NCBI RefSeq assembly: GCF_012273515.2
Contig: NZ_CP050975.2
Location: 4,960,001-5,024,000, forward strand
From: Streptomyces sp. RPA4-2
GTDB lineage: Bacteria > Actinomycetota > Actinomycetes > Streptomycetales > Streptomycetaceae
Length of the DNA: 64,000 nt
Direction: 5' to 3'
The notes beneath the pieces are model-generated. The model did not search any database, was not told where the DNA came from, and was given only the letters and a program-made list of their open reading frames with translations. This document shows, one piece after another, positions 1-64,000 of this stretch. How positions within the stretch are numbered: the stretch's first letter is position 1; every line of letters begins with the position of its first letter. Made by a program: the position numbers and the translations under genes.

Positions 1-1455
1 CGCGTCGGCCGGCCAGACGGAGCGGGAGCCGGTCGTGGTGATCTTCGTGCCGTTGGAGGGCAGGTAGGTGACCGTGCCGTCGCCGGCGTTCTCGTACGAG
101 CCCACCAGGAGGTCGGCCCTGCCGTCGCCGGTCACGTCGTCGAGCTTCACGTCGAGGCCGAAGTGGTCGCCCTTCTCGTCGTTGCCCGGGACACCCGGCG
201 TGCTCTGGGCGAAGGCCTGGGCGCCGGAGGAGGTGTTGACGCCGTGCGCGGAGCCGTACAGGACGGTGACCATGCCGGCGTCCGCGTGGCCGTCGAGGTC
301 CTCGTACGCGGTGCTGACGACGAGGTCCTGGTAGCCGTCGTGGTTGATGTCACCGAGGTCCAGCTCGTAGCCGAAGCTGTCGTTCTTCTCCGCGGTGCCG
401 GGCACGCTGCCGGTGTTCTGGCTGATCCCGGCGGTCCCGGCAGGGCCGGACGCGGAACCGTAGGTGATGTTCACCTTCCCGCCGTACGCGGAGTCCGGAG
501 GGGTCGTGCCGTCGCTGAGCTTGGTGTTGTCCCAGGGCGCGCCGCTGACGATGTCGCCGAAGCCGTCGCCGTTGATGTCGCCGATGGCCGTGATGATGCC
601 GGTCTTCAGCGCCTTCGCGGCGGACACGCTCAGGCCGTTCGCCGTGCCGGGCACGTAGTAGTTCGTGTTCCAGCCGTAGTCGGTCTTGGTCTCGAAACCG
701 TCGACCACGAGGTCGGTGCGGCCGTCGCCGTTGATGTCACCGGCGGTGAGGTTCATCGGGCCGCGGGCGCTGCCGCCGGACTGGATCGGGGGCTTGATCG
801 TGGTCCGGGCGAGGCCGGCCGCGCCGCCGGCGGTGATGCCGCCCTTGTAGACGTAGATCGTGCTCGACGTGTTTCCGACGGCCAGGTCCGCCCTGCCGTC
901 GCCGTCGAAGTCGCCCGCGGCCAGGTTCTTGCCCCACAGGTCGTGCGAGGAGGAGGCCGGGTCGGCGATGGCCACACCCTTGCCGGTGAGGCCGCTCCGG
1001 GAGCCCCAGAGGACGGCGAGGCCACCGGCGTCGGTGTCGGTGCCGAACTTCTCGTGCGGAGAGGACACGGCGAGGTCGTCGTATCCGTCGCCGTTGAAGT
1101 CGGCGTAGGCCGTCTCCGCGCCGAAGGCGTCTCCGGCCTCGGCGGTGCCGGGAACCCCGGCGGTGTTCTGGCTGATCGTGGAGCGCTTGGCGGCCGAGAC
1201 ACCGGTGGCGGTGCCGTAGAGGGCGACGACCTGGCCGGCGGCCTTGTGGCCGCTCACGTAGGCGCCCTCGGCGGAGAAGGCGACGTCGCCGATGCCGTCG
1301 CCGTTGAAGTCGGCCGCCGGGACGACCGTGGAGTCGGCGGCCGTGGCCGTCGCGGCGGAGAACGTGAGCAGACCGCCCGTCAGAGCGGCCGCGGTGGCCG
1401 TCGCGAGGGCGAGCTGCAGGGCACGGGGGCGGTGGTGCGGGTGCTGCTTGTGCAT
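1..1455 (-). CDS. Secreted FG-GAP repeat (integrin alpha-like) protein, C-terminus cut by window edge
   Basis: The reading frame is open from an ATG at 1455 to the first base of the window, giving 485 codons without a stop, so the C-terminus lies outside. Residues 1-40 form a signal peptide: a basic start (MHKQHPHHRPR), an Ala/Leu-rich core and a TATAADS-type cleavage region. Seven calcium-binding-like FG-GAP motifs follow, for example DFNGDGIGDVAF, DFNGDGYDDLAV, DFDGDGRADLAVG, DINGDGRTDLVV, DINGDGFGDIVSG and DVTGDGRADLLVG. A clear GGAG ribosome binding site lies 8 bases before the ATG. The family folds as a beta-propeller and is usually exported; ligand or enzyme partner cannot be told from sequence. 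Transcribed alone, in the same direction as the oxidoreductase upstream of it. Confidence 0.88.
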   Translation of the reverse strand, partial: MHKQHPHHRPRALQLALATATAAALTGGLLTFSAATATAADSTVVPAADFNGDGIGDVAFSAEGAYVSGHKAAGQVVALYGTATGVSAAKRSTISQNTAGVPGTAEAGDAFGAETAYADFNGDGYDDLAVSSPHEKFGTDTDAGGLAVLWGSRSGLTGKGVAIADPASSSHDLWGKNLAAGDFDGDGRADLAVGNTSSTIYVYKGGITAGGAAGLARTTIKPPIQSGGSARGPMNLTAGDINGDGRTDLVVDGFETKTDYGWNTNYYVPGTANGLSVSAAKALKTGIITAIGDINGDGFGDIVSGAPWDNTKLSDGTTPPDSAYGGKVNITYGSASGPAGTAGISQNTGSVPGTAEKNDSFGYELDLGDINHDGYQDLVVSTAYEDLDGHADAGMVTVLYGSAHGVNTSSGAQAFAQSTPGVPGNDEKGDHFGLDVKLDDVTGDGRADLLVGSYENAGDGTVTYLPSNGTKITTTGSRSVWPADA

Positions 1456-1758
1456 GCGGGGTTCTCCTGCGGCATGCGGGAATGCCTGGCGGACACTCCC
1501 AGTCAATGGGGTGCGGACGATTCACGTTCGCCGGGAGTTGTCCTGGCGTTCATGGGCCGGTCAGCGAACAGGAGACCCGCAGGGGGGCAGCAGGGTTGTA
1601 CGGGAGTTCGGATTTCTTGCGGGAGACGTGAGGCGCACGGGCCGGGTGTTCATCTCCGGTGCCGATCTCCAGGGAATCCGGACGCGGGAGCCGGGGAGAA
1701 CGCGGAACGCCGGAGGCGCTGTCATCAGCTCCTCCGGCGTTCCTGGGGCGTCTGCGGT
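1456..1758. other. Intergenic gap upstream of FG-GAP gene
   Basis: About 300 bases with no supportable gene. It holds the terminator of the iron-sulfur gene near 1705-1742 and the ribosome binding site and presumed promoter of the FG-GAP gene. I see no repeat or RNA gene. Confidence 0.5.
1705..1742 (-). terminator. Hairpin terminator of the EtfD-like gene
   Basis: A perfect 12-bp stem (GAACGCCGGAGG at 1705-1716 pairing with 1731-1742) with a 14-base loop lies just after the stop of the leftward iron-sulfur oxidoreductase gene, where an intrinsic terminator is expected. There is no strong U-tract, as is common in Streptomyces. Confidence 0.6.
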
Positions 1759-4041
1759 CTACTTCACCGGTTCGGGCTCCGGCTCGCTCTCGGCCTCCGC
1801 GGCTCCCGCCGGATCGACCGGCGTCCTGACGGAGTCGAGCAGCAGCTGTGCGACGTCGACGACCTGGATGGACTCCTTGGCCTTGCCGTCGTTCTTCTTG
1901 CCGTTGACCGAGTCGGTCAGCATGACGAGGCAGAACGGGCAGGCGGTGGAGACGATGTCCGGGTTGAGGGAGAGCGCCTCGTCGACACGCTCGTTGTTGA
2001 TGCGCTTGCCGATCCGCTCCTCCATCCACATCCGCGCACCACCGGCGCCGCAGCAGAAGCCGCGCTCCTTGTGGCGGTGCATCTCCTGCTGGCGCAGGCC
2101 AGGGACGGCGGACATGATCTCGCGCGGCGGCGTGTAGATCTTGTTGTGGCGGCCCAGGTAGCAGGGGTCGTGGTACGTGATCAGACCCTCGACCGGGGTG
2201 ACCGGGAGCAGCTTGCCCTCGTCGATGAGGTGCTGGAGCAGCTGGGTGTGGTGGATGACCTCGTAGTCGCCGCCGAGCTGCGGGTACTCGTTGCCGATCG
2301 TGTTGAGGCAGTGCGGGCAGGTGGCGACGATCTTCTTCGCCGACTTCGGCTTCTTCGACTCGGGGGTGGTGTTGCCCTCGTCGTCCGTCTCCTCGCCGAA
2401 CGCCATGTTCAGCGCGGCCACGTTCTCCATGCCGAGTTCCTGGAACAGGGGCTCGTTGCCGAGGCGCCGGGCGGAGTCACCGGTGCACTTCTCGTCGCCG
2501 CCCATGATCGCGAACTTGACGCCCGCCATGTGGAGCAGCTCCGCGAAGGCCTTCGTGGTCTTCTTGGCGCGGTCTTCCAGCGCGCCGGCGCAGCCGACCC
2601 AGTACAGGTACTCGACCTCGGTGAGGTCCTCGATGTCGCGGCCGACGACGGGGATCTCGAAGTCGACCTCCTTGGTCCACTCCAGCCGCTGCTTCTTGGC
2701 CAGACCCCAGGGGTTGCCCTTCTTCTCCAGGTTCTTGAGCATCGTGCCCGCCTCGGACGGGAAGGCGCTCTCGATCATCACCTGGTAGCGGCGCATGTCG
2801 ACGATGTGGTCGATGTGCTCGATGTCGACGGGGCACTGCTCGACGCAGGCGCCGCAGGTGGTGCAGGACCACAGGACGTCGGGGTCGATGACGCCGTTCT
2901 CCTCGACGGTGCCGATGAGAGGCCGTTCGGCCTCCGCCAGCGCCGCGGCGGGCACGTCCGCGAGGGCCTCGGCCGAGGCCTTCTCGTTGCCCTCCATGTC
3001 CTTGCCGCCGCCCGCGAGCAGGTAGGGGGCCTTGGCGTGCGCGTGATCCCGGAGGGACATGATCAGCAGCTTGGGGGAGAGCGGCTTGCCCGTGTTCCAG
3101 GCGGGGCACTGCGACTGGCAGCGGCCGCACTCGGTGCAGGTGGAGAAGTCCAGCAGGCCCTTCCAGGAGAACTGCTCGACCTGGGAGACGCCGAAGACGT
3201 CGTCCTCCCCGGGGTCGGTGAAGTCGATGTCCTTGCCGCCGGAGGTCATCGGGAGCAGGCCGCCGAGCGCGGTCGCGCCGTCCGCGTTCCGCTTGAACCA
3301 GATGTTCGGGAAGGCGAGGAAGCGGTGCCAGGCGACACCCATGTTGGTGTTGAGGCCGACCGTGATCGCCCAGCCCATGGTGACGCCGAGCTTGATCATG
3401 GCGGTCAGGTAGACCAGGTTCTGCAGGGTGCCGAGGCTCAGGCCCTTGAAGGCGGCGACCAGGGGGTACGACGCCCAGTACGCGGCCTCGTAGTGGTGGA
3501 CGCCGTGAATCGCGCCCTCCAGACCGCGCAGGGTCATGATGGCGAGGCCGATGACGAGGATGACGGCCTCGACGAAGTAGGCCTGGCCGGTCTTGGAGCC
3601 CGCGAAGCGCGACTTGCGGCCCGGCTTCGACGGCCGGTTGAGCTGCCGGATCGCGATCAGTACGAGGATGCCGAGCGTCGTGAACAGCGCGATGAACTCG
3701 GTGTACAGCTCGTACGGCAGCCAGCCGCCCAGGACGGGCAGCGTCCAGTCGGCCTTGAACAGCTGACCGTAGGCCGTGACGATGGTCAGGCCGAGGGTCA
3801 GGAAGCCGACGGCGACGAACCAGTGCGCGACGCCGACGATCCCCCACCGGTTCATCCGGGTGTGGCCGACGAACTCCTTGGCCAGCGTGATGCTGCGGGC
3901 CTTCCAGGCGTCGGTCCTGGATCCGGCCGGGAGGGGTTGGCCGAGCTTGATGAACCGGTAGATCTGCGCGACGGCTCGGGCGATGAGCGCAACGCCGACC
4001 ACGGTCAGGGTCAGCGACACAATGATCGCGGCGAGTTGCAT
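1759..4041 (-). CDS. Membrane-bound (Fe-S) oxidoreductase, EtfD / heterodisulfide reductase-like
   Basis: This 760-residue protein has a membrane part with about five helices in residues 1-235, then a cytoplasmic domain with two 4Fe-4S motifs: CTECGRCQSQCP near residues 302-312 and CTTCGACVEQCP near 390. Two CCG-type cysteine modules follow (CPHCLNTIGN, HDPCYLGRH, RGFCCGAGGARMW), as in heterodisulfide reductase subunit D. The architecture matches the actinobacterial EtfD family (mycobacterial Rv0338c type), which is known to pass electrons from electron-transfer flavoprotein to menaquinone during fatty-acid beta-oxidation. The C-terminal tail is a short acidic Glu/Pro stretch. The gene stands alone with its own terminator, and a TTAC/GTAA palindrome lies 41 bp upstream. 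The family is sure; the ETF partner is inferred. Confidence 0.88.
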   Translation of the reverse strand: MQLAAIIVSLTLTVVGVALIARAVAQIYRFIKLGQPLPAGSRTDAWKARSITLAKEFVGHTRMNRWGIVGVAHWFVAVGFLTLGLTIVTAYGQLFKADWTLPVLGGWLPYELYTEFIALFTTLGILVLIAIRQLNRPSKPGRKSRFAGSKTGQAYFVEAVILVIGLAIMTLRGLEGAIHGVHHYEAAYWASYPLVAAFKGLSLGTLQNLVYLTAMIKLGVTMGWAITVGLNTNMGVAWHRFLAFPNIWFKRNADGATALGGLLPMTSGGKDIDFTDPGEDDVFGVSQVEQFSWKGLLDFSTCTECGRCQSQCPAWNTGKPLSPKLLIMSLRDHAHAKAPYLLAGGGKDMEGNEKASAEALADVPAAALAEAERPLIGTVEENGVIDPDVLWSCTTCGACVEQCPVDIEHIDHIVDMRRYQVMIESAFPSEAGTMLKNLEKKGNPWGLAKKQRLEWTKEVDFEIPVVGRDIEDLTEVEYLYWVGCAGALEDRAKKTTKAFAELLHMAGVKFAIMGGDEKCTGDSARRLGNEPLFQELGMENVAALNMAFGEETDDEGNTTPESKKPKSAKKIVATCPHCLNTIGNEYPQLGGDYEVIHHTQLLQHLIDEGKLLPVTPVEGLITYHDPCYLGRHNKIYTPPREIMSAVPGLRQQEMHRHKERGFCCGAGGARMWMEERIGKRINNERVDEALSLNPDIVSTACPFCLVMLTDSVNGKKNDGKAKESIQVVDVAQLLLDSVRTPVDPAGAAEAESEPEPEPVK

Positions 4042-4081
4042 TGGGGGCTCCTCGGGCCTGCGAGGTGGGGCTTTGTGTGAT

Positions 4082-4095
4082 TACTAAGCGGTAAC
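4082..4095. promoter_or_regulatory. TTAC-N6-GTAA palindrome upstream of EtfD-like gene
   Basis: The sequence TTACTAAGCGGTAA sits 41 bp upstream of the ATG at 4041, in the gap shared with the divergent WecA-like gene. The half sites TTAC and GTAA are exact inverted repeats. The form resembles operators of TetR-family regulators of fatty-acid oxidation in actinobacteria; this assignment is inference. Confidence 0.4.
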
Positions 4096-4274
4096 TTATG
4101 CAGTCCGTCTGAGACTACCCACTTCTTGCGCCGCACTGTAGCCAGCGGTGCGGTGATCTGCGTCGCTGAGGGTTGCCTGACGGGAGTGTCCCTTCCCGGG
4201 GTCGCGGGGCCGACACGTAAACCCGATCGTGTTATCTGCTGCACATTTCAGACATTCAACCCTAAGTTGACGCT

Positions 4275-5295
4275 GTGCTGTACGGAATCGCCGCTGCCAT
4301 CGCCGCCCTGCTCCTCGCCGCCCTGCTCGCCGCGCTGCTGCGGACGCTCGCCCTGCGCCTCGGCGCGGTCGAGCGGCGGCGGGGGCGCCTGGTCGCGCTG
4401 CTCGGCGGGCCGGCGGTGATCGTGGCGACCGCGTTCGTCGCCGGGGCCGGTGACTGGACGGACGTGGCCCCGCTGGGCCCCGCGGCCGGGCGGCTGCTGG
4501 TCGCCGGGATGGTGGTCGGCGCCCTCGGGCTGGTCGCCGACCTGAGACCCGTACCGCTCCCGGTGCGGGCGGCCGTCGTGACCACCGCCACCGCGCTGAC
4601 CGTGCCGTTCGACGAACTCGGACCGGTCCTGGGGGTCCTGGCCGTCGGGTGGGTCGTCCTCGTCACGCTCGCTTTCACCTCCCTCGATCACGCCGACGGA
4701 GTGATGGGGACGGTCGCCGTGGTGACCGCCTTCGCCCTGAGCGGGTGCGCGGCCGCCGAGGTCATGGACGGGCTGGCGACGCTGCTGAGCGTGCTGGCCG
4801 CCGCGCTGACCGGGTTCCTGATGCACGGCTGGCCGCCCGCCCGGATCGTGCCTGGGCGCTGTGGCGGCCTGTTCGCCGGGTTCGTGCTGGCCTCGGCCGC
4901 GGTGCTGGTGCACGGCCGGCCGGGGGGCCGGGCCGAGCGTGGGGGCCGTGTTCGCGCTGACGGCGGTGGCGACCGCCGACGCGGTGCTGGTGCTGGTGTC
5001 GCGGCGGCGGGCCGGGCGTCCGCTGCTGAGCGGCGCTCCCGACCACCTCGTCCACCGGCTGCGGCACCTCGGTGTCACGGCGCAGGGTGCCGCGGTCCTC
5101 GTCGGTGTCACCGGCTTCGCGGGTGCACTCGTCGGCATGCTGATCGACCTGGGGTGGGTGGGGGCGACGGCGGCCCTGTGGGTGGCGGGCGGCGCCGCCG
5201 GGATGGTCCTGGTACTCCTTCGTGTTCCCGCCTATGGGGCGAGCCTCCCGGGAAAACCGCAGGTCGGCGCCCACCTGCGTGTAAGGAACAGATAA
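4275..5295 (+). pseudogene. WecA/MraY-like (GT4) membrane protein, frameshifted
   Basis: The gene starts at 4275 in one frame and must shift forward by one base near 4922-4926 (a run of six G) to continue to the stop at 5293-5295. The joined product is about 339 residues with roughly ten hydrophobic helices. It follows the pattern of undecaprenyl-phosphate sugar-1-phosphate transferases: GLVADLRPVP, a degenerate LDHADGVMG in place of NxxDGxDG, GWPPARIVPGRCGG for FPPARIFxGDxG, and a late DHLVHRLRHLG matching the HLHHRLL motif. Two Asp usually needed for catalysis are replaced (the motif reads RCGG instead of GDxG), so it may not be a working transferase even if intact. The frameshift may be a sequencing error in the G run. 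It ends less than 100 bp before dnaK. Confidence 0.7.
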
Positions 5296-5297
5296 GA

Positions 5298-5318
5298 CTT
5301 GAGCCCCCTCGACTCAGC
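5298..5318. promoter_or_regulatory. Degenerate HAIR operator upstream of dnaK promoter
   Basis: CTTGAGC-N7-ACTCAGC matches the HspR-binding consensus CTTGAGT-N7-ACTCAAG in 11 of 14 positions and sits just upstream of the predicted -35 box. More than one HAIR-like site is known at the dnaK promoter of Streptomyces coelicolor. Confidence 0.6.
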
Positions 5319-5322
5319 TCTG

Positions 5323-5349
5323 TTGACCGGGAGCGGGACGTCGTGCACA

Positions 5350-5351
<2 letters not shown>
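5323..5351 (+). promoter_or_regulatory. dnaK: Predicted dnaK operon promoter
   Basis: TTGACC at 5323-5328 and CACACT at 5346-5351 are separated by 17 bases and form a vegetative-type promoter. The -10 end overlaps the perfect HAIR operator, so bound HspR would block RNA polymerase. The start site is inferred, not shown. Confidence 0.55.
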
Positions 5352-7897
<2,546 letters not shown>

Positions 7898-7930
7898 CGT
7901 TGACACGATGAGGAAGGAGGGACGTCGGGG

Positions 7931-9118
7931 ATGAGCACCAAGGACTTCATCGAGAAGGACTACTACAAGGTCCTCGGCGTCCCCAAGGACGCCACCGAGG
8001 CCGAGATCAAGAAGGCGTACCGGAAGCTCGCCCGCGAGTTCCACCCGGACGCCAACAAGGGCAACGCCAAGGCCGAGGAGCGCTTCAAGGAGATCTCCGA
8101 GGCGAACGACATCCTCGGGGACGCCAAGAAGCGCAAGGAGTACGACGAGGCACGCGCCCTCTTCGGCAACGGCGGCTTCCGTCCGGGGCCCGGAGCGGGC
8201 GGCGGCAACTTCAACTTCGACCTGGGCGACCTCTTCGGAGGCGGCGCCCAGGGCGGAGCGGGCGGCGGGGCCGGCGGCTTCGGCGGCGGCATAGGCGACG
8301 TCTTCGGGGGCCTGTTCAACCGCGGCGGCGCGGGCACCGGCACCCGGACCCAGCCCCGGCGCGGCCAGGACATCGACACCGAGGTGACGCTGAGCTTCAC
8401 CGAGGCGGTGGACGGCGCGACGGTCCCGCTGCGGATGACGTCCCAGGCTCCCTGCAAGGCCTGTTCGGGAACCGGCGACAAGAACGGCACACCGCGTGTG
8501 TGCCCGACCTGTGTCGGCACCGGCCAGGTGGCGCGGGGCTCCGGTGGCGGGTTCTCGCTGACGGACCCCTGCCCGGACTGCAAGGGCCGCGGTCTGATCG
8601 CCGAGCACCCCTGCATGGAGTGCTCGGGCAGCGGTCGCGCCAAGTCGTCCCGCACGATGCAGGTCCGCATCCCGGCGGGCGTCACCGACTCGCAGCGGAT
8701 CCGGCTGCGCGGCAAGGGCGGGCCCGGCGAACGGGGCGGCCCGGCCGGCGACCTGTACGTCACGGTCCATGTGGACGCCCACCCGGTCTTCGGCCGCAAG
8801 GGCGACAACCTCACCGTCGCCGTGCCCGTCACCTTCGCGGAGGCGGCCCTCGGCGGCGAGGTGCGGGTACCGACCCTGGGCGGCCCCCCGGTCACCCTGA
8901 AACTGCCCCCGGGCACGCCCAACGGCCGTACGATGCGGGCCCGCGGCAAGGGCGCGGTCCGCAAGGACGGCACCCGCGGCGACCTTCTCGTCACCGTCGA
9001 GGTCGCGGTCCCCACGGACGTGTCGGGCAAGGCGCGTGACGCCCTGGAGGCGTATCGCGAGGCAACCGCGGACGAGGACCCGCGTGCGGAGCTGTTCCAG
9101 GCCGCGAAGGGAGCATGA
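7931..9118 (+). CDS. dnaJ: Chaperone protein DnaJ (Hsp40)
   Basis: A 395-residue type I DnaJ. The J domain (about residues 9-75) has HPD at 38-40, which stimulates DnaK ATPase. A Gly/Phe-rich linker runs to about residue 150. Four zinc-binding CxxCxGxG modules follow: CKACSGTG, CPTCVGTG, CPDCKGRG and CMECSGSG. The C-terminal peptide-binding domain holds RIRLRGKGGPGERGGPAGDLYV. It delivers unfolded clients to DnaK. It begins 33 bases after grpE with AGGAAGGAGGGACG ahead of the ATG, and its stop lies only 4 bases before hspR. Streptomyces usually has a second DnaJ elsewhere; this is the heat-shock operon copy. Confidence 0.97.
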   Translation: MSTKDFIEKDYYKVLGVPKDATEAEIKKAYRKLAREFHPDANKGNAKAEERFKEISEANDILGDAKKRKEYDEARALFGNGGFRPGPGAGGGNFNFDLGDLFGGGAQGGAGGGAGGFGGGIGDVFGGLFNRGGAGTGTRTQPRRGQDIDTEVTLSFTEAVDGATVPLRMTSQAPCKACSGTGDKNGTPRVCPTCVGTGQVARGSGGGFSLTDPCPDCKGRGLIAEHPCMECSGSGRAKSSRTMQVRIPAGVTDSQRIRLRGKGGPGERGGPAGDLYVTVHVDAHPVFGRKGDNLTVAVPVTFAEAALGGEVRVPTLGGPPVTLKLPPGTPNGRTMRARGKGAVRKDGTRGDLLVTVEVAVPTDVSGKARDALEAYREATADEDPRAELFQAAKGA

Positions 9119-9122
9119 GCAG

Positions 9123-9569
9123 ATGGACGGCCGTCGTCGAAACCCCTATGAACTGACCGAGGAGACCCCGGTCTACGTCATCTCGGTGGCGGCCCAGCTC
9201 TCCGGCCTGCACCCGCAGACCCTGCGCCAGTACGACCGCCTCGGCCTGGTCTCACCTGACCGCACGCCCGGGCGTGGCCGGCGCTACTCGGCCCGCGACA
9301 TCGAACTGCTGCGCACCGTCCAGCAGTTGTCGCAGGACGAGGGCATCAACCTGGCCGGCATCAAACGCATCATCGAGCTGGAGAACCAGGTCGCCGCGCT
9401 CCAGTCCCGTGTCGTGGAACTGGAGTCGGCCCTGGACGGCGCGGCGGCGGCCATGCAGCAGCGTGAGGCCGCCGTGCACGCCTCCTACCGGCGGGACCTG
9501 GTCCCGTACCAGGAGGTCCAGCAGACGAGCGCGCTGGTGGTGTGGCGGCCGAAGCGGTCGCCGGAGTAG
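9123..9569 (+). CDS. hspR: Heat-shock repressor HspR (MerR family)
   Basis: A 148-residue MerR-type regulator. The winged helix-turn-helix is at about residues 17-85 (YVISVAAQLSGLHPQTLRQY, then RRYSARDIELLRTVQQL) and a coiled coil covers about 85-115 (IELENQVAALQSRVVELESA). HspR binds HAIR repeats and represses dnaK and clpB at normal temperature. The ATG at 9123 lies 4 bases after the dnaJ stop and fits the known N-terminus of family members; a longer in-frame start inside dnaJ is unlikely. A strong terminator follows, so this is the last gene of the operon and of an autoregulatory loop. Confidence 0.96.
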   Translation: MDGRRRNPYELTEETPVYVISVAAQLSGLHPQTLRQYDRLGLVSPDRTPGRGRRYSARDIELLRTVQQLSQDEGINLAGIKRIIELENQVAALQSRVVELESALDGAAAAMQQREAAVHASYRRDLVPYQEVQQTSALVVWRPKRSPE

Positions 9570-9580
9570 TTCCAGTTCGT

Positions 9581-9619
9581 CGAAGGGGCCGGGAGGTGGA
9601 TCACCTCCCGGCCCCTTCG
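9581..9619 (+). terminator. Terminator of the dnaK operon
   Basis: A perfect 18-bp stem (9581-9598 with 9602-9619) and a 3-base loop begin 12 bases after the hspR stop. This is one of the strongest hairpins in the window and marks the end of the heat-shock operon. Confidence 0.88.
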
Positions 9620-10336
9620 TGTGTCCGCGGCCGGGGGTCGCGCACGTCCCGCGAAGTGGCCTGCCGGGCGGGCGAGTTGTCCGCGGAGGCGCGGGGGAGC
9701 CCGACATCCGCGGGAGGGGGCCCGTGCGGCGCGATCGACGCGAAGGTGTTTGCCGGCGGGAACGGTGCGGCCGACGGCCTGTCTCCGGGCGGTGGTCACG
9801 TCCCGCCGGAGGCCGGTCGCGCGGGTGTTCGCCGAGAGGGGGCCGAATCGGCCAAGTCCGCACCCCGGACGCCGCGGTCCGTTTTCTTCGGTGTGCCCCA
9901 CAAAGTGACGTTCACGTGCACTGCCGTTTGCGGGTGGGCGAGACATAAACGGTCATTGCGGCCGGAGTTGTGCGATGCGTGCGACAGCCGGGTTCATGAG
10001 TGACGCAGATCACTGCGGTCCTGGTGCGGGCCGTCCCGTCGTGTCGGGCCGGGCTCGCGCTCGCCCGTCCGGAGCTGCGGTGATACTCGGCCAACTTCAA
10101 GTCTCCAGGTCGGGGGCGGGGGTTGTCCGGCCCTGACGGGGTGTGTGGGAACGACGCGCGCCGCAGGTGTTACGTGGAAGTGGAGGTGCACGCTCTTCCC
10201 ATCGTGTTCACTTGGGGAACACAGAACGCTGTTGCCATCTCGTTAAGTGGTTACTCCTTGACGCTGAGGTGATCGCCGCGTTGGCTTTCAGCCACCTGGG
10301 TCGCAATGCAGCTACCTCGCCCGGAAGGCACCTGAT
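9620..10336. other. Long non-coding gap before sugar-binding lipoprotein gene
   Basis: About 700 bases with no reading frame that looks like a protein. The last 250 bases are less GC-rich than the neighbourhood (for example around 10200-10270) and should hold the promoter of the lipoprotein gene. No hairpin, tRNA or tandem repeat stands out. Confidence 0.5.
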
Positions 10337-11464
10337 GTGAACACTCGTAACACCCGGCTTCGTCGTACGGCCATAGCCTTGGCCTCGTCCGCGATGGCCG
10401 TCTCACTCGCCGGCTGCGGGGTCGTGGACGGGATCGGCGGCAGCGACTCCAAGGCGAGCCCGACCAAGGGCGACGACATCAAGGTGGGTCTCCTTCTGCC
10501 CGAGAAGGGGAACACGCGTTACGAGAAGTTCGATCACCCGATCATCGAGGAGCAGGTCAAAAAGCTCACCAACGGCAAGGGCTCGGTGGTCTACGCCAAC
10601 GCCGAGCAGAGCGCGAGCAAGCAGAACACCCAGCTCCAGCAGATGGTGGACGAAAAGGTCGACGTCCTCCTCGTGGACGCGGTCGACTCCAAGGCCATCG
10701 CGGGCGGTGTGCGCAAGGCCAAGGCCGCGGGTATCCCCGTCATCGCCTACGACCGCCTGGCGCAGGGTCCGATCGACGCGTACATCTCCTTCGACAACGA
10801 ACTCGTCGGCGAGGTGCAGGCCAAGGAACTGCTGAAGGCGCTGGGCACCAACGCCGCCACGAAGCAGATCGTGATGATGAACGGCTCGCTCACCGACCCG
10901 AACGCGGCGCAGTTCAAGGCGGGCGCCATGTCCGTGCTCGACGGCAAGGTCGAGATCGCGCGGAGGTACGACACCAAGGACTGGGACCCGGCCAACGCCA
11001 AGTCCAACATGCTGGAGGCGATCTCGGCCGTCGGCGTCAACAACATCGCCGGTGTCTACTCCGCCAACGACGGCATCGCGGGCGCGGTCATCGACGCCAT
11101 GAAGACCATGGGTGTCAGCAACGTGCCGCCGGTCACCGGCCAGGACGCCGAGCTCGACGCCGTGCAGCGGATCCTCGCGGGCGACCAGTACATGAGCGTC
11201 TACAAGTCGTACCCGCAGGAGGCCACCGCCGCCGCCGAGATGGCCGTGGCCAAGGTCCAGGGCCGCGGGATCGAGTTCGACGCGCTGACCCGCGACAAGG
11301 TCGACAGCCCCACGACCAAGAAGATCCCGTCCCAGCTCGTGCCCGTGGTCGCCCTCACCAAGGACAACGTCAAGGAGACGGTCCTCCAGGACGACATCTA
11401 CACCGTCGCGGAGATCTGCACGGCCAAGTACAAGACGGCCTGCGCGGCGGCCCACATCAAGTAG
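10337..11464 (+). CDS. Sugar ABC transporter substrate-binding lipoprotein (XylF/RbsB type)
   Basis: A 375-residue type I periplasmic-binding protein. The N-terminus is a lipoprotein signal with basic residues, a hydrophobic core and lipobox SLAGC (Cys at about 29), so it is tethered outside the membrane. The body contains the patterns IKVGLLLPEKGNTRYEKFD, VDVLLVDAVDSKAIAGGVRKA, GIPVIAYDRL and VTGQDAELDAVQRILAGDQ seen in xylose- and ribose-binding proteins. The start is GTG at 10337 with GGAAGG ahead. No permease or ATPase gene is adjacent, so the rest of the transporter must be elsewhere or the protein acts as a sensor. The exact sugar is not predictable. Confidence 0.9.
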   Translation: MNTRNTRLRRTAIALASSAMAVSLAGCGVVDGIGGSDSKASPTKGDDIKVGLLLPEKGNTRYEKFDHPIIEEQVKKLTNGKGSVVYANAEQSASKQNTQLQQMVDEKVDVLLVDAVDSKAIAGGVRKAKAAGIPVIAYDRLAQGPIDAYISFDNELVGEVQAKELLKALGTNAATKQIVMMNGSLTDPNAAQFKAGAMSVLDGKVEIARRYDTKDWDPANAKSNMLEAISAVGVNNIAGVYSANDGIAGAVIDAMKTMGVSNVPPVTGQDAELDAVQRILAGDQYMSVYKSYPQEATAAAEMAVAKVQGRGIEFDALTRDKVDSPTTKKIPSQLVPVVALTKDNVKETVLQDDIYTVAEICTAKYKTACAAAHIK

Positions 11465-11480
11465 CCGTTGCCGTCCTGCC

Positions 11481-11524
11481 ACGTACGCGCGGGAGTCCCT
11501 GGCCGGGGACTCCCGCGCGTACGT
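11481..11524 (+). terminator. Terminator of the sugar-binding protein gene
   Basis: A perfect 19-bp stem (11481-11499 with 11506-11524) and a 6-base loop lie 16 bases after the stop of the lipoprotein gene. Confidence 0.85.
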
Positions 11525-11578
11525 CTCTCACGGCCCGGGTGAACCGTTGCGGGCCGGCCGTGGTCTCACCGGGAGACC

Positions 11579-12109
11579 GTGCTCGACGCGTACGTACTGG
11601 AGGCGCCCGTGGCCATGATCGGCCTGTTCTGGATCACCGAGAAGAGCGTCTACGTGGGTGCCGAGCCCGCGGGGAACGGGCGCGGGGTGCGGCTCACTCC
11701 CGAGGGCCTGGAAGCCGTGGGCACGGACCAGAAGGGCTTCTGGGCGTGGCGGGACGTGCGCGCGGTGACCGTGCACGACGTGCAGGTGCGCTCCAGTACC
11801 CGATGGCTGGTGAACAGCGTGATGGACACGGTCCTCGACGTGGCGACGGGCGGCGGTGAGGCACCGCCCGCTTTCGAACTCCACGTCGCCACGGACGAGG
11901 AGAAGGCCGAACTGACGGTGTACACGGCGGCCGTCGGGGGCTACGTGCAGTCCGAGTACGAGCTGTCGCTGGACCTGTTGAACCGCTTCGTCGAGGGCAC
12001 GGCGGACGTGTCACGGCTGTTGGAGTGGGGGAGCGCCGAGGGCGACGGCATCACGCCCTGGCGGGCCGCCCGGGAGGCGCTGCTCAGGAGCTGGGCCACG
12101 ACTGCCTGA
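11579..12109 (+). CDS. Conserved hypothetical protein, PH-domain-like N-terminus
   Basis: I do not recognise a named family. The 176-residue product begins at GTG 11579, has no signal peptide or membrane helix, and shows alternating beta-type segments such as MIGLFWITEKSVYVGAEP, KGFWAWRDVRAVTVHDVQV and PAFELHVATDEE. That pattern resembles small PH-like or GRAM-like beta domains in actinobacteria (inference), followed by a helical end (LSLDLLNRFVEG). It stands alone between two strong signals: the terminator at 11524 and a 620-base gap after it. Function unknown. Confidence 0.75.
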   Translation: MLDAYVLEAPVAMIGLFWITEKSVYVGAEPAGNGRGVRLTPEGLEAVGTDQKGFWAWRDVRAVTVHDVQVRSSTRWLVNSVMDTVLDVATGGGEAPPAFELHVATDEEKAELTVYTAAVGGYVQSEYELSLDLLNRFVEGTADVSRLLEWGSAEGDGITPWRAAREALLRSWATTA

Positions 12110-12735
12110 GGCGAGCCCCTCGCGGGAGCGGGAGGCGGTGCGGGCGGCGCCGGGGGCGTCGCTCTCCCGGGAGACGACGGGAGTCACCGTCCCCGAAGGC
12201 CCCGCCTGGGGCTTCGCGTGGGGGAAGGCGGTCACCGGGCCCGGACGCGGCTGAACGCGCCCCACGCACTCGTTGCGCCTCCGGAGGCCCGCGCGTGGCC
12301 GACCCCGGCCCGTGCGCGCCCCCGCGGGCCGTGCGCCCCCGGGCCGTCCCGCACGCCGCCCTGGGGAACTCACCGTCGTCTCCGCCGGTCCGCCGGCCCC
12401 TCCCCGGGTGGATGCCCCCGCGCGGGGGCACGTCGCCATGGTCGCGGCCCCGGCCGGCCCCGGTGCGGGCTCCGGCGGCGTGGGGGTGGAGCGGTGTCGC
12501 CGTCATGTTGTTGCAGAGTGCCGTGCGGAGGTGGGGAAATGTCAGGACGTATGAGGGCGAGAGGGGGCGTGCGGGGGGCGCGCCCGTGTTGCGATGGCGG
12601 TCGGGGCCGCGCATAGTTGCGCTGCGGAAGACGCGGGCCACGGGTCCCGCGGTGCGGAAGTGCTCCGCCGTGGACGGTACGCAGCGTCGCATCACGGAGG
12701 TTGCTGGAGCCGGAGGTTGGAGCCAGGGGTGGGAG
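12110..12735. other. Non-coding gap before LuxR-type regulator gene
   Basis: About 620 bases of very GC-rich sequence. Frames run through it because stops are rare, but their products are Pro/Arg/Gly-rich without any family pattern. I see no RNA gene. It presumably contains the promoter of the regulator starting at 12736. Confidence 0.5.
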
Positions 12736-13770
12736 ATGGCCGGGCACGGGGCGGACAGGCATCCGCACGGCGCTGACCGACTGTGTGACGCGGGGGACCG
12801 GGTGTACTCCCGGGCCGTGCGGCGCGGGCGGGTGCCGCGCGGTGACGCGGAGGCGGTGCCCTGCCTGGTCGAACTGGCGCTGCTGCACCCGGACCCCGAC
12901 GACATGGGGTGGCTGGTGCCGACCTCGCCGCAGGAGGTCATGACGCGGCTGATCCGGGGTGTGTACGAGGAGGTCAGCGCGAGCCAGGCGCGGCTGGGCG
13001 ACGCGGTGACCGCGTTCGAGTGGTACGCCGGGCTAGGCGGCCGCGTGCAGGCGCAGGCCGAGGGGGTCGCGATCCGTGTCCTCGACGGGCTGCCCAGGAT
13101 CCGGGCCGCGATGGACGAGGCGACCGAGGCGTGCACCAGCGAGGTGCTGACGGTGCAGCCGGGCGGCATCCGCCGCGAGGACGAGCTGTCGGAGGGGCTG
13201 CACCGGGCGCTGGAGATGCGCAGGCGGGGCGTGCGGATGCGGGACCTGTACACGCACGTGGCACGGCACGGCCAGGGCCTGCATAACTACATGGAGATGA
13301 TGGGGGGCGCGGCGGAGGCCCGGACGCTCGACGAGGTCGTGGAGCGGCTCATCCTCTTCGACCGCAAGGTGGCGTTCATCCCCGCCAACGACGACCGCAC
13401 GATCGCGCTGGAGCTGCGGCATCCGGCGCTGGTCGACTACCTGGTGACGGTCTTCGAGCGGCTGTGGCGGCTGGCGATCCCGCTCGCCGCCCCGCTCCCG
13501 GAGACCGGCATCGACGGCATCACCCATCGCGAGCGTTCGATCGCCGCGTTGCTCGCCGAGGGGCACCAGGATGCGGTGGTCGCCGAGCGGTTGGGGATCA
13601 GCGTGCGGACCTGCCGGGCGCACATCGCACGCCTCTCGGAGACTCTGGGAGCGGCGAGCCGTACGCAGTTGGGCGTCCGGATCGCGCAGGCGGGGCTCGA
13701 CGGGCCGCCGCGCTCCCCGGAGCCGCTGCCGGTCAGTGCTCCTGGTCCAGAATCCCCGACTGGGCGATGA
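12736..13770 (+). CDS. LuxR-type transcriptional regulator, paralogue of the convergent neighbour
   Basis: A 344-residue regulator with a helix-turn-helix at the C-terminus: THRERSIAALLAEG, then VVAERLGISVRTCRAHI near residues 270-320. The middle part (EVLTVQPGGIRR, GVRMRDLYTH, KVAFIPANDDRTIALELRHPAL) resembles the ligand or effector domain of TrmB-like regulators with a PLD-type fold. No receiver domain is present, so input is probably a small ligand or peptide. The ATG at 12736 follows GGGTGGGAG. It shares clear similarity along its length with the gene on the other strand (for example VPCLVELALLHPDPDD against APCLMELSLLHPDPDD), and the last 38 bp of the two genes overlap tail to tail. Confidence 0.82.
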   Translation: MAGHGADRHPHGADRLCDAGDRVYSRAVRRGRVPRGDAEAVPCLVELALLHPDPDDMGWLVPTSPQEVMTRLIRGVYEEVSASQARLGDAVTAFEWYAGLGGRVQAQAEGVAIRVLDGLPRIRAAMDEATEACTSEVLTVQPGGIRREDELSEGLHRALEMRRRGVRMRDLYTHVARHGQGLHNYMEMMGGAAEARTLDEVVERLILFDRKVAFIPANDDRTIALELRHPALVDYLVTVFERLWRLAIPLAAPLPETGIDGITHRERSIAALLAEGHQDAVVAERLGISVRTCRAHIARLSETLGAASRTQLGVRIAQAGLDGPPRSPEPLPVSAPGPESPTGR

Positions 13771-14716
13771 GGTAGCCGAGTTGCGCCCGGCTGCCGCTGC
13801 CGAGCGAGGTGGCCAGTTTCGCGATGTGGGCGCGGCAGGTGCGGACGTTCATGCCGAGGCGACGGGCGATGGCCTCGTCCACGTGGCCCTCCACCAGGAG
13901 TTTGGCGATGGAGTGCTGGATGTTGGTGATGCCGCCGGGGGCGGTCTCGTAGGGGGCGCCGGCGGTGAGCGGGACGGCGCGGCCCCAGATGAACTCGAAG
14001 ACCTTGATCAGGTAGCGGACGAGTCCCGGATGGCGCAGTTCCAGGGCGACCTGCTGGTCGTCGCGGGTGGGGATGAAGGCGACGCTCTCGTCGCAGACGA
14101 TGAGGCGCTCCACCAGTTCGTCGATGGTGCGGTACTCGACCTTGCCGTCGGAGAGCTGTGCGACGTAGGCCAGTTTGTCGGGGCTGTAGCGGGCGGTGTG
14201 CTGATACAGCGTCCGGATCTTCACACCACGTTCGATCAGCGGCCGGTCGCGTTCCAGTCCCTGGAGGAGGCTGCGCTCGGAGCCGCGGTCGCTCGGCTGG
14301 ATCGTGAGCATCTCGTTCTGGCACTGGGCCGTCGCCAGGTTCAGTGCCGCGTTGATGCGGTCGCCGCCCTCCAGCACCGTGATGGAGTGGGTGGGCGTCG
14401 CTCCTGGGACACTGAGGGCCATGAACGGCTCAAAAGCGTCGCTCAGCTCGATCGAGAGTCGCCTGCGTTCGGTGATCTCGCGCTCTATGGGGTTGAGTCG
14501 CTGGGCCAGGGCCACCGAAGGGGGCACCGGTCGCAGCCAGTTCGCGTCATCGGGATCGGGGTGGAGGAGTGAGAGTTCCATCAAGCAGGGGGCGGCCTCC
14601 ACGTCGGCGCGCGCGATACGTCCTATGCGCAGCGCGTTCGCGTAAAGACGGCCTCCGTCCTCGCACAGCCGGGTCACACTGTGGGGATGTGTCGCATTCG
14701 TCTGATGTGTCACCAA
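13733..14716 (-). CDS. LuxR-type transcriptional regulator next to the repeat-peptide gene
   Basis: A 327-residue paralogue of the preceding gene with the same order of parts: an N-terminal RLCEDGGRLYANALRIGRIARADVEAAPC segment split by helices, a TrmB-like middle (NEMLTIQPSD, GVKIRTLYQHTARYSP, VAFIPTRDDQQVALELRHPGL) and a C-terminal LuxR helix-turn-helix (DEAIARRLGMNVRTCRAHIAKL). The GTG start at 14716 is used because the frame is closed upstream and a 16-bp near-palindrome sits 18 bp away. It is divergent from the repeat-peptide gene at 14830 with a 113-bp gap, the usual layout of a local regulator. Its end overlaps the paralogue's end by 38 bp. Confidence 0.85.
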   Translation of the reverse strand: MVTHQTNATHPHSVTRLCEDGGRLYANALRIGRIARADVEAAPCLMELSLLHPDPDDANWLRPVPPSVALAQRLNPIEREITERRRLSIELSDAFEPFMALSVPGATPTHSITVLEGGDRINAALNLATAQCQNEMLTIQPSDRGSERSLLQGLERDRPLIERGVKIRTLYQHTARYSPDKLAYVAQLSDGKVEYRTIDELVERLIVCDESVAFIPTRDDQQVALELRHPGLVRYLIKVFEFIWGRAVPLTAGAPYETAPGGITNIQHSIAKLLVEGHVDEAIARRLGMNVRTCRAHIAKLATSLGSGSRAQLGYLIAQSGILDQEH

Positions 14717-14733
14717 AACTCCACCCCCCAGGG

Positions 14734-14749
14734 TCCTGAACGTGCAGGA
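14734..14749. promoter_or_regulatory. Candidate operator TCCTG-N6-CAGGA between regulator and peptide genes
   Basis: TCCTGAACGTGCAGGA is a 16-bp palindrome with one mismatched pair around an ACGT centre. It lies 18 bp upstream of the leftward LuxR-type gene and 80 bp before the peptide gene, which suits control of both. A second short palindrome, GATGCATC, follows at 14754-14761. Binding by the local regulator is inference. Confidence 0.4.
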
Positions 14750-14829
14750 ACATGATGCATCGATTATGTGGCCACGACGTGCCCGAATGAGCCATCGTCT
14801 TATTCGACGGGGGAAGACGGGACTTTCAA

Positions 14830-15111
14830 GTGAGGACGAAGCCGACTATGCGTAACAAAATGCTTCGCTCGGTGCTTGTCGCCGCCTTCTCCGCCGTGGT
14901 GGCATTCGGAGCGCTGGGCGGCCTCTCCGGGGCGAAGGGCGATGTACTGGCGGACAGTCACTGGCCGTCGGTGGCCGTGGACGGTGTGCTGGCGGACAGC
15001 CACTGGCCGACGGCGGCCGCGGACGGTGTCCTGGCGGACAGTCACTGGCCGGCGCCAGCCCCGAACGACGTGGTGGTGACTCCGGCGGCGGATGACGGCT
15101 CCGGGAGTTGA
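14830..15111 (+). CDS. Small secreted protein with three 14-residue VLADSHWP repeats
   Basis: The product has 93 residues from GTG 14830, or 87 from ATG 14848, which has GAGGA upstream and gives a cleaner signal peptide (MRNKMLRSVLVAAFSAVVAF). After an Ala/Gly cleavage region come three tandem 14-residue units at 14944-14985, 14986-15027 and 15028-15069, each beginning VLADSHWP and followed by variable SVAVDG, TAAADG or APAPND. A short acidic tail ends in DDGSGS. No family is recognised. The layout resembles precursors that release several copies of one peptide. The next gene starts 1 base after the stop and is likely co-translated; the LuxR-type gene is divergent. Function unknown. Confidence 0.8.
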   Translation: MRTKPTMRNKMLRSVLVAAFSAVVAFGALGGLSGAKGDVLADSHWPSVAVDGVLADSHWPTAAADGVLADSHWPAPAPNDVVVTPAADDGSGS

Positions 15112-15112
15112 C

Positions 15113-15448
15113 GTGACGACGCCCCCCGACGACCGCTCCTTCCGTCGCGAGATGGCCACCGCCTACCGCTCCGGCTGGCACTTCATCGACCTGGCGACCG
15201 CGATCCCGCACACCGGCGATTCGCTGATGGTGACCGTGTTCGGCGAGCCGGTCGTCGTCACCCGGGACGAGGACGAGGACGTACGGGCGTACCGGTGTCT
15301 GCGACGGCCGCGCGGCGCGCCGCAGCCGGTGCGATGTGCCATCCGGTACGGAATGATCTTTGTGAACCTCGATCAGCGTGACCATCAGCTGGCCGAGCCG
15401 GAAGCCCCGGACGTAAGGACCATCTCAGCCACCCCCCGCAGTGCCTGA
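15113..15448 (+). CDS. Rieske-like small protein lacking cluster ligands
   Basis: The 111-residue product starts at GTG 15113, one base after the peptide gene stop, with GGGAG 6 bases ahead. The first half matches the start of Rieske oxygenases: YRSGWHFIDLATAIPHTGD, then MVTVFGEPVVVTRDEDEDV and RAYRCLRRPRGAP. The second half matches the segment after the Rieske domain in ring-hydroxylase alpha subunits (VRCAIRYGMIFVNLDQRD). The Cys-x-His and Cys-xx-His segments that bind the 2Fe-2S cluster are absent, as if removed by an internal deletion, so it cannot hold a normal Rieske cluster. It could be a decayed fragment or a reused fold; coupling to the peptide gene favours a role with it. Confidence 0.65.
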   Translation: MTTPPDDRSFRREMATAYRSGWHFIDLATAIPHTGDSLMVTVFGEPVVVTRDEDEDVRAYRCLRRPRGAPQPVRCAIRYGMIFVNLDQRDHQLAEPEAPDVRTISATPRSA

Positions 15449-15491
15449 CGCGATTCCCCCGTCGTAGTAGATCGCGCAGGTACTTCCCCCC

Positions 15492-15532
15492 GCAGCGGCG
15501 TCACCGTGACCTGAACACGGTGACGCCGCTGC
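15492..15532 (+). terminator. Terminator after the peptide/Rieske-like unit
   Basis: A perfect 17-bp stem (15492-15508 with 15516-15532), a 7-base loop and a following AGTTTTGG tract mark a classical intrinsic terminator 43 bases after the Rieske-like gene. It supports a two-gene transcript starting before 14830. Confidence 0.87.
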
Positions 15533-15618
15533 AGTTTTGGGCGAAAAATCCGGGTATTCGAGTCTCGTCCTGCGGACCCGCGTGCGTGACCGAGGCCGGA
15601 ACCGCCCCCGCGCCGGAA

Positions 15619-16032
15619 TCAGCCGCGCCCCAGCGCCGAGGTCAGTCTGATCTCGATCACCACCCGGGCCGGGTTGGGTGAGGGTGTCCTTCCGTACCGC
15701 TCCGCGTACCGCCGCTCCGCCTCCGCGACGCGCGACGGTTCGGTGGAGACGGTCGCGCGCCCCTCCAGCGTCGCCCACCGCCGTCCGTCCACCTGGCAGA
15801 CCGCGACCCGGGCGCCGCCGGGCCCCGCTGCCGTCACGTGCCCCACCTTCGCGCTGGACCCGCCGGCGATGACCCGGGCCAGACCGGCCCCCGGATCGTA
15901 GGTGACCCCGACGGGAACGACATGCGGGCTGCCGTCCGCCCGGAGCGTGGTCAGGGTGCACAGGTGCCGCTCCCGCCAGAAGGCGAGGTAGGCGGGATCG
16001 GGGTCGTGCGGGTCCACCGGATATGCGGCCAT
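15619..16032 (-). CDS. Pyridoxamine 5'-phosphate oxidase-fold (flavin/F420-binding) protein
   Basis: A 137-residue split-barrel protein with the family pattern AFWRERHLCTLTTLRADGSP, HVVPVGVTYD and RWATLEGRATVS. Members bind FMN or F420 and reduce or sequester small molecules; the substrate is unknown. The ATG at 16032 gives the usual N-terminus (MAAYPVDPHDPDPAYL); an upstream start at 16101 would run into the HAIR operator and is not used. It is divergent from clpB and shares the 184-bp gap that carries a HAIR site, so it may respond to heat shock through HspR. Confidence 0.82.
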   Translation of the reverse strand: MAAYPVDPHDPDPAYLAFWRERHLCTLTTLRADGSPHVVPVGVTYDPGAGLARVIAGGSSAKVGHVTAAGPGGARVAVCQVDGRRWATLEGRATVSTEPSRVAEAERRYAERYGRTPSPNPARVVIEIRLTSALGRG

Positions 16033-16081
16033 GGTCCGAAATGTAGCCCGCCCGGTTCGCCGTAAGTCGCCCCGGGCCCAC

Positions 16082-16102
16082 CTTGAGTGGAATAGACTCA
16101 AC
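16082..16102. promoter_or_regulatory. HAIR operator upstream of clpB
   Basis: CTTGAGT-N7-ACTCAAC matches the HspR consensus at 13 of 14 positions. It lies 115 bp before the clpB start and 50 bp before the divergent oxidase-fold gene. HspR control of clpB is established in Streptomyces. A probable -35 TTGAGT (16083-16088) inside the site and TATGTA (16105-16110) 16 bases later suggest that the repressor covers the promoter. Confidence 0.88.
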
Positions 16103-16126
16103 TTTATGTACGTTGGCTGAGTCAGT

Positions 16127-16204
16127 CCGTACGGGAACTCCCGAGGGGAACTCCGTACGCGAAGTCCGTACCGGAAGTCTGTTCAGGAAGTCCGTGCACA
16201 GGAG
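16127..16204 (+). repeat. Six 13-bp tandem repeats in the clpB leader
   Basis: Units of the form CCGTACSGGAAGT follow one another at 16127, 16140, 16153, 16166, 16179 and 16192. The second, fifth and sixth are degenerate. They fill the stretch between the predicted clpB promoter and the GTG start at 16217, so they should be in the 5' untranslated leader. Confidence 0.7.
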
Positions 16205-16216
16205 GAGAACGCGAAC

Positions 16217-18814
<2,598 letters not shown>

Positions 18815-19160
18815 CGCCGGCGGGTGCGCCCGCTCGGCACGGGTAGGTGCCGGAGGTGACGCGCCGAAGGTGACGAGGGCGGGCGGCCCCCGCCCTCGTA
18901 CCGGACCCCGTTCGTTCACGTTCGTGAACGGTTCGGCGCCGGGGACGGAGGGGGACGGCACTCCGCCCGCACCCCGCCGGGTCCGCGCCGCAGAGGGCCC
19001 GAGGCCGCCGTACCGGGCCCCACGCCCCTGCGACGACGGATTCCGCCCCCGCCGCCGGTGACGAGAACATGCCGCCCCGGCCGACAGGCCCCGTCAGGGG
19101 TTGCCACTCCCCGCCCCGGATGGGGGAGGATGGCGGTATCCGTACGAAGGGAAATACACG
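18815..19160. other. Gap between clpB and YbjN gene
   Basis: About 345 bases with no supportable gene. It contains the palindrome at 18913-18930 and the ribosome binding site AAGGGA just before 19161. Confidence 0.5.
18913..18930. promoter_or_regulatory. CGTTCACG-TT-CGTGAACG palindrome
   Basis: Two perfect 8-bp inverted half sites with a 2-base spacer lie 100 bp after clpB and 230 bp before the YbjN-family gene. The form suits a dimeric repressor, but no regulator can be named. Confidence 0.4.
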
Positions 19161-19691
19161 GTGAGCATCGACCCGTCCTCGATTCCGAATTTCGGGGGCC
19201 AGCCCGAGCCGCAGCCCGGCGGACCGGCGGGCCCCGTCGTCCCGGATCAGGACCTCGTGAAGCAGCTCCTCGACCAGATGGAGCTGAAGTACGTCGTCGA
19301 CGACGAGGGTGACCTCGCGGCGCCGTGGGAGGAGTTCCGTACGTACTTCATGTTCCGCGGCGAGGGAGACCAGCAGGTCTTCTCGGTGCGGACGTTCTAC
19401 GACCGGCCGCACCAGATCGACGAGAAGCCGACGCTGCTGGAGTCGATCGACGACTGGAACCGCCGCACGCTGTGGCCGAAGGTCTACACGCACACGCACG
19501 ACGACGGCACCGTCCGCCTGATCGGCGAGGCGCAGATGCTGATCGGCACCGGCGTCGCCCTCGAACACTTCGTGTCGTCGACGGTCAGCTGGGTGCGGGC
19601 CGCCATCGAGTTCGACAAGTGGCTCGTCGAGCAGCTCGGCCTGGAGCAGGAAGTGAACGAGGCGGACAAGCCCGAGGACGACGACGAGTAG
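19161..19691 (+). CDS. YbjN domain-containing protein
   Basis: A 176-residue cytoplasmic protein of the YbjN family (type III secretion chaperone-like fold). The domain spans about residues 28-155, with DQQVFSVRTFYDRPHQIDEK and LLESIDDWNRRTLWPKVYTH as its most typical parts. An N-terminal Pro/Gly-rich lead and an acidic tail (ADKPEDDDE) flank it. GTG 19161 is preceded by GAAGGGA. The family's biochemical role is not established; in enterobacteria YbjN affects motility and stress responses. The gene converges on the membrane protein at 19718. Confidence 0.85.
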   Translation: MSIDPSSIPNFGGQPEPQPGGPAGPVVPDQDLVKQLLDQMELKYVVDDEGDLAAPWEEFRTYFMFRGEGDQQVFSVRTFYDRPHQIDEKPTLLESIDDWNRRTLWPKVYTHTHDDGTVRLIGEAQMLIGTGVALEHFVSSTVSWVRAAIEFDKWLVEQLGLEQEVNEADKPEDDDE

Positions 19692-19717
19692 TCCTCCCGC
19701 TGGTTTTCCGCCAGGTT

Positions 19718-20920
19718 CTACAGCGGCGTGTGCGCGATGACGACGAGATACGCGCCGTAGGCGAACGAGAGCCCGGCCAGGGCGCCGACCACCAGGACGG
19801 CGTGCCAGGGCCGGGCTCTTGCCGTCCGCACCAGCGCCCGTGCCAGCGGCAGCAGCAGCGGGAACGCGGGCAGCAGGAAGCGCGGCTTGCACTCGAAGAA
19901 CCCGGCGCCGCCGAGCGCGATCAGCAGCAGGACGCCGCTGTGGACGAGCAGCGGCAGCGGGGCCCGGTCCGCGATCAGCAGCGCGTACAGCAGCACGGCC
20001 GCCGCCACGATCACCAGCGACATGGGGAACACGAAGCGGTCCCCGCGCAGCAGCAGGTGCCTGGCGAAGCGCAGCGCGCCCACGCCGAAGTCGAAGCGCG
20101 AGCCCCACAGCCGCTGCACCTCGAAGTAGCCGCCGAGCGGATCGCCCTGGCGGCGGCCCACCCACAGCACATAGCCGCACCAGCCGAGCGGTGCGAGCGC
20201 GGCGCCCGTCCACAGGCTGTGGGGAACTTTCCGGCCGCGCCGCCGCCAGACCTCGCAGGCTGCCGCCGCGAGGACCGCGGCGGCGACCGCGAACCCGTTC
20301 GGCCGTGACAGGCCCGCGAGCGCGGCCAGCGTGCCGGCCCACAGCCAGCGTCCGGTGAGCACCGCGTACAGGGACCAGGCGGCGAAGGCGGTGAGGACGG
20401 GCTCGGTGTACGCCAGGGACAGCACCACCGAGTGCGGGAGCAGGCCCCAGAGCAGGACGAGCGTGGTGCCGACCGCGCGGCCGTGCAGCCGGGCCCCGAC
20501 CGCGTAGATCCCGCACGCGGCGGTCGCGGCGGCCAGCCAGGACACCAGCAGTCCCGCCGCGCCCCCGCTCAGCGGGGTCACCGCCGTGACGGCCCGGACG
20601 AGCCCCGGGTACAGCGGGAAGAACGCCAGGTCGCTGTGGACGACGGTGGGTCTGAAGTGCTGGGCGCGTACGTAGCCGTGCGCCGCGATCCCCAGGTACC
20701 AGAGGGAGTCCCAGGAGCGTCCGAGCAGGGCGAGGGGGTGCTTTCCGTGGGCCCGGGCGGTCCCGGCGAGCACCAGGACACCGACCAGCCGGGCCAGGAC
20801 GAACAGCCCCAGCGCGTACACGACGGCGGGCACGCTCCGCCCGGACCGCGCCGCGCGGGCGCGGTCCCCGTCAGCGGGCTTCTGGACGACGGGAGCCGGA
20901 AGGGTACTGGCGTGGGTCAC
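19718..20920 (-). CDS. Membrane mannosyltransferase-like protein (PIG-V/GT-C type)
   Basis: A 400-residue protein with about nine to ten hydrophobic helices and the GT-C pattern WDSLWYLGIAAHGYV after the first helix, then SDLAFFPLYPGLVRAV, as in PIG-V-like mannosyltransferases. Later features are LSLAYTEPVL, GLSRPNG and the C-terminal KPRFLLPAFPLLLPLARAL. Such enzymes use polyprenyl-phosphate sugars on the outer face of the membrane. The acceptor is unknown. An N-terminal cytoplasmic stretch of about 30 residues precedes the first helix. It stands alone on the minus strand. Confidence 0.8.
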   Translation of the reverse strand: MTHASTLPAPVVQKPADGDRARAARSGRSVPAVVYALGLFVLARLVGVLVLAGTARAHGKHPLALLGRSWDSLWYLGIAAHGYVRAQHFRPTVVHSDLAFFPLYPGLVRAVTAVTPLSGGAAGLLVSWLAAATAACGIYAVGARLHGRAVGTTLVLLWGLLPHSVVLSLAYTEPVLTAFAAWSLYAVLTGRWLWAGTLAALAGLSRPNGFAVAAAVLAAAACEVWRRRGRKVPHSLWTGAALAPLGWCGYVLWVGRRQGDPLGGYFEVQRLWGSRFDFGVGALRFARHLLLRGDRFVFPMSLVIVAAAVLLYALLIADRAPLPLLVHSGVLLLIALGGAGFFECKPRFLLPAFPLLLPLARALVRTARARPWHAVLVVGALAGLSFAYGAYLVVIAHTPL

Positions 20921-21045
20921 ACCCGAACTCTGCGTCCGTCACGGGGCGTTTGCGAGCGTTGCGCGTCCGCGTGGGTGCGGTTTCCCCCGCTGCGGCGCGC
21001 CGCCCGCGGGAGCCGTACCGCGCGTGCTAATGCCGGGCCCACGCC

Positions 21046-22236
21046 CTAGCGGGCCGACCGGAGCCGCCGGGCCGCCTCTTCCAGCACCTCGGTCCGCTTG
21101 CAGAACGCGAAGCGCACGAAGGGCGCGCCCTCCTCCCGGTGGTCGTAGAAGACCGCGTTCGGGATGGCGACGACCCCGGCGCGTTCCGGCAGCGCGCGGC
21201 AGAAGGCGAAGCCGTCGCTCTCGCCGAGCGGGCGGATGTCGGTGGTGACGAAGTACGTGCCGGCCGGCCGGAAGACCTCGAACCCCGCCGCCGTGAGCCC
21301 GGCGGCCAGCACGTCCCGCTTGGCGCGCAGGTCCGTACGGAACGCCTCGAAGTACGTGTCCGGCAACGCGAGCGCCTCGGCCACCGCGTACTGGAACGGT
21401 CCCGAGGCCACGTACGTGAGGAACTGCTTCGCCGACCGTACGGCGGTGACGAGGTCCGGCGTGGAGGTGATCCAGCCGACCTTCCAGCCGGTGAAGGAGA
21501 AGGTCTTGCCCGCGCTGCCGATGGTGACGGTCCGCTCCCGCATCCCGGGGAAGGAGGCCAGCGGCACGTGCTCGGCGTCGTCGAACACGAGGTGCTCGTA
21601 CACCTCGTCCGTCACGACGAGCAGGTCCCGCTCGACGGCGAGCTTCGCGATCTCACCGAGCTCCTCGCGGGAGAGGACGGTGCCGGTGGGGTTGTGCGGG
21701 GTGTTGAGGAGCAGCAGCCGGGTGTTGTCCGTGACCGCGTCGCGCAGTTCGTCGAGGTCCAGCCGGAAGCGGCCCTCGTGCGGGCGCAGGGTGACCGGGA
21801 TCCGGGTGCCGCCCGCCATCGCGATACCGGCCGCGTACGAGTCGTAGTACGGCTCCAGGGCGATGACCTCGTCGCCGGGCTCCACCAGGGCCAGCAGACT
21901 GGCGGCGATGGCCTCGGTGGCGCCCGCCGTGACCAGCACCTCGCGGTCGGGGTCGTACGACAGGCCGTAGTGGTGCTTCTGGTGCACGGCGATCGCCGTC
22001 CGCAGCTCGGGCACGCCGGGGCCCGGCGGGTACTGGTTGCCGCGTCCGTCGCGCAGCGCCCGCACGGCCGCTTCCCGGATCTCCTCGGGCCCGTCCGTGT
22101 CGGGGAAGCCCTGGCCGAGGTTGATCGAGTCGGTGCTGAGCGCCAGGGCCGACATCTCGGCGAAGATCGTGGTGCCGAACTCGGTGAGGCGGCGGTTGAG
22201 GAGCGGACGGCGGCCGTTGGAGGTCATGCCGGTCAT
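21046..22236 (-). CDS. Class I/II PLP-dependent aminotransferase
   Basis: A 396-residue fold-type I aminotransferase. The pyridoxal lysine is in SAGKTFSFTGWKVGW; substrate and cofactor motifs NTPHNPTGT and VVTDEVYEHLVFD are present. The start region NLGQGFPDTDGPEE and the overall pattern match the methionine/kynurenine/glutamine transaminase subgroup. It may act on aromatic or sulfur amino acids, but specificity is not visible. Two close in-frame ATGs (22236 and 22227) are possible starts. A single gene on the minus strand. Confidence 0.88.
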   Translation of the reverse strand: MTGMTSNGRRPLLNRRLTEFGTTIFAEMSALALSTDSINLGQGFPDTDGPEEIREAAVRALRDGRGNQYPPGPGVPELRTAIAVHQKHHYGLSYDPDREVLVTAGATEAIAASLLALVEPGDEVIALEPYYDSYAAGIAMAGGTRIPVTLRPHEGRFRLDLDELRDAVTDNTRLLLLNTPHNPTGTVLSREELGEIAKLAVERDLLVVTDEVYEHLVFDDAEHVPLASFPGMRERTVTIGSAGKTFSFTGWKVGWITSTPDLVTAVRSAKQFLTYVASGPFQYAVAEALALPDTYFEAFRTDLRAKRDVLAAGLTAAGFEVFRPAGTYFVTTDIRPLGESDGFAFCRALPERAGVVAIPNAVFYDHREEGAPFVRFAFCKRTEVLEEAARRLRSAR

Positions 22237-22439
22237 CCTGCGCCCAAGCCGCGGAGTTCCTCAACTCACCAGCCGTCGGGCCCCGGCCCGCACCCCGGGC
22301 GGAGGTCGTCCCGGCTTCTGATGCTCAGGACTTCCTCAACTCTGCTTTGGCGGGCGGGACGCGGGGGCATCCCCCTGTCACGCACGACGCGAGGCGCCCA
22401 CGGGGGGCCGCTTCGGGGGAACGAAAGGAGGGTGGCGCC

Positions 22440-22760
22440 ATGGTCATCGGCATCATCCTGGCGGTCTTCTTCATTGTCCTGATCGGCGGCCTCCGGGCCG
22501 GCCGCCGCGGCCGCGGTCGCGGGAAGGCCGGTTCGGTGAGGGCGGGGAACTCCCGATCGAGCGGGAGCCTCCTGGGGGGCGGAACCGGCGGTGGCGGCAG
22601 CTGGTGGTACGGCGGGGGCGACTCGTCCGGCGGCGGGCACCACGGGGGTCATCACGGCGGTCACTCGTGCGGCGGCGGTCACTCGTCGTGCGGCGGCGGC
22701 TCGTCCTGCGGAGGCGGGTCGTCCTGCGGTGGCGGCGGCGGATGCGGTGGAGGCAGCTGA
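22440..22760 (+). CDS. Small membrane protein with Gly/His/Cys-rich tail
   Basis: A 106-residue protein with one N-terminal helix (MVIGIILAVFFIVLIGGLRAG), a basic stop-transfer (RRGRGRGK) and a low-complexity tail. The tail has GGGHHGGHHGGH followed by five Cys spaced by Gly and Ser (SCGGGSSCGGGSSCGG). The many His and Cys suggest metal binding or oxidative cross-linking; this is inference. An excellent ribosome binding site (AAAGGAGGG) precedes the ATG at 22440, and a strong terminator follows, so it is a real expressed gene despite its composition. Similar tails occur after TPM-type domains, which are absent here. Function unknown. Confidence 0.75.
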   Translation: MVIGIILAVFFIVLIGGLRAGRRGRGRGKAGSVRAGNSRSSGSLLGGGTGGGGSWWYGGGDSSGGGHHGGHHGGHSCGGGHSSCGGGSSCGGGSSCGGGGGCGGGS

Positions 22761-22804
22761 CACGGGGCAGCCGAGCTCCACACGGACCACGCGTCCGCAG
22801 AACG

Positions 22805-22844
22805 CGGAGGTGCCCGCCGGAACGACTTCCGGCGGGCACCTCCG
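22805..22844 (+). terminator. Terminator after the Gly/His/Cys-rich gene
   Basis: A perfect 18-bp stem (22805-22822 with 22827-22844) and a 4-base loop lie 44 bases after the stop. Confidence 0.86.
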
Positions 22845-23122
22845 TGTGCGGGGCCGGGGCCGGGAGGTGGTGCCGGGGGGCGGCCGGGAGGTGGTGCAGC
22901 GGTGCGACCGGGAAATTTTCACGAGGAAACGCCGGGCCCGCCGGGAGCTTCCCTTCATGAGCCGTCCGGGGGCTTCGAGGGGGCCGTGACCGGCGCGTGT
23001 CGCCGCGCTCCGGGAGGCCGGACCGGGCTTCCGTTTCCGCGCGCCCGGCGCACGGCGTGGTTGAACAGTTGAACTGTGGAGCCCTCGGGGGGATGGAAAC
23101 CCTACGAAGTTGGGTAAAAACG

Positions 23123-23139
23123 CTGTGGTGGCACCACAG
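23123..23139. promoter_or_regulatory. CTGTGGTG-G-CACCACAG palindrome
   Basis: A perfect 17-bp palindrome (8-bp arms, one central base) sits 143 bp before the DUF2617 gene in a short less GC-rich stretch, where an operator would be expected. The cognate regulator is unknown. Confidence 0.45.
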
Positions 23140-23282
23140 TTCATGATTCCCTCTAAAACGCCAACGCGGCCCTCGGATCGTCCCTTCCTGACAGGGCTGA
23201 CCGGGCTGACCGGGTCGATCCCCCCATACCGACCGGGTGCGCCGGACCCCCACCTCCCTTTGCGTGCTAGCGGAGCCGACCC

Positions 23283-23825
23283 ATGCTCACGACCCTGAAC
23301 ACCGCCTACACCGACACGCGCGCGGCCGACCTCGCGTGGGCCCTGGGGCGCGAGCCGTTGCCCGCGCTCGCCACCCTCGACCTCGAACTCGACGGAGCGA
23401 GACTGCAGTTGCGGCTCCTCGGCGCGTCCCACCAGGTCCTCCTGGAGGAGGAGCGGGGCAGCTGTTCGGAGACCGTCGCATGCATCGCGGGCAGCAGCAC
23501 GCCCCTTCCTCTCGGCGTCGCCAAGCGGGTCGGCGACTGGGAGTACGAGTTCGCGGCGCGCGTCGAGACGCTTTCGTGCGGCTCCTTCGCGGGGCGCGCC
23601 CAGGAACTGCTGGCCCTGGTCTCCGACCACCCCAACGGACTCGTCGGCGTCTTCCCCGGCAGCCCGCACGCCTTCACCGCCCTACTGGCGCAGCGCCACG
23701 AGGGCCAGGTCCACTGGCGTACGTGGCACGCGTACCCGCAGGACGGCCAGCTGGTGGCGACCCGGACGAGGGTGGGGGTGCGGGTGACGGCCGAGGCCGA
23801 TCTGCTCAGCGCGTCCGGCGTGTGA
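23283..23825 (+). CDS. DUF2617 family protein
   Basis: A 180-residue cytoplasmic protein matching the actinobacterial DUF2617 family, with RAADLAWALGREPLPALA, HQVLLEEERGSCSETVACI and VFPGSPHAFTALLAQ as characteristic stretches. It has no signal peptide or membrane helix. The family has no known activity, but it is often found directly upstream of membrane spermidine synthase-like genes, as here (gap of about 200 bp). CGGAG precedes the ATG. The conserved Cys pair (SCSETVAC) is notable. Confidence 0.8.
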   Translation: MLTTLNTAYTDTRAADLAWALGREPLPALATLDLELDGARLQLRLLGASHQVLLEEERGSCSETVACIAGSSTPLPLGVAKRVGDWEYEFAARVETLSCGSFAGRAQELLALVSDHPNGLVGVFPGSPHAFTALLAQRHEGQVHWRTWHAYPQDGQLVATRTRVGVRVTAEADLLSASGV

Positions 23826-24024
23826 GGGCGTGTGAGGGCGTGCGAAGTCGCGTGCGGCCGTGCGAGTCCGGCTCGTGGGGATACGGCCGTTGAGACGAAC
23901 CGGGGGCCGGGGTGATGACCCCGGACGGGGCCCGTACCTGCCTCGGTGACCGTATACGGGCGTGCGCCAGATCCACACGTGTGGGTGACGAGGCGTAGTG
24001 CCGGTGTGACGTAGCGTTCCCAGC

Positions 24025-25668
24025 GTGATCGAACCGCACGCGCCTGCTCCCCCCGGCGCGCCGCCGCCCTGGGTCGTCCAGGGCCAGGCGCGGCTGCCCG
24101 TCCGTCCGGGCACCGGCCGGTTCCTCGTCCTCGCGGGCGTGTTCGTCTGTGCGGCCTGCGGACTCGTGTACGAACTCGAACTCGTCGCGCTCGCCTCCTA
24201 TCTGGTCGGCGACTCGGTCACCCAGGCCTCGGTCGTGCTGTCCGTCATGGTCTTCGCCATGGGGGTCGGCTCCCTCGCCGCCAAGCGTCTGCGTCTCTGC
24301 GCGGCGGCCGGCTTCGGCGCGGTCGAGGCCGCGCTCGCGCTGGTCGGCGGATGCAGCGCGATGGCCCTGTACGCCGTGTTCGCGTGGACCGGCGGCTGGG
24401 GCGGCGTCTGGGCGGGCGGGTGCCGGTACCTGCTGGCCGCCTTCTCGCTCGCCATCGGCCTGCTGATCGGCGCCGAGGTGCCCCTCCTCATGGAGCTGAT
24501 ACAGCGCATCCGCCGCCAGGACCCGGGCGGGGCGGTGGCGGACCTCTTCGCCGCGGACTACGTCGGCGCCCTCGTCGGAGGCCTGGCCTTTCCCTTCCTG
24601 CTGCTGCCCCAGCTCGGGCAGCTGACCGGCGCACTGCTGACCGGGGCGGTGAACGCGCTGGTCGGCGGCGCCCTCGTCCTCGGCCTGTTCCGCCGGGACC
24701 TGAGCAGACGCGGGCGCTGGCTCCTGCTGATCGCCAATGTGGTGGTCCTCGGCCTGCTCGCCGCGGCCGCCGTACTCGTCGGCGACTTCGAACACGCGGC
24801 ACGGCAGGCGGTGTACGGCAGGGACGTGCGGGTCGCCCTGCGGACCGGGGTACAGGAAGTGGTCCTCACCGGCGGCACGCACGGACGTCCGCTCGGCCTC
24901 TTCCTCGACGGACGCCTGCGGGCCGGCGGCCGTGACGAGCACCGCTACCACGAGGCCCTGGTGCACCCCGCGATGAACGGGCGCCGCACGCGCGTGCTCG
25001 TCCTCGGCGGCGGCGACGGACTCGCGCTCCGCGAGGTGCTGCGCTATCCGGACGTCCGCCGGGTCGACGTGGTCGACCGCGACGCCGGTGTGGTGGGGCT
25101 GGCACGCCGCGACCCGGCCCTGTCGGCGCTCAACGGCCACGCGTTCGACGACCCGCGGGTGCATGTGTTCACCGCCGACGCCTTCTGCTGGCTGCGCGGG
25201 GACCCGCCCCGGTACGACGTGGTGATCTCCGACCTGCCGGACCCCGGGATCACGGCGAGCGCGAAGCTGTACTCACAGGAGTTCTACGGGCTGACGCGCC
25301 GGGCGCTGGCCGACGGCGGGCGACTGGTGGTGCACGCCGGACCGGTCTCCTCACGCCCACGTGTCTTCTGGACCGTCGAGGCGACGGTACGGGCCGCCGG
25401 CCTGCGCGCCGACCCGTACCGGGTGGCCGGGCGCGACTCCGGTTCCGCGGCCGGACCCGACCGGACGGCGGGTGCGGCCACGGCCCCGCGCGACTGGGGG
25501 TTCGTCCTCGCGTCCGCCAGGGGGACGGCCCTGCGCCTGGACCCCCGCGGGCCCGCTCTGCGCTCGCTCACCCCGCGGTCCCTCGCGGCGGACGCACGGG
25601 CCGCGCGGCTCACCCGGATCATGGGAGAGGTGCCGTCCACGCTGGTGCATCCGCGCTACTCCGACTGA
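24025..25668 (+). CDS. Membrane-anchored spermidine synthase-like protein
   Basis: A 547-residue fusion of a seven-helix membrane domain (about residues 30-260, with [20 protein letters not shown] and [13 protein letters not shown]) and a polyamine aminopropyltransferase domain. The second part shows the nucleoside-binding loop [16 protein letters not shown], the acidic [10 protein letters not shown] and the catalytic region [11 protein letters not shown], with [13 protein letters not shown]. Such proteins would transfer an aminopropyl group from decarboxylated S-adenosylmethionine, but physiological acceptors of the membrane form are not established. GTG 24025 begins the frame. It follows the DUF2617 gene in the same direction. 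Confidence 0.87.
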
Positions 25669-25755
25669 CACGGGGGGCGCGGGAATGGGGGAATGACGCG
25701 GGAATCCCGTGATACGGGGGTGCGGTTCGCACCGGCCTGGGTAGGCTCGGCCGAC

Positions 25756-26631
25756 ATGGAGCATGAGGTGTTCGTTCCGGTTCCGGCCGAGCGGCTGAGG
25801 GAGGCGCTGGCCGATCCCGCGCGGGTGGCCCGGGCGGTACCCGGGCTCCAGCAGGACGCCGGCACCGCGCCCGTCTCCGGGCGACTGCGTGTCCGCGTCG
25901 GCGGCCACACCATCACCTATCGCGGGGCGGTGCGGGTGGTCGCCCAGGACGACGGTGCGTACGCCGTCGAGGGGGACGGCGCGGAGGCCCGTGGCACCGG
26001 GACCGTGAAACTCGCCCTCACCCTCCGTCTGGCGCCGGCCGAGGGCGGCACCACGCTCGTCGTCACGGGTACCGCCACGGCGGACGGGCGCCTGGGGGAA
26101 CTCGCTCCGGCCGCGGTCGCCACGGCGGCGACCCGGCTGCTGAACCGGTTCGCGGAGAATCTGGCGGCCGGGACGGAGGACGCGTCCGCGGCCGGGGGTG
26201 GATCCGGTTCCGAGGGTGAGGCCGGGGGCGAGCCGGGTTCTGAGGCTGAGGTCGAGGACGGTTCCGAGGGTGGTTCCGAGGCCGGGGTCGAGTCCGCGGA
26301 CGGGGGCGGCGTGACGCACTCCGTCTTCGACGCCGAGGTCCCGCCGCCGTCCCTCGACCCCCATGCCGGGGACGACCAGGAACCGGCTCCGACGGTTCCT
26401 GGCCCGGTCGACGGGGAGGACTCCATCGCCGAGGCGGCGCACGCGCGGCGGACGATGATCGGGCGCAGCGCGGAGGAGGTCGACCATGCGCCGCCGCGGG
26501 GGCGGTACGCGCCGGTGCCGGCGCCGGAGGCCGATGGGGGGCGTGCGGTGCTTCGTTGGGCGGCTCCTGCGGCGGCGGTCGTGGTGGCCTCGGCGATCGT
26601 CGTCACCCGAGCGTTGCGCAAGCGGCGCTGA
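25756..26631 (+). CDS. CoxG-like SRPBCC protein with C-terminal membrane anchor
   Basis: A 291-residue protein. Residues 1-140 form a CoxG-type SRPBCC lipid-binding fold (MEHEVFVPVPAERLREALAD, VARAVPGLQQ, GRLRVRVGGHTITYRG). A Gly/Glu-rich acidic linker follows (residues about 140-190, GSEAEVEDGSEGG), then a hydrophobic helix near the end (APAAAVVVASAIVVT) and the basic tail RALRKRR, so the protein is tail-anchored in the membrane. CoxG proteins were first described as membrane anchors of CO dehydrogenase, but no cox genes are nearby, so its partner is unknown. ATG 25756 is preferred over an upstream start at 25693 because it matches the domain boundary. Confidence 0.82.
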   Translation: MEHEVFVPVPAERLREALADPARVARAVPGLQQDAGTAPVSGRLRVRVGGHTITYRGAVRVVAQDDGAYAVEGDGAEARGTGTVKLALTLRLAPAEGGTTLVVTGTATADGRLGELAPAAVATAATRLLNRFAENLAAGTEDASAAGGGSGSEGEAGGEPGSEAEVEDGSEGGSEAGVESADGGGVTHSVFDAEVPPPSLDPHAGDDQEPAPTVPGPVDGEDSIAEAAHARRTMIGRSAEEVDHAPPRGRYAPVPAPEADGGRAVLRWAAPAAAVVVASAIVVTRALRKRR

Positions 26632-26726
26632 TCCCTTGCCGGGGGGTTCGGTGTCCGTCCCCGGGGCTCCGCCCCGGACCCCGCCAAGGGGCTGCCGCCC
26701 CCTGGACCCCCGCATCGCCCGAAGGG

Positions 26727-27002
26727 CTCGTCCTCAAACGCCGGACGGGCTGGAGATGCGGGCCCACGCCGGAGATGCCGGCCCGCGCTGGAGATGCGGG
26801 CCCACGCCGGAGATGCCGGCCCGCGCCGGATGGTTCCGACTGAGATGCCGGCCCGCGCTGGAGTTACCGGCCCGCGCTGGAGATGCCGGCCCGCGTCGGA
26901 GTTACCGGCCCGCGCCGGAGATGCCGGCCCGCGTCGGATGGTTCCGACTGGAGATGCCGGCCGCGGCCATGTCTTTCAGCCCGTCCGGCGTTTGAGGACG
27001 AG
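26727..27002. repeat. Inverted repeat enclosing a minisatellite
   Basis: The 26-bp arms CTCGTCCTCAAACGCCGGAC... (26727-26752) and its inverse (26977-27002) flank about 224 bp. The same arm sequence occurs in the larger palindrome at 60134-60380, so it belongs to a repeat family of this genome. It could act as a transcription terminator for both sides. Confidence 0.75.
26753..26968. repeat. About ten 19-bp tandem repeats
   Basis: The unit GAGATGCCGGCCCGCGCTG is repeated about ten times with variants GAGATGCGGGCCCACGCCG and GAGTTACCGGCCCGCGCTG. Two copies of GATGGTTCCGACT interrupt the array. Frames through it give only Ala/Arg/Pro repeats, so it is not coding. Start and end are approximate. 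Confidence 0.75.
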
Positions 27003-27088
27003 GCCGTTCAGGCCGAAAACAGGGGCCGGCCGGCGGCAGCCCCCGGGTACGGGCCGGTCGGAGGAACCGGACCAGTAGGGTCAACTCC

Positions 27089-27877
27089 GTGAGTAACGAA
27101 GACATCACGCTGACCGCGGGCGACGCGGAAGCGACCGTCACGCCGGGCAACGGCGGACGGGTCGGGAGTCTGAAGGTCGGCGGCGTGGAACTGCTGCGCC
27201 AGGGTGAGAAGTTCGGGTGCTTCCCGATGACCCCGTGGTGCGGCCGGATCCGCGACGGCCGCTTCCTGGACGGCGCGACCGTCCAGCAGATGCCCCTCAA
27301 CTCCCCGCCCCACGCCATCCACGGCACCGCCCGCGACGGCGCCTGGCGCACCGCCCGCGCCGACAAGCGGGAGGCCGTCATCACGTACGACCTCGTCGCG
27401 CCCTGGCCGCACCCCGGCCGCGTCACCCAGGCGTTCACCCTGACCGAGGACGCCCTCAAGGTCACCATGTCCGTGGAGACGTACGACTCCTCCTTCCCCG
27501 CCCAGATCGGCTGGCACCCGTGGTTCAACCGGACCCTGGCGGGAGAGGGCGTCCAGGTCGGGTTCACCCCCGCCTGGCAGGAGGAGCGCGGCGCCGACCA
27601 TCTGCCCACCGGCCGCCGCGTCGACCCCCTCCCCAGCCCCTGGGACGACTGCTTCGGCATGCCCGGCGGCGTCGACGTCACGCTCACCTGGCCCGGCCGG
27701 CTGGAGCTGAAGGTGGCCAGCCGGGAGGAGTGGGTCGTGGTGTACGACGAGCAGGAGGCGGCGGTGTGCGTGGAGCCGCAGACCGGTCCGCCGAACGGGC
27801 TGAACACCCACCCGCGCCTGGTCACCCCCATCGAGCCGCTGGAGGCGTCCATGACCTGGAGCTGGCGGCGCCTCTAA
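27089..27877 (+). CDS. Aldose 1-epimerase family protein
   Basis: A 262-residue galactose-mutarotase-fold protein. It shows the beta-sandwich pattern with FPMTPWCGRIRDGRF, the catalytic HAIHGTARDGAW region, IGWHPWFNRT and the late VCVEPQTGPPNGLNTHP with the conserved Glu. It interconverts anomers of a hexose, possibly a hexose-6-phosphate. GTG 27089 is near the promoter side of the repeat gap. The next gene, pyrE, starts 10 bases after the stop, so the two form an operon even though their pathways differ. Confidence 0.86.
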   Translation: MSNEDITLTAGDAEATVTPGNGGRVGSLKVGGVELLRQGEKFGCFPMTPWCGRIRDGRFLDGATVQQMPLNSPPHAIHGTARDGAWRTARADKREAVITYDLVAPWPHPGRVTQAFTLTEDALKVTMSVETYDSSFPAQIGWHPWFNRTLAGEGVQVGFTPAWQEERGADHLPTGRRVDPLPSPWDDCFGMPGGVDVTLTWPGRLELKVASREEWVVVYDEQEAAVCVEPQTGPPNGLNTHPRLVTPIEPLEASMTWSWRRL

Positions 27878-27887
27878 GCTGGCGGGC

Positions 27888-28436
27888 ATGAGTGACGTGC
27901 GCGGAGCGCTGCTGCAGCAGATCAAGGACAAGGCCGTGGTGCACGGCAAGGTGACCCTCTCCTCGGGTCTGGAAGCCGACTACTACGTGGACCTGCGCCG
28001 GGTCACGCTGGACGGCGAGGCCGCGCCGCTGGTCGGACAGGTGCTCCTCGACCTCACGGCCGGGCTGGACTTCGAGGCGGTGGGCGGCCTCACCATGGGC
28101 GCCGACCCCGTCGCCGGGGCCATGATGCACGCCGCCGCGGCCCGGGGCCGGAAGCTGGACGCCTTCGTCGTACGGAAGGCCGCCAAGGCGCACGGTCTGC
28201 AGCGCCGCGTGGAGGGCCCGGAGATCAGGGGGCGGCGGGTGCTCGTCGTCGAGGACACCTCGACCACCGGCGGCTCCCCGCTCGCCGCCGTCGAGGCGGT
28301 CCGGGAGGCCGGCGCCGAGGTCGTCGCGGTGGCGACGATCGTCGACCGCGCGACCGGCGCCGCCGAGAAGATCCAGGCCGGCGCCGGAGTGCCGTACCTC
28401 TTCGCCTTCTCCAAGGACGAGTTGGGCCTGGACTGA
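27888..28436 (+). CDS. pyrE: Orotate phosphoribosyltransferase
   Basis: A 182-residue PyrE that joins orotate to phosphoribosyl pyrophosphate to give orotidine 5'-phosphate in UMP synthesis. The PRPP loop RVLVVEDTSTTGGSPLAAVEAV (within residues 110-135) and GLTMGADPVAGAMMHAAA are diagnostic, with the flexible loop FVVRKAAKAHG upstream. The length fits the family. It is 10 bases after the aldose epimerase gene and shares its transcript; a weak hairpin follows the stop. Confidence 0.95.
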   Translation: MSDVRGALLQQIKDKAVVHGKVTLSSGLEADYYVDLRRVTLDGEAAPLVGQVLLDLTAGLDFEAVGGLTMGADPVAGAMMHAAAARGRKLDAFVVRKAAKAHGLQRRVEGPEIRGRRVLVVEDTSTTGGSPLAAVEAVREAGAEVVAVATIVDRATGAAEKIQAGAGVPYLFAFSKDELGLD

Positions 28437-28442
28437 CGACGG

Positions 28443-28482
28443 GTCCGGGATCCCGCCGAACCCAGGGTCCCGCATCCCGGAC
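28443..28482 (+). terminator. Weak hairpin after pyrE
   Basis: Arms GTCCGGGAT (28443-28451) and ATCCCGGAC (28474-28482) are perfectly inverted but are separated by 22 bases. It could end the epimerase-pyrE transcript; there is no U-tract. Confidence 0.4.
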
Positions 28483-28596
28483 AGGGTGACCGGAGCACCG
28501 GGTCAAGTCTGGAAGGATGGGGCCGACGATGACGTCGCCCCCTAGGTCAGGGCCGTAAGCAGCAGAACGCCACCCGCACATACAAGGAGCGGACAG

Positions 28597-29619
28597 ATGC
28601 CCATCGCAACCCCCGAGGTCTACGCCGAGATGCTCGACCGGGCGAAGGCAGGCAAGTTCGCCTACCCGGCCATCAACGTGACCTCCTCCCAGACCCTGCA
28701 CGCTGCGCTGCGCGGCTTCGCGGAGGCGGAGAGCGACGGCATCATCCAGATGTCCACCGGTGGCGCGGAGTTCCTCGGCGGCCAGCACAAGAAGGACATG
28801 GTGACCGGCGCGGTCGCGCTCGCCGAGTTCGCGTACATCGTCGCCGCCAAGTACGACATCACGGTCGCGCTGCACACGGACCACTGCCCCAAGGACAAGC
28901 TGGACACCTACGTCCGGCCGCTGCTCGACATCTCCGCCGAGCGCGTCGCCCGGGGCGAGAACCCGCTGTTCCAGTCCCACATGTGGGACGGCTCCGCCGA
29001 GACCCTCGCCGACAACCTGGCCATCGGCCAGGAGCTGCTCGCGAAGGCCGCCGCCGCGAAGATCATCCTTGAGGTCGAGATCACCCCGACCGGTGGCGAG
29101 GAGGACGGTGTCTCGCACGAGATCAACGACTCCCTGTACACCACGGTCGACGACGCGATCCGCACCGCCGAGGCCCTCGGCCTGGGCGAGAAGGGCCGCT
29201 ACCTGCTCGCCGCGTCCTTCGGCAACGTGCACGGCGTCTACAAGCCGGGCAACGTCGTCCTGCGCCCCGAGCTCCTGAAGGAGCTGAGCGACGGTGTCGC
29301 CGCCAAGTTCGGCACGGCGTCCCCGTTCGACTTCGTCTTCCACGGCGGCTCCGGCTCCTCGGCCGAGGAGATCGCCACCGCGCTGGAGAACGGCGTCGTG
29401 AAGATGAACCTCGACACCGACACCCAGTACGCGTTCACGCGTCCGGTCGTCGACCACATGTTCAGGAACTACGACGGCGTCCTGAAGGTCGACGGCGAGG
29501 TCGGCTCCAAGAAGACCTACGACCCGCGGACCTGGGGCAAGCTGGCCGAGGCCGGCATGGCCCAGCGGGTGACCGAGGCCTGCGCCGCGCTGCGCTCCAC
29601 GGGCACGCGGATCAAGTAG
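28597..29619 (+). CDS. fba: Class II fructose-bisphosphate aldolase
   Basis: A 340-residue zinc-dependent aldolase that splits fructose 1,6-bisphosphate to dihydroxyacetone phosphate and glyceraldehyde 3-phosphate in glycolysis. Family motifs are HTDHCPKDKLD with the zinc His and Asp, ILEVEITPTGGEEDG, SFGNVHGVYKPGNV and VFHGGSGSSAEEI, then VKMNLDTDTQYAF. AAGGAG lies 8 bases before the ATG. It is transcribed alone and is followed by a hairpin. Confidence 0.97.
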   Translation: MPIATPEVYAEMLDRAKAGKFAYPAINVTSSQTLHAALRGFAEAESDGIIQMSTGGAEFLGGQHKKDMVTGAVALAEFAYIVAAKYDITVALHTDHCPKDKLDTYVRPLLDISAERVARGENPLFQSHMWDGSAETLADNLAIGQELLAKAAAAKIILEVEITPTGGEEDGVSHEINDSLYTTVDDAIRTAEALGLGEKGRYLLAASFGNVHGVYKPGNVVLRPELLKELSDGVAAKFGTASPFDFVFHGGSGSSAEEIATALENGVVKMNLDTDTQYAFTRPVVDHMFRNYDGVLKVDGEVGSKKTYDPRTWGKLAEAGMAQRVTEACAALRSTGTRIK

Positions 29620-29646
29620 AACGATCAAGCAACCGCACTCCGGTCG

Positions 29647-29675
29647 GGGCTCGGCACCTCCAAGGTGCCGGGCCC
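29647..29675 (+). terminator. Terminator after fba
   Basis: A 13-bp stem including one G-U pair, with a 3-base loop (core CGGCACCT / AGGTGCCG at 29652-29670), lies 28 bases after the fba stop and is followed by CTTCC. Confidence 0.78.
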
Positions 29676-29681
29676 TTCCGT

Positions 29682-31229
29682 ATGCTCCGGAGTATGGCTG
29701 TGCCCCCGCAGGAATCACCGGCCGTACGGATCTCCTCGCCCGCGGGCAGGTGGATCCTGCTGACCACCGTGCTCGGCTCCAGCATGGCCATGCTGGACTC
29801 GACGGTCGTCAACGTCGCGCTGCCGCGGATCGGCCGTGACCTGGACGCGAGTCTGGCCGCCCTGCAGTGGACCGTGAACGCGTACATGCTGACGCTGGCC
29901 GGGCTGATCCTGCTGGGCGGCTCGCTCGGGGACCGTTTCGGGCGCCGCAAGGTGTTCGTCCTCGGTGTCATGTGGTTCGCCTCCGCCTCGCTGCTGTGCG
30001 GGCTCGCGCCGAACGCGGGCGTGCTGATCGCGGCCCGCGCCCTGCAGGGCATCGGCGGGGCGCTGCTGACCCCGGGTTCCCTCGCGCTCATCCAGGCCTC
30101 CTTCCATCCCGACGACCGCGCGAAGGCCGTCGGCCTGTGGTCGGGCTTCGGCGGCATCGGCGGGGCGGTCGGCCCGTTCCTGGGCGGCTGGCTGGTGGAC
30201 GGCCCCGGCTGGCGCTGGGTCTTCCTGCTGAACATCCCGCTGGCGCTGGTGTGCGTGCCCGTGGCCCTGCGGCACGTCCCGGAGTCCGACGGGAGCACCG
30301 CCGTGCCCGGCCGGGAGAAGGAGCTCGCGGGCGGCCGGCCGCACCGCGGCTTCGACGTGCTCGGCGCGTCCCTCGGCGCGGTGGCGCTCGCGCTGGTGAC
30401 GTACGCCCTGATCGAGGCCACCAGCGGGTCCGTGCTCGTCTGGGTGTCGGCGGTCCTGGGTGTGGCCGCCGGGGTGGGCTTCGTGCACGTCGAGCGGAGC
30501 CGGCCCGATCCGATGATGCCGCCGGACATCTTCGCGTCGCGGCAGTTCACGGCCGTCAACCTCGTCACCCTGTGCGTGTACGCGGCGTTCGGGGGCTTCT
30601 TCTTCCTGACCGCGCTCCAGCTCCAGGTCGTGGCCGGCTACTCGCCCCTGCAGGCGGGGACGGCGCTGCTGCCCACCACCGCGCTGATGCTGCTGTTCTC
30701 CGCCCGCTCCGGCGAGCTGGCGCAGCGCATCGGGCCGCGCATCCCGCTCACGGTGGGCCCGCTGCTGTGCGCGGTGGCGATGCTGCTGATGCTGCGGGTG
30801 GGCAAGGACGCCGTGTACGTCAGCGACGTGCTGCCCGCCCTCCTGGTGATGGGCGCGGGCATGGTGACGCTCGTCGCGCCGCTGACCGCGACCGTCCTCG
30901 CCTCCGTGGACACCGGGCGGGCGGGCCTGGCCAGCGGCATCAACAACGCGGCGGCCCGGGTCGGCGGTCTCCTCGCCGTCGCGGCGCTGCCGGTGCTGGT
31001 CGGTATGGGCCCGGAGGCGTACCGCTCGGCGGACGCCTTCGACTCCGCGTTCCGGCGCGCGATGCCGCTGTGCGCGGGCGTGCTCGTGGTGGGGGCGGTG
31101 CTGGCCTTCGCGACCGTCCGCCGGCCCGCGCCCGACTGCCGCCGCCCGCAGTGCCGTACGCACGGCTGTGTGACGACGCCCCCGCTGGAGCCGCAGCGCG
31201 CGGCGGCCCCTGGACGGCTTCCGTCCTGA
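29682..31229 (+). CDS. MFS multidrug exporter (DHA2, EmrB/QacA type)
   Basis: A 515-residue transporter with about fourteen membrane helices. Family motifs are the motif A loop GDRFGRRKVFVLG, motif C-like PLLGGWLVDGPGWRWVF (as GPFLGGWLVDGPGWRW) and the N-terminal LDSTVVNVALPRIGRDL. It should export drugs or toxic metabolites using the proton gradient. The C-terminal 30 residues are Cys/Arg/Pro-rich and outside the membrane part. Three starts are possible: ATG 29682, ATG 29694 and GTG 29700; only GTG 29700 has GGAG at a good distance. No regulator gene is adjacent. Confidence 0.88.
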   Translation: MLRSMAVPPQESPAVRISSPAGRWILLTTVLGSSMAMLDSTVVNVALPRIGRDLDASLAALQWTVNAYMLTLAGLILLGGSLGDRFGRRKVFVLGVMWFASASLLCGLAPNAGVLIAARALQGIGGALLTPGSLALIQASFHPDDRAKAVGLWSGFGGIGGAVGPFLGGWLVDGPGWRWVFLLNIPLALVCVPVALRHVPESDGSTAVPGREKELAGGRPHRGFDVLGASLGAVALALVTYALIEATSGSVLVWVSAVLGVAAGVGFVHVERSRPDPMMPPDIFASRQFTAVNLVTLCVYAAFGGFFFLTALQLQVVAGYSPLQAGTALLPTTALMLLFSARSGELAQRIGPRIPLTVGPLLCAVAMLLMLRVGKDAVYVSDVLPALLVMGAGMVTLVAPLTATVLASVDTGRAGLASGINNAAARVGGLLAVAALPVLVGMGPEAYRSADAFDSAFRRAMPLCAGVLVVGAVLAFATVRRPAPDCRRPQCRTHGCVTTPPLEPQRAAAPGRLPS

Positions 31230-31325
31230 GTCGTCGGGGGCCGCCCGGCGGCTCCCGCGGAACCGGTGGCTCCGGAGAGGCGGGCGGACGTCACCGGGCA
31301 CCGGCGATGCAGCAGACTGGAACCC

Positions 31326-31739
31326 ATGACGATTCACGAGAACCTCCTCGGGGGACCGCCCCCGACCTACCTGCCCGACGACCCGGAGCCGCGCGAGCTC
31401 CTCGCGAACGGCACGCCGTCCGCCGACGTCGCCGCCAAGTACCCGACGTCCTCGCTCGCCTGGGCCCAGCTGGCCGACGAGGCGTACGAGCGGGGCAGTG
31501 TCGTCGAGTCGTACGCGTACGCCCGTACGGGATACCACCGCGGCCTGGACTCCCTGCGGCGCAGCGGCTGGAAGGGCCACGGCCCGGTGCCGTGGGAGCA
31601 CGAGCCGAACCGCGGATTCCTGCGCGCCCTGAACGGCCTCGCCCGCGCCGCGCAGGCGATCGGCGAGAAGGAGGAGTACGAGCGCTGCAGCCAGTTCCTG
31701 AAGGACTCCTCGCCGACGGCGGCGCAGACGCTGGGTTAG
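31326..31739 (+). CDS. DUF3151 family protein
   Basis: A 137-residue cytoplasmic protein of the actinobacterial DUF3151 family: HENLLGGPPPTYLPDDPEP at the start, then YPTSSLAWAQLADEA, VVESYAYARTGYHRGLDSL and the C-terminal GFLRALNGLARAAQAIGE. The helical repeats look like a small TPR-type fold (inference). ATG 31326 is chosen because the conserved MTIHENLLG start is there. Family function is unknown. It lies alone between the exporter and the kynurenine genes. Confidence 0.84.
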   Translation: MTIHENLLGGPPPTYLPDDPEPRELLANGTPSADVAAKYPTSSLAWAQLADEAYERGSVVESYAYARTGYHRGLDSLRRSGWKGHGPVPWEHEPNRGFLRALNGLARAAQAIGEKEEYERCSQFLKDSSPTAAQTLG

Positions 31740-31898
31740 TCGGGTCGCGGAACCTGTGGGGCCCGTCCGGCGGGTGTGACCGGGCGGGTCTTGCGTTTTC
31801 GGGGGACGATTGCGCAGGATTCCCGGTGGGGACCGGGGCCCCCGTGTCGATAACGGCAGGGGCGGACCGCTACCCGGAGCACGTATCAGGAGACAGCG

Positions 31899-32747
31899 AT
31901 GTCGTCCCAGCCGGCCGGGCCCGCGGTGGCCCAGGCGCCCGAGACCCCGCATCTCGACTTCCACGGCACCACGCCGTACGAGGACTACGTCCAGGCGGAC
32001 GTCCTCACCCACTTGCAGCACATCCGCTCCGACGACCCCGGGGAGATGGTCTTCCTGGTGACCACCCAGGTCATGGAGCTGTGGTTCACGGTCATCGTGC
32101 ACGAGTGGGAGACCGCGGCGCAGGCGCTGCGCGAGGACCGGCTGCCCGTCGCCGTGGCGGCCCTCAAGCGGTCCCTGCGGGAGCTGGAGGCGCTGAACGC
32201 GTCCTGGCGGCCCCTCGCGCAGCTCACGCCGGCGCAGTTCAACTCGTACCGCTCCGCCCTCGGCGAGGGCTCCGGATTCCAGTCCGCGATGTACCGGCGG
32301 ATGGAGTTCCTGCTCGGTGAGAAGTCCGCGTCCATGCTGGTCCCGCACCGGGGCGCGCCGCGGGTGCACGCCGAGTTGGAGAAGGCGCTGCACGAGCCGA
32401 GCCTGTACGACGAGGTGCTGCGGCTGCTCGCGCGGCGCGGGCACGCGGTCCCGGCCGCCGTGCTGGAGCGGGACGTGTCGCTGCGGTACGAGCCCTCGCC
32501 GCAGGTGGAGGCGGTGTGGACCGCGCTCTACTCGGGGGACGAGGAGAACGACCTGGCCCGGCTCGGGGAGGCGCTGACGGACGTCGCGGAGCTGGTGTGG
32601 CGATGGCGCAACGACCATCTCGTCGCGACGCGCCGCGCGATGGGCGCGAAGACGGGCACGGGCGGCTCCGCCGGGGTGGCCTGGCTGGAGAAGCGGGCGC
32701 AGAAGAACGTGTTCCCCGAGCTGTGGACGGCGCGCAGCCATGTCTGA
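31899..32747 (+). CDS. kynA: Tryptophan 2,3-dioxygenase
   Basis: A 282-residue haem dioxygenase that opens the indole ring of tryptophan to N-formylkynurenine, the first step of the kynurenine route. The start LDFHGTTPYEDYVQADVLTH and the region EMVFLVTTQVMELWFTVIVHEWE are typical, and RPLAQLTPAQFNSYRSALGEGSGFQS carries the conserved substrate-binding residues; the haem His is expected within the C-terminal helices. AGGAGA precedes the ATG. The stop overlaps the kynureninase start by 8 bases, showing a coupled operon. Confidence 0.95.
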   Translation: MSSQPAGPAVAQAPETPHLDFHGTTPYEDYVQADVLTHLQHIRSDDPGEMVFLVTTQVMELWFTVIVHEWETAAQALREDRLPVAVAALKRSLRELEALNASWRPLAQLTPAQFNSYRSALGEGSGFQSAMYRRMEFLLGEKSASMLVPHRGAPRVHAELEKALHEPSLYDEVLRLLARRGHAVPAAVLERDVSLRYEPSPQVEAVWTALYSGDEENDLARLGEALTDVAELVWRWRNDHLVATRRAMGAKTGTGGSAGVAWLEKRAQKNVFPELWTARSHV

Positions 32748-33927
32748 GTCGTACGCCGGGAAGGCGGCGGCGCTGGACGCCGCGGACGAACTCGCCGGGC
32801 TGCGGGACCGGTTCGTGCTGGACGACGTGGTGTACCTGGACGGGAACTCGCTCGGCGCGCTGTCGGTGGACGTCCCCGGCCGGGTCGACGACGTCGTCCG
32901 CAGGCAGTGGGGCGAGCTGCGGATCCGGTCCTGGGAGGAGAGCGGCTGGTGGACGGCGCCGGAGCGGATCGGCGACCGTATCGCGCCGCTGGTCGGCGCC
33001 GCTCCCGGTCAGATCGTGGTCGGTGACTCGACGAGCGTGAACGTCTTCAAGGCGCTGGTGGGGGCCGTGCGGCTGGCCGGTGCCGGGCGGGACGAGATCG
33101 TCGTCGACGCGACGACGTTCCCGTCGGACGGTTACATCGCCGCTTCGGCGGCGCGGCTGACGGGCTGTGAGCTGCGCCCGGTGGAGCCGTCGGCGGTGCC
33201 GGACGCGGTGGGGCCCCGTACGGCGGCGGTGCTGCTGAACCACGTCGACTACCGCACCGGCCGGCTGCACGACCTGCCGGCCCTGACGTCCGCGATCCAC
33301 GACGCGGGCGCCCTGGCGGTCTGGGACCTCTGCCACAGCGCGGGGGCCCTGCCCGTGGGTCTGGACGCCCACGGGGTCGACCTGGCGGTCGGCTGCACCT
33401 ACAAGTACCTGAACGGGGGGCCGGGTTCGCCCGCGTACCTCTACGTCCGCGCCGGCCTGCAGGATCGTTTCGACTCCCCGTTGCCCGGCTGGAACTCGCA
33501 CACGAACCCGTTCGACATGAGCGCGGAGTTCATACCCGCGCCGGGCGCTGCGCGGGGCCGGGTCGGTACGCCGGACATCCTCTCCATGCTGGCCCTGGAG
33601 GCGGCGCTGGAGGTGTGGGACGGGGTGTCGGTCGACGCGGTCCGGGCCAAGTCGCTCGCGCTGGGCGACTTCTTCCTGGAGTGCGTCGAGGCGTACGTTC
33701 CCGGAGGCCGCGTGGAGTCCGTGACGCCGTCGGTCCACGCCGAACGCGGCAGCCAGGTCTCCCTGCGGTGCGCGGACGCGGGAGACGTGATGAAGCGTCT
33801 CATCGACCGCGGTGTGGTCGGCGACTTCCGCCGTCCGGACATCCTGCGCTTCGGCCTCACCCCGCTGTACGTGGGTTTCGCCGACGTGGAGCGGGCGGCG
33901 CGGGTGCTGGGGGAGACGGTGGGCTAG
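32740..33927 (+). CDS. kynU: Kynureninase
   Basis: A 395-residue PLP enzyme that cleaves kynurenine to anthranilate and alanine. The PLP lysine lies in GCTYKYLNGGPGSPAY; other family parts are YLDGNSLGALS, STSVNVFKALVGA, WDLCHSAGALPV and LFxCP-like PGWNSHTNPFDM. It overlaps the dioxygenase gene by 8 bases. The stop codon TAG at 33925-33927 is also the first bases of a palindromic repeat element, which therefore abuts the coding region. No nadA/B-type genes for quinolinate synthesis are near, so anthranilate is the likely end product. Confidence 0.94.
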   Translation: MSESYAGKAAALDAADELAGLRDRFVLDDVVYLDGNSLGALSVDVPGRVDDVVRRQWGELRIRSWEESGWWTAPERIGDRIAPLVGAAPGQIVVGDSTSVNVFKALVGAVRLAGAGRDEIVVDATTFPSDGYIAASAARLTGCELRPVEPSAVPDAVGPRTAAVLLNHVDYRTGRLHDLPALTSAIHDAGALAVWDLCHSAGALPVGLDAHGVDLAVGCTYKYLNGGPGSPAYLYVRAGLQDRFDSPLPGWNSHTNPFDMSAEFIPAPGAARGRVGTPDILSMLALEAALEVWDGVSVDAVRAKSLALGDFFLECVEAYVPGGRVESVTPSVHAERGSQVSLRCADAGDVMKRLIDRGVVGDFRRPDILRFGLTPLYVGFADVERAARVLGETVG

Positions 33928-34103
33928 GGCGTGTTGCGATAAGTCCCGGCGTCCGCCCGGAGGGCGGGCCTCGCGGCGTCTGGTGCGTGCTCTCGGTGGG
34001 CCGGGCGGAAGCCCGCGTACTGGACGTACTCGGGTTTTCGCCCGGTGCGGCGAGAGGGCGTGCCAGGCGTCGCGAGGCAGACGGGACTTTCGCAACACGC
34101 CCT
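33926..34103. repeat. MITE-like palindromic element, 178 bp
   Basis: The ends GGGCGTGTTGCGA and its inverse TCGCAACACGCCC are terminal inverted repeats. The interior also folds back: GCCTCGCGGCGTCTGGTGCG on the left pairs with CGTGCCAGGCGTCGCGAGGC on the right, and a short GTACTGGACGTAC centre is near 34018. The left arm has an extra 20 bp (GCGTCCGCCCGGAGGGCGGG). It encodes no protein. A partial copy lies at 40539-40581. It is likely a non-autonomous mobile element or a palindromic repeat of this genus. Confidence 0.72.
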
Positions 34104-34200
34104 GGGGGAGACGGCGGGCCGGGGGAGACGGGGGCCGGGGGCGGCAGAGGGCCGGAGGGAGCCCTGTGCGCCCCCGGCCCCCCGTAGCGGCCGCACCGGG

Positions 34201-34809
34201 TCAGTCCCCGACGACGTACACCCCGGACACCGCGGCCGCGAACGCCGCCTCGGCCGCCCGGCCGGCGGCGGCCTCGTCCGGCACCACGCCGGTGGTCAGC
34301 AGCGTGTAGTAGAGGGGCGCCGACACCGCCCGTACCACCAGCGAGGGATCGGTACCGGCCGGCAACTCGCCCCGGGCCACGCCCTGTTCGACGCACGGCG
34401 CCCACTCGCCCACCCGTACCTCGTAGAACCGCCGCAGCGCCTGCGCGGTACGGGCGTCGGACGTCGCCGCGGCGATCACCGCGCGGAACAGCGGTCCCTG
34501 CCGGGCATCGGCCAGCGTCCGCCGCACCAGCGCGGCGTTGGCGCGCAGATCACCGAGGACGGACCCGGTCTCGGCGCGCGGCAGCGACTGCTCCGCCATG
34601 TCGCCGAGCAGATCGGCGACCAGCCCCGTCACCGACCCCCACCGCCGGTACACCGTGGTCTTGCCGACCTCCGCCCGCCGTGCCACGTCGGCGAGGTCGA
34701 GATGGGCGAAGCCCTGCTCGGCGAGCACGTCGCCGGCGGCGCGCAGTACGGCCGCGCGGACACGGGCGGTGCGCCCGCCGGGACGCACGGTGCCGGGCTC
34801 GGCGGACAT
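34201..34809 (-). CDS. TetR family transcriptional regulator
   Basis: A 202-residue repressor. The N-terminal helix-turn-helix is at about residues 14-58: RAAVLRAAGDVLAEQGFAHL, then DVARRAEVGKTTVYRRWGS. The C-terminal part (RRTLADARQGPLFRAVIAAATS and ADEAAAGRAAEAAFAAA) is a helical ligand domain of the TetR_C type. ATG 34809 has AAGGAG ahead; an upstream start at 34914 lacks a site. It is divergent from the alpha/beta hydrolase at 34993 with a 180-bp gap, so that gene is a likely target. The inducer is unknown. Confidence 0.87.
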   Translation of the reverse strand: MSAEPGTVRPGGRTARVRAAVLRAAGDVLAEQGFAHLDLADVARRAEVGKTTVYRRWGSVTGLVADLLGDMAEQSLPRAETGSVLGDLRANAALVRRTLADARQGPLFRAVIAAATSDARTAQALRRFYEVRVGEWAPCVEQGVARGELPAGTDPSLVVRAVSAPLYYTLLTTGVVPDEAAAGRAAEAAFAAAVSGVYVVGD

Positions 34810-34992
34810 GACGGACTCCTTCACGATCGGCTGCCGGTACCCGCCCAGCGTAACGGAACAGCGGAACCGTTTAACCCTCACCGAGCGTGACATCCCGGTG
34901 TAGGCGCACGTCACGGGCCTGATACCGTCCCCGCCAACGGACGATCTCTCTCCCGGTCCGCCATATCCGTTTCACCGCTGAGAGGTTGGAGC

Positions 34993-35886
34993 ATGTCGGA
35001 CGACGCCGCAGCACGGGACGCCGCAGCACAGGACGCCGCCGAGGAGGCGTCGGCCTTCTCCCACCCGCCCGTCGACCCCGACGTCACCGCCGTGTACGGC
35101 GACCACCCCGACCAGGTGATCGACTTCTACAGCCCGCGTGATCCCGACCCCGCGCTGCCCGTGCCGCTGGTGGTCGTCCTGCACGGCGGTGCCTGGCGCG
35201 CCCCGTACGACCGCAGGCACATCACCCCGTTCGCGGACTTCCTGGCCCGCCGAGGCTTCGCGGTGGCCAATGTCGAGTACCGCAGGGGCGCGGTGCTCCC
35301 CGCGCAGGGCGGCGAGGGCCCGGTGGCGGGCCGCTGGCCGGACACCTTCGACGACGTCGCGGCGGCGCTCGACGCGCTGCCCCCGCTGGTGAAGGCGCAT
35401 CTGCCGGGGGTCGACCCGCACCGCACGGTGATCACCGGCCACTCGGCCGGCGGCCACCTCGCCCTGTGGGCCGCCGCCCGGCACGTCCTGCCCGCCGACG
35501 CCCCCTGGCGCACCGACCGCCCCGCCCCGCTGCGCGGCGTCGTCGCCCTCGCCCCGATCGCCGACTTCCAGGTCGCCGAGAAACTGGACGTGTGCTCCGG
35601 AGCGTCCCGCCAACTCCTGGGCGGTGAGGCACGGTTCGCGGAACGGCAGCCCTATGCCGACCCCGCCCACCTGCTCCCCACGGGCATCGCCACGACTCTC
35701 GTACAGGGCCGCACCGACCTCGTCGTGCCGCAGGCGGTCGCCGAGTCGTACGCCGAGGCCGCGGCACGCGCCGGCGAGGTGGTCGGTCTGACGCTCCTGG
35801 AGGACGTCGGCCACTTCCCGCTGATCGACCCGGCGGCGGACGCGTGCGCGGTCGTGGCCGAGGAGATCGCCCAACTGGCCTGGTGA
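34993..35886 (+). CDS. Alpha/beta hydrolase, probable kynurenine formamidase
   Basis: A 297-residue alpha/beta hydrolase. The oxyanion motif LHGGAWRAPY is near residues 63-72 and the nucleophile elbow TGHSAGGHLA has Ser at 151; VVALAPIADFQ, DLVVPQAVAESYAE and the C-terminal VGHFPLIDP with the catalytic His complete the fold. The HGGAW and GHSAGG pattern matches the arylformamidase group, which hydrolyses N-formylkynurenine. Location 1 kb after the dioxygenase-kynureninase pair supplies the missing middle step, so this role is likely but inferred. The first 25 residues are an Ala/Asp-rich lead. A TetR gene is divergent. Confidence 0.78.
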   Translation: MSDDAAARDAAAQDAAEEASAFSHPPVDPDVTAVYGDHPDQVIDFYSPRDPDPALPVPLVVVLHGGAWRAPYDRRHITPFADFLARRGFAVANVEYRRGAVLPAQGGEGPVAGRWPDTFDDVAAALDALPPLVKAHLPGVDPHRTVITGHSAGGHLALWAAARHVLPADAPWRTDRPAPLRGVVALAPIADFQVAEKLDVCSGASRQLLGGEARFAERQPYADPAHLLPTGIATTLVQGRTDLVVPQAVAESYAEAAARAGEVVGLTLLEDVGHFPLIDPAADACAVVAEEIAQLAW

Positions 35887-35915
35887 CAGCGGCAGTCGAC
35901 ACCGTCCCCTACTCC

Positions 35916-35942
35916 TCGGGTCATACCCGTAGTACCTGAGAG
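35916..35942 (+). promoter_or_regulatory. Shared motif TACCCGTAGTACCTGAGA, copy 1
   Basis: TCGGGTCATACCCGTAGTACCTGAGA here and TCGGGTCTACCCCGTAGTACCTGAGA at 40609-40634 agree over about 23 of 26 bases. This copy lies 110 bp before the DUF1023 gene that starts the first unit containing a two-component system. It is a candidate promoter or response-regulator operator. Confidence 0.5.
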
Positions 35943-36049
35943 CTACCTCCCGGGTGAGCTCCCTGGGAGGACGCCGACGACGCGTGACGATCCGTAACTT
36001 CCCCTGCAGAGACGCCCGACGGGCGGGCAAGCGGGAGGGGAAGGACGGC

Positions 36050-37051
36050 ATGGATCTCCGGGTGAGGCCGAGCGACGCGCACGGGGGCGGGAGCCGACGC
36101 GATGGCGGGCAGGTGCTCCGGCGTCTGGTCCGTACCCTGCTCGCGGCGCTGGTCGTCTGCGCCGTCGTCGTCCCCGTGTCGGCAGCCGCCCGCCCGCGGA
36201 TCCCCGCCCCCGCCCCGGCGGTACTCGCCCCGCCGACCCGTTCGACCCTGGTCACGGCGTACGCGGCGAACCGCGCGAACGCCGAGCGGGCGGCCCGCAT
36301 GGCAGCCGGCCACGGCGACCGCACCCGAGCCGCCGCGGACCGCGCGATGGCCGCTCGCGGCCGCCACCTCCTCTCCTTCGACGGCCGGGGAGCGGGCCTG
36401 GCCGTCGAGGTCCTCGGCGACCTCGCGGACGCCGGCCGCGTCGCGGTCCTGGTCCCGGGTTCCGACACCACCCTGGAGACGTACGGCCGCTTCCGCGCCG
36501 CGGCTCTCGCCCTGCACGACCGGCTCGGCCCGGGTACGGCGGTCGTCGCCTGGCTCGGTTACGAGACCCCGGGCACGGTCAGCACCACGGTCCTGACGGC
36601 CGGCCGGGCCGAGGAAGCGGCCCCGCGCCTGAAGGGGTTCGTACGCGAACTGCGCGGAGTCGTCGGCCCCGAGGCGCACCTCTCCCTGCTGTGCCACTCC
36701 TACGGCTCGGTCGTCTGCGGCCGCGCGGCGCGAGGGCTGGACGTGGAGGACATCGCCCTGGTCGGCAGCCCGGGTACCGGCTCGGACTCCGTGGCGGACC
36801 TGGGCACGTCCGCCCGCGTCTGGGCCGCCCGCGGCGCCGGCGACTGGATCGCGGACGTCCCGCACGGCCGTGCCGACCTCTTCGGCACGACGGTCGGCTT
36901 CGGCACCGACCCGGTGTCCCCGGCCTTCGGCGCCCACGTCTTCGCGGCGGGCGGCGGCGGCCACAGCGACTACTTCACGCCGGGCTCGGTGTCCCTGGAC
37001 AACCTCGCCCGGATCGTCCTCGGAGACACCTCGGAGGTGCCCCGTGCGTAA
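36050..37051 (+). CDS. DUF1023 alpha/beta hydrolase, membrane/secreted
   Basis: A 333-residue protein of the actinobacterial DUF1023 family. A membrane or signal helix lies at residues 24-45 (LVRTLLAALVVCAVVVPVSA) after a basic lead, so the catalytic part is outside the cell. The catalytic elbow is LLCHSYGSVVCG and the family marker is LVGSPGTGSDSV; AGGGGHSDYFTPGS carries a likely catalytic His near the end. The substrate is unknown. ATG 36050 follows GGGAGGGGAAGG. It overlaps the next gene, an acyltransferase, by 8 bases; together they lead the unit that includes the first two-component system. Confidence 0.82.
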   Translation: MDLRVRPSDAHGGGSRRDGGQVLRRLVRTLLAALVVCAVVVPVSAAARPRIPAPAPAVLAPPTRSTLVTAYAANRANAERAARMAAGHGDRTRAAADRAMAARGRHLLSFDGRGAGLAVEVLGDLADAGRVAVLVPGSDTTLETYGRFRAAALALHDRLGPGTAVVAWLGYETPGTVSTTVLTAGRAEEAAPRLKGFVRELRGVVGPEAHLSLLCHSYGSVVCGRAARGLDVEDIALVGSPGTGSDSVADLGTSARVWAARGAGDWIADVPHGRADLFGTTVGFGTDPVSPAFGAHVFAAGGGGHSDYFTPGSVSLDNLARIVLGDTSEVPRA

Positions 37052-38399
37052 GTCATCACCCGCGTCCGTACAGCACACACCGCGCCCGCCGGAAGACGGA
37101 ACCGGGGTCACGGAGGAAGCCGTCGGGGCAGGCGGACAGGAAGCCGGCCGTCGGGATGTGCGGGCGGGCGCGCGGCCCGGCGCGCGGGCCGGGCTGAGGG
37201 CCGCGGCGCGGGCCGTCGGCAGCGGCGCCCGGCGCGTCGACGCGGCCACCCCCGCGCGGCGGGACCGTGCCGTCGACGCGCTGCGTGCCTTCGCGATCCT
37301 CGGGGTGGTCCTCGGCCACTGGCTGGTGACGGCCCTGGTCGAGGACGGCGGCACCCTGCACGCGGAGAGCCCGTTACGGCACCTGCCGTGGCTGGCCCCC
37401 CTCTCCTGGGCCTTCCAGACCCTCGCCGTGTTCTTCCTGGTCGGAGGTCATGTGGCGACGAGGAGCCATGCGTCGGCACGGGCACGGGGCATGACGTACG
37501 GTCAGTGGCTGCGCGCCCGCCTGGCGAGACTCTTCAAGCCGGTGGCCGCCGTACTGACCCTCTGGACGGTGGCCGCGGCCTGCCTGCTCGGGTCGGGCAC
37601 CGGCGTCGGGACCGTCCACGCCCTCGTCAAACTCGCCCTGTCCCCGCTGTGGTTCCTCCTGGTGTTCGCCGGGCTGACCGCGGCGACCCCGGTGCTCACC
37701 CGGCTGAACCCGCTGTGGCCGCTGGCCGTCGTTCTCCATGTGGACCTGGTGCGTTTCGGACTCGGCGGACCCTCCTGGCTCGGCTGGGTGAACGTGGCGG
37801 CGGGCTGGCTGGTCCCCTACACGCTGGGCGCGGCCTGGACGCGCGGCGAGCTGGACCGGCGGCGCGCGGGCTGGGTGCTGTTCGGCTGCGGCGCGACGGC
37901 GACGGCCGCGCTGGTGGCGTGGGCCGGCTACCCCGCGTCGATGGTGGGCGTCCCGGGCGCGGCGGTCTCGAACCTGAACCCGCCGACGCTGGCCGCGGTC
38001 ACCTTCGGCCTGGCCCAGTGCGGCCTCGCGCTGCTGCTGCGCGAGCCGCTCCGCCGGTGGATGCGGCGGCCACTCGCCTGGGCGGCAGTGGCGGTCGTCA
38101 ACCTGTCGGCGATGACGATATTCCTCTGGCACCAGACGTCCCTGATGGCGGTCACCGCCGTGGGCCTGTCCGTAGGCCGGCTGCCCGGTCTGCACACGGT
38201 CCCCGACGACCTCGTCTGGGTGGCGGCCCGCCTGGCCTGGCTCCCGGTGTTCGCCCTCGCCCTGGCCGTCTGCCGAGCCGCCTTCCGCTCCTGCGAACAG
38301 GGCCCGCGCCGCCGCACGGGCCGTCCCTCCCGTATCGTCCGCGTGCACCGCCGTGGTGGTCCGGCGGGCACACGAACGGCCCCTCGTGCCCGGGGTTGA
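37044..38399 (+). CDS. Acyltransferase 3 family membrane protein (OafA/YrhL type)
   Basis: A 451-residue membrane acyltransferase with about ten helices. The family start DALRAFAILGVVLGHWLVTA (with the key His) lies near residues 78-97 and is followed by FFLVGGHVATRS. These enzymes add acetyl or related groups to sugars or lipids at the membrane. A charged N-terminal lead of about 75 residues is cytoplasmic. GTG 37044 with GGAGG ahead overlaps the DUF1023 gene by 8 bases. Substrate unknown. The kinase gene starts 46 bases after the stop, in the same direction. Confidence 0.82.
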   Translation: MRKSSPASVQHTPRPPEDGTGVTEEAVGAGGQEAGRRDVRAGARPGARAGLRAAARAVGSGARRVDAATPARRDRAVDALRAFAILGVVLGHWLVTALVEDGGTLHAESPLRHLPWLAPLSWAFQTLAVFFLVGGHVATRSHASARARGMTYGQWLRARLARLFKPVAAVLTLWTVAAACLLGSGTGVGTVHALVKLALSPLWFLLVFAGLTAATPVLTRLNPLWPLAVVLHVDLVRFGLGGPSWLGWVNVAAGWLVPYTLGAAWTRGELDRRRAGWVLFGCGATATAALVAWAGYPASMVGVPGAAVSNLNPPTLAAVTFGLAQCGLALLLREPLRRWMRRPLAWAAVAVVNLSAMTIFLWHQTSLMAVTAVGLSVGRLPGLHTVPDDLVWVAARLAWLPVFALALAVCRAAFRSCEQGPRRRTGRPSRIVRVHRRGGPAGTRTAPRARG

Positions 38400-38445
38400 C
38401 GGGGTGACCGGCACGGAGCCCGGGGAGCCGGACAAGGAGCCCTCC

Positions 38446-39867
38446 ATGCCCGACGCGACACCCCCGCAGCGGAGCCGCTGGAGTGCGGCTCGTCCCCGTG
38501 TCCCCGTACGGGAGGTCCTCGCCGACCTCGCGTCGACGGCGGCCGCGCCCCTGCCGCCGCTGTCCCGGCCCCGATGGCTGCGACGGCTGCCGCACTTCCT
38601 GGTGGGCCTGGTCGCCCTCCTGATCACCTTTACCAGCGCGGACACCTTCACCACCGAATACCGGCTCGGCTTCCCGCTGGGCAACCTGTTCGGAATCGCG
38701 CAGGGCGTGGCCGTCGTCCTCGCCCTGTGGCGGCCGGTGCCGGCCTGGTGGCTGTCCCTGGGCGGCACCGTCCTCGGCGCCATGGCGGCGAGGAACCTCA
38801 TGGTGGCGGGCGGCGGCTTCCCGGGCCCCGACTGGCCGTGGGGCTCGGCGGCGATCACCGCGCAGGCCTTCGTGCTCTTCCTCCTCGCGCTGCGGCTGCC
38901 CACCCGAGTGGCCGTCGGCGCGCTGTCCCTGACCGCTCTGGTGACGTACTTCCTGCAGGGCGTCGTCGGTGGAGCGGCCTACCGCTCCACGGGCCTGCCG
39001 GCGCTCGTCGTCTTCGCCGCCGTGCTCCTCCTCGGCATCGCCCTGCGAGGCCGCCGCGAGGCCCGTACCCAGCTCGTCGAACAGGCCTCGCTGACCGAGG
39101 AGGAGCGTGCCCGGCGCACCCTCCTGGAGGAGCGCAGCCGGATCGCCCGCGAACTGCACGACGTGGTCGCCCACCACATGTCGGTGATCTCCATTCAGGC
39201 CCAGGTCGCTCCACACCTGGTCGAGAACCCGTCCGAGGAGCTGAAGGAGAACCTCGCGGGCATCCGGCAGAACGCCCTGGAGGCACTGATCGAGCTGCGC
39301 CGTGTCCTCGGTGTGCTGCGCTCGGAGAACCCCGAGGACCCGTACGGCCTCGGAGCCGGCACCGGCGCCGCCCCCGACTCCCCGCAGCCCACGCTCGACC
39401 GCCTCGACGCGCTCGTCGCCAACACCCGCGCGGCCGGTCTGGAGGTGACGACGGAGATCTCCGGCGAGCGGCTTCCCCTGGCGCCCGGCGTCGAGCTGTC
39501 GGCCTACCGGATCATCCAGGAGGCGCTGAGCAACGCACTGCGGCACGCGCCCGGTTCGACGGTCCGCGTCGAGCTGTGTCACTTCCCGAGGGGCCTCCAG
39601 GTGCGGATCATCAACTCGCGACCCGAGCGCCCGGCCGCGCCGTCCCCGGGCGCGGGGCACGGTCTGCTCGGCATGCGGGAGCGGGCCGCGATGTTGGGCG
39701 GCACCCTGGTGACCGCCGAGACGTCGCACGGCGGCTTCGTGGTGGCCGCCTTCCTGCCCCGCAACGGCGTCGCCCTGACCGACGACGCCTCCCCCGACCA
39801 CCCGTCCCCCGACCACCCGTCCCCCGACGTCGACACATCGGGCCGCACAGGAGACAAGAGCCGATGA
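38446..39867 (+). CDS. NarL-type sensor histidine kinase (first of two)
   Basis: A 473-residue sensor kinase. Five to six membrane helices cover about residues 50-200, without a large extracellular domain, so the signal is probably sensed in or near the membrane. The HisKA_3 box RIARELHDVVAHHMSVI puts the phosphorylated His at residue 238. The ATP-binding domain has EALSNALRHAPGS and GHGLLGMRERA. The C-terminus has a Pro/His/Asp tandem repeat (DHPSP three times). ATG 38446 follows AAGGAG. Its stop overlaps the response-regulator ATG (ATGA). The second kinase at 40701 is a close paralogue. Confidence 0.92.
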   Translation: MPDATPPQRSRWSAARPRVPVREVLADLASTAAAPLPPLSRPRWLRRLPHFLVGLVALLITFTSADTFTTEYRLGFPLGNLFGIAQGVAVVLALWRPVPAWWLSLGGTVLGAMAARNLMVAGGGFPGPDWPWGSAAITAQAFVLFLLALRLPTRVAVGALSLTALVTYFLQGVVGGAAYRSTGLPALVVFAAVLLLGIALRGRREARTQLVEQASLTEEERARRTLLEERSRIARELHDVVAHHMSVISIQAQVAPHLVENPSEELKENLAGIRQNALEALIELRRVLGVLRSENPEDPYGLGAGTGAAPDSPQPTLDRLDALVANTRAAGLEVTTEISGERLPLAPGVELSAYRIIQEALSNALRHAPGSTVRVELCHFPRGLQVRIINSRPERPAAPSPGAGHGLLGMRERAAMLGGTLVTAETSHGGFVVAAFLPRNGVALTDDASPDHPSPDHPSPDVDTSGRTGDKSR

Positions 39868-40538
39868 CGAGCAGCACCATCCGTGTACTGATCGCCGACG
39901 ACCAGCAGATGGTCCGCCAGGGCTTCACCGTGCTGCTCAACACCCAGCCCGACATCGAGGTGGTCGGCCAGGCGGTGGACGGCCTGGACGCGATCGCCAA
40001 GGTCGCCGAACTCGCCCCGGACGTCGTGCTGATGGACATCCGCATGCCCGAGCTCGGTGGAATCGACGCGACCCGGCGCATCACCGCCGAGACACCCCTG
40101 ATCAGGGTGCTGGTGCTCACCACCTTCGACCTCGACGAGTACGTGTACGAGGCGCTGCGGGCCGGTGCCTCCGGGTTCCTGCTCAAGGACGCGTCCGCCG
40201 ACCAGCTCGCCGAGGCGGTACGGGTGGTGGCGGCGGGCGACGCGCTGATCGCGCCCGGGATCACCCGCCGTCTCATCGCCGAGTTCTCCCGTCTGGGTTC
40301 CGTACCCCGTACCCCGTTCAAGCAGCGCGTGGGCGAGCTGACGGAGCGCGAGACGGAGGTCCTCGCCCTCATCGCGCAGGGCCTGTCGAACGCGGAGATC
40401 GCCGAGCGCCTCGTCGTCGCCGAACAGACAGTGAAGACCCACGTGGGCCGCATCCTGGTGAAGCTGGGGCTGCGGGACCGCACCCAGGCCGCTGTCTTCG
40501 CCTACGAGTCGGGACTGGTACGCCCTTCCGGCTACTGA
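39864..40538 (+). CDS. NarL/LuxR-type response regulator (first of two)
   Basis: A 224-residue response regulator. The receiver domain has the acidic pair DD at 12-13, the phospho-acceptor Asp at 58 in VVLMDIRMPE, and Thr/Lys in VLTTFD and LLKDAS. A LuxR helix-turn-helix is at the C-terminus (about residues 155-215, LTERETEVLALIAQGLSNAEIAERL). It overlaps its kinase by four bases. A partial repeat element begins directly at the stop codon. Target genes are unknown; a shared motif (35916 and 40609) is a candidate binding site. Confidence 0.95.
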   Translation: MTSSTIRVLIADDQQMVRQGFTVLLNTQPDIEVVGQAVDGLDAIAKVAELAPDVVLMDIRMPELGGIDATRRITAETPLIRVLVLTTFDLDEYVYEALRAGASGFLLKDASADQLAEAVRVVAAGDALIAPGITRRLIAEFSRLGSVPRTPFKQRVGELTERETEVLALIAQGLSNAEIAERLVVAEQTVKTHVGRILVKLGLRDRTQAAVFAYESGLVRPSGY

Positions 40539-40581
40539 GTGCCGGGCGTCGCGAGGCAGACGGGACTTTCGCAATACGCCC
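40539..40581. repeat. Partial copy of the 33926-34103 palindromic element
   Basis: GTGCCGGGCGTCGCGAGGCAGACGG... through CGCAATACGCCC matches the right end of the larger element with two differences. Only this end is present, starting exactly after the response-regulator stop. It is a truncated copy. Confidence 0.7.
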
Positions 40582-40608
40582 GGGGCGGGCCCGGCAGCCG
40601 CCGCCCCC

Positions 40609-40634
40609 TCGGGTCTACCCCGTAGTACCTGAGA
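40609..40634 (+). promoter_or_regulatory. Shared motif TACCCCGTAGTACCTGAGA, copy 2
   Basis: Almost the same sequence as at 35916-35942, here 67 bp before the second histidine kinase gene. Two copies in front of two paralogous signalling units suggest common or cross regulation. Confidence 0.5.
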
Positions 40635-40700
40635 CGGATCCGGCAGGACCCTTCTCACAGGTGACGACGGTGACCCGGCGGGCGGCCTACCGTTTCGAAC

Positions 40701-42041
40701 GTGACCGACACGACCCAGACGCAGATGACGCCGCCGGGCGGGGCCAAGCCACGCAGCCCGGAGTTCCGGCTCACCGCGGACGCCCTGCGCGGACTGCGGC
40801 AGGAGCTGTTCCACGATGCCTTCGCCTACCGTCCGCTCCCGCGCATGCGGGTGAACGGCCCGATCACCCGACGTCTCCCCGAGGGCGTCCGGGAGTATGC
40901 GGCCTGGACCCCGCACGCCGTCACCGCGCTGTGCGGACTGTTCGCCATGTTCCTCGCGAGCACCACGAACAACGGCTCCGGCACCCTGAGCCTGGTGCCC
41001 GGCTTCCTCGCACTGCTCCCGGTCCTGCTGACGCTCGTCCGGCCGGTCGGTGCCTTCTGGTTCTCCCTGGCGGCGACACCGTTCGCGGCCGTGTTCAGCG
41101 ACCGCTGGAGCGACTGGCCCTGGCCGCCGGGCGCCTTCGTCGCCCACCTGGTGGTGCTGACGGTCGTGGCGCTGCGGACGCGGCCGCGCACCGCGGCCTG
41201 GATGTGGGTGCTGACCGCGCTGTACGGGATGGCGGCCGAGACCGTCTTCGGCGCCGGGCACTACGCGACCAACTCGGTGCCCCTGCTGTTCCTCTCCGCG
41301 CTCTCCCTGCTGGTCGTCACCGTCCTGCACATACGCCGCGCGGCGGAGCGGGAGGTGACCGCCCAGCTGTCCGTGACGGCGCACGAGCGCTCCAAGCGCA
41401 CCTTGCTGGAGGAGCGCACGACGATCGCGCGGGAGCTGCACGACGTGGTGGCCCACCACATGTCGGTGGTCGCCATTCAGGCGGAGGCCGCACCGTACCG
41501 GGTGGAGAACCCGCCGCCCGAGCTGGAGCAGGCCTTCGTCACGATCCGGGAGAACGCGGTGGCGGCGCTCACCGAGCTGCGCCGCGTCCTCGGTGTCGTA
41601 CGGGCCGAGGACTACGAGGCCCCGGACGCCCCGCAGCCCACCCTCGCCGACCTCGAGGCGCTGCTCGCCAATGTGCGGGACGCGGGCCTGAGCGTGGAGA
41701 AGGTGGTCACGGGTGCGGTGCGTGAACTCCCGCAGGGCGTCGAGCTGTCGGCGTACCGCATCGTCCAGGAGGCGCTGAGCAACGCGCTGCGGCACGCGCC
41801 CGGTGCCACGGCCCGCGTCGAGATCGGCTACGTCCTCGGCGGGCTCGGCCTGCGGATAGTCAACGGCCCCGCGCCGGCCACGAACCTGGTGAAGTCCACG
41901 CACGGCGCGGGCCACGGCATCACCGGCATGCGGGAGCGGGTCACGATGCTGGACGGGGAGATGACGACGGGCGAGACGGACGACGGCGGATACGAGGTGA
42001 CGGTGTTCCTGCCGGTGCCCGTGGCGGAGGAGTCCGGATGA
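40701..42041 (+). CDS. NarL-type sensor histidine kinase (second of two)
   Basis: A 446-residue paralogue of the kinase at 38446. Membrane helices lie in about residues 68-210, the HisKA_3 box TIARELHDVVAHHMSVV has His at 247, and ATP-binding motifs EALSNALRHAPGA and GHGITGMRERV follow. The input region differs most between the two, which suggests different signals. GTG 40701 starts the frame. Its stop overlaps the next response regulator by four bases (ATGA). Confidence 0.92.
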   Translation: MTDTTQTQMTPPGGAKPRSPEFRLTADALRGLRQELFHDAFAYRPLPRMRVNGPITRRLPEGVREYAAWTPHAVTALCGLFAMFLASTTNNGSGTLSLVPGFLALLPVLLTLVRPVGAFWFSLAATPFAAVFSDRWSDWPWPPGAFVAHLVVLTVVALRTRPRTAAWMWVLTALYGMAAETVFGAGHYATNSVPLLFLSALSLLVVTVLHIRRAAEREVTAQLSVTAHERSKRTLLEERTTIARELHDVVAHHMSVVAIQAEAAPYRVENPPPELEQAFVTIRENAVAALTELRRVLGVVRAEDYEAPDAPQPTLADLEALLANVRDAGLSVEKVVTGAVRELPQGVELSAYRIVQEALSNALRHAPGATARVEIGYVLGGLGLRIVNGPAPATNLVKSTHGAGHGITGMRERVTMLDGEMTTGETDDGGYEVTVFLPVPVAEESG

Positions 42042-42712
42042 CGGGCGACATCATCCGCGTGCTGATCGCCGACGACCAGGTGATGGTCCGCGAGGGGTTC
42101 TCGGTGCTGCTCGGCGCGATGCCGGACATCGAGGTGGTCGGCGAGGCGGTCAACGGGCGGGAGGCGGTCGAGCGGGTCCGCGAACTCGGACCGGACGTCG
42201 TTCTGATGGACATCCGCATGCCGGAGCTGAACGGCATCGAGGCGACCCGGGAGATCGTCGCCGCGGACAGCACCGCGAAGGTGCTGGTGCTCACCACCTT
42301 CGACCTCGACGAGTACGTGTATCAGGCGCTGCGCGCGGGGGCCTCCGGCTTTCTGCTCAAGGACGCCTCCGCGCGGCAGCTCGCCGACGGGGTACGGGTG
42401 GTCGCGGCGGGCGAGGCGCTGCTCGCGCCCTCGGTCACCAAGCGGCTGATCACCGAGTTCTCCAAGCTCGCCGAAGCCCCACGGCTGTCGGCCACCGCAC
42501 AGGCTGCCTACGGCGACCTGACCGAGCGGGAGACGGAGGTGCTGGTCCTGATCGCGCAGGGTCTGTCGAACGCGGAGATCGCCTCGCGGTTGTTCGTGGC
42601 GGAGTCCACGATCAAGACCCATGTGAGCCGCATCCTGGTGAAGCTGGGGCTGCGGGACCGCACCCAGGCGGCGGTCTTCGCCTACGAGGCGCGGCTGATC
42701 ACGCCCAGGTGA
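42038..42712 (+). CDS. NarL/LuxR-type response regulator (second of two)
   Basis: A 224-residue regulator with phospho-acceptor Asp 58 (VVLMDIRMPEL) and a C-terminal LuxR helix-turn-helix (LTERETEVLVLIAQGLSNAE). It shares the stretch LVLTTFDLDEYVY and LLKDASA with the first regulator, and both are 224 residues long, so the pair arose by duplication of the kinase-regulator unit. The recognition helices (EQTVKTHVGRI and ESTIKTHVSRI) are nearly the same, so the two may bind overlapping sites. Confidence 0.95.
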   Translation: MTGDIIRVLIADDQVMVREGFSVLLGAMPDIEVVGEAVNGREAVERVRELGPDVVLMDIRMPELNGIEATREIVAADSTAKVLVLTTFDLDEYVYQALRAGASGFLLKDASARQLADGVRVVAAGEALLAPSVTKRLITEFSKLAEAPRLSATAQAAYGDLTERETEVLVLIAQGLSNAEIASRLFVAESTIKTHVSRILVKLGLRDRTQAAVFAYEARLITPR

Positions 42713-42817
42713 CCCCGCCCGGTCCCGGCGGGGGAGGCGGCACGGGGCGGGCGGCACGGGGGCCGTCCGCCGGGACGCCCCTGTTCAGAGGGGGGTGCGG
42801 CGGGCTAGCGTCCGGTC

Positions 42818-44038
42818 ATGGCAGCTTTGGAGACCCCCGGGACCTTCGACCCCTGGGACCCGGCGTTCGTGGCGGACCCGTACCCCGCGTACGCGGAACT
42901 GCGTGCGCGCGGCCGGGTCCACCACTACGAGCCGACCGACCAGTGGCTGGTCCCGCACCACGCGGACGTGTCGGCGCTGCTGCGGGACCGGCGCCTGGGC
43001 CGGACGTACCAGCACCGCTTCACGCACGAGGACTTCGGGCGGACGGCGCCCCCGCCCGAGCACGAGCCGTTCCACGTGCTCAACGACCACGGAATGCTGG
43101 ACCTGGAGCCGCCGGACCACACCAGGATCCGCCGGCTGGTCTCCAAGGCGTTCACCCCGCGCACCGTCGAGCGGCTGGGACCGTATGTGCGGCGGCTGGC
43201 GGGCGAGCTGGTCGCCGGTCTGGTCGCGGCCGGCGGCGGCGATCTGCTCACCGATGTCGCCGAGCCGCTCCCGGTCGCCGTGATCGCCGAGATGCTGGGC
43301 ATCCCGGAGTCCGACCGGGCGCCGCTGCGGCCGTGGTCGGCGGACATCTGCGGGATGTACGAGCTGAACCCCTCGCGGGAGACGGCGGCCAGGGCGGTAC
43401 GGGCGTCGGTCGAGTTCACGGAGTATCTGCGGGAACTGATCGAGGCCCGCCGCAAGGAACCGGGCGACGACCTGATCTCGGGGCTCATCGCCGCGCACGA
43501 CGAGGGCGACCGGCTCACCGAGCAGGAGATGATCTCCACCTGCGTGCTGCTGCTGAACGCGGGGCACGAGGCGACGGTCAACGCCACGGTGAACGGCTGG
43601 TGGACGCTGTTCCGCCACCCCGGCCGGCTGGCCGAGCTGCGTGCCGACCGCTCGCTGGTCCCCACGGCGGTGGAGGAACTGATGCGCTACGACACCCCGT
43701 TGCAGATGTTCGAGCGGTGGGTGCTGGACGACATCGAGATCGACGGTACGACGATCCCGCGCGGTGCGGAGATCGCCCTGCTCTTCGGCTCCGCCAACCA
43801 CGACCCGGCGGTCTTCACCCGCCCCGACGAACTGGACCTCTCGCGCACCGACAACCCGCACATCTCCTTCAGCGCGGGCATCCACTACTGCATCGGCGCG
43901 CCGCTGGCCCGGATCGAACTGGCGGCGTCGCTGGGCGCGTTGCTTGAACTGGCGCCGACGCTGCGTCTCGCGGCGGAGCCGGAACGCAAGCCGAACTTCG
44001 TGATCCGGGGACTCGAGGGACTCAGCGTGGCCCTCTGA
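42818..44038 (+). CDS. Cytochrome P450 (CYP107-like)
   Basis: A 406-residue soluble P450. The I-helix has AGHEAT near residues 248-253 with the conserved Thr; the K-helix ExxR is EELMRY; the haem loop FSAGIHYCIGAPLARIE places the haem-binding Cys at 358. The overall pattern fits bacterial CYP107-type enzymes that hydroxylate secondary metabolites or xenobiotics. No ferredoxin or reductase gene and no biosynthetic cluster is adjacent, so it relies on partners elsewhere and its substrate is unknown. Confidence 0.92.
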   Translation: MAALETPGTFDPWDPAFVADPYPAYAELRARGRVHHYEPTDQWLVPHHADVSALLRDRRLGRTYQHRFTHEDFGRTAPPPEHEPFHVLNDHGMLDLEPPDHTRIRRLVSKAFTPRTVERLGPYVRRLAGELVAGLVAAGGGDLLTDVAEPLPVAVIAEMLGIPESDRAPLRPWSADICGMYELNPSRETAARAVRASVEFTEYLRELIEARRKEPGDDLISGLIAAHDEGDRLTEQEMISTCVLLLNAGHEATVNATVNGWWTLFRHPGRLAELRADRSLVPTAVEELMRYDTPLQMFERWVLDDIEIDGTTIPRGAEIALLFGSANHDPAVFTRPDELDLSRTDNPHISFSAGIHYCIGAPLARIELAASLGALLELAPTLRLAAEPERKPNFVIRGLEGLSVAL

Positions 44039-44188
44039 TCCGCCGGCCGAGCGCCCACCGGCATGGACGCGGCGGGGCGGTCCGGGGTTCCCGGCGCCGC
44101 CCCACCGGCGTCCGTGCCCGCGTCGTCGGGGACCACGGGTGTCCGCGGACGTCGGCGGATGTCCGCGGGGGACCGAGGGTGTCCGGTG

Positions 44189-45820
44189 TCAGGTGCTCAG
44201 GTCCCGCCGACGCAGCGCCGTCAGACCGGCGCCGGTCAGGCCCGCCGCGATGACGGTCAGGACCAGCACCGGTGTCCAGGTCATCTCCCCGCCCGGCAGC
44301 TTGGGGAGGTGGCCGTAGGGGGAGAGGTCCATGAGCACCTGGGGGACGTCCAGAGCGGGCCCGATCCAGCCCAGCAGGAGGACGAGGCCCGCCGCGCCCC
44401 AGGCGCCGGGTGCCGACCGGGGGAAGACCCCGTACAGGAGGACCGCCAGGCCGCCCACCGTCCAGACCGCCGGGATCTGGAGGAGGCAGGCGCCGAGGAC
44501 GGGCCCCGGCTCGTGGCCGTAGCCCAGCCCGAGACCGGCCCCGCCAAGGAGCATGATCAGGACCGCTCCGCCGAAGGCGATGACCAGGTGCCCGCCGGCC
44601 CAGCGCAGCCGTCCCACCGCGTTCGCGAGGATCGGTTCGGCCCGCTGGGAGGTCTCCTCGCCGTGCAGCCGCAGCACGGAGGAGACGATGTACAGCGCGG
44701 CCACCATCCCGAGCATGCCGGTCATCGCGGCGAGGAACGCGTCCGTGATCCCGGACTGCCCGCCCATCCGCTCGATGATCTCGCGGGTCCTGGCGTTGTC
44801 GCCGACCAGGTCGGACGCGCCCTGGGTGATCCCGCCGAACGCGGCCCCGGCGGCGAGGAAGCCGAGGCTCCAGCCGAGCACACCGCCGCGCTGCAGCCGC
44901 CAGGCCAGCGCCCAGGCCGTGCCGAGCCGCCCCGAGGCCGGACCCGGCCGCGTCGGCAGGAAGCTCATGCCGACATCGCGCCGCCCGGCGAGCGCGTAGG
45001 CGAGTGCGCCCTGAAGGGCGACGGCCACGGCGAACAGGAGCAGCACCCACCACCGCTCGTCCGCGAACGGCCGCTCGTTCTCCAGCCAGCCCAGCGGCGA
45101 CACCCAGGTCAGCGGGGACGAACCGTCGGTCGCGGCGGAGTCACCGGCCGCCCGCAGGACGAACGCCGTGCCCAGCACGCCGCCCGTCAGCCCCTTCGCC
45201 AGCCGCGCGCTCTGCGTGAACTGGGCGACGATCGCCGCAGCCGTGGCGAAGACCATGCCGACGCCCCCGACGCCGAGTCCGAGCGCCAGGGCGCCCGGGG
45301 CGCCCTGGCCGGCCAGTCCGCCCGCGATGAGCACGGCGAGCGCGCCGTTCGCGACCAGGGCGGCCAGCAGCGCCGCGGTCAGCGGGGCACGCCGTCCCAC
45401 CATCGCCGACGAGAGGAGTTCCTGGCGTCCGCTCTCCTCCTCGTCACGGGTGTGCCGGACGACGACGAGCAGGCTCATGATCCCGGCGAACAGACCGGCG
45501 TAACCGCCCACGCGCCAGGCGGTGAGGCCGCCGAGGGAATCACTGAACACCGGCCCGTAGGTGGCGCGCAGCGAGCTGTTGGTGAGCATCTGCCGTGCCA
45601 GGCCGGCGCGTTCGGCCGCGGTGCCGTACACCGTCTTCAGCGTGTTCGGCAGCGAGAGGACCATCAGCGCGATCACACCGGTCCACAGGGGTGTCAGCAC
45701 GCGGTCGCGGCGCAGCGCGAACCTCAGGAGGGTGCCGGTTCCGGCCAGTTGGCGGGTGCCGCCGGTCCGTACCGCGAAGACCGCGCCCGCAGTGGTGTTC
45801 CCGGTGTCCGTGGCGGTCAT
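44189..45820 (-). CDS. ABC transporter permease, two-fold repeat type
   Basis: A 543-residue membrane protein with about twelve helices in two similar halves ([20 protein letters not shown] in the first, [20 protein letters not shown] in the second), the layout of ABC-2-type exporters whose permease halves are fused. It ends in the basic [13 protein letters not shown] 45820 overlaps the ATPase stop by four bases (ATGA). With the ATPase at 45817-46734 it forms an exporter for an unknown substrate, possibly an antibiotic or lipid. Confidence 0.87.
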
Positions 45821-46734
45821 CGCGCCATCGCCTCCGCGGGCGCGTCCTCCTGGTAGTGCCGCAGGAACAGCGCTTCCAGGGTCGGCGGGGTGGCGGCCAG
45901 GGACCGTACGCCGGAGTCGGTGAGCGAGCGCAGTACGGCGTTCAGCTTGTCCGTGTCGACCTGGAGCCGCACCCGGGTCCCCTGTACGTCGACGTCGTGC
46001 ACCCCGGGCAGCGAGGCCAGGGAGCCCGGCGGGCCCGCGAGTTCGGCGGTGACGCTGGTACGGGTGAGGTGGCGCAGTTCGGCGAGTGTGCCGCTCTCGA
46101 CGGTGCGGCCCTTGCGGATGATGCTGACCCGGTCGCAGAGCTCCTCCACCTCGCTGAGGATGTGACTGGACAGCAGGATCGTGCGGCCCCGGTCGCGCTC
46201 CTCCTCGACGCAAGTCTGGAAGACCTCCTCCATCAGCGGATCGAGGCCGGAGGTGGGCTCGTCGAGGATCAGCAGGTCGACGTCCGAGGCGAAGGCGGCG
46301 ACGAGGGCGACCTTCTGGCGGTTGCCCTTCGAGTAGGTGCGGCCCTTCTTGGTGGGGTCGAGCTCGAACCGCTCGATCAGCTCCCCGCGCCGTCCCGGGT
46401 CGAGGCCGCCGCGCAGCCGTCCGTACAGGTCGATGACCTCGCCGCCGGACAGGTTCCGCCACAGCGTCACGTCACCGGGGACGTAGGCGATCCGGCGGTG
46501 CAGTTCCACCGCGTCCTTCCAGGGGTCCCCGCCCAGCAGCCGTACCGTCCCCGCGTCGGCCCGCAGCAGGCCGAGCAGGACGCGGATGGTGGTGGACTTC
46601 CCGGAGCCGTTCGGGCCGAGGAAGCCGTGCACCTCGCCGGCCTCGACGTGCAGGTCGAGACCGTCCAGTGCGTGCGTCCTGCCGAACGACTTGTGCAGTC
46701 CGGATACCTCCAGGGCGAGGTGTGCCTTCGTCAT
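45817..46734 (-). CDS. ABC transporter ATP-binding protein
   Basis: A 305-residue ATPase with Walker [11 protein letters not shown] (near residues 36-45), Q-loop, signature [10 protein letters not shown] and Walker [15 protein letters not shown], then an H-loop Ser/His in [12 protein letters not shown]-terminal domain of about 90 residues follows, as in DrrA/CcmA-type drug exporters. It is the first gene of the leftward pair. An imperfect 16-bp palindrome lies 21 bp upstream, towards the divergent MarR-type gene. Confidence 0.94.
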
Positions 46735-46754
46735 GGTTCAGAACGTACGCTTCT

Positions 46755-46770
46755 TTCAGAAATTTGTGAA
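46755..46770. promoter_or_regulatory. TTCAGAAATTTGTGAA operator candidate
   Basis: A 16-bp near-palindrome with one mismatched pair (G/G) in an unusually AT-rich 40-bp stretch between the ABC genes and the divergent regulator gene. It is 21 bp before the ATPase start. The adjacent MarR/GbsR-type protein is the obvious candidate to bind it (inference). Confidence 0.55.
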
Positions 46771-46837
46771 GTTAAGGAAACGTATGAACTCCGGATAGAC
46801 TCGGCGGTGACGCGTGAGCAGGGGAGATGATCGACAG

Positions 46838-47341
46838 ATGGAGCGACCGAGTGCGGCGGAGCGGGACCCGGAGGTGGTCTCGCAGTTCGTCGAGGGCTTC
46901 GCGGCGCAGCTCGTCGAGGCCGGGATGCAGCGGATGCCCGCCCGGGTCTTCGCGGCCCTGCTCGCCTCCGACTCCGGTGCCATGACCGCCGCCGAACTCG
47001 GCGAGCGGCTCCAGGTCAGTCCGGCCGCCGTCTCCGGCGCGGTGCGCTATCTCGCGCAGCAGCACATGGTCTCGCGCGAGCGGGACCCCGGCTCCCGGCG
47101 CGAGCGGTACCGCGTGCACAGCGACCAGTGGTACGAGGCGCTGACCAGCCGTGACGCCGTGCTCAAGCGCTGGGAGACGGCTCTGCGCGCGGGCGTCGAG
47201 AGCCTCGGTTCCACGACCCCCGCCGGACGCCGGCTCGCCGAGACCCTTGCCTTCTTCGAGTTCATCGACGGCGAGATCGCCGGGATGATGGAGCGCTGGC
47301 GCACCCACCGGGAGAAGCTGTTCGGCGACGGCGGCCACTGA
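46838..47341 (+). CDS. MarR/GbsR-family regulator of the divergent ABC exporter
   Basis: A 167-residue winged-helix regulator: RMPARVFAALLASDSGAMTA and LGERLQVSPAAVSGAVRYLA form the helix-turn-helix at about residues 30-75, RERDPGSRRERYRVH is the wing, and the C-terminal helices (LAFFEFIDGEIAGMMERW) should form the dimer interface. ATG 46838 follows GGGGAG at 12 bases; a GTG at 46814 is also possible. Its divergent place next to the ABC genes and the palindrome between them point to local control of the exporter. Confidence 0.87.
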   Translation: MERPSAAERDPEVVSQFVEGFAAQLVEAGMQRMPARVFAALLASDSGAMTAAELGERLQVSPAAVSGAVRYLAQQHMVSRERDPGSRRERYRVHSDQWYEALTSRDAVLKRWETALRAGVESLGSTTPAGRRLAETLAFFEFIDGEIAGMMERWRTHREKLFGDGGH

Positions 47342-47372
47342 CGACACGCGGCCGGGCTTCACCCCGGGAGGG

Positions 47373-48260
47373 TCAGCCCCACCCGCCCTCCCGCACCGTC
47401 CACGTCCGCGTCCGCACCGGCCCCGAGACCACCGAATCCGCCCGGTACCGGAAGTCGGCCCCGGACACGGTGACCCGCTGTCCCACCATCCGCAACGGCG
47501 AGGCCTGCGCCCCCACGGAGACCGGCCGCACCTCCACCTCCGCGCCCCCGGAGGCCCCCGGTGTCACGGACACCGTCTCCACCGGCTGGTCGAGATCGAC
47601 CAGTGTCACCCCGTCGACCTCGACCCGCAGCCGCGAAGGTCCCGGCCCGGCGGGCAGGGACACCACCCGTCCCCAGGCCCTCGCCCTCGTCCGTCCCGAC
47701 GCCACCCCCGCGGGCCGCGCGGCGAGCGTACGGACCAACGACTGGCAGGTACGCAGCCACGGATGCGCCCCAGGAGCGTCGGCGCCCATCTCCTCGGCTC
47801 CGTCGGAGACCGGCACCGGCGAACCCACCGGCGGTATGCGCAGCGCCCCCAGCACGACCCCGTCACTGTCGTCGACCAGCAGATCCAGCCGCCGCTCGAC
47901 CCCGTCGAGCACCGCCCGCGCCGCGGCCACCGCGCCCATGGGCACCCCCAGGGCCCGCGCCAGGGAGAGCGATGCCCCCACGGGCACCAGCGCCAACCCG
48001 CACACGGCCAGATCCCGTTGGCGGTGCAAAAGGGACACCGCGCGCAGCAGTGTCCGGTCGTCGCCCACGACGACCGGCCTGCGGGCCCCTCTGCGGGCCA
48101 GCGCGCGGGCGAATTCCTCGGGCCCCTCCGGGAGGCACACCTTGGTGGCCGCACCCGCGCTGAGCACGTCTTTTGCGATCCGTACCGACTCACCGTCATG
48201 GCGACGGGCGACCGGGTCGATGACCACCAGAAGCTGGTCGGAAGCCGCCACCTCGGTCAT
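47373..48260 (-). CDS. Degenerate diacylglycerol kinase-like protein
   Basis: A 295-residue protein with the fold of the diacylglycerol/sphingosine kinase family but altered signatures. The nucleotide motif GGDGT reads [14 protein letters not shown], and GTGNDFAR reads [15 protein letters not shown]. The C-terminal beta domain keeps the pattern [15 protein letters not shown] and VSPGASGG-like [15 protein letters not shown]. Loss of the key Gly and Asn/Asp makes kinase activity doubtful; it may be a regulatory or lipid-binding relative. It is divergent from purA with a 190-bp gap and nearly meets the MarR-type gene tail to tail. Confidence 0.7.
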
Positions 48261-48294
48261 GCCTCGCTTCCTCGGGTAGCATCTTTGTGCAAGA

Positions 48295-48320
48295 GCCCCT
48301 TGCGCTATTGCGCCAGGGGC
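48295..48320 (+). terminator. Hairpin in the purA leader
   Basis: GCCCCTTGCGC (48295-48305) pairs with GCGCCAGGGGC (48310-48320) with one mismatch and a TATT loop, followed by TTCGTCTATT. It lies 130 bases before the purA start. It could be an attenuator-like hairpin in the leader or a terminator; which is not clear. Confidence 0.45.
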
Positions 48321-48451
48321 TTCGTCTATTCCGGGGCATCCGGTCCGACGGTCGCGGCCAAAGGAGGTCGCCGGCGTACGCAGCCGTGCAAAGAATCAGC
48401 CGCGTACGTCCCCGACCTTGGACATGCCCCGCCCGGAAGGGGTGTACGCCT

Positions 48452-49735
48452 GTGCCCGCACTTGTGCTGCTCGGTGCTCAGTGGGGTGACGAAGGCAAGG
48501 GAAAGGCCACCGACCTGCTCGGTGGATCCGTGGACTATGTGGTGCGCTACCAGGGCGGTAACAACGCCGGCCATACGGTAGTCGTGGGCGATCAGAAGTA
48601 CGCCCTCCACCTCCTCCCTTCCGGAATCCTCACGCCGGAGTGCACTCCGGTGATCGGAAACGGAGTCGTCGTCGACCCGTCGGTCCTGTTCTCCGAGCTG
48701 AACGGACTGAACGAGCGCGGCGTCGACACCTCCAAGCTTCTGATCAGCGGAAACGCTCACATCATCACGCCGTACAACGTCACCGTCGACAAGGTGACGG
48801 AACGCTTCCTCGGGAAGCGGAAGATCGGTACGACGGGACGGGGCATCGGCCCCACCTACGCGGACAAGATCAACCGCGTCGGCATCCGCGTCCAGGACCT
48901 CTACGACGAGTCGATCCTCACGCAGAAGGTCGAGGCGGCCCTCGACGGCAAGAACCAGCTCCTCACCAAGGTCTTCAACCGCCGCGCCATCGAGGCGGGC
49001 CAGGTCGTCGAGGAACTGCTGACGTACGCGGAGCGGCTGCGCCCGTACGTGGCCGACACGGTCCTGGTGCTCAACAAGGCGCTCGACGAGAACAAGGTGG
49101 TCCTCTTCGAGGGCGGCCAGGGCACCCTGCTGGACATCGACCACGGTACGTACCCCTTCGTCACGTCCAGCAACCCGACCGCCGGTGGCGCCTGCACCGG
49201 CGCGGGCGTCGGCCCGACGAAGATCAGCCGGGTCATCGGCATCCTTAAGGCGTACACCACCCGCGTCGGCTCGGGCCCGTTCCCGACCGAGCTCTTCGAC
49301 GCCGACGGCGACGCGCTGCGCCGCATCGGCGGCGAGCGGGGCGTCACGACCGGCCGTGACCGCCGCTGCGGCTGGTTCGACGCGGTCATCGCCCGGTACG
49401 CGACCCGGGTCAACGGCCTGACGGACTTCTTCCTCACCAAGCTGGACGTCCTGACCGGCTGGGACGAGATCCCGGTCTGCGTGGCGTACGAGATCGACGG
49501 CAAGCGCGTCGAGGAACTCCCGTACTCCCAGACCGACTTCCACCACGCGAAGCCGATCTACGAGACCCTGCCGGGCTGGTCCGAGGACATCACCAAGGCG
49601 AAGTCCTTCTCCGACCTGCCGAAGAACGCCCAGGCGTACGTCAGGGCGCTCGAGGACATGTCCGGCGCGCCGATCTCCGCGATCGGGGTCGGCCCCGGCC
49701 GCGACGAGACGATCGAGATCAACTCGTTCATCTAG
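48452..49735 (+). CDS. purA: Adenylosuccinate synthetase
   Basis: A 427-residue PurA that joins IMP and aspartate with GTP to give adenylosuccinate in AMP synthesis. The N-terminal loop [16 protein letters not shown], the IMP-binding NNAGHTVV, the [12 protein letters not shown] and [20 protein letters not shown] motifs and the end VGPGRDETI are diagnostic. GTG 48452 has GGAAGGGG ahead and gives the usual length; an upstream in-frame start at 48287 would add 55 non-family residues. A strong terminator follows. Confidence 0.97.
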
Positions 49736-49746
49736 TACGGCTGCCG

Positions 49747-49786
49747 AGCGCGCCCCCGTGAGGCTTCGGCCGACCGGGGGCGCGCT
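49747..49786 (+). terminator. Terminator after purA
   Basis: A perfect 12-bp stem AGCGCGCCCCCG (49747-49758) with its inverse (49775-49786), with an inner CGGC/GCCG-type loop, begins 12 bases after the purA stop. The same hairpin would also serve the leftward DUF397 gene. Confidence 0.78.
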
Positions 49787-49800
49787 GTTGCCCGGGCCCG

Positions 49801-50032
49801 TCAGACGGACTCGGCGAACCGGCGCCAGGCGACGGGGGTGACGGAGAGGGCGGGGGCCGGGGTTCTTGGAGTCGCGGATGTGGATGGCGTGGGGGCAGGG
49901 GGCGACTTCGACGCACTGGCCGCCGCTGCTGTCGCTGTACGACGACTTGCGCCAGGTGTAGGCAGCTTCGAGGCATTCGCCTCCGCTGGCGCTGCTGTAG
50001 CTCGACTTGAACCACTGCAAGGTGCTTGTCAT
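49801..50032 (-). pseudogene. DUF397 family protein, frameshifted near its end
   Basis: The ATG at 50032 overlaps the end of the XRE gene by four bases. The product carries two DUF397-type segments: WFKSSYSSASGGECLEAA and WRKSSYSDSSGGQCVEVAPC, then IRDSKN. After DSKNP the frame should read PAPALSVTPVAWRRFAESV and stop at 49801-49803, but an extra base in the run of four C at 49852-49855 (CCCC on the coding strand) shifts it, and the shifted frame runs on antisense to purA. Without the shift the protein would be about 76 residues. DUF397 proteins pair with XRE/DUF5753 regulators and modulate them. A base-call error is at least as likely as a true mutation. Confidence 0.78.
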
Positions 50033-50868
50033 CGCTGCTCTTCTCCTGCCAACCGCTCGATGAGGCTCAGCGAGTCGTCCGGGCTCAGAGCCTGTGTGCG
50101 GATCTTCGCATAGCGGTGCGCGAGTCGGGAGGCCTTCTTGGGGTCGCTGATCAGGAGGCTCTCGTCCTCGATCTCCAGGTAGACCACGTGATGATGCTCC
50201 TTGGTCTCCACCAGGACCATGTTGCCGTTGGTGCCTGCATGACTGCCATGTAGACCTCGCTCAAGCGGGGTCACTTGAATGCTGACATTGTCGCGCTCCG
50301 CGTCCTTTGCGAGCGACCGCAATTGTTCACGCTGGACTTCCCAGCTCGCGAAGGGCCGCCTGAGCAGGGCCTCGTCGAGGATCAGCTCGACCATGGCGGT
50401 CGGGTCGCGCTCGAAGAGCGCCTTGCGCGCCATCCTGGCTTCGACGAGTTCCGCCACCTTGTCATCGGGGAGCTTGGGGAAGCCACCGCCGATCAACGCC
50501 CGCGCGTACTCCTCCGTCTGGAACAACCCGTCGACCACGTACGTCTGGTACGACGACAACGTCACCGCCTGCGCCTCCATCAGCGCGAAGTTCTTGAACT
50601 GCGGCGGGTACTTGTCCAGGAGCACGTACTTGCGCGCGGTCTCGAACAACCCGAACCCACCCCCGATCACCTCCTCCAGCTTGACGAGCATCTTGTCGCT
50701 CGCCGGCTGCGCGCACGTCTCCATCGCGCTGATCGCGGACGCCGTGTAACCGATCTGCCTGCCCAACTCCTCCTGGGTCAGCTGATGTTCTTCACGGAAG
50801 GCCTTCGACATGGCGGCGACCATGTGCGCCGTCCCACCCGCTTCCACCTTGTTCTCCGCTCGCGCCAT
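50029..50868 (-). CDS. XRE family regulator with DUF5753 domain
   Basis: A 279-residue regulator: helix-turn-helix at about residues 16-55 (LTQEELGRQIGYTASAISAMET) and a C-terminal DUF5753 domain (LSSYQTYVVDGLFQTEEYARAL, VELILDEALLRRPFAS, HAGTNGNMVLVETKEHHHVVYLE). Streptomyces has dozens of such genes, usually paired with a DUF397 gene; some (AbaA/WhiJ type) affect development and antibiotic production. The ATG at 50868 is preferred to TTG 50889. It overlaps the DUF397 gene by four bases. A small gene is divergent 89 bp away. Confidence 0.9.
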   Translation of the reverse strand: MARAENKVEAGGTAHMVAAMSKAFREEHQLTQEELGRQIGYTASAISAMETCAQPASDKMLVKLEEVIGGGFGLFETARKYVLLDKYPPQFKNFALMEAQAVTLSSYQTYVVDGLFQTEEYARALIGGGFPKLPDDKVAELVEARMARKALFERDPTAMVELILDEALLRRPFASWEVQREQLRSLAKDAERDNVSIQVTPLERGLHGSHAGTNGNMVLVETKEHHHVVYLEIEDESLLISDPKKASRLAHRYAKIRTQALSPDDSLSLIERLAGEEQR

Positions 50869-50956
50869 CACGGCCACCCCCGAACTCAACCGAACTCAAC
50901 CGGTCACCAAGCAGCCCCCATCGATCCGCACTGTTGCCAGTGGTCGACGCAGAGTC

Positions 50957-51424
50957 ATGGAAACGCTAGCCCCACCTGCGGAAACTGTCCTCATGGATAC
51001 GCAAAGTGACGGAGTGGACCTGCCGCTCCCCCCAGTCACCCCGGAGATCCCGGACTGGATCCCCCCGTCCGGCATCCAACTCCGCAAGGCCGGCGTCCAG
51101 TTCGACGCCGTGCGGGTGGACGGCGACCCCGGCCGCACCGTCGCCGACCGCCTCGCGCGAGCGACCGGGGGCAACCCGGGCCCGGTCGTCGAGGAGGCCC
51201 GCGGACGCCGTGCCGTCTACTTCCTCGTTCCCGCCGGCAGCACCGCCCACCGCTCGTGGCCGCCCGGCGTCACCCGCCTCACCGCGGGCCCGCACCACGT
51301 CGCGTACATCCCGGTGCCCGCGCTGGGCGGCCTGACCTGGCCCCTGACCTGGCGCTACCGGCCCACGGCACGCGACCACCTCGTCCACACCCTGCTGCTG
51401 CGCGCGGTGGCGGAGGGCTGCTGA
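50957..51424 (+). CDS. Small conserved hypothetical protein divergent from XRE gene
   Basis: A 155-residue product from ATG 50957, or 143 residues from ATG 50993. I recognise no family. It is soluble, with IPDWIPPSGIQLRKAGVQFD, VRVDGDPGRTVADRLARATG and GRRAVYFLVPAGSTAHRSWP as its more ordered parts, and a C-terminal helix (RDHLVHTLLLRAVAEG). It resembles proteins encoded beside XRE/DUF397 pairs in streptomycetes, where a third gene is common; this is inference from layout. No ribosome binding site stands out for either start. Confidence 0.65.
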   Translation: METLAPPAETVLMDTQSDGVDLPLPPVTPEIPDWIPPSGIQLRKAGVQFDAVRVDGDPGRTVADRLARATGGNPGPVVEEARGRRAVYFLVPAGSTAHRSWPPGVTRLTAGPHHVAYIPVPALGGLTWPLTWRYRPTARDHLVHTLLLRAVAEGC

Positions 51425-51618
51425 ACGGCCGGTGGAGCGGACGGGTCCGGGAGCGCCGAGATGCGGATCGCTCCCGGGATGCCCATCCTTGACCTGGACA
51501 TGGCTTGCTCCTGGTTCCGGACGGGGCGGGACCCGACCACGATCTACGCGTGTAGTCCCCGTTCGGCCCGCACGGCCCGTTCCTCCGCCCGCGTCACCCC
51601 CGTCTCCAGGAGCCCCGT

Positions 51619-53436
51619 ATGCCCGTCAGCCCGTTGAACCGCCGGGAGTTCGTGAAGAAGTCCGCCGTCACCGGCGCGGCCGTGGCCGTCGCGGGGACGG
51701 CCGCGGCGACCCCGGCCCAGGCCGCGGGCCGCAAGCCCGAGAAGAAGCCCCGTACCTGGTCGTTCTCCATCCTGGGCACCACCGACCTGCACAGCCACGT
51801 CTTCGACTGGGACTACTACACCGACGCCGCGTACACGGACAAGGCCGGCAACTCCGTGGGCGTCGCCCGGGTAGCCACCCTGGTCAAGCAGCAGCGGGCC
51901 GCGAAGGGCGCGGACCGGGTGCTGCTCGTGGACGCGGGCGACATCATCCAGGGGACCTCGCTCGCGTACTACTACGCCCGCGTCGACCCCATCACCGGCA
52001 CCGGCGGCAAGCGCGGCCCGGTGCACCCGATGGCGATCGCCATGAACGCCATGAAGTACGACGCCGCCGCGCTCGGCAACCACGAGTTCAACTACGGCAT
52101 CGAGACCCTGCGCCGGTTCGAGAAGCAGTGCCACTTCCCGCTGCTCGGCGCCAACGCGCTCGACGCCAAGACGCTCCGGCCCGCCTTCCAGCCGTACACC
52201 GTCAAGCGGATCCGGGTCCCCGGCGCCCCGGACATCAAGGTCGGCATCCTGGGGCTTACCAACCCCGGGATCGCCCTGTGGGACAAGGACAACGTCTCCG
52301 GGAAGATGGCGTTCACGGGCCTCGTGGAGCAGGCGAAGAAGTACGTGCCGCGGATGCGCGCCCTGGGCTGCGACGTCGTGTTCCTCACCGACCACTCCGG
52401 CCTCGACGGGTCGTCCTCGTACGGCGACGAGCTCCCGTACGTCGAGAACGCCTCGAACCTGGTCGCCGCGCAGGTGCCCGGCATCGACGCCATCCTCGTC
52501 GGGCACACCCACACCGAGGTGTCCTCCTACACGGTCACCAACACCGAGACCGGCAAGGACGTCGTCCTGTCGGAGCCGTACTGCTACGGCATGCGGCTGA
52601 CCGTCTTCGACTTCGAGCTGGAGCTCGCGCACGGCCAGTGGAAGGTGACGAGCACCAAGGCGCAGACCCTCAACAGCAACGCCGTCGCCGAGGACGCGGA
52701 GATCACCAAGCTCCTGACGGCGGACCACGAGCTGGTCGTGAAGTACGTGAACACGCCCGTCGGCACCTGCACCGCCGACCTCTCCGCGGCGGAGGCGTGC
52801 TGGAAGGACGTCCCCGTCATGGACTTCATCCACCAGGTCCAGATGGCGGCCGTCGCCACCGGCCTGTCGACGGCCGACGCGGCCCTCCCGCTCATCTCCG
52901 TCGCCGCGCCCTTCAGCCGTACGGCGGACATCCCGCAGGGCGACGTCACCATCCGGGACGTGGCCGGGCTCTACATCTACGACAACACCCTCTACGGCAA
53001 GAAGCTCACGGGCGCCCAGCTGAAGGACTACCTGGAGTACGCGGCGAAGTACTACTACCGGGTCCCGTCCGGCACGAAGGTGGACACCGCCACCCTCACC
53101 AACGCCAACAGCTTCTGGGACTACATGTACGACACCGCCGCGGGCGTCGACTACGACATCGACATCGCCCAGGCCGAGGGTTCCCGGATCAAGAACCTCA
53201 GCTACAAGGGCGCGGCGGTGACCGACGACCAGGTCTTCGTGGTGGCCGTCAACAACTACCGCGCCAACGGCGGCAGCGGCTACCCGCACATCGCGGCCGC
53301 CGACATCGCCTACAGCTCCACCAACGAGATCCGCCAGCTGATGATCGACTACGTCACGTCCAAGGGCACCCTCGACCCGGCGGACTTCGCCGACGGCAAC
53401 TGGAAGCTGACGCAGGACGGAACGCCGGTGTTCTGA
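51619..53436 (+). CDS. Tat-exported 5'-nucleotidase / metallophosphatase
   Basis: A 605-residue secreted enzyme. The N-terminus is a twin-arginine signal (NRREFVKKSAVTGAAVAVAG, cleavage near residue 35). The metallophosphatase domain has TTDLHSHVFDWD, DAGDIIQGTS, LGNHEFNYG and HTHTEVSS with metal-binding Asp, His and Asn; the C-terminal 5'-nucleotidase domain includes NANSFWDYMYD and VAVNNYRANGGSGYP for the nucleoside stack. It should dephosphorylate extracellular nucleotides, providing phosphate and nucleosides. ATG 51619 follows AGGAGCCCCGT. A single gene. Confidence 0.9.
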   Translation: MPVSPLNRREFVKKSAVTGAAVAVAGTAAATPAQAAGRKPEKKPRTWSFSILGTTDLHSHVFDWDYYTDAAYTDKAGNSVGVARVATLVKQQRAAKGADRVLLVDAGDIIQGTSLAYYYARVDPITGTGGKRGPVHPMAIAMNAMKYDAAALGNHEFNYGIETLRRFEKQCHFPLLGANALDAKTLRPAFQPYTVKRIRVPGAPDIKVGILGLTNPGIALWDKDNVSGKMAFTGLVEQAKKYVPRMRALGCDVVFLTDHSGLDGSSSYGDELPYVENASNLVAAQVPGIDAILVGHTHTEVSSYTVTNTETGKDVVLSEPYCYGMRLTVFDFELELAHGQWKVTSTKAQTLNSNAVAEDAEITKLLTADHELVVKYVNTPVGTCTADLSAAEACWKDVPVMDFIHQVQMAAVATGLSTADAALPLISVAAPFSRTADIPQGDVTIRDVAGLYIYDNTLYGKKLTGAQLKDYLEYAAKYYYRVPSGTKVDTATLTNANSFWDYMYDTAAGVDYDIDIAQAEGSRIKNLSYKGAAVTDDQVFVVAVNNYRANGGSGYPHIAAADIAYSSTNEIRQLMIDYVTSKGTLDPADFADGNWKLTQDGTPVF

Positions 53437-53527
53437 GGCACCAGCGTCCGGCCGGTGCCGCACACGACCGGCCCGCGCGCAGCGGTCGGCGTCCTCCCGC
53501 CGGGGGCGTCGGCCGCGGTGGCGCCGT

Positions 53528-54193
53528 TCAGACGAGGTGGGCGAAGACCACCAGGTTCTCGGTGTAGTCCTTCGCGCTGTGGTCGTAGTCACCGGCGCAG
53601 GTGATCAGCCGGACCTGGGCCTGCGGGGTGTCGGCGTACACGCGGTCGTTGGGGAAGTGGTCCTTCTCGAAGGTCTCGGCATCGTCGACCACGAAGGACG
53701 CCGTGAGGCCGTCCGCCTTCTCCACCCTGAAGGTGTCCCCCTTCTTGAGCGAGCTGAGTCTCGCGAACACGGCCGCCGAGGTCTTCGTGTCCACGTGCCC
53801 GGCGATGATCGAGGTTCCCGCCTCCCCCGGGGTCACTCCGTCGGCGTACCAGCCGACCATGTTCACGTTGTCCGCGGGCGGAGGGTTGAGGTGGCCCTTG
53901 GCGTCGACGGAGAGGGCCGTGAAGGGCGCGTCCACCCCGATCTTCGGGATGACCAGGCGGGTCGGCGCGGACGACGGCAGGTGCTTGCCCGGCACCGGCG
54001 TCGACCACGGCATGAGCGCGGCCGCGTCGTGGGGCGTCCGGGAGTCGTCGGGCGGTTTGGGGTGGCCGCCGAACACGCCCAGTACCAGAAGCAGGATTCC
54101 GGCGCACCAGACGCTGAACGGCACGCCGGAACGGGAGCCCTGCCGTTGCGGCACGGACTCGGTCACGGCAGGGGAGGACAGCCGGGCTGTCAT
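53528..54193 (-). CDS. Class F sortase
   Basis: A 221-residue sortase with one N-terminal membrane helix (PFSVWCAGILLLVLGVFGG) and an extracellular catalytic barrel: RLVIPKIGVDAPFTAL, the catalytic His in SIIAGHVDTKTSA, and the catalytic Cys in RLITCAGDYD; the late Arg is not obvious in the short C-terminus (ENLVVFAHLV). Class F sortases cut LPxTG-like signals in actinobacteria; their substrates are poorly known. ATG 54193 has GAGGTGG ahead. The next gene upstream (54313-55272) encodes a repeat-rich exported protein and is transcribed in the same direction, with a 119-base gap, so it is the natural substrate candidate. Confidence 0.87.
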   Translation of the reverse strand: MTARLSSPAVTESVPQRQGSRSGVPFSVWCAGILLLVLGVFGGHPKPPDDSRTPHDAAALMPWSTPVPGKHLPSSAPTRLVIPKIGVDAPFTALSVDAKGHLNPPPADNVNMVGWYADGVTPGEAGTSIIAGHVDTKTSAAVFARLSSLKKGDTFRVEKADGLTASFVVDDAETFEKDHFPNDRVYADTPQAQVRLITCAGDYDHSAKDYTENLVVFAHLV

Positions 54194-54312
54194 CGGGAAC
54201 CACCTCACTAGGGCACTGCAGCGGAGCGGGTACAGCACGCGGGGAACCCGGCCGGGCCGTCACGACGGGGATGACCCGCGGCGGCCTCGGCCGATAGGAC
54301 GCCGGGCACCGG

Positions 54313-55272
54313 TCAGGACATGCCGCCCGCCGCGCTCCTGCGGCGCATCGCGTACACGCCCGCCGCGGCGAGGGTCAGGACCGCGAGGCCGCCGGCCGTG
54401 ACGGTCTTCTCGGCCAGCGCGCCGCCGCCGGTGTGCATGCCGCCGTTCGGCTTGTCGCGGCCCGAGTCGTTGCCGCCGTTGTCGTACCCGGTGCCTCCGT
54501 CGTTGTTGCCGTTCCCGTTTCCGTTCCCGTTGCCGTTGCCTCCGTTGTCGCGGCCGGAACCGTTGCCGTTGCCGTTGCCTCCGTTGTCGCGGCCGGAACC
54601 GTTGCCGTTGCCGTTGCCTCCGTTGTCGCGGCCGGAACCGTTGCCGTTGCCGTTGCCTCCGTTGTCGCGGCCGGAACCGTTGCCGTTGCCGTTGCCTCCG
54701 TTGTCACGGCCGGAACCGTTGCCGTTGCCGTTGCCCCCGTTGTCGTTCTTGTAGGTCTCCGGGTTGAACTTCGCGTCGTCCTTGTTCCAGTCGTCGCTCT
54801 TCAGCATGCTGAGCGCGCCGCCGCCGGTGTGCATGCCGCCCCGGGGCTTGTCGTGGTCGGAGCCCTCGTCGCCACCGCGGCCGGAGTCGCCACCGCGGCC
54901 GGAGTCGCCACCACGGTCGGAGTCGCCACCGCGGTCGGAGTCCCCGCCACGGTCGGAGCCCTTGCCGCCCTGGTCGGAGTCGCCGCCCCAGTCCGAGTCG
55001 CCCTCCTCGCCCTGGTCGTCGCCCTTCAGCTTGGTGTGCGTGCCGCCCTTCACCGTGGCGAGCGGACCGATCTTCACCTTGTTGAGCGCGCCGCCGCCGG
55101 TGTGCATGCCGCCGTTGGGCCTGTCGTGCCTGCTGCCGTCGTCCTGTTCGTTGCTGTAGGAAGAGTCGTCGTGGCCACCGTCGCCCGCCGTGGCGGCAAA
55201 GGCGCCGGGAGCGGCAATCGCGAGGGCGGCCGTGGCCGTCGCGGTAGCGAGAAGCATGCGGGCAGAACGCAT
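54313..55272 (-). CDS. Exported repeat-rich protein, candidate sortase substrate
   Basis: A 319-residue protein with a signal peptide (MRSARMLLATATATAALAIA, cleavage after GAFA). The body is low complexity: a Gly/Asp/Arg/Ser block (RGGDSDRGGDS) and an Asn/Gly block of five 13-residue units (NGNGNGSGRDNGG). The motif GGMHTGGGAL occurs three times, near residues 54, 143 and 280. The last copy is followed by a hydrophobic helix (TAGGLAVLTLAAAGVYA) and a basic tail (MRRRSA), which is the layout of a cell-wall sorting signal with MHTGG in the place of LPxTG. The hydrophilic repeats suggest a surface stalk. The sortase gene follows. Function unknown. Confidence 0.75.
   Translation of the reverse strand: MRSARMLLATATATAALAIAAPGAFAATAGDGGHDDSSYSNEQDDGSRHDRPNGGMHTGGGALNKVKIGPLATVKGGTHTKLKGDDQGEEGDSDWGGDSDQGGKGSDRGGDSDRGGDSDRGGDSGRGGDSGRGGDEGSDHDKPRGGMHTGGGALSMLKSDDWNKDDAKFNPETYKNDNGGNGNGNGSGRDNGGNGNGNGSGRDNGGNGNGNGSGRDNGGNGNGNGSGRDNGGNGNGNGSGRDNGGNGNGNGNGNGNNDGGTGYDNGGNDSGRDKPNGGMHTGGGALAEKTVTAGGLAVLTLAAAGVYAMRRRSAAGGMS
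54539..54733 (-). repeat. Five 39-bp tandem repeats inside the repeat-rich gene
   Basis: Five units of CCTCCGTTGTCGCGGCCGG... at 54539, 54578, 54617, 54656 and 54695 encode NGNGNGSGRDNGG on the minus strand. They are almost identical (one A for G in the fifth), which indicates recent expansion and a length-variable region. Confidence 0.88.
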
Positions 55273-56154
55273 TGTCGAGTCCTTCCGTCGCAGCCGAGCC
55301 GCTGACGATTTGTCAGCACGTGGGGAACCCGACCCCGACGTGATCCACCGTCAGCCCCTCCCGGCCCGCTCACCACTCGAGCCGCGCAACCGGCGCAGGT
55401 CCCGGCGTCGCCCGGCGGGTGCCCTGATGCCGCCCTGGACCCGGCCTGACCACTCTGACCTGCTACTTCATCGCGGGTCATCCGCCAGATCCCACGCCGG
55501 TCCGGGCCCAGACACAACCCGATCGGTCGCAACACGACTGCGCGCTTCCGGTGACCGTCGGCCGGTCCCGCCCGGCCTCGGACCGCCTCGTCCGAGGGAA
55601 CGGACGGCCGTAAGGGCAGCCCGGCGAGGGCTCCCACCCCGGGCGTGTGCGGCATCCGGGTGCGTGCGTGCGGCAAACGGGTGCGTGCGGCATCCGGGCG
55701 GCGGCGGGCCGGGCGGGGCAGGCCCGGAACCACGCCGGGTCCGGGCGGGCCTGGCGCCCAGCGAGGGTGGAGTCGGCCCTCAACCGTGCCGGGGCCGACC
55801 CCGCGCCGGGACCGGCCGCAACCGGACCGGGACCGGCGGGGCCGCAACCGGCGCGCGGCGAGGCCGGGGCCGTGGCCGGGCAGGGGGCGAGGTGATCGAA
55901 GGACGGGGGAGCGGCCTCCCGGGCCTCGCGAGTGTGGAGGGACGGCCGTACGGGCCTCGCGAGTGTGGAGGGGTGCCGATGTCCACGGCGCCCGGCCTCG
56001 CGGTCGCGGAGGGACGACAGCGCGGTCCTCGCGGCCGCGGGGCGGCCGAGGGGTGCGTGGGCGCCGATGCCGCGGCGCCGGGCCCAGCGGCGCGGAGGCG
56101 GCCGCCAGGGGGGACACGCGGAGCGGGCCCCGCCCCGGCCGGCCGGGGTGCGCC
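55273..56154. other. Long gap with short repeats
   Basis: About 880 bases without a believable gene; long frames here are Arg/Pro/Gly-rich and match no family. Two short repeats occur: GTGCGTGCGGCATCCGGG-type units near 55645-55700, and a 20-bp direct repeat GGGCCTCGCGAGTGTGGAGG at 55921-55940 and 55952-55971. The first 60 bases are the leader of the repeat-rich gene. The rest looks like degraded or filler sequence. Confidence 0.5.
55921..55971. repeat. 20-bp direct repeat pair
   Basis: GGGCCTCGCGAGTGTGGAGG occurs at 55921-55940 and 55952-55971 with 11 bases between. The flanking ACGGCCGTAC is also shared with 55611-55620-type sequence nearby. Its role is unknown. Confidence 0.6.
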
Positions 56155-56805
56155 TCAGCTGAAGATGATCATCGAGCCCTGGGCGAGGCTCCGGGTCGCC
56201 GCCGCGTGCAGGCCCAGCCAGACGTGCCGCTCACGGGCGAAGGGGCTCGCGTCGTAAGGGGCGGGAGCGGCCGGCTCCTCCAGCTCCGTGGGGGCCGCCG
56301 GCGGCTGCGGGGCGGCCGGCGGATTGGCCGGGTCGATGCCGATCGAAGGGGCCACGAACTCGAGCTCGTGCAGCAGCGTCTGGGAGGAGCCCAGCGGGCC
56401 GCCCCCGGCGAGGAGTTCGTCGTTGGCGAGCGGGTGCGGGAAGTCGACCGGCACGTACGCGCCCGCGTGGTCGTAGTGCCAGACCAGATGCGACTGCTGG
56501 GCGTTCGTCTGGAACATCTCCAGCAACTGCTCGTAGTCGCCGCCCAGTTCGTCCACCGGGGTGACCGCGAGACCGCACATCTGCAGCAGATACGCCCGGC
56601 GCAGGAAGTGCAGGGCGTCGTAGTCGAAGCCCGCGACCGGGGCGACGTCGCCGGACAGCCCCGGCATGTAGGCGTACACGGGGACCGGCGGAAGCCCGGC
56701 CTCGCCCAGCACCTTGTCGTACAGCGCCAGTTCCTCGGCGAACGGGTTGTCGGGGGTGTGGCACAGCACGTCGACGAGCGGGACAAGCCACAGGTCACAG
56801 GCCAA
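56155..56805 (-). CDS. Conserved hypothetical protein
   Basis: A 216-residue product. I recognise no named domain. The sequence is well ordered (ACDLWLVPLVDVLCHTPDNP, FDYDALHFLRRAYLLQMCGL, SHLVWHYDHAGAYVPVDFPHP, GPLGSSQTLLHELEFVAPSI) with a Pro/Ala linker near residues 160-185, and ends GLHAAATRSLAQGSMIIFS. No signal peptide or membrane helix. It is in the same direction as the glycosyltransferase upstream (66-bp gap after 56872) and may be co-transcribed. Confidence 0.78.
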   Translation of the reverse strand: MACDLWLVPLVDVLCHTPDNPFAEELALYDKVLGEAGLPPVPVYAYMPGLSGDVAPVAGFDYDALHFLRRAYLLQMCGLAVTPVDELGGDYEQLLEMFQTNAQQSHLVWHYDHAGAYVPVDFPHPLANDELLAGGGPLGSSQTLLHELEFVAPSIGIDPANPPAAPQPPAAPTELEEPAAPAPYDASPFARERHVWLGLHAAATRSLAQGSMIIFS

Positions 56806-56871
56806 CAGACGGCTCCTCTAGCTCCTGGGGAAGCACGGTGGTCAGGGAAGCGTAATGCGTGGGGCCCGTCC

Positions 56872-59340
56872 TCAGTCCCCCTCGTGCAGATCCCATACCC
56901 AGACCCCGTGCACCCACGTGCCGGGGCGGCCCACCAGCTTGTCCACGGCATCCCGCAGCTCGTTCTGGTGGGGCTGCGGGACCAGCACCAGCGCGCCCGC
57001 CTTCCAGAACGTGAAATCGGCGCGGGCCTGCGCCCGCCAGTTCTTGCCGATCACGGGGACCTTGCCCGAGTACCGCACGTCGCGCAGCATGTTGGACGTG
57101 AAGCGGGGCGAGGCGCCGTAGATACCGATGTGCTCGGGGCCGTAGGGGCCGTTGAAATACCCGCCGGGCAGGGGGAAGCCGAGGCCCGCCGCCGTCTGCC
57201 AGTGCAGTGCCTCCGCGTCGCCCGGGTCCGGCAGCGGCACCGGCACCAGGGACTCGCCCCTGGCCGGGTCGACGTACGCCCGCCACGTTCCGTCGGTGAA
57301 GAAGGCGGGGGTCGGCTCCCGGTCGACCGTCTTCAGGGGCGCCGGGACGAGGGGGAGCAGCGCGGCGGCGACGGCCAGCGCGCCGAAGTACTGGGTGGCG
57401 GCGCCGCGGGCGCTCAGCAGCCGCTCGATCGCGACCGCCACCAGCATCCCCAGCGCGGGCGCGCAGATCATCGCGACCCGTCCCTCGATGACGGACTCGA
57501 AGAGGGGTTTTCCGGACAGCAGCGCCCAGGGGCCGGGCAGCACGATGTCGGTCGTCGGAATGCGGAACCTCGGGCCCAGTGAGAGCATGGCCGCGGCCAG
57601 CGCCGTGAAGGCGAGGGCCTTGACGAGCGCCCGCTCCCACAGCCGTACGACGACCGCGAAGGCGAACACGGCCAGCGGCCACCCGTAGAAGGCGTTCTGC
57701 TCGGTGGGGTTGAGCGAGAGCGCGCCCGCACGGTCGGCGTTCCCGGCGAGCAGCGAGCGCTCGGCGAAGGAGAGCAGGGCGAGAGGGCTGTTGCCGGCAT
57801 TGTCGCCGTGGAGCACGCTCCCGTAGCTCTGCGGCCCCGCGAACTGCCAGTACAGCGGGAACGCGACGATCGGCAGGCACACCGCCCCCGCCACCGCCAG
57901 CCCGTTCAGCAGCGGACGCCACGCGGCGCGGGCGGCGTCGCGTCGGACGAGCCCGTAGCCGAGGGCGAACAGCGCCATGCCCATCGACGCGAGCAGCAGG
58001 GGCTCCTCGCCGAGGAAGATCTGGTACGTCGCCATCAGGCCGAGCACGATCCCGTCCCGGACGACCCGGGTGCCGGCGCACAGCCGCAGCGCCCGGTCGA
58101 TGATCAGCGGGACCATGAACAGGATCATGAAGTTCGGGTGCGCGTTGGCGTGGCTGACCATCGGCGGGGCGAAGGCGGCCAGCGTGGCGCCGACGAACGC
58201 CGCGCCCCGGTGTCCCACGACCCGTTTGACGATCAGCCAGTACCAGGCGGCGCCGGTGGCGGCCAGTCCCAGCGTCATGACGAGGCTGAGCGCGATCGCC
58301 GGGCCGAACAGCAGGGTGATCGGCGCGAAGGGGACGGACAGGCCCAGCATGACCGTGTTGGCCATGAGGTTCACGCCGTCCGGGAAGCCCTGGAGGGTGG
58401 TGAAGAGCGGGTTGTGGAGATGGCGGATGTTGTCCGCCGTGACCGCGAAGAACCACTCCCACTGGTTCTGGTCCTGGAGCGAGTCCGGGAGGTAGCGGCC
58501 GTTCGGGTCCGCCCAGCGGCCGGAGTAGAGGGCGACCGCCATGAGGAGGAAGAGCGAGACCGCGAGGAGGTCCGCGGGGCGGACGGAGCGGGCCTTGAGG
58601 AGGGTCAGTTCGGCGAGGACGCGGCCGTAGTCGAGGGGCCGTACCTTCGAGCCGGGCTGGTGGGACCAGCGGACCGGGACCTCCGCCACCGGCCAGCCCG
58701 AGCGGCGGAAGTGCTGGAGCACCTCCACGTCGATGCCCCAGCCGTTGAGCCGCGACGCGCCGAACGCCTCCCGTGCCCGCTCCCCGTCGAAGAGCTTGAA
58801 CCCGCACTGGGTGTCGCGTATGCCGGGCACCGCGACCCTGCGTATCAGGAAGTTCCCGGCGCGGCCGAGCAGCTCGCGCAGCCGGTGCTGGTGCGTGTCT
58901 ATCGTGGCGCCGGGTGTGGCCCGTGAGCCGATCGCGGCCGCGTGGTCCTCGCCGAGCGCCTTGTCGAGCAGCTCCAGCTCCTCGATCGGCGCGGCCAGGT
59001 CGGCGTCCGTGACGAGGACGCGGCGGCCGTACGAGGCGAGGACGCCCAGGCGCAGGGCGTTGCCCTTGCCGCGGTTGCGGGGACTGGTGACGAGCTGGAC
59101 GCGGGGTTCGCGGGCGCGGACGGCATCGACGACGTCTCTCGTGCCGTCGGTGGAGCCGTCGTCGACGACGATCAGTTCCCAGCTGCCGAATCGGCTTTCG
59201 TTGTCGCTCAGGTGCGTGATGATCGCGTCGAGCGTCGGCGCGAGCCGTCGCTCCTCGTTGTAGGCGGGGACGACGACCGACAGGTCGATGGCGGGGGCCG
59301 GCATGTCCTCTATGACGTCCGTGGTGTGTGGCGCGCTCAT
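56872..59340 (-). CDS. GT2 glycosyltransferase fused to a large membrane domain
   Basis: An 822-residue fusion. Residues about 20-250 are a GT2 domain of the DPM1/polyprenyl-phosphate sugar transferase type: LSVVVPAYNEERRLAPTLDA, VVDDGSTDGT, the DAD motif in LVTDADLAAPIEELE, and NGWGIDVEVLQHFRR. From about 265 to 720 there are ten or more membrane helices, resembling GT-C-type sugar transferases with DPNGRYLPDSLQDQ and NAHPNFMILF; a periplasmic C-terminal domain (about 110 residues) follows. The first half likely charges a lipid carrier, and the second may use it to glycosylate an outside target (inference). ATG 59340 overlaps the GntR stop by four bases. Confidence 0.82.
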   Translation of the reverse strand: MSAPHTTDVIEDMPAPAIDLSVVVPAYNEERRLAPTLDAIITHLSDNESRFGSWELIVVDDGSTDGTRDVVDAVRAREPRVQLVTSPRNRGKGNALRLGVLASYGRRVLVTDADLAAPIEELELLDKALGEDHAAAIGSRATPGATIDTHQHRLRELLGRAGNFLIRRVAVPGIRDTQCGFKLFDGERAREAFGASRLNGWGIDVEVLQHFRRSGWPVAEVPVRWSHQPGSKVRPLDYGRVLAELTLLKARSVRPADLLAVSLFLLMAVALYSGRWADPNGRYLPDSLQDQNQWEWFFAVTADNIRHLHNPLFTTLQGFPDGVNLMANTVMLGLSVPFAPITLLFGPAIALSLVMTLGLAATGAAWYWLIVKRVVGHRGAAFVGATLAAFAPPMVSHANAHPNFMILFMVPLIIDRALRLCAGTRVVRDGIVLGLMATYQIFLGEEPLLLASMGMALFALGYGLVRRDAARAAWRPLLNGLAVAGAVCLPIVAFPLYWQFAGPQSYGSVLHGDNAGNSPLALLSFAERSLLAGNADRAGALSLNPTEQNAFYGWPLAVFAFAVVVRLWERALVKALAFTALAAAMLSLGPRFRIPTTDIVLPGPWALLSGKPLFESVIEGRVAMICAPALGMLVAVAIERLLSARGAATQYFGALAVAAALLPLVPAPLKTVDREPTPAFFTDGTWRAYVDPARGESLVPVPLPDPGDAEALHWQTAAGLGFPLPGGYFNGPYGPEHIGIYGASPRFTSNMLRDVRYSGKVPVIGKNWRAQARADFTFWKAGALVLVPQPHQNELRDAVDKLVGRPGTWVHGVWVWDLHEGD

Positions 59341-60053
59341 TCGGCGGCCAGACGTTCTATGAGGGCCAGGGAGTGCGCGTTGTACTCGGTGACGATCGCG
59401 TGCGCCGCGCGCGGGTCGCGCCGCGCGAGCGCGTCCACCAGCTCCGTGTGCCCCGACCAGAGGTAACCCCTCAGGTCGTCCACCCTGCGGAGGTGCTGGA
59501 CCGTGCACACCCAGGACTGGACACGCAGGCGGTGCAGGAAGTCGGCCAGGTAGGCGTTGCCGAAGAGGGCGCTCAGTTCGCGCCAGAAGCGGAGGTCGTA
59601 GCCGATGAGGATGTTCAGGTCGCCCGCGGCGGCGGCGCGCTGGGCCTCCTCGCCGCGGCGGCGGACGCCGGCGAGGGCGGCGAGGACGCGTGGATCGTCG
59701 GCCAGTTTCATGCCGTCGCCCTCGATGAGGCTGTGGAACATCCCGTCCGTGACGAGGCTGCGGGCCTCGATCATGTCGCGGAAGTCGGCCGGGGAGTACT
59801 CGTGCACGCGGAAGCCGCGGTGCTGGTCCGCGTCCAGCAGCCCCTGCGCCGACAGGTCGACGAGGGCCTCGCGGACCGGGGTCGCGGAGACGCCGTACTG
59901 CTCGGCGATCTCCTTCACCGTGAACTCCTGCCCCGGCTGGAGGCGGCCTGCCAGCACCTCGTCGCGGAGTGCGTCGGCGATCTGCTGCCGCAGGGTGCTG
60001 CGGGTTACGGCGCCAGTGCCGCCGGTGCCGGGCATGGTGTGTCGCTCCCCCAT
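59337..60053 (-). CDS. GntR family regulator (FadR/FCD type)
   Basis: A 238-residue regulator. The winged helix-turn-helix is at about residues 17-80 (LRQQIADALRDEVLAGRLQPGQ, then VKEIAEQYGVSATPVREAL) and an FCD ligand domain follows (EARSLVTDGMFHSLIEGD, SGHTELVDALARRDPRAAH). Such proteins sense small carboxylates. It overlaps the glycosyltransferase start by four bases and lies downstream of the aminotransferase at 60389, which it might control; a large repeat palindrome separates the two. ATG 60053 or 60035 can start. Confidence 0.88.
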   Translation of the reverse strand: MGERHTMPGTGGTGAVTRSTLRQQIADALRDEVLAGRLQPGQEFTVKEIAEQYGVSATPVREALVDLSAQGLLDADQHRGFRVHEYSPADFRDMIEARSLVTDGMFHSLIEGDGMKLADDPRVLAALAGVRRRGEEAQRAAAAGDLNILIGYDLRFWRELSALFGNAYLADFLHRLRVQSWVCTVQHLRRVDDLRGYLWSGHTELVDALARRDPRAAHAIVTEYNAHSLALIERLAAE

Positions 60054-60388
60054 CGCGTACGGGTGCGCGTGCGTGTGTGCGCGTGTGCTTCGTCTATGAG
60101 CACGTCACCTTACGCGGTGGGGTTCCGGCAAGGGTTTCTTCGCCCCCGCCGCCCCTACCCGACCCGTCCGTTCCTGGGGGCTCCGCCCCCAGACCCCCGG
60201 TCGGCCTTGAGGGCCTTGTCCTCAATCGCCGGACGGGCTGAAAATCCGCAGCCCGGGGCTTAAGCACCATCAGCCCGTCCGGCGTTTGAGGACGAGCCCT
60301 TCGGGCGATGGCGAGGGGTCTGGGGGCGGAGCCCCCAGGTACGGGACGGGTCGGGTAGGGGCGGCGGGGGCGAGGAAAGTCCCCGGTG
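60054..60388. other. Gap between GntR and aminotransferase genes
   Basis: About 335 bases, filled almost entirely by the inverted repeat at 60134-60380. No gene. Confidence 0.5.
60134..60380. repeat. Large imperfect palindrome (arms of about 107 bp)
   Basis: The left arm (60134-60240) starts CGCCCCCGCC and ends GGACGGGCTG; the right arm (60271-60380) is its inverse complement with a few differences, with a 30-base loop. Each arm includes CTGGGGGCTCCGCCCCCAGA, itself a hairpin, and the GTCCTCAAACGCCGGACGGG element also seen at 26727-27002. It lies after the aminotransferase stop (leftward) and could end transcription. No coding. Confidence 0.85.
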
Positions 60389-61744
60389 TCAGACCGTGTG
60401 TTCGTCCGCTATGGACAGCGCCATGTCCAGTACGGCGAGCCCCTCCTTCGCCTCGCCCTCCGTGACGTTGCACGGCGGCACGACATGCGTACGGTTCATG
60501 TTGATGAAGGGCCACAGCCCGTGGGCCTTCGCGGTCGCCCCGAACGCCGCCATCGGCGCGTTGTCCGTCCCCGCCGCGTTGTACGGCACCAGCGGCTCCC
60601 GCGTCTCCCGGTTCTTGACCAGCTCAAGGGCCCAGAAGACCCCCGTACCGCGCACCTCGCCGACACTGGGATGCCGCTCGGCGAGCTCCCGCAGCCCGGG
60701 ACCGAGCACCGTCTCACCGATCCGCGCGGCCTGTTCGACGATGCCCTCCTCCTCCATCACGTTGATCGTGGCGACGGCCGCCGCGCAGGCCAGCGGATGC
60801 CCGGAGTACGTGAGCCCCCCGGGGTAGGGCCGGCGCGCGAAGGTCTCCGCGATCTCCGAGGAGATGGCCACACCGCCCAGCGGCACGTACCCGGAGTTCA
60901 CGCCCTTGGCGAAGGTCATCAGGTCCGGCGTCACGGCGTAGTGATCGGCGGCGAACCACTTGCCGGTCCGCCCGAACCCGGCCATGACCTCGTCCAGGAC
61001 GAAGACGATCCCGTACCGGTCGCAGATCTCCCGCACCCCGGCGAGGTAACCGGGCGGGGGCGTCATGATGCCCGCCGTGCCGGGGATCGTCTCCAGGATG
61101 ACGGCCGCGATGGTGGCCGGCCCCTCGAAGGCGATCGTGTCCTCCAGGTGCTGGAGCGCGCGCTCGCACTCCTGCCGCTCGTTCTCCGCGTGGAAGGGGG
61201 AGCGGTAGAGGAACGGCGCCCAGAAGTGGACGACGCCGGCCGCGCCGATGTCGTTCGGCCAGCGCCGGGGGTCACCGGTGAGGTTGATCGCGGTGGAGGT
61301 GGCGCCGTGGTACGAGCGGTACGCGGAGAGGATCTTCGGGCGCCCGGTGTGCAGCCGTGCCATCCGCGTCGCGTTCTCGACGGCCTCGGCGCCGCCGTTG
61401 GTGAAGAAGATCTTGTCCAGGTCGCCCGGTGTCCGCTCGGCGATCAGCCGGGCCGCCTCCGAGCGCGCCTCGATGGCGAAGGCGGGCGCGAACGTCGACA
61501 GCGTGGCGGCCTGCTCCTGGATCGCGGCGACGACCTTCGGGTGCTGGTAGCCGATGTTGGTGAAGACGAGCCCGCTGGTGAAGTCCAGATACCGCTTGCC
61601 TTCGTAGTCCCAGAAGTACGACCCCTCCGCGCCGGCGACGGCGAGCGGGTCGATGAGCTCCTGCGCGGACCAGGAGTGGAACACGTGCGCGCGGTCCGCG
61701 GCCTTCACTGCGGCGCCGACCTGGGGGTTGGGCTGAGGGGTCAT
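60389..61744 (-). CDS. Class III aminotransferase (beta-alanine/GABA-pyruvate type)
   Basis: A 451-residue PLP enzyme. Family parts are FTNGGAEAVENATRMARLHTG, the PLP lysine in LMTFAKGVNSGYVPLG, VFVLDEVMAGFGRTGKW and GTGVFWALELVKN. The pattern YRSYHGATSTAINLTGDPRRW fits omega-aminotransferases using beta-alanine, GABA or similar amines with pyruvate. ATG 61744 is chosen because the conserved N-terminus begins there (MTPQPNPQVGAAVKAADRAH); an upstream start at 62020 would add 92 low-complexity residues. The GntR gene is downstream past the palindrome. Confidence 0.9.
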   Translation of the reverse strand: MTPQPNPQVGAAVKAADRAHVFHSWSAQELIDPLAVAGAEGSYFWDYEGKRYLDFTSGLVFTNIGYQHPKVVAAIQEQAATLSTFAPAFAIEARSEAARLIAERTPGDLDKIFFTNGGAEAVENATRMARLHTGRPKILSAYRSYHGATSTAINLTGDPRRWPNDIGAAGVVHFWAPFLYRSPFHAENERQECERALQHLEDTIAFEGPATIAAVILETIPGTAGIMTPPPGYLAGVREICDRYGIVFVLDEVMAGFGRTGKWFAADHYAVTPDLMTFAKGVNSGYVPLGGVAISSEIAETFARRPYPGGLTYSGHPLACAAAVATINVMEEEGIVEQAARIGETVLGPGLRELAERHPSVGEVRGTGVFWALELVKNRETREPLVPYNAAGTDNAPMAAFGATAKAHGLWPFINMNRTHVVPPCNVTEGEAKEGLAVLDMALSIADEHTV

Positions 61745-62085
61745 GCGCCGAAGCGTAGGTGTCCACGGAGCGGACGCGATATCGGCGTCCTGTCTGCGGT
61801 CCGGGGCTTTCCGCGACAGTCTGTCGGGCGTGGGGACCCGGAGAGGGACGCGGAGGCGGAACGGAGGCGGAGCGGAGGCGCACGCGGCGGGGTGGGGCGG
61901 GACGGGTGCCGGAGCGGCGCTCGGCGGTGCCCGGTGACCCTCTCGGTGACGCTCGGCGGCCCCGCGACGGGCGTCACGAAAGCGCCAGACGCTGTTACGG
62001 AACCGTAGACACCACCCCACCCACCTCCCCGTACGGCCGCACTATCCTCGGGCTGTTGCACACGTACGGGGGAGGGCGCGCGACG
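61745..62085. other. Divergent gap between aminotransferase and kinase genes
   Basis: About 340 bases with divergent promoters expected. A short run of about 12-bp units GGAGGCGGAACG/GGAGGCGGAGCG is near 61849-61884. No gene or RNA is supported. Confidence 0.5.
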
Positions 62086-62135
62086 ATGGAGAAGCTGGGG
62101 GCGGGGACCCGCGTCAGATCGGGGCGTACCGGCTG

Positions 62136-63485
62136 ATGGCGCGGCTCGGTGCCGGCGGGATGGGGAACGTCTATCTCGCACGCTCCGACCGCGGCCGTAC
62201 GGTCGCCGTGAAACTGGTGCGCGAGGAACTGGCCGAGCAGGAGGAGTTCAGGGCCCGCTTCCGGCAGGAGGTGCGGGCCGCGCGCAGGGTCGGCGGCTAC
62301 TGGACCGCGCCCGTGCTGGACGCGGACACGGAGGCCGACATCCCGTGGGTCGCGACCGGTTACGTGGCCGGGCCCAGCCTGCAGACCGTCGTCGGCCACG
62401 ACCACGGCGCGCTCCCGGAGCGATCCGTGCGCATCCTCGCCGCCGGCCTGGCGCACGCCCTGAAGGACATCCACGCGGCCGGACTCATCCACCGCGACCT
62501 CAAGCCCTCCAACGTGCTGGTGACGATCGACGGCCCGCGCGTCATCGACTTCGGGATCGCGCGCGCCCTGGAGACCGTCACCGACGGCGGCCTCACCCGC
62601 ACCGGCGCGCTCGTCGGCTCTCCCGGTTTCATGGCGCCCGAGCAGGTCCGCGGCGACCGTGTCACGCCCGCGTGCGACATCTTCTGCCTCGGTTCGGTCC
62701 TGTCGTACGCCGCCACGGGCGTGCTGCCGTTCGGGGCGACGAGCAGCGGGGTGCACGCGATGATGTTCCGCATCGCGCAGGAGGACCCGGACCTGGAGGG
62801 CGTGCCGGAGGGGCTCGCCGACCTCGTACGGCACTGTCTGCGCAAGGATCCCGCGGCGCGGCCCTCGCTCGACGAGATCCTGGAGCGGACCGGCGCGGAG
62901 GACACCGTCTCGGGCGGGCGGTCCCGTGACCCGTGGCTGCCGAGCGCGCTGGTGGCCCAACTGGGGCGGCATGCGGTGCGGTTGCTGGACACGGAGAACC
63001 CGGACGCGGCGCCCGCCGCGCTCCCGCCGGCCCCGGAGCGGGCCCCGGACCCGGCCGTGGATCTGTCCAAGCCCCCTGCGGCATCCGCCGCACCTGCCGC
63101 ATCCGCCGCACCCGATGCGCCTGTTACGCCCGCTGAACCCGTTGCCCCCGTCGCCTCCGGCGCCGCACCGGTTCCCGAGGTCGCCCCGGAACACGCCGCC
63201 ACCCCGCCGCCGGGGCAGCCGGGCTCCGCCGACCATCTCCCCACGATGATCGGGGGCTTCCACGGGACGCCCCCGCTTACCGCACCGCCCGCCCAGCACC
63301 CCGCGTACGGCTATCCCCAGCAGCACCCCAGTCCTTCGGGGCCGCCCGCGTACGGCTATCCACAGGGCGGCTGGGGCGCTCCGCCGGGCTCCTACGGCTC
63401 GACGACGCCGTACGGCCCCGGCGGCGGGCCCGCCCCGACCTCGTGGAGCCCCCGCGCAGAAGCGGCCGTTCCACCGCCGCCCTGA
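62136..63485 (+). CDS. Serine/threonine protein kinase, frameshifted at both ends
   Basis: A Hanks-type kinase: glycine loop LGAGGMGNVYLARSD, Lys in VAVKLVREEL, catalytic LIHRDLKPSNVL, DFGIARALE and the APE-like FMAPEQVRGD, then a Pro-rich juxtamembrane region after about residue 290. The true start is probably ATG 62086: MEKLGAG, then DPRQIGAYRLMARLG reads in this frame only if one G is added to the run near 62103. This frame ends at 63485, but an added C near 63443 would carry it into a membrane helix and extracellular domain (63482 to 64000). The listed span is the uninterrupted frame from the internal ATG 62136. Confidence 0.85.
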   Translation: MARLGAGGMGNVYLARSDRGRTVAVKLVREELAEQEEFRARFRQEVRAARRVGGYWTAPVLDADTEADIPWVATGYVAGPSLQTVVGHDHGALPERSVRILAAGLAHALKDIHAAGLIHRDLKPSNVLVTIDGPRVIDFGIARALETVTDGGLTRTGALVGSPGFMAPEQVRGDRVTPACDIFCLGSVLSYAATGVLPFGATSSGVHAMMFRIAQEDPDLEGVPEGLADLVRHCLRKDPAARPSLDEILERTGAEDTVSGGRSRDPWLPSALVAQLGRHAVRLLDTENPDAAPAALPPAPERAPDPAVDLSKPPAASAAPAASAAPDAPVTPAEPVAPVASGAAPVPEVAPEHAATPPPGQPGSADHLPTMIGGFHGTPPLTAPPAQHPAYGYPQQHPSPSGPPAYGYPQGGWGAPPGSYGSTTPYGPGGGPAPTSWSPRAEAAVPPPP

Positions 63486-64000
63486 TCGTGGTGGCGCTGG
63501 TCGTCGCGCTGGGCGCGGGCGGCTCCGTCTACGCCCTGATGCGGGGCGGCGGCGACGGCACCGACGACTCCAAGGGGGCCCCGGCCACCACCGCGCCCAC
63601 GACCCCGGGCCCGACGGCATCCGGGCCGTCGGCCTCCGCCCCCACCGAGTCGTCCGAGTCGCCGTCGGCGGGGGGCGGGACGGTCCCGGAGGCGTTCCTC
63701 GGCACCTGGGACGCCTCCATCGACAACGCGACGGGGCACAACACGCGCCGGCTCACCATCCAGCAGGGCGAGGTCGGCGACGCGGTCCTCTTGCTCACCG
63801 CGGACGGCCCGCTCGGCAGCGGCACGTACCACTGCGTCTTCCAGGCCGAGCTGACCGCCGCCCCGGGCGCCGGCGGCCCGCTGCGGATCGGTCCCTCCCA
63901 GGTCTCCTCCGGCGAACCGCTCTCCTCCTGCACCCCGGGCGCCGCCTCCGAGGTGACCCTGCTGCCCGACGGCACTCTGCGCCGGGTGAACACGGGCTCC
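63443..64000 (+). pseudogene. Displaced C-terminal part of the kinase (membrane helix and extracellular domain)
   Basis: In the frame one base before the kinase frame the sequence reads RRSGRSTAALIVVALVVALG, a typical juxtamembrane helix, then a Ser/Thr/Pro linker (SKGAPATTAPTTPGPTASGP) and an extracellular domain with VPEAFLGTWDASIDN, HNTRRLTIQQGEVGD and a Cys pair (TYHCVFQ and SSCTPG). The frame is open to the window end. It belongs to the kinase gene and is separated only by one base missing from the C run near 63443. The receptor domain has no recognised ligand. Confidence 0.72.

Follow-up and report, generated by a model that had tools for sequence, protein, structure and literature searches.

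A candidate multicopy peptide pheromone precursor that co-evolves with its divergent regulator in Streptomyces

The window analyzed here, a 64,000-nucleotide stretch of the Streptomyces sp. RPA4-2 chromosome, contains a small gene whose product carries three copies of a short core. Comparison of the corresponding loci in other Streptomyces genomes shows that each protein of this family carries, with few exceptions, a single core type, that gene order around the precursor is conserved, and that the core co-evolves with the regulator encoded divergently beside it. The neighboring ClpB, regulator paralog reg2, and Rieske-like protein have no comparable signal. The protein is likely to be secreted and to serve as the multicopy precursor of a short linear pheromone, which in this strain would be DSHWP or DSHW; the divergent regulator would be the cytoplasmic receptor of this peptide.

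The Precursor Gene

The precursor and its cores lie as follows.

14830 to 15111, forward strand: precursor gene, an ORF with a GTG start encoding 93 aa, with an alternative inner ATG at 14848
14953 to 14967, forward strand: core 1, DSHWP (from the translation and core statistics)
14995 to 15009, forward strand: core 2, DSHWP (same basis)
15037 to 15051, forward strand: core 3, DSHWP (same basis)

The sequence VLADSHWP occurs three times in the precursor with a period of 14 residues (42 nt), followed by the spacers SVAVDG, TAAADG, and APAPND. The initial annotation had described three such units at this spacing with differing 6-residue spacers, and the ORF, its translation, and Tandem Repeats Finder (array 14943 to 15051, score 176) agree. 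When the mature part was shuffled 20,000 times, any 4-mer appeared three times in only 3 shuffles; the observed repeat is an 8-mer present three times. As judged by eye, the N terminus resembles a signal peptide, with basic residues followed by about 18 hydrophobic ones. The precursor has no above-cutoff match in Pfam, NCBIfam, or PHROGs (NCBIfam gave only sub-cutoff matches of 14.4 and 11.4 bits). The window has further tandem arrays at 54488 to 54745 (39-nt unit, about 6 copies) and at 26749 to 26962 (108-nt unit, 2 copies).

Distribution of the Family and Uniformity of the Core

A protein search with the precursor returned 255 relatives at E <= 1e-3, and those with organism names among the 120 matches listed are from Streptomyces. 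Read by eye, these 120 have a conserved N terminus, MLRSVLVAAFSAVVAFG, followed by copies of [D/N][S/T]xW plus one residue. Profile A1 matched 237 of 392 Streptomyces genomes (E <= 1e-3) and profile A4, which includes divergent members, matched 304 of 392 (E <= 0.01), the other 88 having no match to A4. In the sample of the family taken beyond Streptomyces, two more genera gave weak matches that are probably spurious, located within reading frames 937 and 1207 aa long, and a 21-mer of the leader matched outside the genus only with 2 mismatches.

Two nonredundant sets were compared: 190 loci yielded 162 unique peptides, and 266 loci yielded 232 unique pairs of peptide and regulator. Absent from the pair sets are L081 and L082 (own locus), L083 to L085 (weak matches), L195 to L209 (paralog loci), and L286 to L296. 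The unit of the family is a core of 4-5 residues that reads [D/N]-[S/T/I/L/F]-x-W plus one residue and is present 1-10 times per protein; 31 different core 4-mers occur across the 232 pairs, with DIAW, DITW, DIGW, DLGW, DLAW, and DFGW in divergent members. The 8-residue VLADSHWP that had been proposed as the unit is a genuine repeat in this strain, but relatives share only DSHW or DSHWP, and VLA is flanking sequence.

One identical 4-mer is found in all copies of 154 of the 163 multi-copy proteins in the 232-pair set. Among the 162 unique peptides, 120 have at least two cores; x is uniform across copies in 113 of these and mixed in 7, compared with a mean of 16.5 and a maximum of 29 uniform proteins in 5000 shuffles. 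Position x differs from protein to protein (15% identity between proteins) and seldom within one protein. Within-protein copy identity (rounded) at core positions 1-5 is 1.00, 1.00, 0.95, 1.00, and 0.63, where copies were located by motif, which partly dictates positions 1, 2, and 4 and leaves x and position 5 free; at the five residues preceding the core it is 0.13-0.28. On the tree, x changed 26 times in the first copy and 29 times in the last copy, with 24 of the changes on the same branch.

The DNA units of the window strain, spacers included, are 77-86% identical and therefore fairly recent, which would suit an incidental repeat whose copies are alike only through recent tandem duplication. 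Against this, spacers agree at only 13-28% in relatives whose cores match, copies change together on the tree, single-copy members retain the core motif, and the regulator predicts the core (see below). Core uniformity, joint copy changes, held-out prediction, and the shuffle test all contradict an incidental repeat, and it can be given almost no credence. The earlier proposal of selection on core against spacer holds up, as copies match in the core and not in the spacers and the core co-changes with the regulator. It had also been expected that in Streptomyces genomes the repeat number would vary while the core was kept and the divergent regulator was present. The number does vary (1-10) and the regulator is there (190 of 190 loci), but the core is not kept across species. 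The accompanying view that homologs with a nonconserved core would mark the repeat as incidental was misdirected, because the core changes between species yet is almost always identical within one protein.

Two features bear on the processing of the precursor. In 96 of 232 precursors, the Trp of the final core is followed by exactly one residue and then the stop, suggesting that the core is a pentapeptide. Additionally, Ala directly precedes the first core in 162 of 232 precursors; since signal peptidase I prefers Ala before the cleavage point, this was counted in favor of a secreted precursor.

Gene Order and Neighboring Genes

The genes that flank the precursor in the window are the following.

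13733 to 14716, reverse strand: regulator, the proposed receptor, 327 aa, with a PLD/TrmB-type domain (about 106-255) and a LuxR-type HTH (about 259-327)
12736 to 13770, forward strand: reg2, a convergent regulator paralog, 48% identical to the regulator
15092 to 15448, forward strand: Rieske-derived small protein (ORF from the ATG at 15092, likelier start GTG 15113; Rieske-fold matches)

The order in 80 named loci is regulator (reverse strand), precursor, Rieske-like gene, often a PNPOx-like gene (reverse strand), and clpB. The last is present in 73 of the 80, and in the other 7 the contig runs out no more than about 1.1 kb from the peptide match. The divergent regulator is directly beside the precursor in 190/190 loci and the Rieske-like gene is present in 189/190, the exception sitting at a contig end.

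The Rieske-like protein (about 106-118 aa) is highly conserved and single copy in the genome of the window strain. Its conservation and strict linkage would be expected if the precursor encoded a RiPP whose core Trp is modified by this adjacent protein, the product being the modified peptide. This is highly improbable, since the consensus has Arg at what we take, from the His ligand motif of Rieske proteins, to be the cluster-binding His positions, and since the protein is so short and shows no co-variation with the core. The initial annotation had allowed for a RiPP-type product; no RiPP machinery was seen in the operon, where the sole co-oriented downstream enzyme-like neighbor is this Rieske-derived protein with Arg for His.

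Related loci (e.g., L184, L020, L035, L042, and L058) carry an extra tandem regulator paralog, reg-prime, on the same strand downstream of the regulator. A search of the window strain's own genome for paralogs gave 15 matches, including the regulator and reg2 themselves. At 8 of the 13 other TrmB-LuxR paralog loci, two small ORFs with a hydrophobic start were found, neither with repeated cores, and a wider peptide family beside these paralogs was rejected for the loci scanned.

Co-evolution of the Core and the Regulator

Three parts of the regulator go with particular core positions.

14309 to 14311, reverse strand: codon of regulator residue 136 (Met), which pairs with core position 2
14258 to 14290, reverse strand: codons of regulator residues 143-153, a loop tracking core position 3 (x)
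14054 to 14056, reverse strand: codon of regulator residue 221 (Gln), which goes with Pro at core position 5

Parsimony changes at each regulator residue were compared with core changes on a tree of the regulator plus the Rieske-like protein (tree 1; columns with >30% gaps or <3 changes skipped) and on a tree of ClpB plus the Rieske-like protein without the regulator (tree 2; 136 of 162 loci, columns with >40% gaps or <2 changes skipped). On tree 1, all 21 changes of residue 136 coincided with a branch on which core position 2 went from Ser to Thr or back (1.8 expected; binomial p 5.9e-23); the next best of 202 regulator columns had p 0.004. On tree 2, residue 136 matched 34/34 changes.

The pairing is also seen directly in the 232 pairs. 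Ser at core position 2 occurs with Met136 (146 pairs) or Val136 (1 pair, L059, with one DSKWA and one DTKWP copy), Thr with Val136 (73) or Leu136 (3), Ile with Val136 (5), Leu with Ala136 (1), Val136 (1, in L276, which has Val and not Ala), or an unread residue (1), and Phe with Ala136 (1). A bigger peptide side chain is thus found with a smaller residue 136 (Ser-Met, Thr-Val/Leu, Ile-Val, Leu-Ala/Val, Phe-Ala), as expected of direct packing. The regulator might instead change in parallel, without contacting the peptide, if a third protein such as an importer binding protein or a protease were the selective partner. This is quite improbable in view of a single regulator residue that matches 21/21 switches with size complementarity when the other 201 columns do not.

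Core position 3 is followed by the loop: on tree 1, changes of x coincide with those of residues 143, 150, 146, and 145 (p 1.9e-6 to 2e-3), and on tree 2 columns 48 and 239, which are among the five that fit x best, fall outside the loop. At position 5, Pro goes with residue 221 as Gln (97), His (2), or Arg (1) among the 232 pairs, and other residues go with Arg (110), Gly (17), Gln (4), or an unread residue (1). The tree 1 signal for residue 221 is weak (p 0.003, 202 columns), so the rule may partly reflect clade inheritance. On tree 2 the position 5 signal is less specific, because many regulator columns (188, 221, 118, 126, and 149) follow Pro/non-Pro, which fits block co-inheritance of the pair. 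The D/N alternation at core position 1 changed only twice on tree 1, too few for a co-change test. Members whose regulator has Gly221 (L170, L171, L229, L233, and relatives) have 4-10 cores with a variable fifth residue (0/17 uniform), as if position 5 were unread by the regulator; they look like one clade.

The same comparison was made for the neighboring proteins. The best column of the Rieske-like protein had p 0.14 (tree 1), that of ClpB p 0.003 of 186 columns (tree 2), and that of reg2 p 0.044 of 155 (tree 2), while residue 136 of reg-prime had no relation to Ser/Thr in the core (152 rows). With no co-change signal, reg2 was rejected as the receptor.

Core residues could also be predicted from regulators that had been held out. 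In a first set of 40 further loci, 7 were set aside (regulators already seen) and 33 were scored; Met136 or another residue predicted Ser or Thr in 33/33, and the Gln/His221 rule for Pro at position 5 held in 33/33 as well (residue 221 of L246 is unread and was scored as non-Gln). A second set had 36 loci, 7 of them with regulators already seen; among the remaining 29, Ser or Thr was accompanied by a readable residue 136 in 20, and the Ser/Thr rule held in 20/20 (counted by eye). Nearest-neighbor prediction of x from loop 142-152 had an accuracy of 0.80. The remainder of the protein gave 0.76, and other windows as long as the loop averaged 0.35 (maximum 0.68). When relatives of >84% identity were left out, the values were 0.55 for the loop, 0.35 for the rest, and 0.19 (maximum 0.37) for the windows. 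The code for x is incomplete. Together, core uniformity, the linked divergent regulator, and core-regulator co-change give good support to the original proposal of a multicopy precursor of short signaling peptides.

Predicted Structure of the Regulator

The AlphaFold2 model of the regulator (pLDDT 81, pTM 0.57) consists of a PLD-fold domain and a LuxR-type HTH. The nearest solved structures are TrmBL2, TrmB, and PLD-family proteins, a sequence profile matches TrmBL2 (E 4.5e-11), and a C-terminal LuxR (GerE) HTH is present. No TPR was seen in the model or among the Pfam matches. In the model, residue 136 lies in strand 135-140 with the x loop directly after it, and residue 221 lies between strands 212-216 and 223-227. 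Residues 136, 143-153, and 221 are thereby predicted to line a ligand cleft. The x loop varies more than any other part of the PLD domain (identity 0.47 vs 0.79 elsewhere in the domain). The same loop is not variable in reg2 (0.86 vs 0.85). In reg-prime it is again the most variable part, and more so than in the regulator (0.20 vs 0.64 across the remaining PLD domain), as if this paralog sensed other, fast-changing ligands.

The Shared Promoter and the Leader

The region between the regulator and the precursor is strongly conserved and includes two elements.

14736 to 14756, no strand assigned: candidate operator-like element of the divergent promoter; its consensus has two GAACATG repeats 10 bp apart
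14827 to 14878, forward strand: leader and first codons, nearly invariant, with a possible hairpin across the start

The window copy of the first element reads GAACGTG and GAACATG, and the element is a candidate operator. When the whole genome was searched with its 21-mer (<=3 mismatches), only its own site was found. The rare Leu codon CTT, used for 1 of 180 Leu codons in three neighboring genes, is retained near the start in 216/216 and 206/212 sequences. A hairpin could form across the start; its pairs are kept, with no covariation, and Rfam gave only two sub-threshold matches on 14500-15500. Among 224 sequences, the inner start is ATG in 224/224 and the outer start is GTG (204), ATG (19), or GTA (1). 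Because L275 and L277 do not have the MRTKPT frame, translation may in fact begin at the inner ATG (14848).

Proposed Mechanism

From these comparisons we infer a circuit of export, processing, re-import, and direct contact with the regulator, through which the peptide would act on transcription in one direction or the other and so have a physiological output. The hydrophobic N terminus would send the precursor out of the cell, where signal peptidase and extracellular proteases would release the cores, and an oligopeptide importer would bring the core peptides back in. The peptide would then sit in a pocket of the PLD/TrmB-type domain, with residue 136 packing on side chain 2, loop 143-153 reading side chain x, and residue 221 near position 5. 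Binding may alter the action of the regulator at the promoter that the two genes share, which is highly conserved, and possibly at other sites, including in antibiotic control. Peptide and receptor would drift together, giving rise to many species-specific signal types.

A different account keeps the protein unreleased, intracellular or anchored in the membrane, with its DSxW motifs titrating the regulator in the same cell and with neither free peptide nor cell-to-cell signal. Co-evolution demonstrates recognition and not secretion, and a copy number of 1-10 suits a titrator. This account is nevertheless unlikely given the signal-peptide-like N terminus (by eye) and the precursors that stop one residue beyond Trp (96/232). 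Moreover, the HTH regulator is cytoplasmic, whereas the hydrophobic start would take the cores outside.

Relationship to Known Systems

The RRNPP systems of Bacillota (Rap-Phr, PlcR-PapR, AimR-AimP, and Rgg-SHP) use a short linear peptide whose specificity drifts between species. The Streptomyces system resembles them in its predicted short linear peptide, in the drift of specificity between species, and in a small propeptide gene that adjoins the receptor gene (190/190 loci). The criteria for RRNPP systems given in one source are a TPR receptor of 250-500 aa, an adjacent propeptide gene, and a small exported propeptide that yields a short re-imported peptide (PMC10075063). The regulator, at 327 aa, is within this size range but has a PLD/TrmB-type domain and a LuxR HTH with no predicted TPR. 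The Streptomyces host, the 1-10 cores per precursor, and the D/N at position 1 and Trp at position 4 (in the motif used) also differ from RRNPP systems. The proposed system would operate much as RRNPP pairs do, yet it is not a member of that group.

Profile and fold place the regulator with TrmB/TrmBL2 regulators, as it shares a TrmBL2-like architecture with a PLD-like effector domain; unlike the archaeal proteins, it has a C-terminal LuxR-type HTH, a proposed peptide ligand, and a bacterial host. The yeast alpha-factor precursor has a signal sequence, tandem near-identical short cores, and variable spacers. The Streptomyces precursor is similar in its signal-like start, tandem short cores, and variable spacers, but it is bacterial, has a core of 4-5 residues and no conserved protease-recognition spacer that could be seen, and its proposed receptor is a cytoplasmic transcription factor.

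We know of no peptide pheromone receptor with the fold of this regulator. No description of the precursor-regulator pair was found in the open-licence literature searched; an earlier description elsewhere is possible. None of the peptide systems known to us or found here has this precursor family, a peptide sensor of this receptor class, or this host group. The general logic of secreted peptide and cytoplasmic receptor is shared with known systems, and on a stricter view the pair may be a variant of this logic.

BldK of S. coelicolor imports an oligopeptide signal that affects antibiotics and development, and the consulted part of the source does not name the gene for the signal (PMC11303876). 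That this signal is linked to the DSxW precursor family is only an idea.

Antibiotic Production and Significance

An insertion study of S. coelicolor lists SCO3664, a "regulator," among the targets with actinorhodin raised >50-fold and in some mutants >200-fold, and complementation succeeded in 12 of the 16 regulator mutants in which it was tried (PMC6585502). Other sources give SCO3661 as clpB (PMC2687793) and SCO3665 and SCO3666 as LuxR-family proteins of 327 and 394 aa (PMC3282765). The order at locus L184 (end of reg2, extra paralog, regulator, one DSHWP core, Rieske-like gene, clpB) matches the S. coelicolor order, and on this ground SCO3664 is taken as the receptor ortholog, by synteny and not by sequence. 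A link between the peptide-regulator pair and antibiotic production is therefore possible, resting as it does on synteny with SCO3664.

It is fairly probable that the pair represents a genus-wide Streptomyces pheromone system of secreted multicopy DSxW(P/S/G/D) peptides and a TrmB/PLD-LuxR sensor, with a specificity code (residue 136 for position 2, residues 143-153 for x) and dozens of species-specific types that gate antibiotic production; tandem regulator paralogs, whose loops are still more variable, may sense other signals. The signals of actinobacteria are typically small molecules made by enzymes, as described in PMC10075063. If the proposal is correct, a ribosomally made pheromone and its receptor, present in 304/392 sampled Streptomyces genomes, would add a new branch to the known forms of communication among bacteria. 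The pair would bring with it a specificity code that can be read, and it might offer a way to influence antibiotic control. Two old questions would also become testable, namely the cargo of BldK-type importers and whether peptide type lets Streptomyces distinguish kin from non-kin.
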